From: Candidatus Omnitrophota bacterium
GTDB taxonomy: Bacteria; Omnitrophota; Gorgyraeia; Zapsychrales; Zapsychraceae
Direction of reading: 5' to 3'
Assembly (NCBI GenBank): GCA_028280285.1
Contig: JANQMA010000010.1
Location: 1 to 42,509 of the forward strand
DNA length: 42,509 nucleotides
Part shown: positions 1-42,509 of the stretch, one piece after another
How the letters are laid out: the number at the start of each line of letters is the position of its first letter
Position numbering within the stretch: the first letter of the stretch is position 1
Notes under the pieces: model-generated
The model's input: the letters and a program-made list of their open reading frames with translations, nothing else
What the model was told of the DNA's origin: nothing
Database searches by the model: none
Made by a program: the position numbers and the translations under genes

Positions 1-1
1 T

Positions 2-637
2 TCGGCAACGTGTACAACGGAGGTGGTTTCCGGTGGGAGTTGTGGCGACGGTGTTATTAACGGCAGTGAAGAGTGTGATGGAGCGGCAGGTGTGGGTGCT
101 AATCAGGAATGTTCAACAAGCTGTACATTAATTAATCTTCCGTATTGTGGGGATGGTATTGTTAATGGTAATGAACAATGCGATGATGGTAATACAAATA
201 ATGGTGACGGGTGCTCGGCGCAATGTCTAACCGAGTCCTCAGCAGAACCTTGTACACAAACCGGTACGAATGCGTTCTATGCTTGTTACTATGATAATAT
301 GGATTTTACGAATCTTAGTGTGACACGGACAGAGCCTAGGATTAATTTTAACTGGTTGGGCGGGTCGCCACATTCTTCTATTCATTCACAGACATTTTCA
401 GCCAAGTGGCGTGGCAACTTTAATTTTGAAGGAGGAACATATAAGTTTACATCGACGACAGATGATGGTATGCGCGTAATGGTTGATGGACAAGTTGTTA
501 TTGATGGGTGGAGGAATCAGTCGCCAACTGTTTATGAGGGTTCAGTCGTGTTAACACCAGGTATTCATTTAATTGAGGTGGATTATTATGAATTTTCCGG
601 CCAGGCTTCCGCAAATGTGGTGTGGCAGAAACAATAA
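2..637 (+). CDS. Secreted DUF4215 / PA14-domain protein (3' part)
   Basis: The reading frame is open to the first base of the window, so this is the C-terminal part of a longer protein; the GTG at 23 is probably internal. The visible part has two Cys-rich segments of the DUF4215 (myxococcal-type cysteine) kind, with CGDGVINGSEECDG and then CGDGIVNGNEQCDDGN followed by GDGCSAQC. After a short linker comes a PA14-like domain (roughly the last 125 residues), with the FEGGTYKFTSTTDDGMRV core and a VDGQVVIDGW strand pair. PA14 domains bind carbohydrates or mediate adhesion at the cell surface, so an extracellular role is likely. No membrane anchor is seen at the C terminus. The gene ends 60 bp before the promoter region of the next operon and is unlikely to be functionally linked to it. 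Domain calls are fairly safe; the overall function is unknown. Confidence 0.8.
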   Translation, partial: SATCTTEVVSGGSCGDGVINGSEECDGAAGVGANQECSTSCTLINLPYCGDGIVNGNEQCDDGNTNNGDGCSAQCLTESSAEPCTQTGTNAFYACYYDNMDFTNLSVTRTEPRINFNWLGGSPHSSIHSQTFSAKWRGNFNFEGGTYKFTSTTDDGMRVMVDGQVVIDGWRNQSPTVYEGSVVLTPGIHLIEVDYYEFSGQASANVVWQKQ

Positions 638-697
638 TCCCTCAACTCTCCTTTTTTCTTTCCTAATAATTATATAAATTACTACTTATAATATTAC

Positions 698-725
698 TTG
701 ACATGCCCTGGGTATTTATTAAAAT
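698..725 (+). promoter_or_regulatory. Sigma70-type promoter of the ligase/salvage operon
   Basis: TTGACA at 698-703 and TAAAAT at 720-725 are separated by 16 bp. Transcription would start near 732, inside the palindrome at 728-749, leaving a leader of about 85 nt before the ATG at 818. Confidence 0.6.
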
Positions 726-727
726 CT

Positions 728-749
728 AACTAGTAAAATTTTACTAGTT
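728..749. promoter_or_regulatory. Perfect 22-bp palindromic operator candidate
   Basis: The half-site AACTAGTAAAA is followed directly by its exact reverse complement, giving a gapless 22-bp palindrome over the predicted transcription start. The position suits a dimeric repressor (TetR- or MarR-like) that would block the promoter at 698-725. No regulator gene lies next to it, so the protein is unknown. It is not followed by a T-run and does not look like a terminator. Confidence 0.5.
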
Positions 750-817
750 TGTCTGGGTTGACCGGCTTTTTTTCTTCATTTCGCACAAAAACATTATAAA
801 AATCAATTATTTACGTT

Positions 818-2332
818 ATGGATACATATAACCTAATTAATCAAACGGCTACTCAATACGCCCAAAAATCTGCCTTGATATTCAACGGCGAGGCGGTCAC
901 TTTTACCCAAATTCAGTCCAATGTTCACCGATTAGCCAATGCCTTAAGAAGCTGTGGGGTGGCCAAAGGTGAGAAAGTGGCGATTTATCTGCCTAATTGT
1001 CCTGAGTATGTTTATAGTTATTTGGCTGTGTTCACGCTCGGCGCCGTCGGCGTTCCGTTGGATTTTATGCTTAAAAGTGATGAGCTGATTTCATGTATTA
1101 GTCACTCTGAAGCCAAAGTGATTATCGGTTTGTCGCATGGAGAGGTTTCTTTATCGAATGTGGCCGATGCGGTGAGTACGGTTGAGACGATTATTTCTGT
1201 TAAACCGGGTGAAGGTCAGTTTTACGGCGAGTTGGTGGCGAGTCAAGATGAGGCAATTGATGAGGTTAAGGTTGAGGATCAAGATCCCGCACTTATTATG
1301 TACACGTCGGGCACGACGGGAAAGCCGAAGGGGATACTGCTTAATTATAAACATTTGACCGGCTCTCCACAGGCCATGCATCACTTTGTCGATTTGACCG
1401 ATCAAGATGTTAAGATTTGCGCTATTCCGCTGAGTCACATCGGCGGCTTTATTTATATTCAAAATTGTTTACTTTTCGGCATCACGCTCATCCTTATGGA
1501 CCGGTTCAACCCGGTTAAATTTTTATCTCTGGTGCAAGAGCATAAGGTCACATGTTTTCATATTGTCCCGCCTATGTATAATGCGCTTTTGACGCTTAAA
1601 TCAATTGATAAATATGATCTCAGTTCCCTGCGCTGGGTGGTGGTGTTTGGGGCGCCGAGTTCGCCTGAGATTATGGCGCGGTTCCACAAATATTGCCCGA
1701 ATGCGCGTCTTCTCAATGGTTGGGGGATGACCGAAACGTGCCCGCCTAACACAGTTACTCCACTTGATAGCGATAATATTGCCAGTGTTGGCAAGGTTGT
1801 TCCCCATTGCACTATTAAAATAGTGGATGATGAGGGAAATTCACTCCCTATTGGCGAATCCGGGGAAATTGTCATAAGTGGTTGGATTGTCATGGATTGT
1901 TACTATAAAGACCCTGAGGCAACGGCGCTGGCGAAACGGGAAGATGGCCTTTATACAGGCGATATCGGCCGGTTTGATGAAGAAGGCTTTTTGTATATTG
2001 TGGGGCGTAAAAAAGAGATGATCAAAGTCGGCGGGCAGATTGTTTATGCCCCGGAGATTGAGAATGTGCTTCAGCAAAATGAACAGATTGCGGAAGCAGC
2101 GGTCATCGGTGTTTCGGATGAGATGCGTGGTGAGGTGGTTAAGGCCTTTGTTGTGTTGCAAGAAGGGGTTGATTTGGGCGAAGATGAGATACGATTTTTC
2201 TGCAAAGATAGATTGGCGAATTTTAAAGTGCCGCAGCATGTCGAAATTAGGCAAGAATTGCCGAAGAATCGGACGGGGAAAATAGATAAAAGCATATTGA
2301 AAAACAAACATAGTGATACAGTGATACAGTGA
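818..2332 (+). CDS. Acyl/aryl-CoA ligase (AMP-binding, ANL superfamily)
   Basis: A 504-residue adenylate-forming enzyme that should activate a carboxylic acid as acyl-AMP and then transfer it to CoA or an ACP. The P-loop-like motif MYTSGTTGKPKG is at residues 161-172. It also has the GWGMTE core, the YTGDIGRFDEEGFLYIVGR hinge region, and the C-terminal PKNRTGKID with the conserved lysine. The length is typical of medium-chain or aryl-CoA ligases. It is the first gene after the promoter/operator at 698-749 and, with the PKS genes downstream, could load a starter acid; the substrate cannot be read from sequence. The last residues (SDTVIQ) are encoded by the left arm of the hairpin repeat at 2311-2393, so the repeat supplied the current stop codon. 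No strong Shine-Dalgarno sequence is seen before the ATG. Confidence 0.88.
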   Translation: MDTYNLINQTATQYAQKSALIFNGEAVTFTQIQSNVHRLANALRSCGVAKGEKVAIYLPNCPEYVYSYLAVFTLGAVGVPLDFMLKSDELISCISHSEAKVIIGLSHGEVSLSNVADAVSTVETIISVKPGEGQFYGELVASQDEAIDEVKVEDQDPALIMYTSGTTGKPKGILLNYKHLTGSPQAMHHFVDLTDQDVKICAIPLSHIGGFIYIQNCLLFGITLILMDRFNPVKFLSLVQEHKVTCFHIVPPMYNALLTLKSIDKYDLSSLRWVVVFGAPSSPEIMARFHKYCPNARLLNGWGMTETCPPNTVTPLDSDNIASVGKVVPHCTIKIVDDEGNSLPIGESGEIVISGWIVMDCYYKDPEATALAKREDGLYTGDIGRFDEEGFLYIVGRKKEMIKVGGQIVYAPEIENVLQQNEQIAEAAVIGVSDEMRGEVVKAFVVLQEGVDLGEDEIRFFCKDRLANFKVPQHVEIRQELPKNRTGKIDKSILKNKHSDTVIQ

Positions 2333-2393
2333 TAGAAGTGATACCGGCGGCGAATGGATATCGCTTTATCACTACTATCACTCTATCACTTCT
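2311..2393. repeat. Hairpin repeat, GTGATA family (8-nt period)
   Basis: The left arm repeats AGTGATAC/AGTGATAG about four times. The right arm repeats TATCACTA/TATCACTC about three times and pairs with it. The left arm encodes the last codons and stop of the ligase gene. The same family recurs at 11095-11165. Confidence 0.85.
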
Positions 2394-2408
2394 GAAAGGA
2401 TAACTACG

Positions 2409-3182
2409 ATGACAACCCAAATGGCTAAAGAAGCACACATGACAGGAAAAGATTTGATGGGCATGGTTCAGTTAACGCCCGATGCGGTCGGCGAGATTGC
2501 GCTGGTGCCCGGGCCGGCGGAAAGATCCGAGGCCATTAAAGCGAAGCTGACCGATGCGGTTAAAAATTTTACCTTCATGGAATACTCGATGTACACGGGG
2601 GACTATGAAGGAACAAAGGTGACAACGATTAACGGCGGGCGCTTTGCCGCGGATACGGCGATCACGACCGAGATTTTGTGTAATGCGGAAGTAAAAACCA
2701 TGGTGCGCTTGGGAAGTTGCGGGGCACTGAGGGAAGATATCAATGTCGGTGATCTGATTGTGGTGACAACTGCGCTTAAAGGCGAAGGGGTAACACAGTA
2801 CTATGTGGATGACGATTTTGTTCCGACGGCAGATCAGGCGCTGACAGATAAATTGAAAGCTTTAGCCGAGCAAGAAGTAGCCGGTCCGATGCTGCAAGGT
2901 AAAAAGGTGCATGTCGGTCCGTGCTGGACGACCGATTGTATTTTACGTGAAACACGCGAGCATGTCGGGAAAGCTGTTGACGGCGGTGCGATTGCCGTGG
3001 ATATGGTTTCGGCGGCTTTTTTAACCATTGCCCAGCAATACAATATCCCGGCGGCGGTTGTTCTTGCCGTGAGTGATAATGTCATCACCGGTGAGATGGG
3101 TTTTATGAATACGGATTACTATATGGCAGAATCAGCGGTGGTGAATGTGGGACTTAATTTAGTAAAAGAATTAAATCAATAG
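2409..3182 (+). CDS. Nucleoside phosphorylase, PNP/UDP family
   Basis: A 257-residue protein of the PNP_UDP_1 family, which cleaves a nucleoside with phosphate to give a base and pentose-1-phosphate. Visible family signatures are LVPGPAERSEAI near residue 27 (phosphate-loop region, GDPxR in uridine phosphorylase), RLGSCGALREDINVGDLIV in the middle, and the C-terminal VDMVSAAFLTIAQ and AVSDN segments with the general acid Asp. It most resembles uridine-phosphorylase-type enzymes. Its neighbour is an MtnA-type isomerase, so a 5'-deoxyadenosine or methylthioadenosine substrate is possible. The ATG at 2409 has AAAGGA about 8 bp upstream. Family is certain; base specificity is open. Confidence 0.85.
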   Translation: MTTQMAKEAHMTGKDLMGMVQLTPDAVGEIALVPGPAERSEAIKAKLTDAVKNFTFMEYSMYTGDYEGTKVTTINGGRFAADTAITTEILCNAEVKTMVRLGSCGALREDINVGDLIVVTTALKGEGVTQYYVDDDFVPTADQALTDKLKALAEQEVAGPMLQGKKVHVGPCWTTDCILRETREHVGKAVDGGAIAVDMVSAAFLTIAQQYNIPAAVVLAVSDNVITGEMGFMNTDYYMAESAVVNVGLNLVKELNQ

Positions 3183-3189
3183 ACCAACA

Positions 3190-3244
3190 GTTGCTGGTTG
3201 CTTGTTGCTGGTCGCTAGCAACGAGCAACTAGCGACAAGCAACT
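3190..3244. repeat. Hairpin repeat, GTTGCTG family (7-nt period)
   Basis: Left arm GTTGCTG-GTTGCTT-GTTGCTG-GTCGCTA, right arm of AGCAAC/GAGCAAC/TAGCGAC units. It fills the gap between the phosphorylase and MtnA genes. The same family recurs at 39776-39840, and one arm occurs inside the KS-beta gene at 13559-13592. Confidence 0.85.
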
Positions 3245-3249
3245 ATAAA

Positions 3250-4218
3250 ATGAAAGAATCACCCTTATTCTGGCCGGCAAGTTTAAAGAAAAATATTCTT
3301 CATGTTTTAGATGAAACGCTTATCCCTAAACGTGTGCAATATGTGAAGGTAAGAAATACAAAAGAAGCGGTCTGTGTCATCAAGAATATGAAAACACGCG
3401 CCTTCGGCCAGTTTTTGGTTGTGCTTAACACGTTTCTACTTGAGATTGTCAATAATCGTTCTTTAACAGATAAAGCGCTTCTTAAAAAAATTGTGTCGAC
3501 GGCGAATGTGCTCAATAAAAGCCGTCCGACATTTCCCTTTGCCGAGGTAACATCGATTGTCGTCGGCTGGGCCCAAAAGGCGATAGCCGATGGGGTCGAT
3601 CTTAAAAGTTATGTGACGAAAAATATCGAAGGATATCTTTATGGGATTCGCATGCAGCGCTTGGGCCGTGTTGAGCAAATCGCCAAGATTATTAAAGACG
3701 GCGACAGCATTTTAACGCACTGCAATGTTTCCGGAGAGATTGCGATGGCGGCTGCTCTTTGTCGTGAACAAGGCAAGGATATTCACTTTTTTGCAACGGA
3801 GACGCGTCCGTACATGCAAGGGGCCAAGCTTACAGCGTGGGAGATTGCGCGTTTAGGTGGTCGTGTAACGCTTATTGCCGATAATGCCGTGGCGACCGTC
3901 ATGGACGACGGGCTTGTGAATAAAGTGATTACCGGATCCGACAGGTCGTGTGCCAATGGCGACTTTGCGAATAAAATCGGTACATATCAAATAGCGGTAC
4001 TCGCGCGGGAGTTTGGGATTCCGTTTTATGTACTGCTTCAGCCTTCGAAAAAGATAAAGAAGGGTGATGATATGCCGATTGAAGTGCGTGATCCAAAAGA
4101 GCTTTTGCAATATGAAGGTAAGAAGACATATGAGGGGAAAGTGGATGGGTTTTATCCGGGGTTTGATATTGTGCCTTCTAGGTATGTGAAAGAGGCTATC
4201 AGTATTAAAGCGACTTAG
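3250..4218 (+). CDS. mtnA: MtnA-family aldose-1-phosphate isomerase
   Basis: A 322-residue member of the IF-2B/MtnA family that isomerises 5-methylthioribose-1-phosphate (or 5-deoxyribose-1-phosphate) to the ribulose form. The family's catalytic pair is present: Cys158 in ILTHCNVSGE and Asp231 in ITGSDRSCANGDFANK. ATETRPYMQGAKLTAWE is also conserved. I use the ATG at 3250. An in-frame start at 3202 would add residues encoded only by the hairpin repeat at 3190-3244, so it is rejected. It sits between a nucleoside phosphorylase and a class II aldolase, the order expected for 5'-deoxynucleoside salvage. The sequence around the active-site Cys (NVSGE rather than NAG) differs from classical MtnA, so another sugar phosphate cannot be excluded. 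Confidence 0.8.
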   Translation: MKESPLFWPASLKKNILHVLDETLIPKRVQYVKVRNTKEAVCVIKNMKTRAFGQFLVVLNTFLLEIVNNRSLTDKALLKKIVSTANVLNKSRPTFPFAEVTSIVVGWAQKAIADGVDLKSYVTKNIEGYLYGIRMQRLGRVEQIAKIIKDGDSILTHCNVSGEIAMAAALCREQGKDIHFFATETRPYMQGAKLTAWEIARLGGRVTLIADNAVATVMDDGLVNKVITGSDRSCANGDFANKIGTYQIAVLAREFGIPFYVLLQPSKKIKKGDDMPIEVRDPKELLQYEGKKTYEGKVDGFYPGFDIVPSRYVKEAISIKAT

Positions 4219-4222
4219 AAAA

Positions 4223-4291
4223 TTGATAATTGTATTTAGTAGTTGGTAATTAGTAATTGGAAACCAATTACCAATTACTATATACCAAATA
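4223..4291. repeat. Hairpin repeat, TAGTAATTGG family
   Basis: Left arm TTAGTAG-TTGGTAA-TTAGTAA-TTGG pairs with CCAATTACCAATTACTA and ACCAAATA on the right; the 7-nt period is visible in both arms. It separates the two MtnA-like genes. Confidence 0.75.
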
Positions 4292-4308
4292 CATATGCGT
4301 TTTTATTC

Positions 4309-4782
4309 ATGAAAAAAAAATCAATCACTCTGATCCACGGCGAATTTAAAGATGAATTTTTTGATGGGCTTAAAAAACAAAAGTTGAAGCAAGTATTTGT
4401 CTGTGAAGGCAGGCCAACGCTTAAGTCGTCAAAGCACGCGGTTAAGGCACTTCAAAAACGCAAGATTTTACCGACGGTCATTACAGATAATATGGCCGGA
4501 TTTTTGTTTTATAAAGGGTATGTCAAAGAAGTTAATGTGGCTTATCAACAAAAAGATAAAAACGGCATATTAGCCCAAATCGGTTCATTGGTTTTAAGTG
4601 TTTTGGCCTCCGCACATAAAGTGCCGGTTAAAGGCCACACAGCTCAAACACATCTGGATTTATTGGATCATTCGGGGAGTTTACATAGGTTCAATGGAAA
4701 GAAAGTGATCGATAAAAATGTCAAAACATTTGTTCCGCTCGTTGAATGGGTTGATTGTAAATATATTAGCCAAGTAGAGTGA
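4309..4782 (+). CDS. Short MtnA/IF-2B-like domain protein, catalytic residues absent
   Basis: A 157-residue protein starting at the ATG at 4309; an upstream in-frame start lies in hairpin repeat sequence. Its middle (VFVCEGRPTLKSSKHAVKAL, then LPTVITDNMAGFLF) matches the C-terminal Rossmann-like half of MtnA/IF-2B isomerases (TETRP...GAKLTAWEL...VTLITDN). The following part (QIGSLVLSVLASAHKVPV) matches the region after the catalytic Asp. The Asp-containing GxDR segment is replaced by VAYQQKDKNGI, and the Cys-bearing N-terminal half is missing. It follows the full MtnA gene and may be a regulatory or binding subunit, or a decayed but still open copy. The C-terminal 50 residues match nothing I recognise. 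Confidence 0.65.
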   Translation: MKKKSITLIHGEFKDEFFDGLKKQKLKQVFVCEGRPTLKSSKHAVKALQKRKILPTVITDNMAGFLFYKGYVKEVNVAYQQKDKNGILAQIGSLVLSVLASAHKVPVKGHTAQTHLDLLDHSGSLHRFNGKKVIDKNVKTFVPLVEWVDCKYISQVE

Positions 4783-4800
4783 GCATTTTTTATAAATAGA

Positions 4801-4868
4801 GACTTAGGACATGGTACTTAGGACTTAGGTAGTTTGTGCCCTAAGTCCCAAGTCCTAGGTACCAAGTA
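4801..4868. repeat. Hairpin repeat, ACTTAGG family (7-nt period)
   Basis: Left arm ACTTAGG-ACATGGT-ACTTAGG and one more ACTTAGG; right arm CCTAAGT-CCCAAGT-CCTAGGT-ACCAAGT. The same family recurs at 38085-38151 and 39197-39262. Confidence 0.88.
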
Positions 4869-4876
4869 CAAATATA

Positions 4877-5884
4877 ATGGACCAAGATAGAGTAATAGAA
4901 CTTAAAAAAAGCATGATTGCCATCGGCCGGTTGCTGTGGGAAAAAGATCTGGTCACGGGTCTTAACGGAAATATCAGTGTGCGTCTGGATGATAATACGA
5001 TTCTGATTACTGCGACACAAACATGCCTGGGGCTTTTGCATGAAAAGGATATTGTTGTTTTAACGCTTGATGGCGAAGTGGTAGGGGAAGGTGCCGCCTC
5101 AACCGAGAAGCTTATGCATACGTCTGTCTATAAAAACTTTTCTGAAACACAAGCGGTTATCCATACACATACTGTTTATACCAACGGTTATTTTCTGGAA
5201 CATGCAAAATTTACACCGCGTGTCTTTGAAGCTAAATTTTATTTAGGGGAAATTCAAGGCATTGATCAATCCTCTCCGTCTGTTTTGGATGCCGAGCCTT
5301 TAATGGACGCATTTGAACGTAATAATATTATTGCTTTGCGTAATCACGGTGTGGTTGCGCGTGGTAAGGAATTGTTTGATTGTTTTATTTTGGTGCAGGC
5401 TCTCGAAGAAGCGGTTAAGACAGAGTTTGTTGCCAGAGGGTTTATGACAAATTCAAAGCAGTCGGTAGAGCAGAGGACTGAAAATGGGAAGAATAACGCA
5501 CCTGGTAAAACGTATCAATTATTTTCAGAAGATCAAATTAACGCCATTGTTGATCTGGTGAACAGCGACGCGCAGATGAAAGAGTTGGGCGCTCAAACAG
5601 ATATGACAATGGATTTGGCCGTTAAATTAGATGAAACGGGTGATACGTTTAAATTTAAGTTCGATCGTGGCAATATCGCCGAAGTTGGACGGGATGATAA
5701 TGCGGAATTCGTCATCAATGCGCCGGAAAAGGTGTGGCGTGCGGTCTTTAATCAAGAGATCGATCCGTTTGTGGCAACAACACAGAAGCAAATGACGCTA
5801 CAAGGTGACTTTGCGCGTATATCGAAATGGTACGCGCCTTGCTCACGTGTCTTTGAACTATGGACACAAGTGCCGGTGGAGTGA
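4877..5884 (+). CDS. Class II aldolase fused to an SCP-2 domain
   Basis: A 335-residue two-domain protein. Residues 1 to about 200 are a class II aldolase/adducin domain: GLNGNISVR, the acidic residue E77 in STEKLMH, zinc ligands H96 and H98 in VIHTHTVYTN, and H157 in LRNHGVVARG. Such enzymes cleave or dehydrate ketose-1-phosphates (fuculose aldolase, MtnB, 5-deoxyribulose-1-phosphate aldolase). After a hydrophilic linker, residues about 211-335 look like a sterol-carrier-protein-2 fold (MDLAVKLDETGDTFKFKF, FVINAPEKVWRAVF, MTLQGDFARISKW), a domain that binds hydrophobic molecules. Class II aldolases usually stand alone at about 200-230 residues, so the fusion is odd. The gene follows the phosphorylase and isomerase, supporting a salvage role that ends in dihydroxyacetone phosphate and an aldehyde. 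The SCP-2 assignment rests on motif pattern only. Confidence 0.78.
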   Translation: MDQDRVIELKKSMIAIGRLLWEKDLVTGLNGNISVRLDDNTILITATQTCLGLLHEKDIVVLTLDGEVVGEGAASTEKLMHTSVYKNFSETQAVIHTHTVYTNGYFLEHAKFTPRVFEAKFYLGEIQGIDQSSPSVLDAEPLMDAFERNNIIALRNHGVVARGKELFDCFILVQALEEAVKTEFVARGFMTNSKQSVEQRTENGKNNAPGKTYQLFSEDQINAIVDLVNSDAQMKELGAQTDMTMDLAVKLDETGDTFKFKFDRGNIAEVGRDDNAEFVINAPEKVWRAVFNQEIDPFVATTQKQMTLQGDFARISKWYAPCSRVFELWTQVPVE

Positions 5885-5898
5885 TTTAAAGGAAATAT

Positions 5899-5975
5899 GA
5901 GCGTTTAGCGGATAGCGAATAGCGTTTAGAACTGATTACTAGCCTAAACGCTGCACGCTATACGCTTGACGCTAG
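5899..5975. repeat. Hairpin repeat, AGCGTTT family (7-nt period)
   Basis: Left arm AGCGTTT-AGCGGAT-AGCGAAT-AGCGTTT; right arm CTAAACG-CTGCACG-CTATACG-CTTGACG-CT. The same family is between the two spacer tRNAs at 21826-21890, and a short stretch occurs in the cyclase gene. Confidence 0.88.
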
Positions 5976-6002
5976 ATGTGTTGCATAGAAAAGGTTTAAT
6001 TT

Positions 6003-6182
6003 ATGTCCAAACAACAAAAAGCTTTATTGTCAGCGGTAGTGACACTTGCTATGTTGTGGCTCCTGTTTAGCGGGCGTGTCACAGTCGTGCCTGTCGGTAT
6101 CGGTGTGCCCATTGTTTTGATTTTGCAATTTATAATGCTTCAAATGATTTACTCCGACACTAAAAAACCACGTAATAAATAA
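6003..6182 (+). CDS. 59-residue membrane peptide
   Basis: A short frame from the ATG at 6003 with AAAAGG about 10 bp upstream, lying in the aldolase-to-dehydrogenase gap. The product starts MSKQQKALLSAVV and has two hydrophobic stretches (about residues 8-23 and 28-47) separated by SGRVTVVPVG, then ends in a basic tail (DTKKPRNK). This suggests two membrane-spanning helices or a hairpin. I recognise no family. Coding is supported by its fit between two repeats and by the charged ends flanking hydrophobic segments, but the length is too short to be sure. Confidence 0.55.
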   Translation: MSKQQKALLSAVVTLAMLWLLFSGRVTVVPVGIGVPIVLILQFIMLQMIYSDTKKPRNK

Positions 6183-6201
6183 TTTATAAATGTGGTTTTT
6201 T

Positions 6202-6288
6202 AGGTCGGAGTGTCCCGACATTTCAGTCGGGATTCCGACTAAGACAAGCGCATGTCGGAACCGACCCCCGAAGGGGCGTCGGAGCTCC
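6202..6288. repeat. Hairpin repeat, GTCGGA family
   Basis: Several nested inverted repeats: TCGGAGT with ATTCCGAC, CCCGACA with GTCGGG, and GTCGGA/TCCGAC units to 6288, including CCCCGAAGGGG. The same motif forms a hairpin at 22090-22146 in the rRNA spacer. Confidence 0.7.
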
Positions 6289-6341
6289 ACAGATAAAGAT
6301 TTCATAGGCGTGAGTTTGTGGAGCGTCATAAGAAAGAAATA

Positions 6342-7826
6342 ATGACAGTTGCATCTAAACAATTTGATTTGTTTGTCGGTGGCGCGATACAGCCGCCTGC
6401 GGATGGAAAATACTATGACGTGATCAATCCGTCGACAGAAGAGGTCTTTGCGAAAGTAGCGGATTGTGGCTGCGCAGATATCGATCAGGCTGTCGCCGCG
6501 GCCCGCAAGGCCTTTGATGCGGGAGTGTGGTCGGGGATGTCTATAGCTGAGCGCGGGATTTATTTAAAGAAAATCGCAAGCCTTATTCGCAAGAATGCGA
6601 AGGAGTTGGCTGAACTTGAAACGCTTGGTGTGGGAAAGACGTCCAAGCATGCGACGTTAATTGATATTCCATCCGCGGCCGAAACGTTTGAATACTTTTC
6701 TTCGATTGATGAAGAGTTTTTAAAGAGCGAGAACAAAGTAACCGCGCCTGTTAAAAGTTTAACGGCGCATGAGCCCCGTGGTGTTGTAGCGTCCATCAGT
6801 GCGTGGAATTATCCGCTTATCTTTTTTGCCTGGAAAGTCGCACCCGCGCTTATTATGGGGAATACGGTTGTGCTTAAACCGGCCCCCGTTGGTTCGGCGG
6901 CGATTTTACGTCTTGCGGAAATTATTCAGGAAAGTGGTTTGCCGAACGGTGTTTTAAATGTTGTGACGACAACCCATAATGATGTCGCCGGGCATTTGGT
7001 TGCCCACAGAGATGTCGATATGGTTAGTTTTACCGGCGGAACGAGCACAGGCACAAAGGTGATGGAGGCGGCCGCGCAAACGACTAAGAAAGTGATCTTA
7101 GAGTTAGGCGGAAAATCGCCGGCTATTGTCTTTGCCGATGTTGACCAAGAGGTTGCGCTGGGCGGGATTTTATCGTCGATATTTATCAATCAAGGGCAGA
7201 TGTGTACGGCCTGTTCAAGACTCTTTGTTGAAGAATCAATTTATGAATCGTTTGTGAGGGAGTTGGTTAAAAGAACGCGAGCGCTTACTATTGGTGATGC
7301 AACGCAAGCCACAACAGAATTTGGTCCGTTGGCAAGTGTCCTGCATCGTGATCGTGTGTTGAACATGGTCAATGAGGCCGTGGCAGGCGGCACAAAGGTT
7401 TTATGTGGCGGGAAGGTTCCCGAAGGTTTCCCAAAAGGGGCGTTTATTGAGCCGACGATTCTCGAGGCTGACTCTAAAAGTACGATCGCCCAAGAAGAAG
7501 TGTTCGGGCCGGTGCTGTGTGTATTTAAATTTCAGTCGGAAGAGGAAGTCGTCAAAGAAGCCAATGATACGCAGTACGGACTGGCCGCAAGTATCTGGAC
7601 GAAAGATTTGGATAAAGCCAACCGTGTGGCCAAAAAAATCGAGGCCGGAACGGTTTGGGTGAATACGTACGGAAATTTTAATAATGAGGTTGGCGTGGGC
7701 GGTTTTAAACGCAGCGGTTTTGGGCGCGAACTCGGGGTCGAAGGTTTGCTTGAATATACACAGTCAAAACATATTTGCATTGATCAAACACCAGGCGGGC
7801 GCCCTTTAGAAGCGTCATGGTTTTGA
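6342..7826 (+). CDS. NAD(P)-dependent aldehyde dehydrogenase
   Basis: A 494-residue protein of the aldehyde dehydrogenase superfamily that oxidises an aldehyde to the acid. It has WNYP (N157), the catalytic Glu in LELGGKSP (E254) and the nucleophile Cys288 in INQGQMCTACSR, with the FTGG nucleotide-binding turn before them. It most resembles betaine- or retinal-type class I/II dehydrogenases rather than CoA-acylating ones. I choose the ATG at 6342; an in-frame GTG at 6318 overlaps the likely ribosome-binding AAGAAAG. It follows the aldolase and could oxidise acetaldehyde or a related aldehyde released from 5-deoxyribulose-1-phosphate, or act on an intermediate of the polyketide pathway. Substrate is unknown. 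Confidence 0.88.
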   Translation: MTVASKQFDLFVGGAIQPPADGKYYDVINPSTEEVFAKVADCGCADIDQAVAAARKAFDAGVWSGMSIAERGIYLKKIASLIRKNAKELAELETLGVGKTSKHATLIDIPSAAETFEYFSSIDEEFLKSENKVTAPVKSLTAHEPRGVVASISAWNYPLIFFAWKVAPALIMGNTVVLKPAPVGSAAILRLAEIIQESGLPNGVLNVVTTTHNDVAGHLVAHRDVDMVSFTGGTSTGTKVMEAAAQTTKKVILELGGKSPAIVFADVDQEVALGGILSSIFINQGQMCTACSRLFVEESIYESFVRELVKRTRALTIGDATQATTEFGPLASVLHRDRVLNMVNEAVAGGTKVLCGGKVPEGFPKGAFIEPTILEADSKSTIAQEEVFGPVLCVFKFQSEEEVVKEANDTQYGLAASIWTKDLDKANRVAKKIEAGTVWVNTYGNFNNEVGVGGFKRSGFGRELGVEGLLEYTQSKHICIDQTPGGRPLEASWF

Positions 7827-7897
7827 CTCAGCACTTTTGCGCAAGCACGCATATTTTTGATAACAAAAGTTATGCGTTGGTTACGATCTTTTGAGCA

Positions 7898-7930
7898 TAA
7901 AAAAAGGCGCTAAGATTTCTCTTAACGCCT
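7898..7930 (-). terminator. Intrinsic terminator for the minus-strand tRNA
   Basis: Read on the minus strand, AAGGCGTTAAG pairs with CTTAGCGCCTT across AGAAAT and is followed by an uninterrupted T-run. On the plus strand there is no T-run after the stem, so it serves the tRNA gene rather than the aldehyde dehydrogenase gene. Confidence 0.7.
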
Positions 7931-7932
7931 TA

Positions 7933-7954
7933 CTCGTAGCATATCCTTTCCAAC
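7933..7954 (+). repeat. Inverted partial copy of the tRNA gene
   Basis: The plus strand here reads CTCGTAGCATA joined to TCCTTTCCAAC. Both 11-mers occur in the tRNA at 8045-8117 on the opposite strand, where they are separated by 12 nt (the D loop and D-stem 3' side). It is a truncated, inverted copy of the tRNA 5' half. Confidence 0.65.
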
Positions 7955-7977
7955 AGTCTAAGTTTACTCTGGAAAGG
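7945..7977. repeat. Small inverted repeat CCTTTCCA/TGGAAAGG
   Basis: A perfect 8-bp stem in the trailer between the tRNA and its terminator. The left side overlaps the inverted partial tRNA copy. Confidence 0.5.
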
Positions 7978-8000
7978 GGGATGTGTCAATATTTTCAGGA

Positions 8001-8035
8001 TGGAAATAATGCCTTTCCGAAGCCCATTATTTCCA
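8001..8035. repeat. 11-bp inverted repeat in the tRNA trailer
   Basis: TGGAAATAATG at 8001-8011 and its exact complement at 8025-8035, separated by a 13-nt loop that again contains CCTTTCC. It lies just downstream of the tRNA 3' end and may be a processing signal. Confidence 0.5.
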
Positions 8036-8043
8036 CTAAATGT

Positions 8044-8117
8044 GCGCCCTCGGCAGGATTCGAACCTGCATCGACCTCTTCGTTGGAAAGGAGCATTAAT
8101 CCATTATGCTACGAGGG
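8044..8117 (-). tRNA. tRNA-like gene with non-canonical anticodon loop
   Basis: On the minus strand the sequence folds as a regular cloverleaf: acceptor GCCCTCG/CGAGGGC with discriminator G, positions 8-9 TA, D stem GCAT/ATGC, anticodon stem CCTTT/AGAGG, 5-nt variable loop, and T stem GCAGG/CCTGC with loop TTCGAAT. The 7-nt anticodon loop in this fold is CCAACGA, which lacks U33 and would read AAC (Val), an unlikely bacterial anticodon. No shift of the stem gives a standard loop. CCA is not encoded, unlike in the two spacer tRNAs. Promoter and terminator are present. It may be an atypical tRNA, a pseudo-tRNA, or contain a sequence error. Confidence 0.6.
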
Positions 8118-8132
8118 CGACATATATTGATA

Positions 8133-8161
8133 ATTATACAATAAATTTGATAAATAATCAA
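8133..8161 (-). promoter_or_regulatory. Promoter of the minus-strand tRNA gene
   Basis: On the minus strand, TTGATT (complement of 8156-8161) and a perfect TATAAT (complement of 8133-8138) are separated by 17 bp. Transcription would start about 8 bp before the tRNA. The AT-rich region may also hold a promoter for the radical SAM gene on the plus strand (TTGATA at 8127, TAAATA at 8151), which is weaker. Confidence 0.6.
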
Positions 8162-8193
8162 ATTTTATTTATGAATGAATGAAGGAGAAAAAA

Positions 8194-9663
8194 ATGAAAG
8201 TACTATTTCTAACACCACCACTCAAGGCGTGGGATTCACACGGGTATCATTTGGCCGCTAATCAAATGCATGCGCAGTTGGCTGCTTATTTAAGAGAAAA
8301 GGGTATCGCCGAAGTTGACGCACTTGATTGCCGGGCGGATGAAGTGGATTGGGATGGTATGGTGAAATATGCCCAGGAAACAAAACCGGATATGGTTTTT
8401 GTCGGAGAGCTTCTGCACTCGACGTGTGGAGCGGCGGTGATTTGGTATTTTAATGAAGGTCTGCGTTTGATTAAAGAGGCGATGCCGGAGGTGATAACGG
8501 TGGCCGGCGGTCTGTGGTATTCCGGTGATGCGGAGAGACAACTGCGTCTTAATCCGACGATTGATTATATTATGCTCGGTGAAGCAGAGCTTACGCTTGA
8601 AGATTTGATCAATAACAAAAAAGACCCAAAGGTCGATGAGCGTGAGATTCCAGGACTCGTGTCTCGCCGGGAAGACGGCACGATTGTATTCGGTCCGCAT
8701 CGTGATTTGATTCCTGATCTTAATGTTCTGCCGATGCCGGCATACGACCTTTTTCCGATGACAAAATATGTGGGGCATACATACTGGAAACCGTTTGCCG
8801 AGATGATGACGTCCCGCGGTTGCCCCGGCAAGTGCCATTTCTGTTATGAATGGGCGCTCTATGATTCGCGTACGGCATCCCAAGACTTTACGTCGTGGCG
8901 TGGGCTCAAAGGTAAACGTATCGTTGATGAATTAGATATTTTGGAGAAAGAATACGGCATCACAACCGTTGTTATGCAGGATGATGCGTTTAACAGTGAT
9001 ACCGAGGCGATGATTGAATTCTGTGAAGAAAAGATCAAGCGCGGTAATAAAATCCAATGGGTGTGTTTAGGCCGTGCCGATCAATGGGTTTCACAGCATG
9101 ACATTTTGCCTTTAATGAAAAAGGCAGGGTTATTTCTTGCGCTGACCGGTGTTGAGGTTGAGGACGATATGACTTTAACTAAACAGGGCAAAGGTGTAAC
9201 TGTTGATCAAATAAAGAAAACGATTAAAATCCTTCGCGAAAATGATATCGGAAGTGTAGGAACGGTTTTAATCGGTTTAAGAGATGATGATGAAGCAAAG
9301 ATCAAAGAGCGTTTACGTGTCGCCGATGAAATCGATCCGGATATTTTTGCGTTGGATTATTTAACACCGGTACCGAATTCGCCGGATTGGAAATACGGAA
9401 TTAAACAAGGCTGGTTTGATCCGGATACGATTGATCTTAAGGTATGGGATTTTCAACACCCCGTAATCCCGACGGACCATTTATCGATTGAAGAAGTGGG
9501 CCGTTTGGGCGCGTGGTGTATGCGCGAATATTATTCCAAGCCGGAACGTATTCACCGTATTTTTTCAAGTAACTATGATGAGAAAGTTAAATTATGCGTG
9601 AAGGATTTTATGGATAATATTTCCAAATGGGAAGCTAACTCGAGGGTGCAGGCAAATACGTAA
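8194..9663 (+). CDS. Cobalamin-binding-domain radical SAM enzyme
   Basis: A 489-residue protein. The N-terminal ~150 residues have the B12-binding Rossmann pattern (MKVLFLTPPLKAWDSHGYHL, CRADEVDWDGM, VAGGLWYSGDAE, DYIMLGEAELTLEDLI). The radical SAM core follows, with the [4Fe-4S] motif TSRGCPGKCHFC (C210, C214, C217). This is the BchE/HpnJ-like class, whose members include methylases and ring-forming enzymes. Each turnover can release 5'-deoxyadenosine. GGAG at 8184 places the start at the ATG at 8194, not the ATG at 8179. The next gene is a PCP_red-like protein, a pairing that fits this class. It lies directly upstream of the PKS genes, so tailoring of a polyketide is plausible; the reaction is not predictable. 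Confidence 0.85.
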   Translation: MKVLFLTPPLKAWDSHGYHLAANQMHAQLAAYLREKGIAEVDALDCRADEVDWDGMVKYAQETKPDMVFVGELLHSTCGAAVIWYFNEGLRLIKEAMPEVITVAGGLWYSGDAERQLRLNPTIDYIMLGEAELTLEDLINNKKDPKVDEREIPGLVSRREDGTIVFGPHRDLIPDLNVLPMPAYDLFPMTKYVGHTYWKPFAEMMTSRGCPGKCHFCYEWALYDSRTASQDFTSWRGLKGKRIVDELDILEKEYGITTVVMQDDAFNSDTEAMIEFCEEKIKRGNKIQWVCLGRADQWVSQHDILPLMKKAGLFLALTGVEVEDDMTLTKQGKGVTVDQIKKTIKILRENDIGSVGTVLIGLRDDDEAKIKERLRVADEIDPDIFALDYLTPVPNSPDWKYGIKQGWFDPDTIDLKVWDFQHPVIPTDHLSIEEVGRLGAWCMREYYSKPERIHRIFSSNYDEKVKLCVKDFMDNISKWEANSRVQANT

Positions 9664-9665
9664 AA

Positions 9666-9729
9666 TGTGGTCCGTGGTCGGTGGTCTGTGATCCGAAACA
9701 GCCCACAGAGCACAGAACACAGATCACAA
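9666..9729. repeat. Hairpin repeat, GTGGTCT family (7-nt period)
   Basis: Left arm GTGGTCC-GTGGTCG-GTGGTCT-GTGATCC; right arm of CACAGAG/CACAGAA/CACAGAT units. It is the most frequent family in the window, with copies at 10014, 12442/12889, 14183, 14505, 21682 and one arm at 24331. Confidence 0.88.
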
Positions 9730-9738
9730 GAGGTAAAA

Positions 9739-10017
9739 ATGCAAGACACAAATACACAATTAAAGTGGGAAGAAAAAGCAAAAAAGAAATATAAAACAAT
9801 GGTTGAGAATATCCCGCTATTTCATCGGGAGATTGCGAAGACCGTTGTGAATAAAAAGGCCGAGCTCCTTGCCAAAGACCGCGGATCGGAATTGATCGAG
9901 GAAGAAGATATTGTCCGTGCGTTTTTTGCCGAAGTGCCCATGACTTTTTATAGTTTAATGATTCGCCTGCTTGAACAGTCGGGGTTTGATTACAAAAGGT
10001 ACCAAGATAAAGAGTGA
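9739..10017 (+). CDS. PCP_red-like small protein
   Basis: A 92-residue protein starting at the ATG at 9739, with AGAGG about 7 bp upstream; an earlier in-frame start would lie in the hairpin repeat. It matches the proto-chlorophyllide-reductase C-terminal domain (PCP_red): an N-terminal W followed by a helical stretch, IPLFHREIAKTVVNKKAELLAKDRGS, then an acidic IEEEDIVRAF helix. In that family the domain binds substrate next to an iron-sulfur reductase. Stand-alone copies are found beside radical SAM genes, as here. The C-terminal 25 residues (FYSLMIRLLEQSGFD) go beyond the usual domain. Its stop codon lies at the first bases of the next hairpin repeat. It probably assists the radical SAM enzyme; this is inferred from position. 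Confidence 0.65.
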   Translation: MQDTNTQLKWEEKAKKKYKTMVENIPLFHREIAKTVVNKKAELLAKDRGSELIEEEDIVRAFFAEVPMTFYSLMIRLLEQSGFDYKRYQDKE

Positions 10018-10075
10018 TCTGTGGTCGGTGGTCTGTGATCTGAAACAGACCACGGACCACGGAACACAGACCACA
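10014..10075. repeat. Hairpin repeat, GTGGTCT family (7-nt period)
   Basis: Left arm GTGATCT-GTGGTCG-GTGGTCT-GTGATCT, loop GAAA, right arm CAGACCAC-GGACCAC-GGAACAC-AGACCAC. The TGA stop of the PCP_red-like gene is part of the left arm. Confidence 0.9.
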
Positions 10076-10079
10076 TAAT

Positions 10080-11090
10080 ATGAAAATAGCAATCATTGGT
10101 GGCGGCGCAATTGGATCAGTCGCCGCTGCTTATCTAACAAAAGCTGGTATTGCCACAACGCTTGTTGCGCGTCAGGAGCACTGTGATGCTATCAATGCCA
10201 ATGGGCTTAAGATCAATGGCCTCGGCGGCGGGGAATATTTCCCCCTTAAAGCCGTAACAACACTCGATCAAGAATATGATCTTGTGATATTCACGACGAA
10301 AACACAGGATTTGGAAGCAGCGTATCAAGACAACCATGAATTTCTAGAAAGTGGTGATGTTTTGACAAGCCAAAACGGTGTGCAGGCCGATAATATTATG
10401 GGCGTGCATATTGAAGGTGATCGTCAGTATTCAAGTATCGTGATGTTTGGCGCGACTTTTGTTAAGCCGGGCGAGGTGACGTATAACTTTCCCGGTGATT
10501 GGATTATCGGAAAGCCGCTTGGTACGCTCAATCCGCGCACACATGAAATTGTTGCAACAATTAATAAAGGGCTTAAGGCCGTTGCCTCGCCGGATATTAT
10601 GGGAATGAAGTGGCTTAAGCTATTTGTGAATTTTAATAACTGCATTCCTGCATTGATTGATAAGTCGATGCAGGAAACATTTGCTGATATGGATTTGTGT
10701 CGTCTAAGTATTTTGCTTCTTAAAGAAGGGTTGGATATTGTCGAGAAGGCAGGGGCAAAGTTAGAGTCATTGCCTGAGTTTCCTAAAGAGCGGATTTACG
10801 GTTTGGCGAATATGCCGATCGATGAAGCAGCAGGTATCATTAATAAAACGCTGACGACTTTAAGTGAAGAACCGCTCTATGGTTCGATTTTACAGAGTAT
10901 TAAACGCGGCAAGAAAAGCGAGATTGAGTTTATCAACGGTGAGCCTGTGTTTATCGCGCGTCAAATGCGCAGCGAAGCGCCGCTCAATGAAAAGATTTTG
11001 GAAATGATTAATCATATTGAAAATACCGGGGAGTTTTATACGCTGGAGAAAGTGAAAGAAGAGTTTAACTTGCTGGCAAATACAAATTGA
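10080..11090 (+). CDS. Ketopantoate reductase-like (ApbA/PanE) oxidoreductase
   Basis: A 336-residue NAD(P)-dependent reductase. The N terminus MKIAIIGGGAIGSVAAAYL is a Rossmann dinucleotide motif. IFTTKTQD, LTSQNGVQ and the C-terminal helical domain with the conserved Lys region (MKWLKLFVNFNNCIPAL) and the RGKKSEIEFINGEPV segment are typical of 2-dehydropantoate 2-reductases. PanE makes pantoate for CoA and phosphopantetheine. Family members also act in secondary pathways, and its place between a radical SAM pair and KS-alpha makes a biosynthetic role possible. It starts 4 bp after a hairpin repeat; no strong Shine-Dalgarno sequence is visible. Confidence 0.82.
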   Translation: MKIAIIGGGAIGSVAAAYLTKAGIATTLVARQEHCDAINANGLKINGLGGGEYFPLKAVTTLDQEYDLVIFTTKTQDLEAAYQDNHEFLESGDVLTSQNGVQADNIMGVHIEGDRQYSSIVMFGATFVKPGEVTYNFPGDWIIGKPLGTLNPRTHEIVATINKGLKAVASPDIMGMKWLKLFVNFNNCIPALIDKSMQETFADMDLCRLSILLLKEGLDIVEKAGAKLESLPEFPKERIYGLANMPIDEAAGIINKTLTTLSEEPLYGSILQSIKRGKKSEIEFINGEPVFIARQMRSEAPLNEKILEMINHIENTGEFYTLEKVKEEFNLLANTN

Positions 11091-11094
11091 AAGG

Positions 11095-11165
11095 AGTGAT
11101 AGAGTGATAAAGTGCTAGAGTGATAATTCAAATATCACTGTATCACTACTATCACTATATCACTT
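11095..11165. repeat. Hairpin repeat, GTGATA family (8-nt period)
   Basis: Left arm AGTGATAG-AGTGATAA-AGTGCTAG-AGTGATAA; right arm TATCACTG-TATCACTA-CTATCACTA-TATCACT. Same family as 2311-2393. Confidence 0.88.
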
Positions 11166-11179
11166 TTAAGAGGATAAAT

Positions 11180-12442
11180 ATGACAAAGCGTAGAGTAGTA
11201 GTCACAGGTGTCGGGGTTGTTTCGCCCAACGGGATTGGGAAAGAGGCGTGTTGGGACGGTATGACCAACGGGCGCTCGGCGATTAAACGTGTCACCGAGT
11301 TTGATACATCGATTTTTAACACAAAGATTGCCGCGCAAGTCCATGACTTTGATCCGATCAAATTAGGATTATCTCACGAAGAAGCGTATCGCATGGACCG
11401 TTATGTGCAGTTTGCCATGGTTTCAGCGCAAGAAGCGTTGATTGATTCGGCGCTGAATTTAAAAGAAGTTGATAAAGAACGTTTTGGTGTGTCGCTTGCC
11501 AATGCGATTTGCGGAACGAAATATATGGAAGAAGAGTTTGCGCTGGTCACCGATAGCGGCAAGAATCCGATCGATCCGACCATTGCCCGGCCTGATCTGT
11601 ATGATGCGGCGATGTTTAATACCCCGTCGAGTGAGATTTCGGCCAAGTATGGACTTCAAGGTGTGTGCACAACCATTTCAACGGGGTGTACGGCAGGGAC
11701 CGATGCGGTGGGCTTTGCCATGGAAGAGATCATGGACGGTCATGCCGATGTCATGATTTGCGGCGCGGCCGAGGCGCCGATTTGTCCGATTACCTTCGGC
11801 GCGTTTGATACGGTCAATGTTTTATCCGTTCATAATGAGGAACCGGAAAAGGCATCACGTCCGTTTGATGCGAACCGCAATGGCTTTGTGATCTCAGAAG
11901 GCGCAGGACTTCTTGTGGTTGAAGAGCTTGAGCATGCCAAGGCGCGTGGGGCGAAGATTTATTGTGAAGTGGTTGGGTTTGGCACGACGAACAATGCGTA
12001 TCATATGACCGATCTTCCGCCGGAAGGCGATGCAAAAGCGAAATGTATTAAACTTGCGTTGGAAGACGCCGGTGTCGCACCGACGGATATTGATTATATC
12101 AATGGGCATGGTTCATCAACGCGACAGAATGATGTCTTTGAAACTAATGCGTATAAGATGGTGTTTGGTGATCATGCCTACAAAGTGCCGATCTCATCAC
12201 TGAAATCAATGATTGGTCATCCGCTCGCCGGAGCAAACGGGATTGAGCTCGTTGTTGGGTCTTTAATTTTTGAAAGAAATATTTTACCGCCGACAATTAA
12301 TCAAGAAACACCGGATCCGAATTGTGATTTAGATTATGTGCCGAATGTGAAACGGGAGAAAAAAGTTAATTGTATGTTAAAGACGAGCAGTGGATTCTCG
12401 GGTATACATTCGGCGATGGTTTTGCGGAGATTTGAGGATTAG
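11180..12442 (+). CDS. Type II PKS ketosynthase alpha (KS-alpha)
   Basis: A 420-residue beta-ketoacyl synthase with a complete active site: Cys170 in ISTGCTAGTDAVG, His310 in INGHGSSTRQND, Lys342 and His347 in SLKSMIGHPLAG. The STGC(T)xGxDAVG form of the nucleophile motif is typical of KS-alpha subunits of type II polyketide synthases rather than housekeeping FabF (usually TACxSG). It catalyses decarboxylative condensation of malonyl-ACP onto the growing chain. The start is the ATG at 11180, preceded by AGAGGA; an upstream in-frame start lies in the hairpin repeat. The partner KS-beta follows after an inserted four-helix-bundle gene, then an ACP. The KS-alpha/KS-beta/ACP trio is the minimal PKS. 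A KS for aryl polyenes has the same arrangement and is the main alternative. Confidence 0.85.
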   Translation: MTKRRVVVTGVGVVSPNGIGKEACWDGMTNGRSAIKRVTEFDTSIFNTKIAAQVHDFDPIKLGLSHEEAYRMDRYVQFAMVSAQEALIDSALNLKEVDKERFGVSLANAICGTKYMEEEFALVTDSGKNPIDPTIARPDLYDAAMFNTPSSEISAKYGLQGVCTTISTGCTAGTDAVGFAMEEIMDGHADVMICGAAEAPICPITFGAFDTVNVLSVHNEEPEKASRPFDANRNGFVISEGAGLLVVEELEHAKARGAKIYCEVVGFGTTNNAYHMTDLPPEGDAKAKCIKLALEDAGVAPTDIDYINGHGSSTRQNDVFETNAYKMVFGDHAYKVPISSLKSMIGHPLAGANGIELVVGSLIFERNILPPTINQETPDPNCDLDYVPNVKREKKVNCMLKTSSGFSGIHSAMVLRRFED

Positions 12443-12475
12443 TTGTGGTCTGTGTTCTGTGGTCTGTTGTCTAAA
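12442..12475. repeat. Split hairpin, left arm (GTGGTCT family)
   Basis: GTGGTCT-GTGTTCT-GTGGTCT-GTTGTCT begins 2 bp after the KS-alpha stop. Its pairing partner is not adjacent but lies at 12889-12917, beyond the four-helix-bundle gene. Confidence 0.8.
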
Positions 12476-12486
12476 ATTTTAATTTC

Positions 12487-12526
12487 TACCCCCAAAAAGA
12501 AAATAAATAATCAAAACAGGGGGAGA
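12487..12526 (+). promoter_or_regulatory. Stem that buries the ribosome-binding site of the four-helix-bundle gene
   Basis: CCCCC (12489-12493) can pair with GGGGG (12519-12523), and flanking TCT with AGA adds three pairs around one bulged A. GGGGGAG is the Shine-Dalgarno sequence of the ATG at 12529. The loop is A-rich. The same arrangement precedes the second four-helix-bundle gene at 42233-42254. Confidence 0.55.
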
Positions 12527-12528
12527 AA

Positions 12529-12879
12529 ATGAAAATTAGAAGCTTTAAAGATTTAAACACATGGAAAAAGTCACATGAATTAGTTTTAGAAATTTATGGA
12601 ATAACTAAAAATTTTCCAGATGAAGAAAAGTTTTGTTTGGCTAGTCAAATTAGACGATCGGCAATTTCAATCAGCGCGAATATTGCTGAAGGATATATGA
12701 AAAGCCGAAAGGATTTTATAAGATATCTTGATATATCAAGAGGATCGCTGGAGGAAACAAAACAGCATCTTATTTTGAGTAATGATTTAGGTTATTTACA
12801 AAATAAGCAATTTGAACAATTATTTGATTTAGCTGAAGATGTAGGGAAAATGATTTACGGTTTGCGTTCAAAATTATAG
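12529..12879 (+). CDS. Four-helix-bundle protein (23S intervening-sequence type)
   Basis: A 116-residue protein of the four-helix-bundle/S23 family (PF05635, TIGR02436). Typical signatures are FKDLNTWKKSHELVLEIY at the N terminus, FPDEEKFCLASQIRRSAISI, then SANIAEGYMKSRKDFIRYL and a C-terminal helix. Relatives are encoded in intervening sequences of 23S rRNA genes and, as Avd, in diversity-generating retroelements, where they bind nucleic acid. Base composition is more AT-rich than the PKS genes around it. The gene interrupts the KS-alpha/KS-beta pair and lies between the two arms of a heptamer hairpin, so it appears to have been inserted into, or to have arisen with, that repeat. No 23S function is implied by its place here. 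Confidence 0.9.
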   Translation: MKIRSFKDLNTWKKSHELVLEIYGITKNFPDEEKFCLASQIRRSAISISANIAEGYMKSRKDFIRYLDISRGSLEETKQHLILSNDLGYLQNKQFEQLFDLAEDVGKMIYGLRSKL

Positions 12880-12888
12880 CTTTCATAT

Positions 12889-12917
12889 ACGATCACAGAC
12901 CACGGACCACAGATCAC
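12889..12917. repeat. Split hairpin, right arm (GTGGTCT family)
   Basis: GATCACA-GACCACG-GACCACA-GATCACA is the complement of the left arm at 12442-12475. Together they flank the four-helix-bundle gene as inverted repeats about 415 bp apart. Confidence 0.8.
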
Positions 12918-12944
12918 AAAATTACACAAAAATAGAGGAATTAC

Positions 12945-14177
12945 ATGGATAAGATAGCCATAACAGGTCTTGGAGTAATATCTCCGAGCGGAATAGATAA
13001 ATCAAAATTCTGGTCCAATGTGTCACACGGGCGCTCGGCCGTTGAAACAATTGAACGTTTTGATGCATCGAAATACGCATCACACATTGCCGGGCATGTG
13101 CATGAATTGGATGCGTATAGTAATGTGTCGTCGAGACTGCTTAAGAAAATCGATCTTTTTGCGCACATGGCGCTTGTGGCCTCAGAAATGGCGCTGCAAG
13201 ATGCCGGCATTGATATCGAGAAGGAAGATAAAGACCGTATCGGAATTTTTATGGGCAATGCCATCGGTGGTTGGTTGTACGCCGAAACTGAGCTGCGTGA
13301 TCTGTATATCGAAGGGCGGGAAGGTGTAAGCCCTTTTATGGCGTCCGCCTGGTTTCCGGCAGCACCGCAAGGACAAGTGTCGATTCATTATGGCATTAAA
13401 GGGTATTCGAAAACCGTTGTCTCGGACCGCGCGAGTTCCTTGATGGCGATCGGCTATGGCGCGCGTAATTTGTCAGCGAATAAAAATGAACTCATTATAG
13501 CCGGAGGCATGGAAGCGCCGGTAACACCTTATGCGCTTCTTTGTTGTAATACATCCGGTCAACTAACAACGAACAACCAACAACCGGCAACCGCTTATAA
13601 GCCATATGATAAAGAGCGTGATGGTTATGCGATTGCCGAAGGCGCCGGGATGGTTATTATGGAGCCGCTTAAGCGCGCGCAAAACCGTAATGCAAAAGTT
13701 TATGCGAACGTGATTGGTTATGCGACGACGACGGATGCGACGGATCGCATTGATCCGGCGGAAGATGGAAAGCAACTCGCGCGTGCGATGCGCCAAGCAC
13801 TCGCCGAGGCTTCACTTAATCCAGAAGATATTGATTATGTCTGCCTAGACGGCGCAGCGACAAAAATGGGCGATGTTTCCGAGACACGCGCGATTAAAGA
13901 TGTGTTTGGTGACGCGGCCAAAAATATTCCCATGTCGGCGCCGAAATCAGTCTTTGGAAATATGCTGGGCGCAACCGGTGCGCTTGATGTGATTCCAACG
14001 GTGCTTGCCATGGAGCATAATGTTGTGCCGCCGACGATCAATTTGGATAATCCGGATCCACAGTGTGATTTGGATTATGTGGCGAATCAGTCGCGTGAAC
14101 ATGAAGTTAACCGCGCCATGATCATCAACCGCGGCCGCGGGGGAATCAATGCGGTGCTTGTGATTGAAAAGGGATAA
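12945..14177 (+). CDS. Type II PKS KS-beta (chain-length factor)
   Basis: A 410-residue ketosynthase homologue that has lost all three catalytic residues. The Cys position is Arg162 (VSDRASSLMAIG), the first His is Asp302 (CLDGAATKMGD) and the second His is Asn339 (SVFGNMLGATG); the Lys at 334 is kept. The rest of the fold is well conserved, so this is not a decayed gene. Such proteins pair with KS-alpha and set polyketide chain length. Actinobacterial factors usually carry Gln at the Cys position; Arg is unusual. Residues about 206-215 (LTTNNQQPA) form an insertion relative to KS-alpha and are encoded by a heptamer repeat arm at 13559-13592. RBS AGAGGA precedes the ATG at 12945. Confidence 0.85.
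   Translation: MDKIAITGLGVISPSGIDKSKFWSNVSHGRSAVETIERFDASKYASHIAGHVHELDAYSNVSSRLLKKIDLFAHMALVASEMALQDAGIDIEKEDKDRIGIFMGNAIGGWLYAETELRDLYIEGREGVSPFMASAWFPAAPQGQVSIHYGIKGYSKTVVSDRASSLMAIGYGARNLSANKNELIIAGGMEAPVTPYALLCCNTSGQLTTNNQQPATAYKPYDKERDGYAIAEGAGMVIMEPLKRAQNRNAKVYANVIGYATTTDATDRIDPAEDGKQLARAMRQALAEASLNPEDIDYVCLDGAATKMGDVSETRAIKDVFGDAAKNIPMSAPKSVFGNMLGATGALDVIPTVLAMEHNVVPPTINLDNPDPQCDLDYVANQSREHEVNRAMIINRGRGGINAVLVIEKG
13559..13592 (+). repeat. Heptamer repeat arm inside the KS-beta gene
   Basis: CAACTAA-CAACGAA-CAACCAA-CAACCGG-CAACC is the complement of the GTTGCTG/GTTGTTA type arm. It is translated in frame as a Thr/Asn/Gln-rich surface insertion. No pairing arm is seen nearby. Confidence 0.65.
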
Positions 14178-14182
14178 ATATT

Positions 14183-14243
14183 TGTGATCTGTGGTCTGTG
14201 CTCTGTGATCAGACAGAACACGGACCACGGACAACAGACCACA
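14183..14243. repeat. Hairpin repeat, GTGGTCT family (7-nt period)
   Basis: Left arm GTGATCT-GTGGTCT-GTGCTCT-GTGATCA; right arm AGAACAC-GGACCAC-GGACAAC-AGACCAC. Confidence 0.9.
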
Positions 14244-14264
14244 TAGAGCAAGAAAGGAGTAAGG

Positions 14265-14501
14265 ATGTCACTCGAAGATTCAGTAAAGGAAGTATTCAAA
14301 GATGTTTTAGATATTGGCGCTGATGAAATTCAAGCCGATGACAAATTAGAAAATGGGCTTGGCATTGACTCGACGGAGATGGTTGAGCTGACCGTTGCGA
14401 TTAAGAAAAAATTTAATCTGGAAATTGAAAACAATGCTTTAAGTAAAGGGCAAACGTTTAATGAAATTATTGAAACGTTAAAAGCGCAAGGGGCTGGGTA
14501 A
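14265..14501 (+). CDS. Acyl carrier protein of the PKS
   Basis: A 78-residue acyl carrier protein. Ser36 in GLGIDSTEMVEL is the phosphopantetheine attachment site, and helix I (LEDSVKEVFKDVLDI) and helix III (FNEIIETLKAQG) fit the family. It carries the growing polyketide for the KS pair just upstream. A strong AGAAAGGAG precedes the ATG at 14265. The motif is GIDS rather than the classical GxDSL, so the chain after Ser is T instead of L. No phosphopantetheinyl transferase or malonyl transferase is in the window; these would come from elsewhere. Confidence 0.9.
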   Translation: MSLEDSVKEVFKDVLDIGADEIQADDKLENGLGIDSTEMVELTVAIKKKFNLEIENNALSKGQTFNEIIETLKAQGAG

Positions 14502-14504
14502 TAT

Positions 14505-14563
14505 GTGATCTGTGGTCTGTGTTCTGTGATCAAACAGAACACGGACCACGGACAACAGACCAC
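14505..14563. repeat. Hairpin repeat, GTGGTCT family (7-nt period)
   Basis: Left arm GTGATCT-GTGGTCT-GTGTTCT-GTGATCA; right arm AGAACAC-GGACCAC-GGACAAC-AGACCAC. Nearly identical to the copy at 14183-14243 and on the other side of the ACP gene. Confidence 0.9.
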
Positions 14564-14567
14564 TATT

Positions 14568-15374
14568 ATGAAAATCATTGACCTTTCCTTACCAATCGAT
14601 GACGATTTAGTCGAAACGCATGACGCGACGATTGACCGTATCACGCATGCGGACGGTGTTGAGCATTTCAACTGGGTGGTGATGAATAAAAAGCCAGGCG
14701 GGCAGGAGGCTTTTGATAAGGGTGAGCGTGTGGCCACCAAAGAAGAGATTCCTGACGGAGAAATGCTCTCGCTTGAAATTGTCCACTCATCGGTGCATAT
14801 GGGAACACACGTTGATGCGCCGTTTCATTACGGCTCCACCTGTGAAGGCAAGCCGGCCAAACAAATTGAAGATGTCCCGCTTGAATGGTGTTATGGCCCG
14901 GGCGTTGTCCTCGATTTTACGCATATGGAATTTCCGGAAGTTATCACCAAAGATGAGATAGTTAAAGCACTAGACGCTATACGCTATACGCTAAAACCTA
15001 TGGACATTGTTTTATTAAATACCGGTGGCGATAAACGTTTAGGAACAGAAGATTATATTCATAAATATGTTGGGTGTATGCCGGACGCCATTGAATATTT
15101 GCTCGATCAAGGTATTAAGATGATTGGGATTGATACAATCGGTTTGGATCGTCCGTGCTTCGGCATGTTTAAAGAATTTTTGGATACAAAAGATAAAGAA
15201 AAAATCTGGCCATGTCATTTTCTTGGTCGCCAACGAGAATATTGCCATATGGAGCGTTTAGGCAATTTAAGCGCCATCCCAAAACCATTTGGGTTTACCA
15301 TTTCATGCCTGCCGGTGCGTGTGAAAGGCGCCGGAGCAGGTTGGTCGCGCGTTGTGGCGATTCTTGGAGACTAG
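14568..15374 (+). CDS. Putative metal-dependent cyclase (PF04199 type)
   Basis: A 268-residue protein of the putative-cyclase / kynurenine-formamidase-like family. The metal site HMGTHVDAPFHYG (H77, H81, D83, H87) is intact. In polyketide clusters this family includes cyclases; elsewhere it hydrolyses amides. Place between the ACP and a SRPBCC protein favours ring closure here. The ATG at 14568 follows a hairpin repeat; an upstream in-frame start is repeat-encoded. A run CTAGACG-CTATACG-CTATACG-CTAAA at about 14971-14996 reads in frame as LDAIRYTLKP and looks like an embedded AGCGTTT-family arm. The small secreted-peptide gene begins one base after the stop. Confidence 0.78.
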   Translation: MKIIDLSLPIDDDLVETHDATIDRITHADGVEHFNWVVMNKKPGGQEAFDKGERVATKEEIPDGEMLSLEIVHSSVHMGTHVDAPFHYGSTCEGKPAKQIEDVPLEWCYGPGVVLDFTHMEFPEVITKDEIVKALDAIRYTLKPMDIVLLNTGGDKRLGTEDYIHKYVGCMPDAIEYLLDQGIKMIGIDTIGLDRPCFGMFKEFLDTKDKEKIWPCHFLGRQREYCHMERLGNLSAIPKPFGFTISCLPVRVKGAGAGWSRVVAILGD

Positions 15375-15375
15375 T

Positions 15376-15681
15376 ATGAAAAATATTTTATCAATTTATT
15401 TGTCACTGATTTTTCTTTGTGTAATAAGTTCATACTCATTGGCTGAAAAGTCATTAGAAAGTGATGATAGTTTCCCTATTCAACGAGTGTTTCCTAATAA
15501 AATTGTTTATACAACTGACATGTCGGCGGATCAAGATTTGCTTAAAAAACATTGCGAGCAACAAAATGGTTTTTTTAATGAATGTGGGAGTGTTTGTGAT
15601 GATAGTTCTTCGGGTGTGTGTATAGCTGTTTGTGCATTTACATGTGAATTAAGGAATAAAAATAAGCTAGATAAAAACTAA
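15376..15681 (+). CDS. Small secreted Cys-rich protein
   Basis: A 101-residue protein with a signal peptide (MKNILSIYLSLIFLCVISSYSLA, likely cut before EKSLES). The mature part has six Cys, spaced C-x7-C-x3-C-x7-C-x3-C-x3-C (HCEQQNGFFNECGSVC then VCIAVCAFTC), suggesting three disulfides. I do not recognise the family with certainty. It starts one base after the cyclase stop, so it is co-transcribed with the PKS genes. AT-rich codon use differs from its neighbours and may mark a later insertion. A role in the pathway is not evident; a self-protection or export-related role would be speculation. Confidence 0.65.
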   Translation: MKNILSIYLSLIFLCVISSYSLAEKSLESDDSFPIQRVFPNKIVYTTDMSADQDLLKKHCEQQNGFFNECGSVCDDSSSGVCIAVCAFTCELRNKNKLDKN

Positions 15682-15716
15682 TGTTGGTGTTTAATTTGAC
15701 ATTATAGGAGGGTTAT

Positions 15717-16166
15717 ATGGGACATACACGTAATTCAATTTTAATCAATGCGCCGTTTCAAATCACGTTTGATGTATCGAATCACATTGAGCGGTGGACG
15801 GAGCTTTTTGGGGATGAGTATGTGAGCGCCGATGTTCTGGAGCGTAACGGCAATGAGATTACATTTCGTTTAACCGATGATGAAAATAAATCATGGGTGT
15901 CAAAACGCTGGTTGCACCCCGAGCATAAATTTGCCATTGCCTCGCGCCATGATCCGATGTTTCCGTTTACCTACATGAAAATCCTTTGGCTTTATGTGGA
16001 GCGCGATGGGGGAACGGAAATGATTTGGATGCAGGATTTTGAAATGGATCCGGGCTTTACCAAATTTACCGATGAGCAAATCGAAGGATTCATTAATGAG
16101 CATTCGCAGCATAATATGAAAATCTTTAAAGAAGTGATTGAGAAAGAAGCAGCGGCAACGGCGTAA
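15717..16166 (+). CDS. SRPBCC-family polyketide cyclase/aromatase-like protein
   Basis: A 149-residue protein with the START/Bet v1-like (SRPBCC) pattern: MGHTRNSILINAPFQITFDVSNHIERWTELF at the N terminus, a VLERNGNEITFRL strand pair, a W-rich middle and a long C-terminal helix (HSQHNMKIFKEVIEKEA). Members of this type in aromatic PKS clusters close and aromatise the polyketide ring. It has AGGAGGG 8 bp before the ATG at 15717. Together with the PF04199-type protein it gives the cluster two candidate cyclases. A lipid-transfer role is the alternative. Confidence 0.8.
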   Translation: MGHTRNSILINAPFQITFDVSNHIERWTELFGDEYVSADVLERNGNEITFRLTDDENKSWVSKRWLHPEHKFAIASRHDPMFPFTYMKILWLYVERDGGTEMIWMQDFEMDPGFTKFTDEQIEGFINEHSQHNMKIFKEVIEKEAAATA

Positions 16167-16181
16167 GATTGTGTAACATAA

Positions 16182-16240
16182 GTTTGTTTAATGTGTAAAG
16201 TTTAATGTTTATAAACTTTAAACATTGCACATTAAACAGA
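16182..16240. repeat. Hairpin repeat, GTTTAAT family (7-nt period)
   Basis: Left arm GTTTGTTTAATGTGTAAAG-TTTAATG; right arm AAACTTTAAACATTGCAC-ATTAAACAGAC. Same family as 18495-18561 and the single arm at 42190-42220. Confidence 0.85.
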
Positions 16241-16251
16241 CATATCAACAG

Positions 16252-16274
16252 GCGGCGAAAGCCGCTTTTTTATT
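16252..16274 (+). terminator. Intrinsic terminator directly before the MFS start codon
   Basis: GCGGC-GAAA-GCCGC followed by TTTTTTATT. The T-run runs right up to the ATG at 16275, leaving no room for a Shine-Dalgarno sequence, so it ends the upstream PKS transcript and may attenuate the exporter gene. Confidence 0.65.
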
Positions 16275-17399
16275 ATGAACAACAAGTCTATATATCTTCT
16301 CCTCTGCCTCGCAAGCGCAACCATCTTCTTTAACGTTGCGGCGATCTCGGCCATCCTGCCTGAAATTGCACGCGATTTATCTATCACTAATTTACTAACG
16401 TCGAAAATAATCCACTATTACATGATTCCTTATGGGATTGGCGCGCTTATCTATGCGCCGCTAACCAAATATATTACGTACCGACGAGCTTTGGTGTTTT
16501 CCCTGTGCTTTTTCGGTTTAGCGAATTTTATTTGTGCACAAGCCAATAATCTTTCACTGATTCTCATCGGACGGGCGCTTATGGGCTTAAGCGCATCGAG
16601 TGTTATTCCTTTAGGGCTTATGATCATTGGCGAATTGGCTGAGAAAAACATTCGCGGCCGGCTTGTCGGTGTGTTTTTCTCAACGACATTTTTTTCGTCG
16701 CTTATCGGTGTTATTTTAAGCGGAATCTTTTCCTGGCGGCTGGTTTTTTATGTACCGGCTGTCACTTCGATTATGCTGGCATTTCTGTTTATCTTTTTCG
16801 GGGAAGTTATAAGACACAGACACAGTGCCGAAATCAATTATTTCAAGGTGCTACGCGTTAAGGCGGTCTTTAAGGTCTTTGCCTTTATCTTTTTGATGAG
16901 TGCCTACTATCATGCAGTGCATAAATGGTACGGGATTTATCTGGATGAGGTTTATGGATTGGATAAATTTGCGATCAGTATGTTTTTTGTTGTCTCTAGC
17001 GTGGGAGGATTTTTCGGTCAAAACCTTGGCGGCTGGATTACGGATAAGAAGGGGCGTTTGTGGGCCTGTTTGATCGGGCTTGTGGGCCTTGGGATCTTTA
17101 TCATGCTTTTGGCCGGGCACTATACTCTATATATATTAGGAGTAATAATAGCTTTAATATCGGTATTCTGGACGATAGGGCATAATGGGATATCGACCGT
17201 GATTACTGACTTTCCCGATGCGATGCGTCCGGCCGTGGCCAGCCTTAATTCTTCGGTCCGCTTTATTAGTGGAGGCTTAGGTTTCTGGATTTCTTCCTTT
17301 TTTGTGGCCCAAAATTTCTCATTGACATTTCTATCAATAGGTATTCTAATAGTGTTACTAATACCTATTATAAATAATATTATATATATAGAGAGGTAA
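16275..17399 (+). CDS. MFS transporter
   Basis: A 374-residue, highly hydrophobic protein of the major facilitator superfamily. It has about 10-12 membrane segments, GRALMGLSASSVIPLGLMIIGELA in the fourth segment area and a loop GGWITDKKGRLW between segments of the second half (the D-x-x-G-R-x motif). This points to a drug/metabolite:H+ antiporter that would export the polyketide. It lies between the SRPBCC protein and the SDR and is preceded by a terminator (16252-16274) with no visible ribosome-binding site. At 374 residues it is slightly shorter than most MFS exporters. Confidence 0.85.
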   Translation: MNNKSIYLLLCLASATIFFNVAAISAILPEIARDLSITNLLTSKIIHYYMIPYGIGALIYAPLTKYITYRRALVFSLCFFGLANFICAQANNLSLILIGRALMGLSASSVIPLGLMIIGELAEKNIRGRLVGVFFSTTFFSSLIGVILSGIFSWRLVFYVPAVTSIMLAFLFIFFGEVIRHRHSAEINYFKVLRVKAVFKVFAFIFLMSAYYHAVHKWYGIYLDEVYGLDKFAISMFFVVSSVGGFFGQNLGGWITDKKGRLWACLIGLVGLGIFIMLLAGHYTLYILGVIIALISVFWTIGHNGISTVITDFPDAMRPAVASLNSSVRFISGGLGFWISSFFVAQNFSLTFLSIGILIVLLIPIINNIIYIER

Positions 17400-17406
17400 A
17401 ACATAG

Positions 17407-18177
17407 ATGGATTTACCAGGTAAAACAGCAGTCATTACAGGAGCAAGCAAGGGCATCGGCAAGGCCATTGCCGCGCGTTTGGCGGCCAGTGGCGTTAATG
17501 TGGTTCTAGCTGCGCGCACACAAGCAACGCTTGATCAAACCGTTGCTGAGATTAATGAAAGAGGCAGCGGCAAAGCACTTGGGGTTGCCTGTGATGTAGG
17601 TAAGATGGAAGACCTCGAAAATCTCGTTAATACAACCAAGTCCGCATTCGGGCCTGTTGATATATTAGTGAACAATGCGGGGGTTACTTCGCAGTTCGCC
17701 TTTAATGAACAACCATTCGAAGAGTTTGAAAAACTGGTGCACACCAATTATCTGGGATATGTGCGTCTTATTCGTTTGGTGATTAATGACATGATTGAGC
17801 GCAAGCAAGGCGCGATTATTAATTCGGTGTCCGGTTCAACACTTGTTGATCCTATACCGCGTGACTTTCTTGTTTACAGTTCTCTTAAACATGGTTTAAG
17901 AAAATTCTTAAAAGGACTTTTTTGGTCGATGCGTGATCACGGAATTAAAGTCACAACTTTACTTCCCGGTGTGACCGATTCTGATTTGACAAGTTCTTTA
18001 AAAGATATTACACAAGAACAATCGGAGCGTTTAATGGATCCGGAAACGGTTGTGGATATGGTGATGTATGCGCTATCCGTTCCGGTGAATGCATGTCCGC
18101 TGGAACTTGCTGTTATCAATCAGCAGACTCCTTGGACAAAGCCGACCATTGATTTTAAGCAGCAGTTAGCTAAGTAG
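17407..18177 (+). CDS. SDR-family ketoreductase
   Basis: A 256-residue short-chain dehydrogenase/reductase: cofactor motif TGASKGIG at residues 11-18, NNAG near 89, and the catalytic Ser142, Tyr157 and Lys161 in YSSLKHG. The length and layout fit FabG-like ketoreductases. In the cluster it would reduce a keto group of the polyketide. The ATG at 17407 follows AGAGAGGTAAAAC, a good ribosome-binding site. Confidence 0.85.
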   Translation: MDLPGKTAVITGASKGIGKAIAARLAASGVNVVLAARTQATLDQTVAEINERGSGKALGVACDVGKMEDLENLVNTTKSAFGPVDILVNNAGVTSQFAFNEQPFEEFEKLVHTNYLGYVRLIRLVINDMIERKQGAIINSVSGSTLVDPIPRDFLVYSSLKHGLRKFLKGLFWSMRDHGIKVTTLLPGVTDSDLTSSLKDITQEQSERLMDPETVVDMVMYALSVPVNACPLELAVINQQTPWTKPTIDFKQQLAK

Positions 18178-18203
18178 GGGCGACCCGCCGGGTCGCCCGT
18201 ACA
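18177..18203. repeat. Hairpin GGGGCGACCC-GCC-GGGTCGCCC
   Basis: A perfect GC-rich inverted repeat starting at the SDR stop codon (TAG). No T-run follows, so it is probably a dispersed repeat rather than a terminator. It lacks the heptamer substructure of the other copies. Confidence 0.65.
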
Positions 18204-18242
18204 TTCATATTTAGCATATTTTGTGAAAGGGGGTGATAGACG

Positions 18243-18476
18243 ATGGACAAAACAGTCGCAACGTTTAAGAAAAACAAATTCCAGGAAATCCGTGTCGGTA
18301 TCCGGGAATTTAAAGGCAATGACTTAATCGATATCCGTACCTGGACGCTAACACAAGGAACAGAAGAAATGGTTCCAACAGCCAAAGGTGTATCGATTAA
18401 TATTCATCTGCTGGAAGATTTAAAATCAGCCATTGCAAAAGTAGAAGGCATTTTAAAAGAAAAGAAAATGGTGTGA
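18243..18476 (+). CDS. PC4/p15-like transcriptional coactivator domain protein
   Basis: A 77-residue protein matching the PC4 (transcriptional coactivator p15) single-stranded-nucleic-acid-binding domain: FKKNKFQEIRVGIREFKGNDLIDIRTW for the beta sheet and a C-terminal helix (VSINIHLLEDLKSAIAKVEGILKEK). It has AAAGGGGG 10 bp before the ATG at 18243. It sits between the ketoreductase and amidohydrolase genes and could be a local regulator or simply a housekeeping nucleic-acid binder. The hairpin repeat at 18495 follows. Confidence 0.75.
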   Translation: MDKTVATFKKNKFQEIRVGIREFKGNDLIDIRTWTLTQGTEEMVPTAKGVSINIHLLEDLKSAIAKVEGILKEKKMV

Positions 18477-18494
18477 GCAGTTTTTAGAAACAGG

Positions 18495-18561
18495 GTGTTT
18501 AAAGTTTAATGTTTAATGTGTGTAAATCTTGGTTAAACTTTAAACAATAAACATTAAACAA
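18495..18561. repeat. Hairpin repeat, GTTTAAT family (7-nt period)
   Basis: Left arm GTGTTTAAA-GTTTAAT-GTTTAAT-GTGTG; right arm TTAAACTTTAAACAATAAACATTAAAC. Confidence 0.85.
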
Positions 18562-18584
18562 ATTTATTGCATTGTTTGAAAAAT

Positions 18585-19499
18585 ATGTCAGGTTTTATTG
18601 ATGCTCACTCTCATTACATGCCTCCGAAGGTGGCCGAGCATACTATGTTCTTTAAAGTGGGTTGGTCTGATGTTGACGGACAACTCAAACTGATGGATGA
18701 ACATGGTGTTGAAAAAGCGGCCTTGCTTTATCCTACCAGTGATGCGCACCTCAATCTTTCCGGCGGATGGCAGGAGCTTTCCAAAATTTACAATGATGAA
18801 ATTTCCGCGGTAGTCAAAAAATATCCCGGCCGTTTTATCGGTGCCGGTATTCTTCCGATCGGTTCGCCTGAACATTATGTCCCGACAATTAGTGCTATGC
18901 ATGAGGCGGGTTTAAGTATGCTCTCTTTAGCTTCAAGTTATGATGGTGTCTATCTAAGCGATGAACAATTTTATCCGGTGTTTGAGGCTTGCGCAAAAAT
19001 CAATATGCCGATTCATATCCATTCGCAAATTATCAACCCTATAGGAGAAGACAGGGTTAAAGATCCGTTATTATCCCCTGTTTTAGAGTATGTTTTTGAC
19101 GTTTCCATCTGTGCCGGCAAAATGATGATGGAAGGTGTTTTTTCAAGGTTTCCTAAAACCAGCTTTATATTCGCCCATTACGGGGGTGTTTTGCCCCTTG
19201 TTCGCGAGCGCTTTGATACGACCTATACGATGCTCCGTGGCCGTGAATTTGTGAAGGATTTGGGGGGCAAACCCAGTGAATTTTTCAAGAATCTTTATTT
19301 CGATACAAGCGGTTCCAAGTCGCCGGCGTCACTGGCCTGCGCTCTGGAGCTGACGGACGCGGATCACATTATTTTCGGCAGTGACTATCCGGCGAATAAG
19401 GATTTTAAGGGGGCGCTTAATGTCATTTCCGAATTCGATTTGTCGGAAATATCTAAAAAAATGATTACCACAAATCCACTTCTGGCCAATCTTGCCTAG
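18585..19499 (+). CDS. Amidohydrolase-2 family enzyme
   Basis: A 304-residue TIM-barrel protein of the amidohydrolase-2 family. Metal-site residues are visible: FIDAHSHY (H8, H10), MPIHIHS (H144, H146), FAHYGG (H198) and FGSDYP (D267). The family includes decarboxylases of aromatic acids (ACMSD, gamma-resorcylate decarboxylase) and hydrolases. A decarboxylation or ring-modifying step on an aromatic polyketide is an attractive inference. It is the last gene before the rRNA operon. The start at the ATG at 18585 is preferred over a TTG at 18567. No clear terminator follows; the rRNA promoter begins at 19562. Confidence 0.82.
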   Translation: MSGFIDAHSHYMPPKVAEHTMFFKVGWSDVDGQLKLMDEHGVEKAALLYPTSDAHLNLSGGWQELSKIYNDEISAVVKKYPGRFIGAGILPIGSPEHYVPTISAMHEAGLSMLSLASSYDGVYLSDEQFYPVFEACAKINMPIHIHSQIINPIGEDRVKDPLLSPVLEYVFDVSICAGKMMMEGVFSRFPKTSFIFAHYGGVLPLVRERFDTTYTMLRGREFVKDLGGKPSEFFKNLYFDTSGSKSPASLACALELTDADHIIFGSDYPANKDFKGALNVISEFDLSEISKKMITTNPLLANLA

Positions 19500-19561
19500 T
19501 CTCGACGAGAAATTGCTTAAAACCCATATTCAACAAAAATAAAATTAGTTGAAAAAAGCGG

Positions 19562-19589
19562 TTGACATATTGACACTTAGCCCTATAAT
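19562..19589 (+). promoter_or_regulatory. rRNA operon promoter P1
   Basis: TTGACA at 19562-19567, 16-bp spacer, TATAAT at 19584-19589: full consensus at both boxes. The transcript would first meet the hairpin at 19648-19668. Confidence 0.75.
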
Positions 19590-19668
19590 GGAGCTTCCTC
19601 TCTGGGGGATATTGATCTTTATTGCACAGCTTTAAGTCACTGAAAATGCCCTAATTTAGGGCCTTTTT
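19590..19668 (+). ncRNA. Possible short leader RNA ended by a hairpin + T-run
   Basis: Between P1 and P2 lies GCCCT-AATTT-AGGGC (19648-19662) followed by CTTTTTC, a weak intrinsic terminator. A transcript from P1 (about 19596) ending here would be about 70 nt. It may be a small RNA, or just an rRNA leader read through with antitermination. Confidence 0.3.
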
Positions 19669-19707
19669 CAAATATTCCGCATAGGGGAGAATGTACCTAA
19701 AAAAGCC

Positions 19708-19736
19708 TTGACAAAAAAGGTCAAGTTAGGTATATT
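19708..19736 (+). promoter_or_regulatory. rRNA operon promoter P2
   Basis: TTGACA at 19708-19713, 17-bp spacer, TATATT at 19731-19736. Start would be near 19743, just before a palindrome with a T-run. Confidence 0.75.
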
Positions 19737-19748
19737 TTACAAACTTGT

Positions 19749-19773
19749 CACCCAAATTTGGGTGGCGTTTTTG
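19749..19773 (+). terminator. Palindrome with T-run in the rRNA leader
   Basis: CACCCAAATTTGGGTG is a perfect 16-bp palindrome followed by GCGTTTTTG. It lies about 6 nt after the predicted P2 start and before boxA, so it resembles an attenuator that full rRNA transcription must pass. Confidence 0.4.
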
Positions 19774-19779
19774 TGAACG

Positions 19780-19789
19780 ATCTTTGACA
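19780..19789 (+). promoter_or_regulatory. boxA-like antitermination site before 16S
   Basis: ATCTTTGACA resembles the CTCTTTAACA boxA core of rRNA leaders, and the same core TTCTTTGACAA occurs before 23S at 22148. Confidence 0.45.
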
Positions 19790-19853
19790 TTTATTGTCTA
19801 TTTTTCAACAACCAATTCAGTACAATACTTTGAACACAAACAAAGCCAAGTTA

Positions 19854-21427
<1,574 letters not shown>

Positions 21428-21589
21428 TATTAATTTTATTTAAATTTATGGAGCGTGTAAGCGCGAACATAAATTTTAGTAAAATTATCCCGAGGAATGA
21501 AATGACGAGGGGTTACCTCAAAACATTTTTCGTGGGCTGAAATAAGGCTAGAAAATTTAAAACCTAAGAACTTGTACATTCATTAGGTG

Positions 21590-21617
21590 TTAATCAAATT
21601 ATTGATTAATTTTTTTG
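21590..21617 (+). terminator. Terminator-like hairpin in the 16S-tRNA spacer
   Basis: TTAATCA pairs with TGATTAA across AATTAT and is followed by a run of T to 21616. It is AT-rich and weak, but in an rRNA spacer it would need antitermination or could reduce 23S relative to 16S. Confidence 0.35.
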
Positions 21618-21681
21618 TCTCACAAAAGTCAATAACAAATAAGTTATTTCGAATTCTTCGAGATGGCTTGGCTTCTTATAT

Positions 21682-21742
21682 TGTGATCTGTGGTCTGTGT
21701 TCAGTGATCTGAGCACAGGTCACCGACCACCGAACACTGATA
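21682..21742. repeat. Hairpin repeat in the rRNA spacer, GTGGTCT family
   Basis: Left arm GTGATCT-GTGGTCT-GTGTTCA-GTGATCT; right arm GAGCACAG-GTCACC-GACCACC-GAACACTGAT. It ends 4 bp before tRNA-Ile, so the repeat is tolerated inside the rRNA precursor. The rest of the spacer (21428-21681) shows no gene. Confidence 0.88.
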
Positions 21743-21746
21743 TTAC

Positions 21747-21823
21747 GGGCCCGTAGCTCAGTTGGTTAGAGCACCGTGCTGATAACGCGGGGGTCAGCGG
21801 TTCGAATCCTCTCGGGCCCACCA
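21747..21823 (+). tRNA. tRNA-Ile (GAT)
   Basis: 77 nt; acceptor GGGCCCG/CGGGCCC, discriminator A, CCA encoded, anticodon GAT in GCTGATAACGC, T loop TTCGAAT. Standard 16S-23S spacer tRNA. Confidence 0.96.
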
Positions 21824-21825
21824 TT

Positions 21826-21890
21826 GTAGCGTACAGTTTCTAGCGGTTAGCGGATAGTTATTTCTAAACGCTATACGCTGAACGCTAATG
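21826..21890. repeat. Hairpin repeat between tRNA-Ile and tRNA-Ala, AGCGTTT family
   Basis: Left part GTAGCGTACAG-TTTCTAGCGG-TTAGCGG; right part CTAAACG-CTATACG-CTGAACG-CTAA. It is the same family as 5899-5975. Confidence 0.82.
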
Positions 21891-21898
21891 ACTTTAAT

Positions 21899-21974
21899 GG
21901 GGCTGTAGCTCAGTTGGGAGAGCGCCTGATTTGCATTCAGGAGGTCGCAAGTTCGATCCTTGTCAGCTCCACCA
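21899..21974 (+). tRNA. tRNA-Ala (TGC)
   Basis: 76 nt; acceptor GGGGCTG/CAGCTCC with one G-T pair, discriminator A, CCA encoded, anticodon TGC in GATTTGCATTC. Second spacer tRNA. Confidence 0.96.
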
Positions 21975-22089
21975 AGCTTAAGTAAGGCGGAGCCAATAGA
22001 CAATAAATTATAATAAATTTTATAGAGTCATCGCGACGCACTACGATTTTGTGCAATAAGGCGAAATCAATTGACCGACGATGACCTTT

Positions 22090-22146
22090 AACTCCGACAC
22101 TTTACTAAGGTCGGAGTTAATCCGACTCAGTAGACGTCGGATTAAA
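22090..22146. repeat. Hairpin repeat in the tRNA-23S spacer, GTCGGA family
   Basis: AACTCCGAC/GTCGGAGTT forms one stem and AATCCGAC/GTCGGATT a second. Same motif as the array at 6202-6288. Confidence 0.7.
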
Positions 22147-22147
22147 G

Positions 22148-22158
22148 TTCTTTGACAA
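22148..22158 (+). promoter_or_regulatory. boxA-like site before 23S
   Basis: TTCTTTGACAA, matching the copy at 19780 in front of 16S; expected for rRNA antitermination. Confidence 0.45.
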
Positions 22159-22197
22159 TTATGTAATGAAAATAACAGGTAAAGAGACATCAAGGAA

Positions 22198-22240
22198 GTG
22201 CAGCAATGCACGACCTGATAAGTACGCGCAGCAATGCGCG
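22198..22240 (+). other. Two mini-hairpins with identical AGCAAT loops
   Basis: GTGC-AGCAAT-GCAC (22198-22211) and CGCGC-AGCAAT-GCGCG (22225-22240) occur in tandem just before the 23S gene, perhaps as processing signals. Confidence 0.4.
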
Positions 22241-22360
22241 ACTACAATTTCTACTAAATAGTAATGTCAAGCTACTAAGAGTTTATGGTGGATGACTTGG
22301 TAGATTCAGGCGATGAAGGACGTGGTAAGCAGCGATATGCTTCGGGGAGTTGCAAGCAAA

Positions 22361-22393
<33 letters not shown>

Positions 22394-23405
22394 ACCCAGG
22401 GTTATACCTGGGTATCCTAAAGTGAATACATAGCTTTGGGAGGCGAACGTGGCGAATTGAAACATCTAAGTAGCCACAGGAAGAGAAACCGTAAGGGATT
22501 CCCCCAGTAGCGGCGAGCGAAAAGGGAACAGGCTAAACCAACGCGTTTACGTGTTGGGGTTGCGGGACTACAATGTGGGACTCAGAGAGGTAGTCGAAGT
22601 GTTTGGAAAATCACACCAAAGAGGGTGAAAGTCCTGTAGACGAAACTTCGAAGAGCCCTAGTAGGATCCCAAGTATGGCGGGGCACGGGAAACCCTGTCA
22701 GAATCTAGCCCGACCATGGGCTAAGCCTAAATACTCGAATCTGACCGAAAGTGAACCAGTACCGTGAGGGAACGTTGAAAAGAACCCCGGGAGGGGAGTG
22801 AAATAGAACCTAAAACCATAAACTTACAAGCGGTCGAAGCCCTATGTCCGCCACACTTCGTGGCGGGAACGGGTGACGGCGTACCTTTAGCATAATGGAC
22901 TGACGAGTTAATGTATGTTGCAAGCTTAAGGACTTCTGGTCCGCAGGCGTAGCGAAAGCGAGTGTGAATAGCGCGACAAAGTAACATGTATTAGACGCGA
23001 AGCCAAGTGATCTATCCATGGCCAGGTTGAAGCTTTGAGAAATCAAAGTGGAGGACCGAACCCACCTAGGTTGAAAACTGGGGGGATGAGCTGTGGATCG
23101 GAGTGAAAGGCTAATCAAACTTGGTAATAGCTCGTTCTCCCCGAAACAGTTCTAGGACTGGCCTCGAGTAAAGAGGATAGCAGGGGTAGAGATACTGATT
23201 GGGCTAGGGGGCACACCAGCCTACCAACCCCAACCAAACTCCGAATACTGCTATCTGTTCCTCGGGAGTTAGACCGTGCGGGCTAAGCTGCACGGTCGAA
23301 AGGGAAACAGCCCAGACCATCGGTTAAGGTCCCTAATATACACTAAGTGGTAAAGGAAGTGAGATCACATAGACAGCCAGGATGTTGGCCCAGAGGCAGC
23401 CATCA

Positions 23406-23442
<37 letters not shown>

Positions 23443-24223
23443 TTGCGCCGAAAATGATCGGGGCTCAAGTGTATAACCGAAACCATGGCTTCACTATAAT
23501 CTGCGGATTATATGAGGGGTAGGGGAGCGTAGTACTAAGCGTTGAAGGCATACCGTGAGGAGTGCTGGAGTAAGTACTAGTGACTATGTCAGTATAAGTA
23601 GCGAAAACTACGGCGAGAAACCGTAGCACCGAAAATCCAAGGTTTCCTGGGGAAGGTTAATCCGCCCAGGGTTAGTCGGGCCTAAGGCGAGGCCGAAAGG
23701 CGTAGTCGATGGACAACAGGTTAATATTCCTGTACTAGTTATATTTGTTATTCTTATCGTGACGGATGAGGATAGGTGATGCAGACTGTTGGATATGTCT
23801 GTCTAAGCGTGTAGGGTTGGTGGCGACATCAATCAGAGGCGCGATGGGGACTCGATTCTACGGATGAGGGGAAGTCACTGATTCCATGGTTCCAAGAAAA
23901 GCCGGTAAGCTAGGATATAACTACCCGTACCGTAAACCAACACAGGTAGATACCCAGAATATGGGAAGGTGCTCGAGATAACTCTTCTTAAGGAACTCGG
24001 CAAAATTGCCCCGTAACTTCGGGATAAGGGGTGCCTTCTGATTGTAGAGCTTCGCGCTCAAAGGTTGGGAGGCCACAGTAAAGACGCTCGGGCGACTGTT
24101 TAGTAAAAACACAGCACTCTGCGAAGTCGAAAGACAATGTATAGGGTGTGACACCTGCCCGGTGCTGGAAGGTTAAGTGGAGCGGTTATCCTCTTGAAGG
24201 AGAAGCTGCGAAATGAAGCCCCA

Positions 24224-24258
<35 letters not shown>

Positions 24259-24722
24259 GAATTTGTTGCCTTAGTAAAATTAGGCTATATGCCGGAACGT
24301 CCCAGTATCCGAATGTACTCGACGATGAATAGTGGTCAGCGATCAGTGTTCTGTGGTCAGTAAAAATCATATCGGTGGGGATAATCGGCAGGAAAGACTG
24401 AATTCTTAGGAGGTGAACATGTTAATAAAAATGTTGACCTGACGCGCTTCTAATCTAACAAATGGCATCTAAAATGCACGAAGCGGTGAAATACCGATTA
24501 GAAGGCAATAAAAATAAGTAGCAAATAATCGTGTTCTACTCGCGTTTTATTTTTTAATAATTCAGAATCCTCAGAGACTACACGCCTAACACTAATTATT
24601 TTTTAGTGAAGATATAGTCCGAACTGCATGGCGACATGTAGAGTTAGATAGAAATGTCTAACCGCCATATGAAAACTTATTCGCAAGTTTTCATGTTTTA
24701 ATGGTCATTAAGTAACAGAATG
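24259..24722 (+). other. Group I intron in 23S at position 1931
   Basis: The exon CCTAAGGT is cut from AGCGAAATTCCTTG by 464 nt. Group I hallmarks are seen. The exon CTAAGGU pairs with the internal guide GCCTTAG at 24268-24274 through six Watson-Crick pairs and a U-G wobble at the splice site. The intron ends in G (24722). A conserved R element (TCAGAGACTACA near 24571) and S element (AAGATATAGTCC near 24609) are present. No endonuclease reading frame exists, so the intron relies on self-splicing or is no longer mobile. The site is the known bacterial L1931 site. A single heptamer-repeat arm is embedded at 24331-24361. Confidence 0.88.
24331..24361 (+). repeat. Heptamer repeat arm inside the group I intron
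   Basis: GTGGTCA-GCGATCA-GTGTTCT-GTGGTCA is a GTGGTCT-family arm without a partner arm. It sits upstream of the recognisable R and S elements, so probably in a peripheral region. Confidence 0.7.
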
Positions 24723-25377
24723 AGCGAAATTCCTTGTGGGGTAAGTTCCCACGCGCACGAATGGTGTAACGACTTGAGCACTGTCTCAAGGAGAGACTCG
24801 GCGAAATTGTAGTGGCGGTGAAGATGCCGCCTACCCGCATCAGGACGAAAAGACCCCGGAACCTTTACTGCAACTTGATATTGAATTTGAGTCCTATTTG
24901 TGTAGGATAGGTGGGAGACTATGATGTCGTCGCGCTAGCGGCGATGGAGTCATTGGTGAAATACCACCCTGATAGTATTTAAATTCTAATTCCGTCCCGT
25001 GAATCCGGGCGTGAGACAGTGTCAGGTGGGCAGTTTGCTTGGGGCGAGTCCCTTCTAAAACATAACGAAGGGGTCCAAAGGTTCCCTTAGGTCGGTTGGC
25101 AATCGACTTTAAAGTGTAAAGGCATATGGGAGCTTAACTGTGATTCCGACAGGAAGAACAGATAGGAAACTAGGGCTTAGTGATCCGGTGGTAGATTATG
25201 GGATTGCCATCGCTCAACGGACAATAGGTACTCCGGGGATAACAGGCTGATAGCGTTTGAGAGTTCATATCGACAACGCTGTTTGGCACCTCGATGTCGG
25301 CTCATCTTATCCTGGGGCTGAACAAGGTCCCAAGGGTCCGGCTGTTCGCCGGTTAAAAAGGTACGCGAGCTGGGTTT

Positions 25378-25409
<32 letters not shown>

Positions 25410-25742
25410 ATGTGGGCGTTCGATGCTTGAAGGAGATAGTTCTCTAGTACGAGAGGACCGAGAACTACAGACCTCTGGTGTTCCAGTTGTCCTGCCAAGG
25501 GCAATGGCTGGGTAGCTACGTTTGGAAGGGATAACCGCTGAATGCATCTAAGTGGGAAGCCAACTTCAAGATTAGGCATCGTAGATCTTTGATCAATAGA
25601 CTCCTTGTAGATTACGAGGTTGATAGGTCGCATGTGTAAGACCCGTGAGGGTTTCAGCTAAGCGATACTAATAAGTCGAAAGCTTGACTTAAATATTACT
25701 ATTTAGGCTTTTTCCGTTATTTTCATTACATGATTGTCGTGT

Positions 25743-25834
25743 TCTAGTTGTTAGTAATTAGCGATTGGCGATTAGCTTTTATTTTGCTTAATTCTTCGTC
25801 TCACTAACTTCTAACAACTAACAGCTAATTTCTA
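25743..25834. repeat. Hairpin repeat in the 23S-5S spacer
   Basis: Left part TCTAGTTG-TTAGTAA-TTAGCGA-TTGGCGA-TTAGC; right part CTAACTT-CTAACAA-CTAACAG-CTAATTTCTAGA. The 7-nt period is visible. It is present in the rRNA precursor between 23S and 5S. Confidence 0.78.
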
Positions 25835-25839
25835 GAAAT

Positions 25840-25955
25840 TTCGACGGCTATACTGCGAGGACAACACCCGTTCCCATTCCGAATACGGTAGTTAAGACTC
25901 GTGAGGCCGATGGTACTTATCTCGCAAGGGATCGGGAGAGTAGGTCGTCGTCGAA
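25840..25955 (+). rRNA. rrf: 5S ribosomal RNA
   Basis: About 116 nt; the ends TTCGACGGC and GTCGTCGAA pair, and the core CCCGTTCCCATTCCGAATACGG and GATGGTACT segments are conserved. It is the last gene of the operon. Confidence 0.93.
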
Positions 25956-25962
25956 TTAATTT

Positions 25963-25999
25963 AAAGCCCCTTACGAAAGTAAGGGGCTTTTTCTTTTTC
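25963..25999 (+). terminator. rRNA operon terminator
   Basis: AAAGCCCCTTAC-GAAA-GTAAGGGGCTTT is a perfect 12-bp stem followed by TTCTTTTTC. Confidence 0.9.
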
Positions 26000-26122
26000 G
26001 CAAAGTGAAATAACCGGGCTTTATTAATATTTATTAAATTTCTCCTTCCGTAATCTTCATATCCTTGTTACAATTACTCTCATTCTAAAGCATTGCTGTT
26101 AAATCACAGCTCGTCTCCTTTT

Positions 26123-27403
26123 ATGGAAGCAAAAGCAAAATTGAAAGCCGTTTGGCCCCCTATTGTCCTTGCTATTATTGCTACCATCACCACTTTATTG
26201 ATCATAAGCATCTTTTTTCTAAGCCGCATGGAATTTGCAGCGGAAAAACACATGTGGATTGATGAAAATAATAGTGTTAAGCAAACATTAAGAAAAACAA
26301 CTTATACTCAGTTTCTTCTGGGGCAGGCCGTTAAACAGGGGAGTCCGGCCCCTTTGGATTATTTGTTTCATAAGTTCATGGATGCAAACCGGAATAATGT
26401 TAAGTGGCTCAATCTTACGCCTAATGTTTATTACCGGCTGGTACCCAACACCATTACAACGGTAAGTGCCTTTCTTGTATTTTTGTTGCTTTTGTTCGAT
26501 ATTATCAAAAGCACAGCCAAGCCCTGGGTTAAGTCTGTGCAGATTATTCTCCTGGCTTTTGTTCCGGTTGTTTTTTTATTCCAGCCTTTTGTGGCCTATT
26601 ATGCTGCTGAAATGCGGCCCTATGCCTTGTGGAATTGCTTGTACTTTTTGGTCTTAACAGCTATCTTGTGTGACTTTCGACGCCGATGGGTTTTAAGGGG
26701 GCTGCTTATTTTATTGGCCTTTTCGGCCACAGCTGCTTTGTTTCAAATGTTGACTTTAACCTGCGCGGCGATGATTATTACATTTATTAACGAAGAGAAG
26801 AGGCTTAAGCCTGCGTTCATTAAAACAGCAAAGGATTTTTGCGCACCGTTATTGATTAGCCTATTCTATTGTTTCAAGTCGGGCACATGGCACTATCCGT
26901 ATGAAGTGCATTGGGTGGATGCATTCTTTGCGTTCTTTAATCATCATTCGATTATTATTCCGATGATGCTGTTGCTTATCATCGCTTGTTTTGCCAGAAA
27001 AGAGGCCCGGCACTACGTGGTCGTACCGGCAGGGTATCTTTTATTATTTTTGATAACACCTCTGATTTTTGTGTCAATTATCATCAAAGGTTACTTTTAT
27101 TCCGACCGGTTGTTTCTTTATCTGAGTTTGACTAATGCTATCTTTTTGGTTACTGTAATAAAATGTTTGCCGGTTTATGTGCGCGATATTGAATCCAAAC
27201 GTCTAATCGGTTTAATTATGATTGCCGTGCTTATTTTGGGCGCGTCTTTTGTATCACGAAGAAAGATGCCGGAGATGTTTATGATGTCGTATAAAAGTGC
27301 TAAACATGTATTAACAAATTTTTCCAATACGCGTATCGGGTTTGATAAGGCCAATCCGCTGGAAGTGCAGTATTGGGATATGGATAAATTAATCGAGTTT
27401 TGA
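26123..27403 (+). CDS. Polytopic membrane protein, GT-C glycosyltransferase-like
   Basis: A 426-residue protein with about ten hydrophobic segments, starting with one at residues 10-35. The first long outer loop carries [15 protein letters not shown], an acidic site similar in place to the catalytic Asp/Glu of GT-C (family 39-like) transferases that use polyprenyl-linked sugars. [12 protein letters not shown] is another conserved-looking membrane edge motif. The ATG at 26123 is preferred; a TTG at 26093 is possible, and no good Shine-Dalgarno sequence is seen for either. The stop overlaps the start of the flavoprotein gene (TGATGA), so the two are translationally coupled. The family is inferred from topology and motif only. 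Confidence 0.65.
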
Positions 27404-29034
27404 TGAGTCAAAAAACTGCCATTATTATCGGAGCCGGACCGGCCGGACTAACCGCAGCTTATGAGCTCTTGGATAAGACGGATGTTAAACCTGTTATCCT
27501 GGAGTTAAGTGAAGATTTGGGCGGTATCGCCAAAACGGTGAATTATAAAGGCAACCATATCGATATCGGTCCGCACCGGTTTTTTTCAAAGTCCGATCGT
27601 GTCGTCCGCTGGTGGCACAATATCCTTCCGTTGCAGGGCGCGCCTGCCCGCGATGATCTCATTTTAGAGCGCGAGGTACCACTTTCCCGAGGGGCCACCC
27701 GCAGGGAAATTGGCGAGGAAGAAACCAAGATCATCAAGCCTCCTGATCCTGAAAAACAGGATGCCGTCATGCTGTACCGTTCGCGTATGACCCGTATTTT
27801 GTATTTGCGTAAGTTTTTTGATTATCCTATTTCTATTAATATGAGTGCTATAGTGAATCTTGGGCCAATACGATTGACCAGGATCATGCTTAGCTATTTG
27901 AAAGTTAAAATATTTCCGGTCAAAAAAGAAAAAAGTTTGGAAGATTTTATGATTAACCGGTTTGGCCGTGAGCTCTTTTTAACATTTTTTAAAGATTATA
28001 CGGAAAAGGTTTGGGGTGTGTCTTGTGACAAGATTAAGCCTGAGTGGGGAGCGCAACGGATAAAGGGGTTGTCTATTACCAAAGCTTTGATGCACGCGGC
28101 AAGAAGCATGATAAAAAAAGACAAATCGATCGGGCAAAAAAAGACTGAGACGAGTTTGATTGGCCAATTTCAGTACCCCAAATTCGGGCCCGGTCAGATG
28201 TGGGAAGAAACCGCAAGGATTGTAAAAAGCAAAGGGGGCGAGATTCATTTGTCCCACAAGGTTGTTGGGGTGAAGGTTGAAAACAGTGTGATTACGGAGG
28301 TGACCGCGGTTAATGCATCCAATGAAGGGGTTGTGTTTAAAGGCGATTATGTTTTTTCTTCCATGGCGATTAAACATTTAATCCGCGCTTTTGACAAGCA
28401 AGCCCCTGAGGAGGCCCGCGACACAGCCGAGGGTCTGCTTTATCGCGACTTTATTACCGTCGGTATTTTATGCAATAAACTCAAGATTAAGAATAAAACC
28501 AAACAAAAGAGTATTAATGATGTGATACCGGATAACTGGATTTATATTCAGGAATCCGATGTACGTGTCGCCCGCATGACGATTTTTAATAATTTCAGCC
28601 CTTATATGGTTCAGGATCCGAATAAAGTCTGGTTGGGGCTTGAGTATTTATGCAACATCGGTGATGATCTGTGGAGTAAAGGGGATGATGAATTTAAGGA
28701 GTTTGCGATCAGTGAGTTGATTAAGGTCGGCCTTGTTGATCCCGAAGATGTACTTGATCATATCCTTATCCGTATGCCCAAGGCCTATCCGGCGTATTTC
28801 GGTGCCTATGATGATTTTGATAAGATCCGGGCGTTTACCGACGGCATTGAAAACCTCTTTCTCGTCGGGCGTAACGGGATGCACCGGTATAATAATCAAG
28901 ACCATTCCATGATGACAGCCATGGTCGCTGTTGAAAATATCATCAATAATATTAAAACTAAAGACAATATTTGGTCAGTTAATGTTGAGCAGGACTACCA
29001 CGAAGAAAAAAAAGAAACGGACAAGTCCAGTTGA
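27403..29034 (+). CDS. FAD-dependent oxidoreductase (amine-oxidase / UDP-galactopyranose-mutase-like)
   Basis: A 543-residue flavoprotein. The dinucleotide motif [18 protein letters not shown] opens the protein, followed by [27 protein letters not shown], the usual second FAD-binding patch of protoporphyrinogen oxidase/UGM-like enzymes. The C-terminal [23 protein letters not shown] is the third FAD contact. It overlaps the upstream membrane protein by one base and is probably made with it. Such proteins often occur beside glycan biosynthesis genes, so a sugar or polyprenyl substrate is possible. The reaction is unknown. Confidence 0.8.
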
Positions 29035-29120
29035 TCTTCAGTGTGGAGAGTGACGACCTTTGTCCTAAATGCATTGATTATTACCGGTCACAAATTGCCG
29101 GGGAATAGTGAAGAAGTGCA

Positions 29121-29537
29121 ATGATCATTTTTTTAATTATTTTGCTAACGGCTCTTCCTGTCCATGCATCCACTTGGCCGACCTCCAATGTTTGCACAAT
29201 CAAAGCCGAAGTAACAGATTTGACCAAGCGTTGGGTGGCCGACGCCGCCCCTGATCTGGGGGTCTATATAAAGCTTAATCTGAAAATCCTTGAAGTAGGT
29301 CAAATGGTGCGCAAATATTCGGACGCACGTTCTTGCGATGAGGCTTTTAAGGTTGGAGCAGAGATAGCAGCAGGGGAGTACGAAACAAATCTTCTGGGCA
29401 ATGTTCAAACATTACAGCCTGGTGCAAAGATCCGCGGCGCAATCGTTTCCTATGTTAAAAGCGGGGCTATAAGGCCCCACTATGTCTTTCAAGTTACGGA
29501 AAAAAACTCACCTTTAATCGAAGTTCTTTCTGATTAA
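29121..29537 (+). CDS. Small exported protein of unknown function
   Basis: A 138-residue protein with a short signal peptide (MIIFLIILLTALPVHAS, cut near residue 16). The mature part has two Cys (Cys25 and Cys72 approximately) that may pair and a hydrophilic beta-rich sequence (ICTIKAEVTDL-like start; AGEYETNLLGNVQTLQPGAKIRGAIVSY) reminiscent of an OB-type barrel. I do not recognise a family. It lies 86 bp after the flavoprotein and before the MarR operator, so it could close the upstream operon. Confidence 0.65.
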   Translation: MIIFLIILLTALPVHASTWPTSNVCTIKAEVTDLTKRWVADAAPDLGVYIKLNLKILEVGQMVRKYSDARSCDEAFKVGAEIAAGEYETNLLGNVQTLQPGAKIRGAIVSYVKSGAIRPHYVFQVTEKNSPLIEVLSD

Positions 29538-29561
29538 TCTAAAAAAATGGCAAATCGTATA

Positions 29562-29603
29562 TTGACAAAATACTTAGCTATGCTAAACTTTAGTATAGCT
29601 AAG
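29562..29603 (+). promoter_or_regulatory. Promoter and MarR-type operator of the efflux operon
   Basis: TTGACA (29562-29567) and TAAACT (29584-29589) have a 16-bp spacer. A 31-bp near-perfect dyad, CTTAGCTAT...ATAGCTAAG (29573-29603) with inner CTAAA/TTTAG, covers the spacer, the -10 box and the start. This is the classical layout for self-repression by the MarR protein encoded just downstream. Confidence 0.8.
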
Positions 29604-29625
29604 TAAATATCAATGACGTGTGCTT

Positions 29626-30057
29626 ATGCAAACAGAAAAGCTAGCCATCGAAATATCAGAGTTATTGCCTATTTTTTTACGGAATATGTATCCGTATGTA
29701 TTTAGCCCTATGCCGGTGCCGCCGTCGCAAGTTCTTGTGATGAGTTCTGTTGAAGAAAAGGGCGCCTGCACATTAACTGATCTTCGCAAAATGATGCATG
29801 TTTCGGCCCCGACCATTACAGGGATTGTTGACCGGCTTGAACGGGACGGATATATCACGCGCCAGGTGAGTAAAGAAGACAGGCGGGTCAAAGTGGTTCA
29901 ATTAACACGCAGGGGAGAGAATTTAATTAAGAAATTTCGTGCAAATGTCAAAAAACGCTGGGAGTATATATTGTCTAAAATGCCTGCCAAGCTTGGTGAA
30001 ACGCAAGTTCAAATCATGCGGCGCATTACCTCCGGATTTATTGATGGAAGTATTTAA
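29626..30057 (+). CDS. MarR-family regulator
   Basis: A 143-residue winged-helix repressor: helix-turn-helix TLTDLRKMMHVSAPTITGIVDRLERDGYI and wing QVSKEDRRVKVVQLTRRG, both typical for MarR. It lies 23 bp after a 31-bp palindrome that covers the promoter, so self-regulation and control of the two efflux genes is likely. The ATG at 29626 is used; an in-frame GTG is 6 bp upstream. The TolC gene begins 2 bp after its stop. The inducer is unknown, perhaps a phenolic compound as for many MarR proteins. Confidence 0.92.
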   Translation: MQTEKLAIEISELLPIFLRNMYPYVFSPMPVPPSQVLVMSSVEEKGACTLTDLRKMMHVSAPTITGIVDRLERDGYITRQVSKEDRRVKVVQLTRRGENLIKKFRANVKKRWEYILSKMPAKLGETQVQIMRRITSGFIDGSI

Positions 30058-30058
30058 T

Positions 30059-31507
30059 ATGAAGAAAATATTTGTCCTAATTTTATTTATGCTTTTAATA
30101 GCTATGCCTGCATTGGCCCGGGAGAAAGTAGAGCTTTCTTTAGATGAGGCAACACGCATGGCTATTAGTCAAAGCTTCGATATTCAAATGGCTAAGCTTG
30201 ATGCGCAGATTGCCGGGACAGATGAGCTGTCGGCCAAATCACTTTACGATTTGATCCTTTCGGTGGAAGCAACCTATCAGAAAGATAAATCTAAAAAAAC
30301 AACAACAATTCTCGGCACACAGTCGCAAGATAATATTTACAATATCGGCTTAAGTCAAACATTGCCGACGGGAACAACAGTTGAGATTGGGTGGAATAAT
30401 GCGCGTAGCGCAACCAACTCATCTTTTGCGACCTCATCTGTTACGCATGAATCGGTGTATGAGGCGGTCCTAACACAGGACTTAGGGCGTAATTTATTCG
30501 GTATTCAGGACCGGGGAGACATAAAGGTGCGTTTGATCGATATTGAAAACGCTGAGTACAATTCGCTCGACCGGATTGAAGCATTAATGGTGTCGGTCCA
30601 AAAAGCGTATGTCGATGTTGTGTTGCATCAGGAGTTTGTGCGCATCGAAGAGGAAATGCTTCAGACAGCTAAGACCTTATATGACATTCAAAAAGATAAA
30701 ATTGAAAATGGATTGATTGAAAAGGCTGAACTGATTGCCTCTGAATCAAATTATCTCAAACGCGAAGGTGAGGTAAAACTGGCCAGAAGCAGGCTTGAAG
30801 AGAAAAAAAATGTACTTAAATTGTTACTTGCTCTTGGGAAAGATGACGAACTTATGATAACAGATCACTTTTCTTCACTTAACGGAGAAGAAAATTATTC
30901 GACATCGATCAAAAAGGCCTTTGAGCATAGAGTTGATTACAAACGCAAACGCAATGAACTCGAGGCCGAGGATATTAAGGTCAAAATGACCAGGCAAAAC
31001 CTTTGGCCGGAGATTAATCTAATGGCAACCTATGAACGCAATGGCCTGGGCGACGGCTTTACGGATGCCCGTGATGATATTACAGAGAATGATAATCCTA
31101 ATTATATTGTTGGCATAAGCCTCGCATTTCCTCTACAAAATCGTGATGCCAGGGCTAAACACAGGGCACAGAAGTTTCAAAAAGCAAAGTTGATCGAATC
31201 GGCCAAAAAATTGGAACGGGAGATTGTGCTGAGTGTCACAGATAAAGTCCGCAATGCCAATGTTCTCGCCGAAATCGTCAGCAGCCGTTCTAAAGTGGCG
31301 GATCTTGAATCACAAAAACTTGAGGAAGAAGATAAAAGATTTTCGCGGGGGCGTTCTGATACGGATATGCTGATCCGTTTTCAAGAAGATGCCATCGAAG
31401 CCAAACGGTTAGATGTCAATGCAAAGTATGACTACAGTGCTGCCCTTATTGACTTAAGACGTGCTGAGGGGAGTTTACTGAAACATTTTTGGGAAGAGGA
31501 ATTCTAA
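30059..31507 (+). CDS. TolC-family outer membrane efflux protein
   Basis: A 482-residue protein starting at the ATG at 30059 with a signal peptide (MKKIFVLILFMLLIAMPALA). The remainder is the two-fold repeat of long alpha-helical coiled segments and beta strands of TolC-like channels (LSLDEATRMAISQSFDIQMAKL in the first half; VGISLAFPLQNRDARAKHRAQ in the second). It overlaps the RND gene by one base (TAATG). It should form the outer membrane exit duct. The presence of an outer membrane channel implies a diderm cell. Confidence 0.9.
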   Translation: MKKIFVLILFMLLIAMPALAREKVELSLDEATRMAISQSFDIQMAKLDAQIAGTDELSAKSLYDLILSVEATYQKDKSKKTTTILGTQSQDNIYNIGLSQTLPTGTTVEIGWNNARSATNSSFATSSVTHESVYEAVLTQDLGRNLFGIQDRGDIKVRLIDIENAEYNSLDRIEALMVSVQKAYVDVVLHQEFVRIEEEMLQTAKTLYDIQKDKIENGLIEKAELIASESNYLKREGEVKLARSRLEEKKNVLKLLLALGKDDELMITDHFSSLNGEENYSTSIKKAFEHRVDYKRKRNELEAEDIKVKMTRQNLWPEINLMATYERNGLGDGFTDARDDITENDNPNYIVGISLAFPLQNRDARAKHRAQKFQKAKLIESAKKLEREIVLSVTDKVRNANVLAEIVSSRSKVADLESQKLEEEDKRFSRGRSDTDMLIRFQEDAIEAKRLDVNAKYDYSAALIDLRRAEGSLLKHFWEEEF

Positions 31508-34500
31508 TGAGCATTGCCAAGTTTTCCATCAAAAATTCAGTCCTTATTAACCTGTTGTCGGTTTTTATTATTCTCATTGGGATCGTTTCGCTGTTGAACA
31601 TGCGTCGCGAGGCGTTTCCCCAGGTGAATTATGATATTGTAACTGTCTCAACCGTCTGGCCGGGGGCCCCAACCGAGGATATTGAAAAGTTTATCACTAT
31701 TCCGATTGAAAAAGAACTGAAGGCGGTCAGTGGAATTGAAGAGATGACGTCTAAATCCGATGAAGGGTTATCCGAAATCGGGATTACCATAGACCCTGGC
31801 ACGAAAGATAAAGACAAGGTGGTAGAAGACATTGAACGGGCGGTAGACCGGGCCAATGATTTACCGGAAGAGGCGGAAGATCCATTTGTCTTTGAGTTGG
31901 CGTCCCGTGAATTTCCAATCATTGAAATTTCTGTTGGCGGTAATGTGACTGAGAAGGACCGCCGGCGTTATGCCGAAGAGCTTGAGGATTTGCTTTTAGA
32001 TATTGACGGGGTGGCCCAGATCCGCAAATACGGTTGGCGTGATCCTGAGTTTTGGGTGGAGGTGGATCCTAAAAAATTAGATGAATATTATGTCTCACTG
32101 CAAGAGGTGATGGATGCACTACGTACCCGCAATGTGACCATTCCCGGGGGGCAGCTTAAGACAACCACGGATGAATTTAATGTGCGCACAACAGGCGAGT
32201 TTCAAACCGCCGAAGAAATCGGCGAGGTTATTATTCGGGCCAATGATTTGGGTAATTGGCTTAAGGTCAAAGATGTTGCCACCGTCACAGATACCTTTGA
32301 AGATGAAACAAGCATTGCTAAGGTTAATGCTAAACGTGCAACGGCCATGGTTGTTGTCAAATCCGAACAGGCCGATGCGATTACCGTTGTTAAAGAAGTC
32401 AGGCAACTCACCGAGGACTTTGAAAAAATTCTACCGGAAGGGATGGAGATACTTCTGACGAATGATTTTTCTTATTATATTAAACGCCGGTTAGGGGTGC
32501 TTAAAAATAACGGAATTATCGGCTTTGTGCTTGTTTTGGTTATTCTGTTTCTCTTTCTTGACCGGGTCCCGGCGATCATGACGGCATTCGGGATTCCGAT
32601 TGCCCTGTGCATGACATTTTTTCTTATGTCGCTTTTTGGCATCACTATTAACCTCGTTTCTATGCTCGGCATCCTTCTGGTGTTGGGGATGCTGGTCGAT
32701 GACGGGATTATTGTCGCTGAAAATGTTTATCGTTATATTGAAGACGGGATGGAGCCCAAAAAGGCGGCCATTATCGGAACCAATGAAGTCACCATGCCGG
32801 TTGTTGTGACTATTCTGACGACATCGGCGGCCTTTGCGCCGATGATGTTTATGCCGGATATTATCGGAAAGTTTATCCGTGAGATTCCGATTGTTGTTAT
32901 GATCACGCTTTTTGCCTCACTGTTTGAGGCGTTTATTATTTTGCCTTCGCATCTAGCGGATTTCATGCGGTATTTTAAGGCCAAAGCATCTAAAGAAGAA
33001 AAGCCCTGGTATACAGCGCTTAAAAAACATTATCATTGGGTCTTAACAACCAGTATCAACAAACGCTATTGGGTGATGCTGGGTATGGTGCTTGTTTTTA
33101 TTTTTAGTGTTTGGATAGGCGCCACACAGCTTAAGTTTTTATTATTTGCCGGTGAGGGGATAGAGCAGTTTTTTGTCCGGGCCGAGGCTAAGAAAGGTAC
33201 GCCGATTGAAGTGATGGAGGAAAAGGTCAAAAAGCTTGAGGCCTTAATTGCTTCCTTGCCTAAAGAAGAATTGGAAGATTATCGCACCTTTATTGGTGGT
33301 ATTGAAGAAGAGCAAGGATTCGATCCTAATGCTAAGCGCGGGGCGCACTTGGCTCAGATCACAGTCTTTTTAACACCGATGCAAGAACGTGACCGTCGTC
33401 CGCAGGAAATTGCTGCCTATCTCCGCGAAGAGTTTAAGAAGATTGACGGATTTGAAAAGCTCAATACATTCCTGCCGCGGGAAGGTCCTCCGGTCGGGGC
33501 AGCGGTTGAGGTGGCGGTTAAGGGGGAGCAGTGGGAAATAATGGAAGAGATTGCCGGTAAATTCATGGCATATTTGGATCAACGCAAAGGTGTTTCTGAC
33601 GCCAATATGAGTTATGATTTTGGCAAAAAACAGATGAGCATTAATGTGGATGAGGAAAAAGCACAAAAGTCGGGACTTACGATTAACCGTATTGCCCAAA
33701 CAGTCCGCAATGTTTTTAAAGGAGGCGTGGCAACGACAATAAAGCCGCAGAAGGCCGAAGAAGAAATTGATGTGCTTGTCCGTTATCCCGAAGAGATGCG
33801 TAACCGTAAGGATGTCTATGATTCTATCCGTGTGCCGAACAAAATGGGTAATCTTGTTAAGCTGAAATCGGTCGCCACGGTGGAAGAAAAAGAAGGGATT
33901 TACCGGATTAATCATGATGATGGTAAGCGTGTGGTTTATGTCACCGCACAGGTGGATAATAAAGAAGCAACGTCCCTTGAGGTTAACCGTGAGTTGCAAA
34001 AGGAATTTGCCAATGTCGCGGATGGATATACCGGTTATACGGTGAGTTATAGTGGTGAGTTTGAAGATCAGATGAAATCATCGCGTAATCTTTTAACGTC
34101 TTACTTTTTTGCTTTGTTCCTCATTTTTATCCTGCTAGTTGCCATGTTCAAATCACTTATACAGCCGTTTATTGTGATGATTGCCATTCCATTCGGTATT
34201 ATCGGAGTGATTCTCGCCTTTTGGGTGCATGACATCATTTTGCCGGCGGGCCGTCCGCTTAATTTCTTTGCGATGATGGGACTCGTCGGTCTAACGGGAA
34301 TTGTGGTCAATGACTCGGTTGTTCTGGTTGATTTTATTAACCGTATGCGCAAAGGCGGTAATGAACGGCGTGAGTCGATCGTCAACGCCGGGATGACACG
34401 TCTGCGCCCGGTCATTATGACCTCTGTTACAACCATTGGCGGGCTCGTCTCGGTGGCCTATGGTATCGGTGGGGGCGATCCTTTCCTTAAACCTATGGCC

Positions 34501-34653
34501 CTTGCAATTGTCTGGGGGCTTACCTTTTCCACTCTTTTGACACTTGTCGGTATTCCGTGTATCTATGCGATAGTGGATGATATAACGGAAAATGTTTTTC
34601 ATCGACGCATGGTTCACGCCGACACTAATCAGGATATTGAGCACTTACCTTAA
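31507..34653 (+). CDS. RND efflux pump, inner membrane subunit (AcrB/HAE1-like)
   Basis: A 1048-residue proton-driven RND transporter: an N-terminal membrane helix, two large periplasmic loops, and two membrane bundles (IGFVLVLVILFLFLDRVPAIM, LGILLVLGMLVDDGIIVAEN with the paired Asp of segment 4, and GLVGLTGIVVNDSVVLVDFI in the second half). The length is normal for AcrB-type pumps. Its gene overlaps tolC. No membrane-fusion (HlyD-like) adaptor gene is in the operon or anywhere in the window, which is unusual. The ATG at 31507 is chosen over an in-frame TTG 18 bp upstream, because of the coupling to tolC. Confidence 0.92.
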   Translation: MSIAKFSIKNSVLINLLSVFIILIGIVSLLNMRREAFPQVNYDIVTVSTVWPGAPTEDIEKFITIPIEKELKAVSGIEEMTSKSDEGLSEIGITIDPGTKDKDKVVEDIERAVDRANDLPEEAEDPFVFELASREFPIIEISVGGNVTEKDRRRYAEELEDLLLDIDGVAQIRKYGWRDPEFWVEVDPKKLDEYYVSLQEVMDALRTRNVTIPGGQLKTTTDEFNVRTTGEFQTAEEIGEVIIRANDLGNWLKVKDVATVTDTFEDETSIAKVNAKRATAMVVVKSEQADAITVVKEVRQLTEDFEKILPEGMEILLTNDFSYYIKRRLGVLKNNGIIGFVLVLVILFLFLDRVPAIMTAFGIPIALCMTFFLMSLFGITINLVSMLGILLVLGMLVDDGIIVAENVYRYIEDGMEPKKAAIIGTNEVTMPVVVTILTTSAAFAPMMFMPDIIGKFIREIPIVVMITLFASLFEAFIILPSHLADFMRYFKAKASKEEKPWYTALKKHYHWVLTTSINKRYWVMLGMVLVFIFSVWIGATQLKFLLFAGEGIEQFFVRAEAKKGTPIEVMEEKVKKLEALIASLPKEELEDYRTFIGGIEEEQGFDPNAKRGAHLAQITVFLTPMQERDRRPQEIAAYLREEFKKIDGFEKLNTFLPREGPPVGAAVEVAVKGEQWEIMEEIAGKFMAYLDQRKGVSDANMSYDFGKKQMSINVDEEKAQKSGLTINRIAQTVRNVFKGGVATTIKPQKAEEEIDVLVRYPEEMRNRKDVYDSIRVPNKMGNLVKLKSVATVEEKEGIYRINHDDGKRVVYVTAQVDNKEATSLEVNRELQKEFANVADGYTGYTVSYSGEFEDQMKSSRNLLTSYFFALFLIFILLVAMFKSLIQPFIVMIAIPFGIIGVILAFWVHDIILPAGRPLNFFAMMGLVGLTGIVVNDSVVLVDFINRMRKGGNERRESIVNAGMTRLRPVIMTSVTTIGGLVSVAYGIGGGDPFLKPMALAIVWGLTFSTLLTLVGIPCIYAIVDDITENVFHRRMVHADTNQDIEHLP

Positions 34654-34655
34654 TT

Positions 34656-34809
34656 GAGGTTAGAAAATGTTAAAAGAGGTTGGAAGATGTTTGAAAAGGT
34701 TTAAGGTTGTTTAATGTTGCTTAAAGTTGTTTAACATAACCTTTGGTAACCTGAAAAAACCTTAAATCCTTTTTAACCTTTTCGAACATTTTTAAACCTT
34801 TTCCAACTT
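34656..34809. repeat. Large hairpin repeat, GGTTTAA family
   Basis: The longest copy, about 154 bp. The left arm is built of GGTTAGAAAATGTTAAAA, GTTTGAAAAGGTTTAA and GTTGTTTAATGTTGC-type units. The right arm has AACCTTAAATCC, TTTTTAACCTTTTCGAACA and TTTTTAAACCTTTTCC. It separates the plus-strand RND gene from the minus-strand gene and may end both transcripts. Confidence 0.75.
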
Positions 34810-34818
34810 TTGATTCGC

Positions 34819-35253
34819 TTATTTTTTTGTCCTAAAGGCATACAAATAACACGCAATATAAGAAGGCGCCCACAACACAACCGAAGCCAAGCAAAACAGA
34901 AGAACTATTTTTATATTTTCCTGAAATAGACCGGTAATTTCATTTATTTCATAATTTTGTCCGATAATATCAAACAGAATACGTGTAAAAAAGAGAGTTT
35001 GCCAAAGGATGTGCGGGCCAAAGCGTCTGTTAAAAATAAACAAAAAAAGGGGCAGGATATGAATGCAGTTGATCAAAAGTTGTATAACCGCTGCATAGTA
35101 ATAGATGCTGTTGATAGGGTGGAAAGCCATAAGTATATGATAATAAGTATTTTGAGGTTCGCCAGGCACAAGAAGGATCTCGTATTTGCCTGCACACATA
35201 AGTACAACGAGGAGTATATAACAGACCCAGACAGTGGTGGACAATTTGGACAT
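34819..35253 (-). CDS. Small integral membrane protein, unknown
   Basis: A 144-residue minus-strand protein with four hydrophobic segments (about residues 7-25, 50-70, 75-95 and 115-138) and a Lys-rich C terminus. One end of the gene is bounded by the large repeat at 34656-34809. No family is recognised. It is the only minus-strand protein gene that I accept. The overlapping plus-strand frame is hydrophilic and less plausible. Coding is supported by the regular spacing of membrane segments. Confidence 0.6.
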   Translation of the reverse strand: MSKLSTTVWVCYILLVVLMCAGKYEILLVPGEPQNTYYHILMAFHPINSIYYYAAVIQLLINCIHILPLFLFIFNRRFGPHILWQTLFFTRILFDIIGQNYEINEITGLFQENIKIVLLFCLASVVLWAPSYIACYLYAFRTKK

Positions 35254-35310
35254 GGCCCTATTATGCCATAAATTATGATAAATGCATGAGATATGTGAAA
35301 TAATGTCTTG

Positions 35311-35388
35311 TTCGAAGCTCGTAGCTCGCAGCTAGAAGCTCACGTAATTTGTTTGAGCTCCGAGCTGCAAGCTTCTAGCTTCTAAAAT
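35311..35388. repeat. Hairpin repeat, GAAGCTC family (7-nt period)
   Basis: Left arm GAAGCTC-GTAGCTC-GCAGCTA-GAAGCTC; right arm GAGCTCC-GAGCTGC-AAGCTTC-TAGCTTC. Same family as 41072-41174. Confidence 0.88.
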
Positions 35389-35409
35389 ATGAACAATTCA
35401 CATATATAG

Positions 35410-35439
35410 TTGCCAAAAATTTGGGTTTTATGATAAGAT
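35410..35439 (+). promoter_or_regulatory. Possible promoter of the Minf_1886-family gene
   Basis: TTGCCA at 35410 and TAAGAT at 35434 have an 18-bp spacer. The start would fall at the ATG at 35447, so the mRNA may be leaderless; no ribosome-binding site is seen. Confidence 0.35.
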
Positions 35440-35446
35440 AGCCGTC

Positions 35447-35842
35447 ATGGATAAACAGTTTGAAAATATTGTCGAGACCATTGTTGAGAAAAAAGATCCT
35501 CGCTACAGAGAAGAGGCGTATCATTTTGCGATGGAGGCTTTGAATTATGCGCAGAAAAAATTTAATGCGCCTAAACACGTTAAGAGTCGGGAGCTTTTAT
35601 CCGGCATCAAAGACCTTTTGCCTAAAAAATTCGGTCCGCTTACAATGACCGTTCTTGAGCATTGGGGGATTCAATCGACGGAAGATTTTGGCAATATTAT
35701 TTTTAACCTGGTCGAAAATCAAGTGTTGACTAAAACGGCAGATGATCATATTGATCAATTCCGTGATGGGTTTGATTTCGACGAGGTTTTCACCGAAGGC
35801 TACCGTAAGAAGTTGCATAAAAGAATAAGCAGGATGAGATAA
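35447..35842 (+). CDS. Minf_1886 family protein
   Basis: A 131-residue protein matching the Minf_1886 family, named after a Methylacidiphilum gene and common in PVC bacteria: NIVETIVEKKDPRYREEAYHF at the N terminus, then SRELLSGIKDLLPKKFGPLTM, LEHWGIQSTEDFGNIIFNLVE and FDEVFTEGYRK. Function is unknown. It is alone between two repeats, ahead of recG. It supports a PVC placement of the window. Confidence 0.85.
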   Translation: MDKQFENIVETIVEKKDPRYREEAYHFAMEALNYAQKKFNAPKHVKSRELLSGIKDLLPKKFGPLTMTVLEHWGIQSTEDFGNIIFNLVENQVLTKTADDHIDQFRDGFDFDEVFTEGYRKKLHKRISRMR

Positions 35843-35853
35843 TTTCATATATT

Positions 35854-35940
35854 GTGTTCGGTGTTCAGAGTTCAGTGTTCATCCATGAGCGAACACAGAA
35901 CACCAAATACTCGATTGCTTAGCAAGAACACAGAACACCA
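35854..35940. repeat. Hairpin repeat, GTGTTCG family (7-nt period)
   Basis: Left arm GTGTTCG-GTGTTCA-GAGTTCA-GTGTTCA; right arm has two blocks, GAACACAGAACACC and, 24 bp on, AGAACACAGAACACC. A variant of the GTGGTCT family. Confidence 0.82.
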
Positions 35941-35975
35941 ATTTCACTTCCCCCAACAAGTTATTACTTCTGTTA

Positions 35976-38066
35976 ATGAATATTTCCATAAGCACAACCT
36001 CGATTCAGTATGTCAAAGGGGTTGGTCCGGCCAAGGCAAAACTGTTTGAAAACCTAGGTGTCAACACCATTGAAGAGTTGTTGTATTTATTTCCCAATCG
36101 TTATGAAGACAGACGTAATATCACACCGATTGCGCAGACAATAACCGGTGAATACCAAGCCATCACCGGTACAGTGGTCAGTCATAAAGCACGTAAAAGT
36201 TGGCACACCAAAAAACATTTAACGGAAGTTGTGATCGACGATGGCGGCGGGCGTATTGTTTGTGTGTGGTTTAATCAGCCCTATCTTGATAGTTATTTTC
36301 AAAAGGGGCGGTGCGTTATTTGTTACGGTAAGATCGATCAGTTTAAAAACCGTCTGCAAATGGTCTCACCTGATTATGAAATTCTACAGGATGAGGAAGA
36401 TAAGGAGTCGCTCAGCCTTAACCGGATTGTTCCCATTTATCCGCTCACCCGGGGGATAACGCAGCGGTTTTTACGTAAAATCGTTGATTATGTTGTGGCG
36501 GTGTATGGCGATCAATTAAGCGATGAGCTGCCTAAAGATTTGCGTGCCAAGCATAAACTCTTGCCTATCCGTGAAAGCATTGCACAGATTCATTTTCCCA
36601 ATGATTTTGATGATTATGAGCAAGCGCTGCGCCGCGTGTCCTTTGAAGAGTTTTACTTTTTTCAAATATGTGTTATTCTGCGCCGGCTGAGCATTACTTT
36701 GAAAGACGGTGCCGTCCATAAAATACTGGATAGCGATGCGCTTAAATTTATTGACGGCTTTGGATTTGAACTTACCGCGGCACAAAAAAATGTGATCCGT
36801 GAAATCCGCCGTGATATGAGCCGGCGTGCCCCGATGTTGCGTTTGTTGCAGGGGGATGTTGGTTCGGGGAAAACGATTGTTGCCCTGTTTGGTTGTTACA
36901 TGGCCTTTATGTGCAACCGGCAAAGCGCGGTTATGGCGCCAACCGAAATACTGGCGCGCCAGCACTTCGCGAATGTTCAAAAGCTTATTGACGACGGTGT
37001 TTTAAAGGGGGTGCGTGCCGAACTTTTGGTCAGCAGCCTTAAAGCCAAAGAGAAAGACAGTATTGTCAAGGCGATAGAGGCAGGCGATGTCGATCTGGTG
37101 ATTGGAACGCATGCGCTTTTAAGTGAAGATGTCAAATTTAACAATTTAAGTTATGTTGTCGTGGATGAGCAACACAAATTCGGCGTACGTCAGCGTGCGG
37201 TGCTTTCTGAGAAAGGCAATAACCCCGACATCCTGATCATGACAGCCACACCGATTCCACGGACGCTGTGCATGACATTGTATGGGGACTTGGATGTTTC
37301 CATTATTGATGAAATGCCTCAAGGACGGGGGAAAGTGCGTACCAAACATTTTTCGCATGAGGAGTTTGATAAAGTGGCTGCGTTTGTGAAGGGCAAACTA
37401 AAGGAAGGCCGGCAAGCCTATTTTGTCTATCCGCTGATCGATGAGTCGGAAAAACTGGATTTGAAAGCGGCTGAAGATGCCTATAAATATTTTAAAAAGG
37501 AAGTGTTTAAAGGATTCCGCATCGGCCTTATTCACGGGAAGCTTAAACGCGCGGAAACAGAAAAGATCATGACGGCATTTAAAAACAAAGAAATAGATGT
37601 GCTTATTACCACAACAGTGGTTGAGGTCGGGGTGGATGTGGCCAATGCCACGGTGATGGTGATTGAGCATGCCGAGCGTTTCGGTCTGGCGCAGTTGCAT
37701 CAGCTGCGCGGGCGGATTGGGCGCGGAGGGCATGACGGGTATTGTTGCTTGATTTCCGATCCGGTAACCGAAGAAGCGCAGAAACGTCTTAAGGCGATTG
37801 TAAAGACGACCGATGGGTTTAAGATTGCGCAGCACGATTTGGAGATACGCGGGCCTGGACGGTATTTTGGCCGGCATCAACATGGGCTTAATGAGCTGAA
37901 AGTGGCTAATCCGGCAACGCAGATTGATATTTTGAAACTGGCCCGGGATGAGGCGATCGCCTTAACAGAGGATGATCCGAAATTAAGCAAAACGAAAAAT
38001 CAGCCCATCAAGTGTATCCTGCGTGAGCGTTATCCGACGTTCTTGCGGGATGTGGAGGCGGGGTAG
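35976..38066 (+). CDS. recG: ATP-dependent DNA helicase RecG
   Basis: A 696-residue helicase that remodels stalled replication forks and Holliday junctions. It has the N-terminal wedge domain (VKGVGPAKAKLFENLG; an OB-fold region including the YEDRRNITPI start), Walker A LLQGDVGSGKT, Walker B/DEQH VVDEQHKFGVRQR, motif III MTATPIPRTL and the C-terminal TRG segment ITTTVVEVGVDV with QLRGRIGRGG. The length is normal. It starts in a long gap after a repeat, with no strong Shine-Dalgarno sequence. It heads a set of housekeeping genes: rsmD, coaD, yceD, rpmF, plsX and fabH. Confidence 0.97.
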   Translation: MNISISTTSIQYVKGVGPAKAKLFENLGVNTIEELLYLFPNRYEDRRNITPIAQTITGEYQAITGTVVSHKARKSWHTKKHLTEVVIDDGGGRIVCVWFNQPYLDSYFQKGRCVICYGKIDQFKNRLQMVSPDYEILQDEEDKESLSLNRIVPIYPLTRGITQRFLRKIVDYVVAVYGDQLSDELPKDLRAKHKLLPIRESIAQIHFPNDFDDYEQALRRVSFEEFYFFQICVILRRLSITLKDGAVHKILDSDALKFIDGFGFELTAAQKNVIREIRRDMSRRAPMLRLLQGDVGSGKTIVALFGCYMAFMCNRQSAVMAPTEILARQHFANVQKLIDDGVLKGVRAELLVSSLKAKEKDSIVKAIEAGDVDLVIGTHALLSEDVKFNNLSYVVVDEQHKFGVRQRAVLSEKGNNPDILIMTATPIPRTLCMTLYGDLDVSIIDEMPQGRGKVRTKHFSHEEFDKVAAFVKGKLKEGRQAYFVYPLIDESEKLDLKAAEDAYKYFKKEVFKGFRIGLIHGKLKRAETEKIMTAFKNKEIDVLITTTVVEVGVDVANATVMVIEHAERFGLAQLHQLRGRIGRGGHDGYCCLISDPVTEEAQKRLKAIVKTTDGFKIAQHDLEIRGPGRYFGRHQHGLNELKVANPATQIDILKLARDEAIALTEDDPKLSKTKNQPIKCILRERYPTFLRDVEAG

Positions 38067-38084
38067 TGATAGAAATAGAATATC

Positions 38085-38151
38085 GTACATGGGACTTAGG
38101 ACCTAGGACTTAGGGAATGAATTCCAAGTCCCAAGTCCTAAGTACCAAGTG
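38085..38151. repeat. Hairpin repeat, ACTTAGG family (7-nt period)
   Basis: Left arm GTACATGGG-ACTTAGG-ACCTAGG-ACTTAGG; right arm CCAAGT-CCCAAGT-CCTAAGT-ACCAAGT. Same family as 4801-4868. Confidence 0.88.
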
Positions 38152-38169
38152 CAGATTGGCTAGGTGTTT

Positions 38170-38745
38170 ATGAAAATAATAGGTGGAAAATACAAAAATC
38201 GTAACTTTTACATGCCGGGACATATTCGGCCAACGCAGAATGTGACGCGCAAGGCCATCTTTGATTTCGTAGGGCATGATCTTGAAGGCCTCAGCTTTTT
38301 GGAGCTTTTTGCCGGGAGCGGGGCGGTCGGTTTGGAGGCCATTTCCAGGGGGGCGGAGCAGGTGGTGATGGTGGAGCGTGACCCTAAATGTTACGATATT
38401 ATTAAGGAAAATACGGGGCTCATTTTAGAGGCGCAAGACCAGTCTAAAATTGATGTCATAAACACCGATGCCTTTGCGGCAGTTAAGGTTCTGGCAAAAA
38501 AGGGGGTCAGTTTTGACCTGGTTTTCATAGACCCTCCGTATGAAGCCGGGCAGGCCAAAAAAGCCTTGAAAGTGCTTGGGGCCTATGATATATTACACCC
38601 CAATTCGCTTCTCATATTAGAGACACATAGAAGAGAGACTCTACCTGAGCAATCGGGTAGATTTTTGCTTTTTAAGCAGAAAAACTATGGTTTAGCGAAA
38701 TTGTGGATTTATACCTATGAGCAAGATCGCAATATATCCCGGTAG
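38170..38745 (+). CDS. rsmD: 16S rRNA (guanine966-N2)-methyltransferase RsmD
   Basis: A 191-residue methyltransferase: MKIIGGKYKNRNFYMPG start, TRKAIFDFVG, the SAM site FLELFAGSGAVGLEAISRGA and the catalytic DPPY in VFIDPPYEA. These are diagnostic for RsmD, which methylates G966 of 16S rRNA. The ATG at 38170 is used (a GTG lies 6 bp upstream). It overlaps coaD by 29 bp, a common pairing in bacteria. Confidence 0.93.
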   Translation: MKIIGGKYKNRNFYMPGHIRPTQNVTRKAIFDFVGHDLEGLSFLELFAGSGAVGLEAISRGAEQVVMVERDPKCYDIIKENTGLILEAQDQSKIDVINTDAFAAVKVLAKKGVSFDLVFIDPPYEAGQAKKALKVLGAYDILHPNSLLILETHRRETLPEQSGRFLLFKQKNYGLAKLWIYTYEQDRNISR

Positions 38746-39205
38746 TTTTGATCCTGTGACATTCGGTCATATTGACTTAATTAAACGGGCGACACAGATT
38801 TTTGACGAAGTCATTATCGGTGTGGCCAATAATTTGGCCAAACAACCGCTCTTTTCCACAGATGAACGGTTTGAACTGCTGACAGAGGCGACGAAAGGTA
38901 TTGAAGGTATTACGGTTGAGGTGTTTGATGGGTTGGTTACGGATTTTGCCGAAAAAAGAGGCGCGAATGTTTTAGTGCGGGGTCTGCGTATGATTTCGGA
39001 TTTTGAATATGAGCTTCAAATGGCGCTGACCAATCGACGTATTAAAGAAACGATTGAGACTGTGTTTCTTATGCCGTCGGAAGGCAATTCGTTTTTATCC
39101 TCAACGCTGATTAAAGAGGCCGCTTCGCTTGGCGCGGATGTGAGTTCATTTGTGCCACAGGCAGTAGCAGAGAGATTGAAAGAAAAGTTGAATGGTTGTA
39201 CTTAG
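38717..39205 (+). CDS. coaD: Phosphopantetheine adenylyltransferase CoaD
   Basis: A 162-residue nucleotidyltransferase: IAIYPGSFDPVTFGHIDLIKRA with the T/HxGH-type motif, VRGLRMISDFEYELQMALTNR and a C-terminal FLSSTLIKEAA segment (ISSTxVRE in homologues). It converts 4'-phosphopantetheine to dephospho-CoA in CoA synthesis, which also supplies the ACP prosthetic group. It overlaps the end of rsmD. Confidence 0.95.
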   Translation: MSKIAIYPGSFDPVTFGHIDLIKRATQIFDEVIIGVANNLAKQPLFSTDERFELLTEATKGIEGITVEVFDGLVTDFAEKRGANVLVRGLRMISDFEYELQMALTNRRIKETIETVFLMPSEGNSFLSSTLIKEAASLGADVSSFVPQAVAERLKEKLNGCT

Positions 39206-39262
39206 AACTTAGGACATAGTACTTGGGAGCTCCAAGTCCCAGGTCCTAAGGGCCAAGGTCTT
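39197..39262. repeat. Hairpin repeat, ACTTAGG family (7-nt period)
   Basis: Left arm GTACTTAGA-ACTTAGG-ACATAGT-ACTTGGG; right arm CCAAGTCCC-AGGTCCT-AAGGGCC-AAGGTC. The left arm reaches into the last codons and stop of coaD. Confidence 0.8.
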
Positions 39263-39265
39263 AAT

Positions 39266-39757
39266 ATGATTTTTAAAATAAAAGATATTGCGGGCGATGG
39301 ATACAAATTTTGCGAAGAGCTTCCGCAAGAAGTGATTGGCGTACGGGAAGATGATCAATTGCAGTTTGTCACGCCATTAACCGTCGACGGGCGTATTGGC
39401 AAGGCGGATGATATTGTCTATGTGAATTGCCGTATTGCAGGAAGGCTTTCAGGGTTATGCGCCTATACGCTGCAAACGGTGGAAGAGGATTTTGCGCAAG
39501 AGATTTCCTTTGACGTCGCGGTCGATAAAAATGCACAGGAAGTTGACATTGAAGAAGACTTACGTCAGGAAATTGTCTTAAGCCTTCCAATGCGTATTGT
39601 TTCCAAAGGCGGGCGTGAAAAAGCAAAAGAAGAATTGGCTAAAAAACGGGCGTATTTTAATATTGGTGAGGATGAACAATTGGATAGACCGGCGGTTAAA
39701 AAAGAAAACGTGTACCGCCCGTTTGAAGATTTAACCATTGAAGGGGTAGATGAGTAA
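39266..39757 (+). CDS. YceD/DUF177 family protein
   Basis: A 163-residue protein of the DUF177/YceD family, which almost always precedes rpmF and is linked to large-subunit or 23S rRNA formation. Family features are CRIAGRLSGLCAYTL (Cys pair region, though the second CxxC is reduced), the acidic VDIEEDLRQEIVLSLPM helix and a C-terminal basic/aromatic tail. RpmF follows at 39859 after a hairpin repeat, as expected. Confidence 0.82.
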   Translation: MIFKIKDIAGDGYKFCEELPQEVIGVREDDQLQFVTPLTVDGRIGKADDIVYVNCRIAGRLSGLCAYTLQTVEEDFAQEISFDVAVDKNAQEVDIEEDLRQEIVLSLPMRIVSKGGREKAKEELAKKRAYFNIGEDEQLDRPAVKKENVYRPFEDLTIEGVDE

Positions 39758-39775
39758 ATTTAAAATGTTTAAAAA

Positions 39776-39840
39776 GTTGCTTGTTGCTAGATGCTAGTTG
39801 CTAGTGATTGCTAGCGACCAGCAACGAGCGACTAGCAACT
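39776..39840. repeat. Hairpin repeat, GTTGCTA family (7-nt period)
   Basis: Left arm GTTGCTT-GTTGCTA-GATGCTA-GTTGCTA; right arm AGCGACC-AGCAACG-AGCGACT-AGCAACT. It lies between yceD and rpmF, inside what is normally a tight pair. Confidence 0.88.
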
Positions 39841-39858
39841 TTAAATAAGGAGCAAGAA

Positions 39859-40062
39859 ATGGCACATCCAAAAAGACAGCATTCGAAACAGCGCGGACGT
39901 AAACGCCGCACCCACCAGAAGGGCGGCGTGAATTTCGGTAGTTTATCGGCGACCGGTAGCGAAATGGGCTATAATCATGGTGTTGATCCTATTACAGGTA
40001 TGTATAAGGGTCGTCAAGTGATTGATGTTTCGAAGAAAACTAAGAAAGCAACAGAAGAATAA
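39859..40062 (+). CDS. rpmF: Ribosomal protein bL32
   Basis: A 67-residue protein starting MAHPKRQHSKQRGRKRRTHQK, the bL32 signature. AAGGAGC precedes the ATG at 39859. It has no zinc-binding Cys. It is encoded directly upstream of plsX, the common order. Confidence 0.93.
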   Translation: MAHPKRQHSKQRGRKRRTHQKGGVNFGSLSATGSEMGYNHGVDPITGMYKGRQVIDVSKKTKKATEE

Positions 40063-40087
40063 AATCTAGAAGATCGGAGCATTTGCT

Positions 40088-41116
40088 TTGAAAATAGTTG
40101 TTGATGCCATGGGCGGGGATCACGCACCGGAAGCGGTTATAGCCGGTGTGGTGGAAGCCCTCGATGAATTTGATATCAACATAGCGCTTGTTGGTATCGA
40201 AGACCGCATTAAAGAAGAGCTTCAAAAATATTCTTACGATAAATCCCGTGTCGAAATCATTCATGCCGATGAAATCGTCGACATGCAGGATCCCGCGACC
40301 GTCACTATCCGCAAAAAGAAAAACTCATCGATTGCTGTGGGAGTTAAACTGCTTAAAGAAAACGGCTATGATGCCTTTGTCTCGGCCGGCAACACCGGAG
40401 CGGTTGTCGCCGCCTCAACGATTTATTTAGGGATGCTCGAAGGTGTTGAGCGTCCGGCCATCGGCCTCACCTTACCAACGTATAAATCATTTTCATTTTT
40501 GATTGATGTCGGGGCTAACACTGCGGCCAAGCCCGAGCACATTTGCCAATCGGCGATCATGGGGCGTGTGTATATGCGCGAGGTCATGGAGGTGTCCGAT
40601 CCGACGGTGGGGCTGCTTAATATTGGGGAAGAGGCCACCAAAGGATCAAACTTTGAAAAAGAAACGCACAAGCTCTTAAAAGGGAGCATTAAAAATTTTG
40701 TCGGTAATGTGGAGGCAAGTGCCTTTTTTAAAGGGGCGAGTGATTGTGTGGTTTGCGACGGGTATACAGGTAATGTGGTGATCAAAGTGTCGGCTGGACT
40801 GCTTGAGGCAACAGGGATGTTAATCAAGCGTGAGGTTAAGAAAAATCCATTGGCTGTTTTAGGGGCGCTGCTTATGAAGAAAACACTTAAGCATATTAAA
40901 AAACATTCCGATTACAGTGAGTATGGCGGCGCGCCGCTTTTGGGGGTCGATGGGGTGGTGATGATCAGCCACGGGCGCTCTAATCCGAAGGCAATTAAAA
41001 ATGCGATCCGGGCCACAATCAAAGAAGTTGAACATGATCTTAATGCGGCTATAAAGAGTGAGATAAAAAAGGAAGCTTGCAGCTCGGAGCTCGGAGCTCG
41101 GAGTTCCCAAAAATAA
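40088..41116 (+). CDS. plsX: Phosphate acyltransferase PlsX
   Basis: A 342-residue enzyme that makes acyl-phosphate from acyl-ACP for phospholipid synthesis. Signatures are VVDAMGGDHAPEAVI at the start, VSAGNTGAVVAAS, IDVGAN, GLLNIGEEATKGS and the C-terminal GGAPLLGVDGVVMISHG. Translation probably begins with the TTG at 40088, which has GGAG 9 bp upstream; the family N terminus fits this. The last residues (CSSELGARSS) are encoded by the left arm of the hairpin repeat at 41072-41174, so the C terminus has been extended by repeat sequence. Confidence 0.94.
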   Translation: MKIVVDAMGGDHAPEAVIAGVVEALDEFDINIALVGIEDRIKEELQKYSYDKSRVEIIHADEIVDMQDPATVTIRKKKNSSIAVGVKLLKENGYDAFVSAGNTGAVVAASTIYLGMLEGVERPAIGLTLPTYKSFSFLIDVGANTAAKPEHICQSAIMGRVYMREVMEVSDPTVGLLNIGEEATKGSNFEKETHKLLKGSIKNFVGNVEASAFFKGASDCVVCDGYTGNVVIKVSAGLLEATGMLIKREVKKNPLAVLGALLMKKTLKHIKKHSDYSEYGGAPLLGVDGVVMISHGRSNPKAIKNAIRATIKEVEHDLNAAIKSEIKKEACSSELGARSSQK

Positions 41117-41174
41117 TTTATTTGTAACTAGGAGTTTGAGTTATGAGCTTCAAGCTCCTAGCTTCGAGCTTCCA
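41072..41174. repeat. Hairpin repeat, GAAGCTC family, running into plsX
   Basis: Left arm GAAGCTT-GCAGCTC-GGAGCTC-GGAGCTC-GGAGTTC, of which most is translated as the PlsX C terminus; right arm GGAGTTTGAGTTATGAGCTT and AAGCTCC-TAGCTTC-GAGCTTC. Spacer about 28 bp. Confidence 0.85.
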
Positions 41175-41197
41175 ATACAAATATATTTTTTAATATT

Positions 41198-42184
41198 ATG
41201 ACTAAAAATATTGCAATTACTGGTGTCGGGGCATATTTGCCTGAAAAGGTATTGACCAATCATGATTTGGAGAAGATGGTTGATACGACCGATGAGTGGA
41301 TTGTCACGCGCACCGGGATTCGCGAGCGGCGTATTGCCGGCGAGGATGAAAAGACTTCCGTGCTTGCCGCGCGGTCTGCCCAGGCTGCGCTGGATGATGC
41401 GGACCTGAAAGCAGAGGATGTTGATTTAATTATCGTAGCGACGATATCACCGGACAGTAATTTTCCATCCGTGGCATGCCTTGTTCAAAAAGAAATTGGA
41501 GCGGCCAAGGCGGCGGCCTTTGATGTGAGTGCGGCGTGCTCGGGTTTTCTTTATGCACTGACAACCGCCAAACAATTTCTTACCGGTGGTTTATATAAAA
41601 ATGCGCTTGTGATTGCAGCGGAGAATATTACGTCACTTGTGGATTGGAATGACCGCTCCACATGTGTGCTCTTTGGTGATGGCGCCGGGGCGTGTGTGAT
41701 TCAAGAGGCAGACAATGGGTCGGAGGCAAAAATTTTATCTGACTATCTGCATGCCGAAGGGCAGTATGGTGAACTGATGGAAGTCAAGATGGACTGGCGC
41801 AAGCCCCTTGATCAGCAAACCTCCGAGATGGCGCTGCCGATGATTAATATGCAGGGTCAAGAGCTGTTTAAGGTGGCGGTTAACTCGATGGCTGAGGGGG
41901 CTGAAATCGCCGTTAAAAAAGCCGGGCTTAAATTAAGTGATATTAAATGTGTTGTTCCGCATCAGGCGAATGACCGTATTATATCCGCGGTGGCCAAAAA
42001 GCTTAAGATGCCGAAGGAAAAGATTTTTATCAATATTCATAAATACGGTAATATGTCGGCGGCATCGATCGCGGTTGCTTTATGCGAGGCGGTCAAAGAC
42101 GGCACCATTCAAAAAGGCGACTATGTCGTCCTTGTCACATTTGGCGCGGGGCTTGTCACAGCGGCGAATGTTGTGAAATTCTAG
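41198..42184 (+). CDS. fabH: Beta-ketoacyl-ACP synthase III
   Basis: A 328-residue KASIII that starts fatty acid chains from acyl-CoA and malonyl-ACP. The Cys of the triad is in FDVSAACSGFLYAL, the His in VVPHQANDRII and the Asn in INIHKYGNMSAASIAVAL; all are normal. It follows plsX as in many bacteria. It is the housekeeping initiator and is not part of the type II PKS set, though starter supply to that set cannot be ruled out. Confidence 0.95.
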   Translation: MTKNIAITGVGAYLPEKVLTNHDLEKMVDTTDEWIVTRTGIRERRIAGEDEKTSVLAARSAQAALDDADLKAEDVDLIIVATISPDSNFPSVACLVQKEIGAAKAAAFDVSAACSGFLYALTTAKQFLTGGLYKNALVIAAENITSLVDWNDRSTCVLFGDGAGACVIQEADNGSEAKILSDYLHAEGQYGELMEVKMDWRKPLDQQTSEMALPMINMQGQELFKVAVNSMAEGAEIAVKKAGLKLSDIKCVVPHQANDRIISAVAKKLKMPKEKIFINIHKYGNMSAASIAVALCEAVKDGTIQKGDYVVLVTFGAGLVTAANVVKF

Positions 42185-42189
42185 AAAAA

Positions 42190-42220
42190 TTTGTTTATTG
42201 TTTAAAGTTTAAAGTTTAAA
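42190..42220. repeat. Hairpin repeat, left arm only (GTTTAAA family)
   Basis: TTTGTTTATT-GTTTAAA-GTTTAAA-GTTTAAA lies just after fabH. Its partner arm is not in the window; by analogy with 12442/12889 it is expected after the four-helix-bundle gene that follows. Confidence 0.65.
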
Positions 42221-42232
42221 AAGTGCTCGATT

Positions 42233-42254
42233 TCCTCCTTAAGAAAAAGGAGGA
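42233..42254 (+). promoter_or_regulatory. Stem that buries the ribosome-binding site of the second four-helix-bundle gene
   Basis: TCCTCCTT (42233-42240) pairs perfectly with AAGGAGGA (42247-42254) across AAGAAA. AAGGAGGA is the Shine-Dalgarno sequence of the ATG at 42258. Compare 12487-12526. Confidence 0.65.
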
Positions 42255-42257
42255 ATT

Positions 42258-42509
42258 ATGAAATATAGTGGTTTTGAATTTGATTTTGAAAGATTAGAGG
42301 TTTATAAGAAATCTATTAAATTGGCTGATTTTGCTTTTACTCTTGCAAAAACCTTTCCAAAAGAATTACAATACTCCCTCGGAGACCAATTTAGAAGAGC
42401 AGCATTATCAATATGCAACAATTTGGCTGAGGGCAGCAGGAAAAGAGGAAAAAGTAAGGAACAATTTTACGGATATGCGCTCGATTCAGCTCGCGAATGT
42501 ATTCCTATT
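42258..42509 (+). CDS. Four-helix-bundle protein (partial, runs off the window)
   Basis: The first 84 residues of a second four-helix-bundle/S23-family protein: FERLEVYKKSIKLADFAF, then FPKELQYSLGDQFRRAALSI and SICNNLAEGSRKRGKSKEQF. The typical FPxE...L..Q.RRA..SI.xNIAEG core is present. It is from a different subgroup than the copy at 12529 (about one third of residues in common by eye). It lies after a hairpin arm and behind a perfect 8-bp stem over its Shine-Dalgarno sequence. Codon use is AT-rich. The C-terminal helix is outside the window. Confidence 0.88.
   Translation, partial: MKYSGFEFDFERLEVYKKSIKLADFAFTLAKTFPKELQYSLGDQFRRAALSICNNLAEGSRKRGKSKEQFYGYALDSARECIPI

What the first reader, a model, noticed from the sequence alone, without database searches (positions are those of the whole stretch)
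12487..12529. Both four-helix-bundle genes have the Shine-Dalgarno sequence locked in a stem
CCCCC/GGGGG (with TCT/AGA) before the first gene and TCCTCCTT/AAGGAGGA at 42233-42254 before the second each hide the ribosome-binding site. Sequences differ but the design is the same, which suggests translational control, possibly autoregulation by the RNA-binding protein itself. The repeat arms around the genes are a second possible RNA ligand.
Basis: partly seen in the sequence, partly recalled or inferred. Interest (0 to 1): 0.7.

Follow-up and report, generated by a model that had tools for sequence, protein, structure and literature searches.

The report
Hidden ribosome site before mobile genes
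In this uncultured Omnitrophota bacterium, small genes of a selfish-looking family, and unrelated transposase-like and phage-like genes, share a leader RNA that folds over its own ribosome-binding site; the probable effect is to keep these genes almost silent when they are transcribed along with their neighbours.

Summary
Both genes are 23S_rRNA_IVP (PF05635) four-helix-bundle genes. Gene 1 pairs UUUCU[A]CCCCC with GGGGGAGAAA; gene 2 pairs UUCCUCCUU with AAGGAGGAA. In gene 1's protein-defined subclade, 12 of 16 members have a sequestered Shine-Dalgarno (SD), against 16 of 75 ordinary strong-SD genes. Arm swapping shows true covariation beyond the shared C-run (z -5.5; controls -1.5). The stem is absent from most other members of the family. 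The translational-control reading is supported; IVP-specific autoregulation is not. The same C5/G5 SD hairpin precedes unrelated mobile-type genes in the same genomes: Y1_Tnp/IS200-like (median SD-opening energy 9.9 kcal/mol against 2.2 for ordinary genes) and ORF6N (7.5). The IVP genes sit in same-direction gene runs between inverted arms, in a junction that is empty in many relatives. The best reading is a cis-acting translational damper on genes that ride host transcripts, as described for transposase leaders. New here: its extension to IVP and ORF6N genes, the recurrent C5 strand, and a helix around the C-run in about half of the IVP leaders, which would make an H-type pseudoknot with the SD (not significant in gene 1). 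Function is inferred; nothing was tested in cells.

The parts
12483..12493 (+). 5' arm of the SD-sequestering stem of gene 1 (TTTCT, bulged A, CCCCC)
   Evidence: homologous C-runs in relatives
12519..12528 (+). 3' arm of the stem = Shine-Dalgarno of gene 1 (GGGGGAGAAA)
12529..12879 (+). Gene 1: 23S_rRNA_IVP four-helix-bundle protein, 116 aa
   Evidence: PF05635, E 8e-39; clade A of the protein tree
12443..12467 (+). left arm of the inverted repeat around gene 1, starts directly after the stop codon of the upstream fabF-like gene
   Evidence: 88% complementary to 12895-12919; family-wide test
12895..12919 (+). right arm of the inverted repeat around gene 1
42232..42240 (+). 5' arm of the SD stem of gene 2 (TTCCTCCTT)
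42247..42255 (+). 3' arm = Shine-Dalgarno of gene 2 (AAGGAGGAA)
42258..42509 (+). Gene 2: 23S_rRNA_IVP protein, N-terminal 84 aa, truncated by the contig end
42194..42220 (+). short repeats (GTTTAAA units) before gene 2, probable left arm; its partner lies beyond the contig end
   Evidence: inference by analogy with gene 1

Best explanation
The stem is a cis-acting translational damper. The IVP gene and its two flanking inverted arms form an inserted unit that sits between host genes and is transcribed by read-through from them. In that transcript a C-rich strand pairs with the SD, in some relatives probably as an H-type pseudoknot, so ribosomes rarely start and little IVP protein is made. The same device is used by other mobile-type genes of these bacteria (Y1/IS200-like transposases, ORF6N proteins). 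Shown by computation: the pairing, its covariation, its conservation in a subclade, the sharing with unrelated mobile-type families, the gene orientation and the empty sites. Inferred: that the pairing lowers translation in the cell, that read-through is the only transcription, and that low expression is what is selected.
For: SD sequestered in 12 of 16 members of a protein-defined clade against 16 of 75 controls, Fisher p 8e-5. Own arms pair better than swapped arms, z -5.5, permutation p 2e-4; controls z -1.5. SD-opening energy: Y1_Tnp genes with a strong SD median 9.9 (12 of 13 at or above 4.5), ORF6N 7.5 (11 of 18), ordinary genes 2.2 (16 of 75); p 2.6e-7 and 4e-4. Against controls with noncoding upstream regions p 5e-5 (clade A), 5e-5 (Y1_Tnp), 3e-3 (ORF6N). 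Strict hairpin pattern hits fall disproportionately just before these families (one search compared). IVP genes follow a same-direction gene in 92 of 99 cases, 18 of 18 for those with the hairpin. No sense-strand promoter-like site upstream of either ATG. Junction without the gene in relatives. Precedent: weakening the RBS-burying 5'-UTR structure of the ISPpu9 transposase raised reporter activity 26-fold (PMC8450116).
Against: Only about a fifth of the IVP genes sampled have the hairpin; the others mostly have a weak SD, which may be another way of being poorly translated but is not shown to be. Some other genes carry the same leader: a lamin-tail PEP-CTERM protein in this genome and a helicase-like gene. 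The co-direction excess over other genes is modest (93% against 83%). No expression data exist. The promoter scan covers only sigma-70-like sites. Dinucleotide shuffles, which keep the C-run, give only a mild excess.
Confidence: 0.62

Rival explanations
1. Autoregulation: the IVP protein binds the leader hairpin (or the repeat arms) and represses, or releases, its own translation, like ribosomal-protein operons.
For: The C5 strand recurs even where the SD is AGGAGG, leaving a C.A mismatch or bulged A, so C5 may be kept for reasons other than pairing. Proteins of the related bAvd family are thought to bind nucleic acid (own knowledge; gene 1 scores 39.6 bits against bAvd, just under its cut-off of 40).
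Against: The same leader precedes unrelated proteins. Within IVP, sequences outside C5/G5 differ freely. Many paralogues lack it.
Confidence: 0.12
2. A regulated switch: the C-run sits in the loop of an upstream hairpin (S1), and S1 and the SD helix form a pseudoknot or two exclusive states that answer to a small RNA, ligand or protein.
For: A helix closely enclosing the C-run is individually significant in 11 of 23 IVP SD-hairpin leaders (combined p 9e-9) and 2 of 7 ORF6N leaders, against 1 of 17 controls.
Against: Missing in half of the leaders, in the Y1_Tnp leaders (0 of 8) and not significant in gene 1 (p 0.33). The control set is not clean (combined p 0.013). No Rfam family matches. S1 was noticed first and tested afterwards on partly the same sequences.
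Confidence: 0.12
3. A DNA-level hairpin, for example an end or REP-like site recognised by Y1-type transposases, that happens to overlap the SD.
For: The same hairpin type stands before Y1_Tnp genes, and Y1 transposases recognise hairpins (own knowledge).
Against: The 3' arm coincides with the SD at SD spacing from the start codon throughout; the real ends of the unit are the repeat arms. The balance of G.U over A.C interruptions (6 against 3) is too small to decide.
Confidence: 0.08
4. RNA thermometer or a transcription attenuator overlapping the start site.
For: Y1_Tnp and ORF6N leaders often end in GGGGGATTTTTT before ATG, which resembles a terminator.
Against: The IVP leaders lack the T-run and no terminator is called at gene 1; nothing points to temperature.
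Confidence: 0.04
5. Chance pairing or base composition.
For: Any G-rich SD can pair with a nearby C-run; dinucleotide shuffles that keep the run give a mild excess only.
Against: The C-run itself is what recurs; covariation of the flanks and enrichment in particular gene families.
Confidence: 0.02

Closest known systems
Transposase mRNA leaders that bury the ribosome-binding site (ISPpu9, PMC8450116; IS200 and IS10 from reference titles cited there and from own knowledge)
   Same: SD paired inside the 5' UTR of a gene carried by a selfish element; expected to keep expression very low.
   Different: Here most genes are IVP or ORF6N, not transposases; the pairing strand is a C5 run; the hairpin is short and adjacent to the start codon; no antisense RNA was looked for.
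23S rRNA intervening sequences (IVS) with S23p/IVP ORF (Coxiella, PMC4990558; Leptospira)
   Same: Same protein family, ORF enclosed by inverted repeats, transcription by read-through of the host transcript, poor translation.
   Different: Here the unit lies between protein-coding genes, not in rRNA; the SD is strong but hidden, whereas in Coxiella the SD is weak and removed when the IVS is excised.
H-type pseudoknots over an SD (for example preQ1-I riboswitch, gene 32 and S15 leaders; own knowledge)
   Same: A loop sequence pairs with the SD in part of the leaders here.
   Different: No Rfam match, no known ligand, present in about half of the IVP leaders only.

Membership tests
23S_rRNA_IVP (PF05635) | profile match above the curated cut-off | tested here: met
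   gene 1 132.6 bits, gene 2 70.3 bits, cut-off 33.8
23S rRNA intervening sequence (IVS) | located inside the 23S rRNA gene | tested here: not met
   both genes lie directly after fab-type genes (gene 1 between two fabF-like genes), not in the rRNA operon at 19854-25956
23S rRNA intervening sequence (IVS) | ORF enclosed by complementary terminal repeats | tested here: met
   arms 12443-12467 / 12895-12919; 46 of 98 IVP loci against 3 of 97 controls
23S rRNA intervening sequence (IVS) | excision by RNase III | not testable with these tools
   needs RNA
transposase leaders with a buried ribosome-binding site | SD paired within the 5' leader | tested here: met
transposase leaders with a buried ribosome-binding site | the gene encodes a transposase | tested here: not met
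   IVP has no transposase domain; Y1_Tnp genes with the same leader do
transposase leaders with a buried ribosome-binding site | weakening the structure raises translation | not testable with these tools
   needs reporter fusions
autoregulated mRNA leader (ribosomal-protein type) | leader specific to the gene whose product binds it | tested here: not met
   same leader before Y1_Tnp and ORF6N genes
autoregulated mRNA leader (ribosomal-protein type) | product binds the leader | not testable with these tools
   needs binding assay
known riboswitch or RNA family | match to an Rfam model | tested here: not met
   no relevant match in 12 loci at E up to 1, nor at gathering level in the window

The most novel reading that the evidence does not exclude
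Omnitrophota use one undescribed leader RNA, a C5 strand presented in a hairpin loop that forms a pseudoknot with the SD, before several unrelated mobile-type gene families. A common cellular factor that recognises C5 could then silence or release all of these genes together.
Probability: 0.17. Interest if true: 0.78.

Novelty: new variant of a known kind. Interest (0 to 1): 0.52.

Why it matters
IVP genes are abundant in uncultured bacteria, their function is unknown, and outside rRNA they are annotated only as 'four helix bundle protein'. A leader shared with transposase-like and phage-like genes places the intergenic IVP copies among selfish or mobile genes and suggests how their expression is held down. 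It gives a recognisable signature (C5, linker, G-rich SD, ATG) by which further mobile genes can be found in this phylum, and it makes autoregulation, read-through insulation and a common regulator separable by simple reporter tests.

Tried and rejected
A first accessibility measure (mean unpaired probability over seven bases) was too blunt and had only 30 controls; replaced by SD-opening energy. Over all strong-SD IVP genes the excess is small; it becomes clear only by subclade, and strong-SD IVP genes outside it do not exceed noncoding-upstream controls. A count of outward pairs around a C4/G4 anchor is biased because the anchor was chosen to maximise pairing; I rely on the arm-swap test. 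Fold-back relief by an internal promoter (as in IS10) is unlikely as a general rule because several loops are only about 10 nt (inference). The terminator reading fails for the IVP leaders. G.U against A.C asymmetry was inconclusive. Rfam gave no known family. Papers on Omnitrophota IVP elements: none found in the open library. The IS200 paper was not held.

Full report
What is there. Gene 1 (12529-12879) and gene 2 (42258 to the contig end) are PF05635 23S_rRNA_IVP genes. Before gene 1, TTTCT-A-CCCCC pairs with GGGGGAGAAA directly upstream of ATG; before gene 2, TTCCTCCTT pairs with AAGGAGGAA. Both fold better than nearly all dinucleotide shuffles (z -2.7 and -3.6). The window is one contig of a 2.2 Mb genome with six IVP genes. 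Its relatives, by the titles of matching named records, are Candidatus Omnitrophota.

Own genome. Of the six IVP genes, four hide the SD in a stem: gene 1, gene 2, L001 (TATCCCCC/GGGGGATA) and L004 (GCATCT, bulge, CCTTAG-GTTG-CTAAGG, G, AGATGC). L003 and L005 have no good SD and no such stem.

Relatives. 38 of 55 genomes of the order-level set have PF05635 genes. I placed 109 genes with a chosen start and computed the free energy needed to open the SD in -60..+10. In a protein tree of 97 rows, hairpin-bearing genes cluster (9 changes against 17.6 in shuffled labels), mostly in one clade that includes gene 1 and L001 (98/90 support). Using that clade plus two members found later in other searches (L117, L118), 12 of 16 non-redundant members need at least 4.5 kcal/mol to open the SD, against 16 of 75 ordinary genes with a strong SD (Fisher p 8e-5). 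The threshold was set after seeing the data; at 8 kcal/mol the counts are 8 of 16 and 2 of 75, and one of those two is gene 1 itself. Gene 2 falls with L086 and L080 (65% and 64% identity), both of which hide the SD in hairpins of other sequence, L086 only weakly.

Covariation. For clade A I paired each gene's upstream region with each other gene's SD region. Own pairs are stronger (mean -12.5 against -9.8 kcal/mol; z -5.5, permutation p 2e-4). Strong-SD IVP genes outside the clade give z -3.9; ordinary genes -1.5, p 0.08. Examples: CTATCCCC/GGGGATAG (L012), ACATCCCC/GGGGATGT (L014), TTCCCCC/GGGGGAA (L045), AAAGGTCTTCCC/GGGAGGACTTT (L009).

Not only IVP. A pattern search for C5, linker, purine-rich SD, ATG gave many more hits than the reversed pattern (own genome 9 against 0, which is six places). 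In the own genome the genes behind it are two IVP, one Y1_Tnp, one ORF6N and a broken copy that shares its start, and one lamin-tail PEP-CTERM protein. I then took family sets without regard to the leader, except that three genes found by the pattern were added to each: Y1_Tnp genes with a strong SD have median SD-opening energy 9.9 (12 of 13 at or above 4.5), ORF6N 7.5 (11 of 18), ordinary genes 2.2. Against ordinary genes with noncoding upstream sequence the differences hold (p 5e-5, 5e-5 and 3e-3 for clade A, Y1_Tnp, ORF6N). In the strict pattern search, by hand comparison, roughly a third of the distinct hits in the first 55 genomes stand directly before one of the three families, which make up well under one percent of genes. 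Further hits precede a RhuM/Fic gene and another Y1-like gene. Y1_Tnp and ORF6N leaders often continue as GGGGGATTTTTTATG.

The unit. Inverted arms of short degenerate repeats enclose IVP genes (46 of 98 against 3 of 97 ordinary genes and 3 of 98 when arms of different loci are combined). The gene 1 junction between two fabF-like genes is conserved in the family; in several relatives it is only 10-20 nt long, and two relatives carry an arms-only inverted repeat there. IVP genes follow a same-direction neighbour in 92 of 99 cases (controls 225 of 271; p 0.018), 18 of 18 for those with the hairpin. No sense promoter-like site lies between the upstream gene and either ATG. This fits transcription by read-through.

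Pseudoknot. In many IVP leaders the C-run is itself closely enclosed by a helix, for example CAGGAAGT[tgatCCCCC]GCTTCCTG (L019), AACACTT[tCCCCCt]AAGTGTT (L182), ATACGA[gCCCCC]TCGTAT (L217). It is individually significant in 11 of 23 IVP leaders (combined p 9e-9; L012 and L031 are near-copies), 2 of 7 ORF6N, 0 of 8 Y1_Tnp and 1 of 17 control leaders. Together with C5/SD pairing this is an H-type pseudoknot or a pair of exclusive hairpins. Gene 1 has at best a weak version (TTTCT/AGAAA; p 0.33). I noticed the pattern before testing it, so the p-value is optimistic.

Reading. The simplest account is a translational damper on genes that ride host transcripts, the solution reported for transposase mRNAs such as ISPpu9 (PMC8450116). 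The IVP ORF of the Coxiella IVS is likewise poorly translated, by a different route (PMC4990558). Autoregulation by IVP is disfavoured because unrelated proteins share the leader. All statements on translation in cells are inference.

Noticed in passing
L371 (G003) and L374 (G019), junction of two fabF-like genes: At the place where the window has arm-IVP-arm, two relatives carry an arms-only inverted repeat of short degenerate units without any gene (MITE-like), and several relatives have a 10-20 nt empty junction.
   Followed up: partly
L258-L287 (Y1_Tnp) and L288-L317 (ORF6N): ATCCCCC..GGGGGATTTTTTATG leaders: the SD hairpin is followed by a T-run and so also resembles an intrinsic terminator.
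   Followed up: partly
L182, L212, L213, L217, L363: The C5 strand is kept where the SD is AGGAGG, leaving a C.A mismatch or bulged A inside the stem.
   Followed up: no
window 22265-25691: The 23S rRNA is about 500 nt longer than the Rfam model (3427 against 2925 positions), so it carries insertions.
   Followed up: no
G000:C10:3590 (L250): An ORF6N-type start with a leader nearly identical to the intact copy at G000:C48:15883 runs into a deletion and stop codons: a broken copy.
   Followed up: partly
L349: A RhuM-Fic protein gene in a relative stands directly behind the C5/G5 SD hairpin.
   Followed up: no

Follow-up and report, generated by a model that had tools for sequence, protein, structure and literature searches.

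What is a tract of tandem seven-base repeats doing directly upstream of a gene for a four-helix-bundle protein, and do the repeats and the gene belong together? The question is raised by the right-hand end of a 42,509-nt stretch of DNA from a Candidatus Omnitrophota bacterium (contig JANQMA010000010.1), which was analysed as a whole and is referred to here as the window. To our knowledge, S23/IVP four-helix-bundle genes are scattered over bacterial genomes and have no agreed function. A preliminary description, made from the sequence alone, had noticed a lone GTTTAAA arm followed by such a gene. It had suggested that, if a partner arm lay just past the window, two independent cases with different heptamers and different proteins would share one layout.

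Results

The element at the window end

The features at the end of the window are the following:
41198..42184, + strand: fabH (3-oxoacyl-ACP synthase III), upstream of the element (PF08541/PF08545, open reading frame)
42193..42220, + strand: 5' arm of four tandem heptamers, GTTTATT-GTTTAAA-GTTTAAA-GTTTAAA (sequence, TRF)
42232..42255, + strand: 9-bp perfect stem TTCCTCCTT / AAGGAGGAA burying the Shine-Dalgarno AGGAGG at 42248-42253 (RNA fold)
42258..42509, + strand: four-helix-bundle gene of PF05635/TIGR02436, first 84 codons, open 3' end (profile matches)

The fabH gene stops with TAG at 42182-42184 and the heptamer tract starts nine bases on. The element follows fabH and does not lie inside the 23S rRNA gene. 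TRF assigned 3.0 copies to the 42193-42220 tract (100% match, score 42). Lone GTTTAAA heptamers occur in the window at chance level (16 seen versus 13.5 expected). The tandem form TTTAAAGTTTAAAGTTTAAA, with up to 3 mismatches, had 49+48 matches in the genome versus 1+1 for the reversed control, and is not there by chance. The arm can pair in part with itself, TTTAAA being palindromic, and it has a minus-strand match with 2 mismatches on its own bases. RNA folding of the 42232-42255 stem gave -13.1 kcal/mol (z = -3.5), with an unpaired probability of 0.00 for the Shine-Dalgarno. The gene fragment matched PF05635 (E = 1.8e-19, 70.3 bits, cut-off 33.8) and TIGR02436 (E = 1.2e-16, 60.9 bits, cut-off 24).

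No complementary arm is present in 42221-42509, and the lone arm with its four-helix-bundle gene was thus found as the preliminary description had it. The window is a complete contig (C42 of this genome, G000) and the gene is truncated by the contig end. A search of the genome, 93% of which is present, did not find fabD, and the sole other genomic fragment matching the missing C-terminus did so at chance level (E = 0.5). The partner arm is therefore out of reach in this assembly. A 3' arm is expected beyond the contig end, the relatives of this gene being flanked on both sides.

The window holds a second, complete element:
12443..12467, + strand: 5' arm TTGTGGTCTGTGTTCTGTGGTCTGT (inverted-arm search)
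12489..12523, + strand: CCCCC/GGGGG stem burying the Shine-Dalgarno of the 12529 gene (fold -10.6 kcal/mol, z = -2.2)
12529..12879, + strand: complete four-helix-bundle gene, 116 aa, between two ketoacyl-synthase genes (PF05635, E = 8e-39; TIGR02436)
12895..12919, + strand: 3' arm ACAGACCACGGACCACAGATCACAA, complementary to 12443-12467 (inverted-arm search)

The 12529 gene reached 132.6 bits with PF05635 and 124.6 bits with TIGR02436 (cut-offs 33.8 and 24). Its whole element is predicted to fold, as RNA, into one stem-loop with the arms paired (z = -6.4). The two four-helix-bundle genes of the window share 30% protein identity and carry different heptamers, which bears out their earlier assignment to different subgroups. 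Burial of the Shine-Dalgarno is not general (p = 0.5 over all genes) and is seen in a subset that includes both window elements.

Inverted heptamer arms around PF05635 genes

There are six PF05635 genes in this Omnitrophota genome, and all five with readable flanks sit between inverted tandem-heptamer arms. The five heptamers are all different (GTGATCA, TGTGGTC, AATTGGT, TAGCGTA type, and GATCCTA/GATACTT type). Our survey covered 37 genomes from the family and order of this one; 28 of these, this genome not counted, had a match above or near the cut-off. This survey gathered 93 genes, 91 of them with testable flanks. At an arm score of at least 28, taken as the threshold, 68 of the 91 genes in the own and related genomes were armed, compared with 11 of 120 other ORFs from the same loci (Fisher p = 1e-23). 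Flanks swapped between genomes gave a null with a median of 18 and a 99th percentile of 29. The autocorrelation of the arms was 0.47, 0.41 and 0.36 at lags 7, 14 and 21, versus a background of 0.25-0.28, and among the 68 armed elements the best single lag was 7 in 47 and 8 in 14.

Relatives of the 42258 protein from the whole phylum (44-68% identity) were armed in 23 of 29 cases, and heptamers were visible by eye in most of the remainder. Sister-subgroup relatives from named genomes of about a dozen phyla reached a score of 28 in 56 of 80 cases (null from swapped flanks: 95th percentile 23, 99th percentile 31). These 80 genes came from Omnitrophota, Atribacterota, Planctomycetota, Bacteroidota, Bacillota, Patescibacteria, Elusimicrobia, Pseudomonadota, Desulfobacterota, SAR324, Nitrospirae and others. 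On cyanobacterial plasmids, too, PF05635 genes are armed; their heptamers, GGGAACA and AGGGTGT among them, are cyanobacterial ones. Roughly one gene in four has no arm above the threshold; such genes mostly belong to divergent subgroups or lie at contig ends. Inverted heptamer arms around PF05635 genes are thus a general rule. The shared layout of arm, gene and complementary arm, anticipated from two cases, recurs with different proteins and heptamers in each of these four samples, and the 42258 case itself remains incomplete.

Some arrangements depart from a period of seven or from inversion. Period-8 arms of the AGTGATAA and AGTTGACG types occur in the window (2312-2390 and 11094-11164) and at L052, L086, L274 and L297. 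At window positions 34656-34811 a region resembling a hairpin repeats every 10 bases (AGGTTGGAAA type) and not every 7, and a four-helix-bundle gene of a relative (G016:C41:9628) lies between arms that resemble it. Four-helix-bundle genes of different subgroups are clustered within a few kb on G016:C41 (L059, L085, L088, L138), G024:C24 and G029:C32. On a Pseudanabaena galeata plasmid (L350, 2007-2366) cas6 and cas4 are separated by a four-helix-bundle gene that has long AAAAGCT tracts to either side of it, which point the same way and are not inverted.

Arms follow the protein lineage

A Mantel test over all pairs revealed no correlation between arms and proteins (rho 0.01). The test is flat because arm similarity saturates below about 50% protein identity, and the comparison was therefore limited to closely related proteins whose genes occupy non-homologous sites. 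Such pairs from different genomes, with a protein identity of at least 60%, had a mean arm score of 11.2, compared with 5.4 for distant pairs; a score of at least 9 was reached by 66% of the former and 5% of the latter. With the arms of the same pairs in reversed orientation the mean was 4.7, equal to background, so that the likeness is confined to the same orientation. When arms were permuted among genes, the observed mean was reached in 0 of 2000 permutations. Among pairs at least 65% identical with judgeable sites, 27 of 33 were at non-homologous sites, and certain orthologous insertions were common to different genera. Judged from these comparisons, arms and gene are one unit by common descent; the likeness of the arms does not show binding.

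These results bear on the possibility that two unrelated things have been brought together, heptamer arrays born by slippage and small genes that chance to lie in repeat-rich intergenic regions. In many bacteria no long simple repeat is as common as the heptamer, and polymerase slippage has been given as the cause (PMC4692102, PMC4679880); the copy number of the repeats does differ between related plasmids (L348 versus L349). Slippage, however, yields direct repeats and no complementary array across a gene. It is further contradicted by arms that match their own partner and not swapped partners, by arms that track the protein lineage at non-homologous sites, and by the other ORFs of the same loci, which lack paired arms. 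We regard a chance association of this kind as very improbable.

Comparison of occupied and empty sites

The presence or absence of elements at otherwise conserved sites was seen in the fabH-fabD gap and at two plasmid sites. The fabH-fabD gap was compared in 30 relatives. A gene-bearing element occupies it in seven genomes, this one among them, and the heptamer differs from genome to genome; several relatives have gene-less heptamer tracts or hairpins there, and in many the gap is a few to about 60 bases long and without repeats. Different element subtypes occupy the gap in different genomes.

On a Calothrix brevissima plasmid an element separates an integrase gene from the gene after it. On plasmids of Aulosira laxa, Tolypothrix and Nostoc carneum that are about 90% identical in the surrounding sequence the site is empty, with 3 nt from stop codon to ATG. 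A second site, on Nostoc plasmids, is empty, or holds only a hairpin (GGGAAC, in a 97% identical plasmid), or is gene-bearing. At plasmid site B the boundaries lie within the 3-nt gap and no target-site duplication was resolved; over the site comparisons neither a target-site duplication nor an exact donor-target pair was resolved. The mobility of the elements is inferred from comparison, and no transposition was observed.

Gene-less hairpins and period-7 tracts

Tracts were counted in 20 stretches of this genome (398 kb), runs of N being excluded. The sample contained 119 period-7 tracts and no more than 13 of any other period from 5 to 13. With the window included (440 kb), 164 tracts lay outside elements, and the six resident elements had 21, 27, 11, 10, 5 and 29 cognate gene-less tracts among them; the arm at 42193 has 29 similar gene-less period-7 tracts in the 440 kb. 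The arms of 63 foreign elements, compared with the same 164 tracts, had a median of 0 (p = 9e-6). Samples of seven genomes lacking the gene yielded 2 tracts in 240 kb, and samples of seven other, gene-rich genomes 17 in 324 kb (p = 0.004, pooled). These densities rest on few contigs per genome, unevenly sampled and dominated by G000, and the tracts are not independent.

Gene-less hairpins are found within the window, among them some of the families of both window elements (strand not assigned):
18496..18561: gene-less hairpin, GTTTAAA-type family of the 42193 arm (TRF, genome matches)
14183..14242, second copy 14504-14563: gene-less hairpin, TGTGATC/TGTGGTC family of the 12529 element (TRF)
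21682-21741, 21829-21888 and 25745-25830: rRNA spacer hairpins (16S-tRNA, tRNA-tRNA and 23S-5S)

Gene-less hairpins with arms 10-30 bp apart and of the same heptamer families look like derivatives of gene-bearing elements. The handedness of gene-less GTTTAAA hairpins was rejected as a diagnostic, since both senses occur among the genome matches. Nearly identical TGTGATC-type hairpins come in pairs about 300 bp apart (9663-9732 with 10014-10075, and 14183-14242 with 14504-14563), as if the arm pair or its surroundings had been duplicated. Each of the three rRNA operon spacers holds a gene-less heptamer hairpin, and the three hairpins belong to three different resident families.

Protein, orientation and selection

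Matches to solved structures were 2gsc (E = 2e-31) and 2rld (E = 1e-16), with five chains per entry; 2GSC is the structure of XCC0516, a PF05635 protein of X. campestris. Purifying selection acts on the protein, with dN/dS values of 0.03-0.24 where dS could be estimated; the pairs are diverged and dS is near or beyond saturation. Elements were co-oriented with both neighbours in 73 of 81 cases (90%), compared with 531 of 717 ordinary genes (74%, p = 0.0009), and none of the 81 was opposed to both neighbours, compared with 45 of the 717 (p = 0.01). The excess in sense orientation over ordinary genes is only moderate, and these too are seldom opposed to both neighbours.

Strong purifying selection and sense orientation in operons are what might be expected of a host-useful or domesticated protein. 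Its hairpins would then be regulatory, as terminator, RNase III site or translational switch, and it would be inherited vertically with an occasional move along with its operon. The hairpin-buried Shine-Dalgarno of both window elements and the orthologous insertions common to different genera are in keeping with such a protein. Vertical inheritance is hard to reconcile with the patchy presence among close plasmids, with the differing subtypes in the fabH-fabD gap, with the 27 of 33 decidable pairs at non-homologous sites, and with matching gene-less hairpins in many copies. We consider a domesticated protein unlikely, without dismissing it.

Y1_Tnp genes were found in 29 of the 37 genomes. A third possibility is that the elements are non-autonomous and MITE- or REPIN-like and owe their movement to an enzyme acting in trans, either a Y1/RAYT transposase or a reverse transcriptase; the four-helix-bundle gene would be a passenger or accessory. 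Avd, a homologue of the protein, is a DGR accessory, and the 12529 protein matches Avd models weakly (DivGenRetAVD E = 2e-9, below the cut-off; bAvd sub-threshold). Against this, RVT_1 was not found in G000 and is present in only 8 of the 37 genomes, Y1_Tnp was not found in several element-rich genomes (G034 with 6 elements, G011 with 5), and heptamer identity tracks the four-helix-bundle lineage. A reverse transcriptase or a Y1 transposase as universal partner was rejected, since the distributions are inconsistent with it, and mobilisation in trans as a whole seems to us distinctly unlikely.

Discussion

The reading that we prefer takes the 42193-42220 arm together with the 42258 gene as the left-hand portion of a small mobile element, in which protein and arms stand in a relation like that of RAYT and REP. 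We consider this likely, the binding and the chemistry being inferred. The complete element would measure about 450-500 bp and consist of a left arm of 3-6 degenerate heptamers, one PF05635 gene and a complementary right arm. Elements lie in sense orientation inside operons, and read-through would therefore give an element RNA that forms one long stem-loop. The protein is inferred to recognise, in RNA or in single-stranded DNA, the stem or the heptamers that belong to its lineage, and may protect or process what it recognises. Such recognition could let the element and its gene-less hairpins spread, as RAYT relates to REP. We know of no catalytic domain in the PF05635 family. Because of this, and because neither reverse transcriptase nor Y1 transposase is consistently present, the DNA-joining step would be supplied by the host.

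The nearest relative of the elements is the 23S rRNA intervening sequence (IVS). An IVS lies inside the 23S gene and is cut from the transcript by RNase III, and IVSs with an S23/IVP ORF occur in Coxiella, Leptospira and Haemophilus. What they share with the elements described here is a PF05635 protein whose gene lies within complementary termini that form one long stem, an arrangement met by the 12529 element with its paired arms. The Coxiella IVS has tandem GACAGAT heptamers just before the S23p ORF and a 28-bp terminal stem (PMC4990558). In contrast to IVSs, the elements here are found between protein genes; their heptamers are many and lineage-specific, and numerous gene-less hairpins of the same heptamers accompany them. 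They are not strict IVS members because they are not in rRNA.

The 23S gene of the window (22265-25691) does contain an insert of about 467 nt (about 24254-24720, near model position 1954) without a long ORF. It was rejected as an IVS, having no heptamer arms and a weak group I intron match instead: the Rfam group I intron model matched 24414-24641 (E = 2e-7, 36.3 bits against a gathering score of 50), making the insert a candidate group I intron on the strength of that match. A c-di-GMP-II riboswitch match inside the same gene (24905-24974, 26.5 versus 53.5 bits) is most likely due to chance.

REP/REPIN-RAYT systems likewise have a gene within inverted repeats of its own lineage type and many matching gene-less genomic copies. 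RAYT, however, is a Y1 HUH nuclease (PF01797), whereas the elements here encode PF05635 only (bAvd sub-threshold), and REP is a single short hairpin with a tetranucleotide tag, whereas tandem heptamer arrays are found here. With Avd the likeness is a homologous four-helix bundle, BPP-1 Avd (4DWL) and PF05635 (2GSC) being homologous (PMC10053308). Avd nevertheless needs a reverse transcriptase, which in a DGR is linked to it along with template and variable repeats, and RVT_1 was not found in this genome; heptamer arms and gene-less hairpins are not features of DGRs.

Heptamer simple repeats have been described from cyanobacteria, Beggiatoaceae (TAACTGA) and Xanthomonas (GGGAATC, 70-75 inverted pairs) as intergenic, tandem and often in inverted pairs, with no known mechanism of origin or transfer (PMC4679880, PMC4692102). 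A four-helix-bundle gene is not mentioned in these two reports. In an open-access library we found no paper that connects heptamer arms with four-helix-bundle genes; the search did not extend to subscription journals or preprints, and for this reason the novelty of the association is provisional.

In its widest form our proposal is that these are pan-bacterial minimal elements, whose only protein, a non-enzymatic four-helix bundle, would recognise lineage-specific tandem-heptamer stems and spread gene-less hairpins with the same heptamer; the elements would be the source of much of the heptamer excess in bacterial genomes, and IVSs would be the subset of them that landed in rRNA. On this wider claim we find ourselves evenly balanced between acceptance and doubt. 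A mobile element whose sole protein lacks a known catalytic domain would need the DNA-joining machinery of its host. Genes annotated as '23S rRNA IVP' appear beside CRISPR arrays in large surveys (PMC10910872). If the proposal is true, the element would explain this linkage, for which the L350 gene between cas6 and cas4 may account. The elements also offer an explanation of why seven-base repeats are so puzzlingly abundant in bacteria. Genes and repeats would be two halves of one element, and both puzzles would therefore become testable: the protein would gain a predicted ligand, the heptamer stem of its own element, and the repeats a predicted source.
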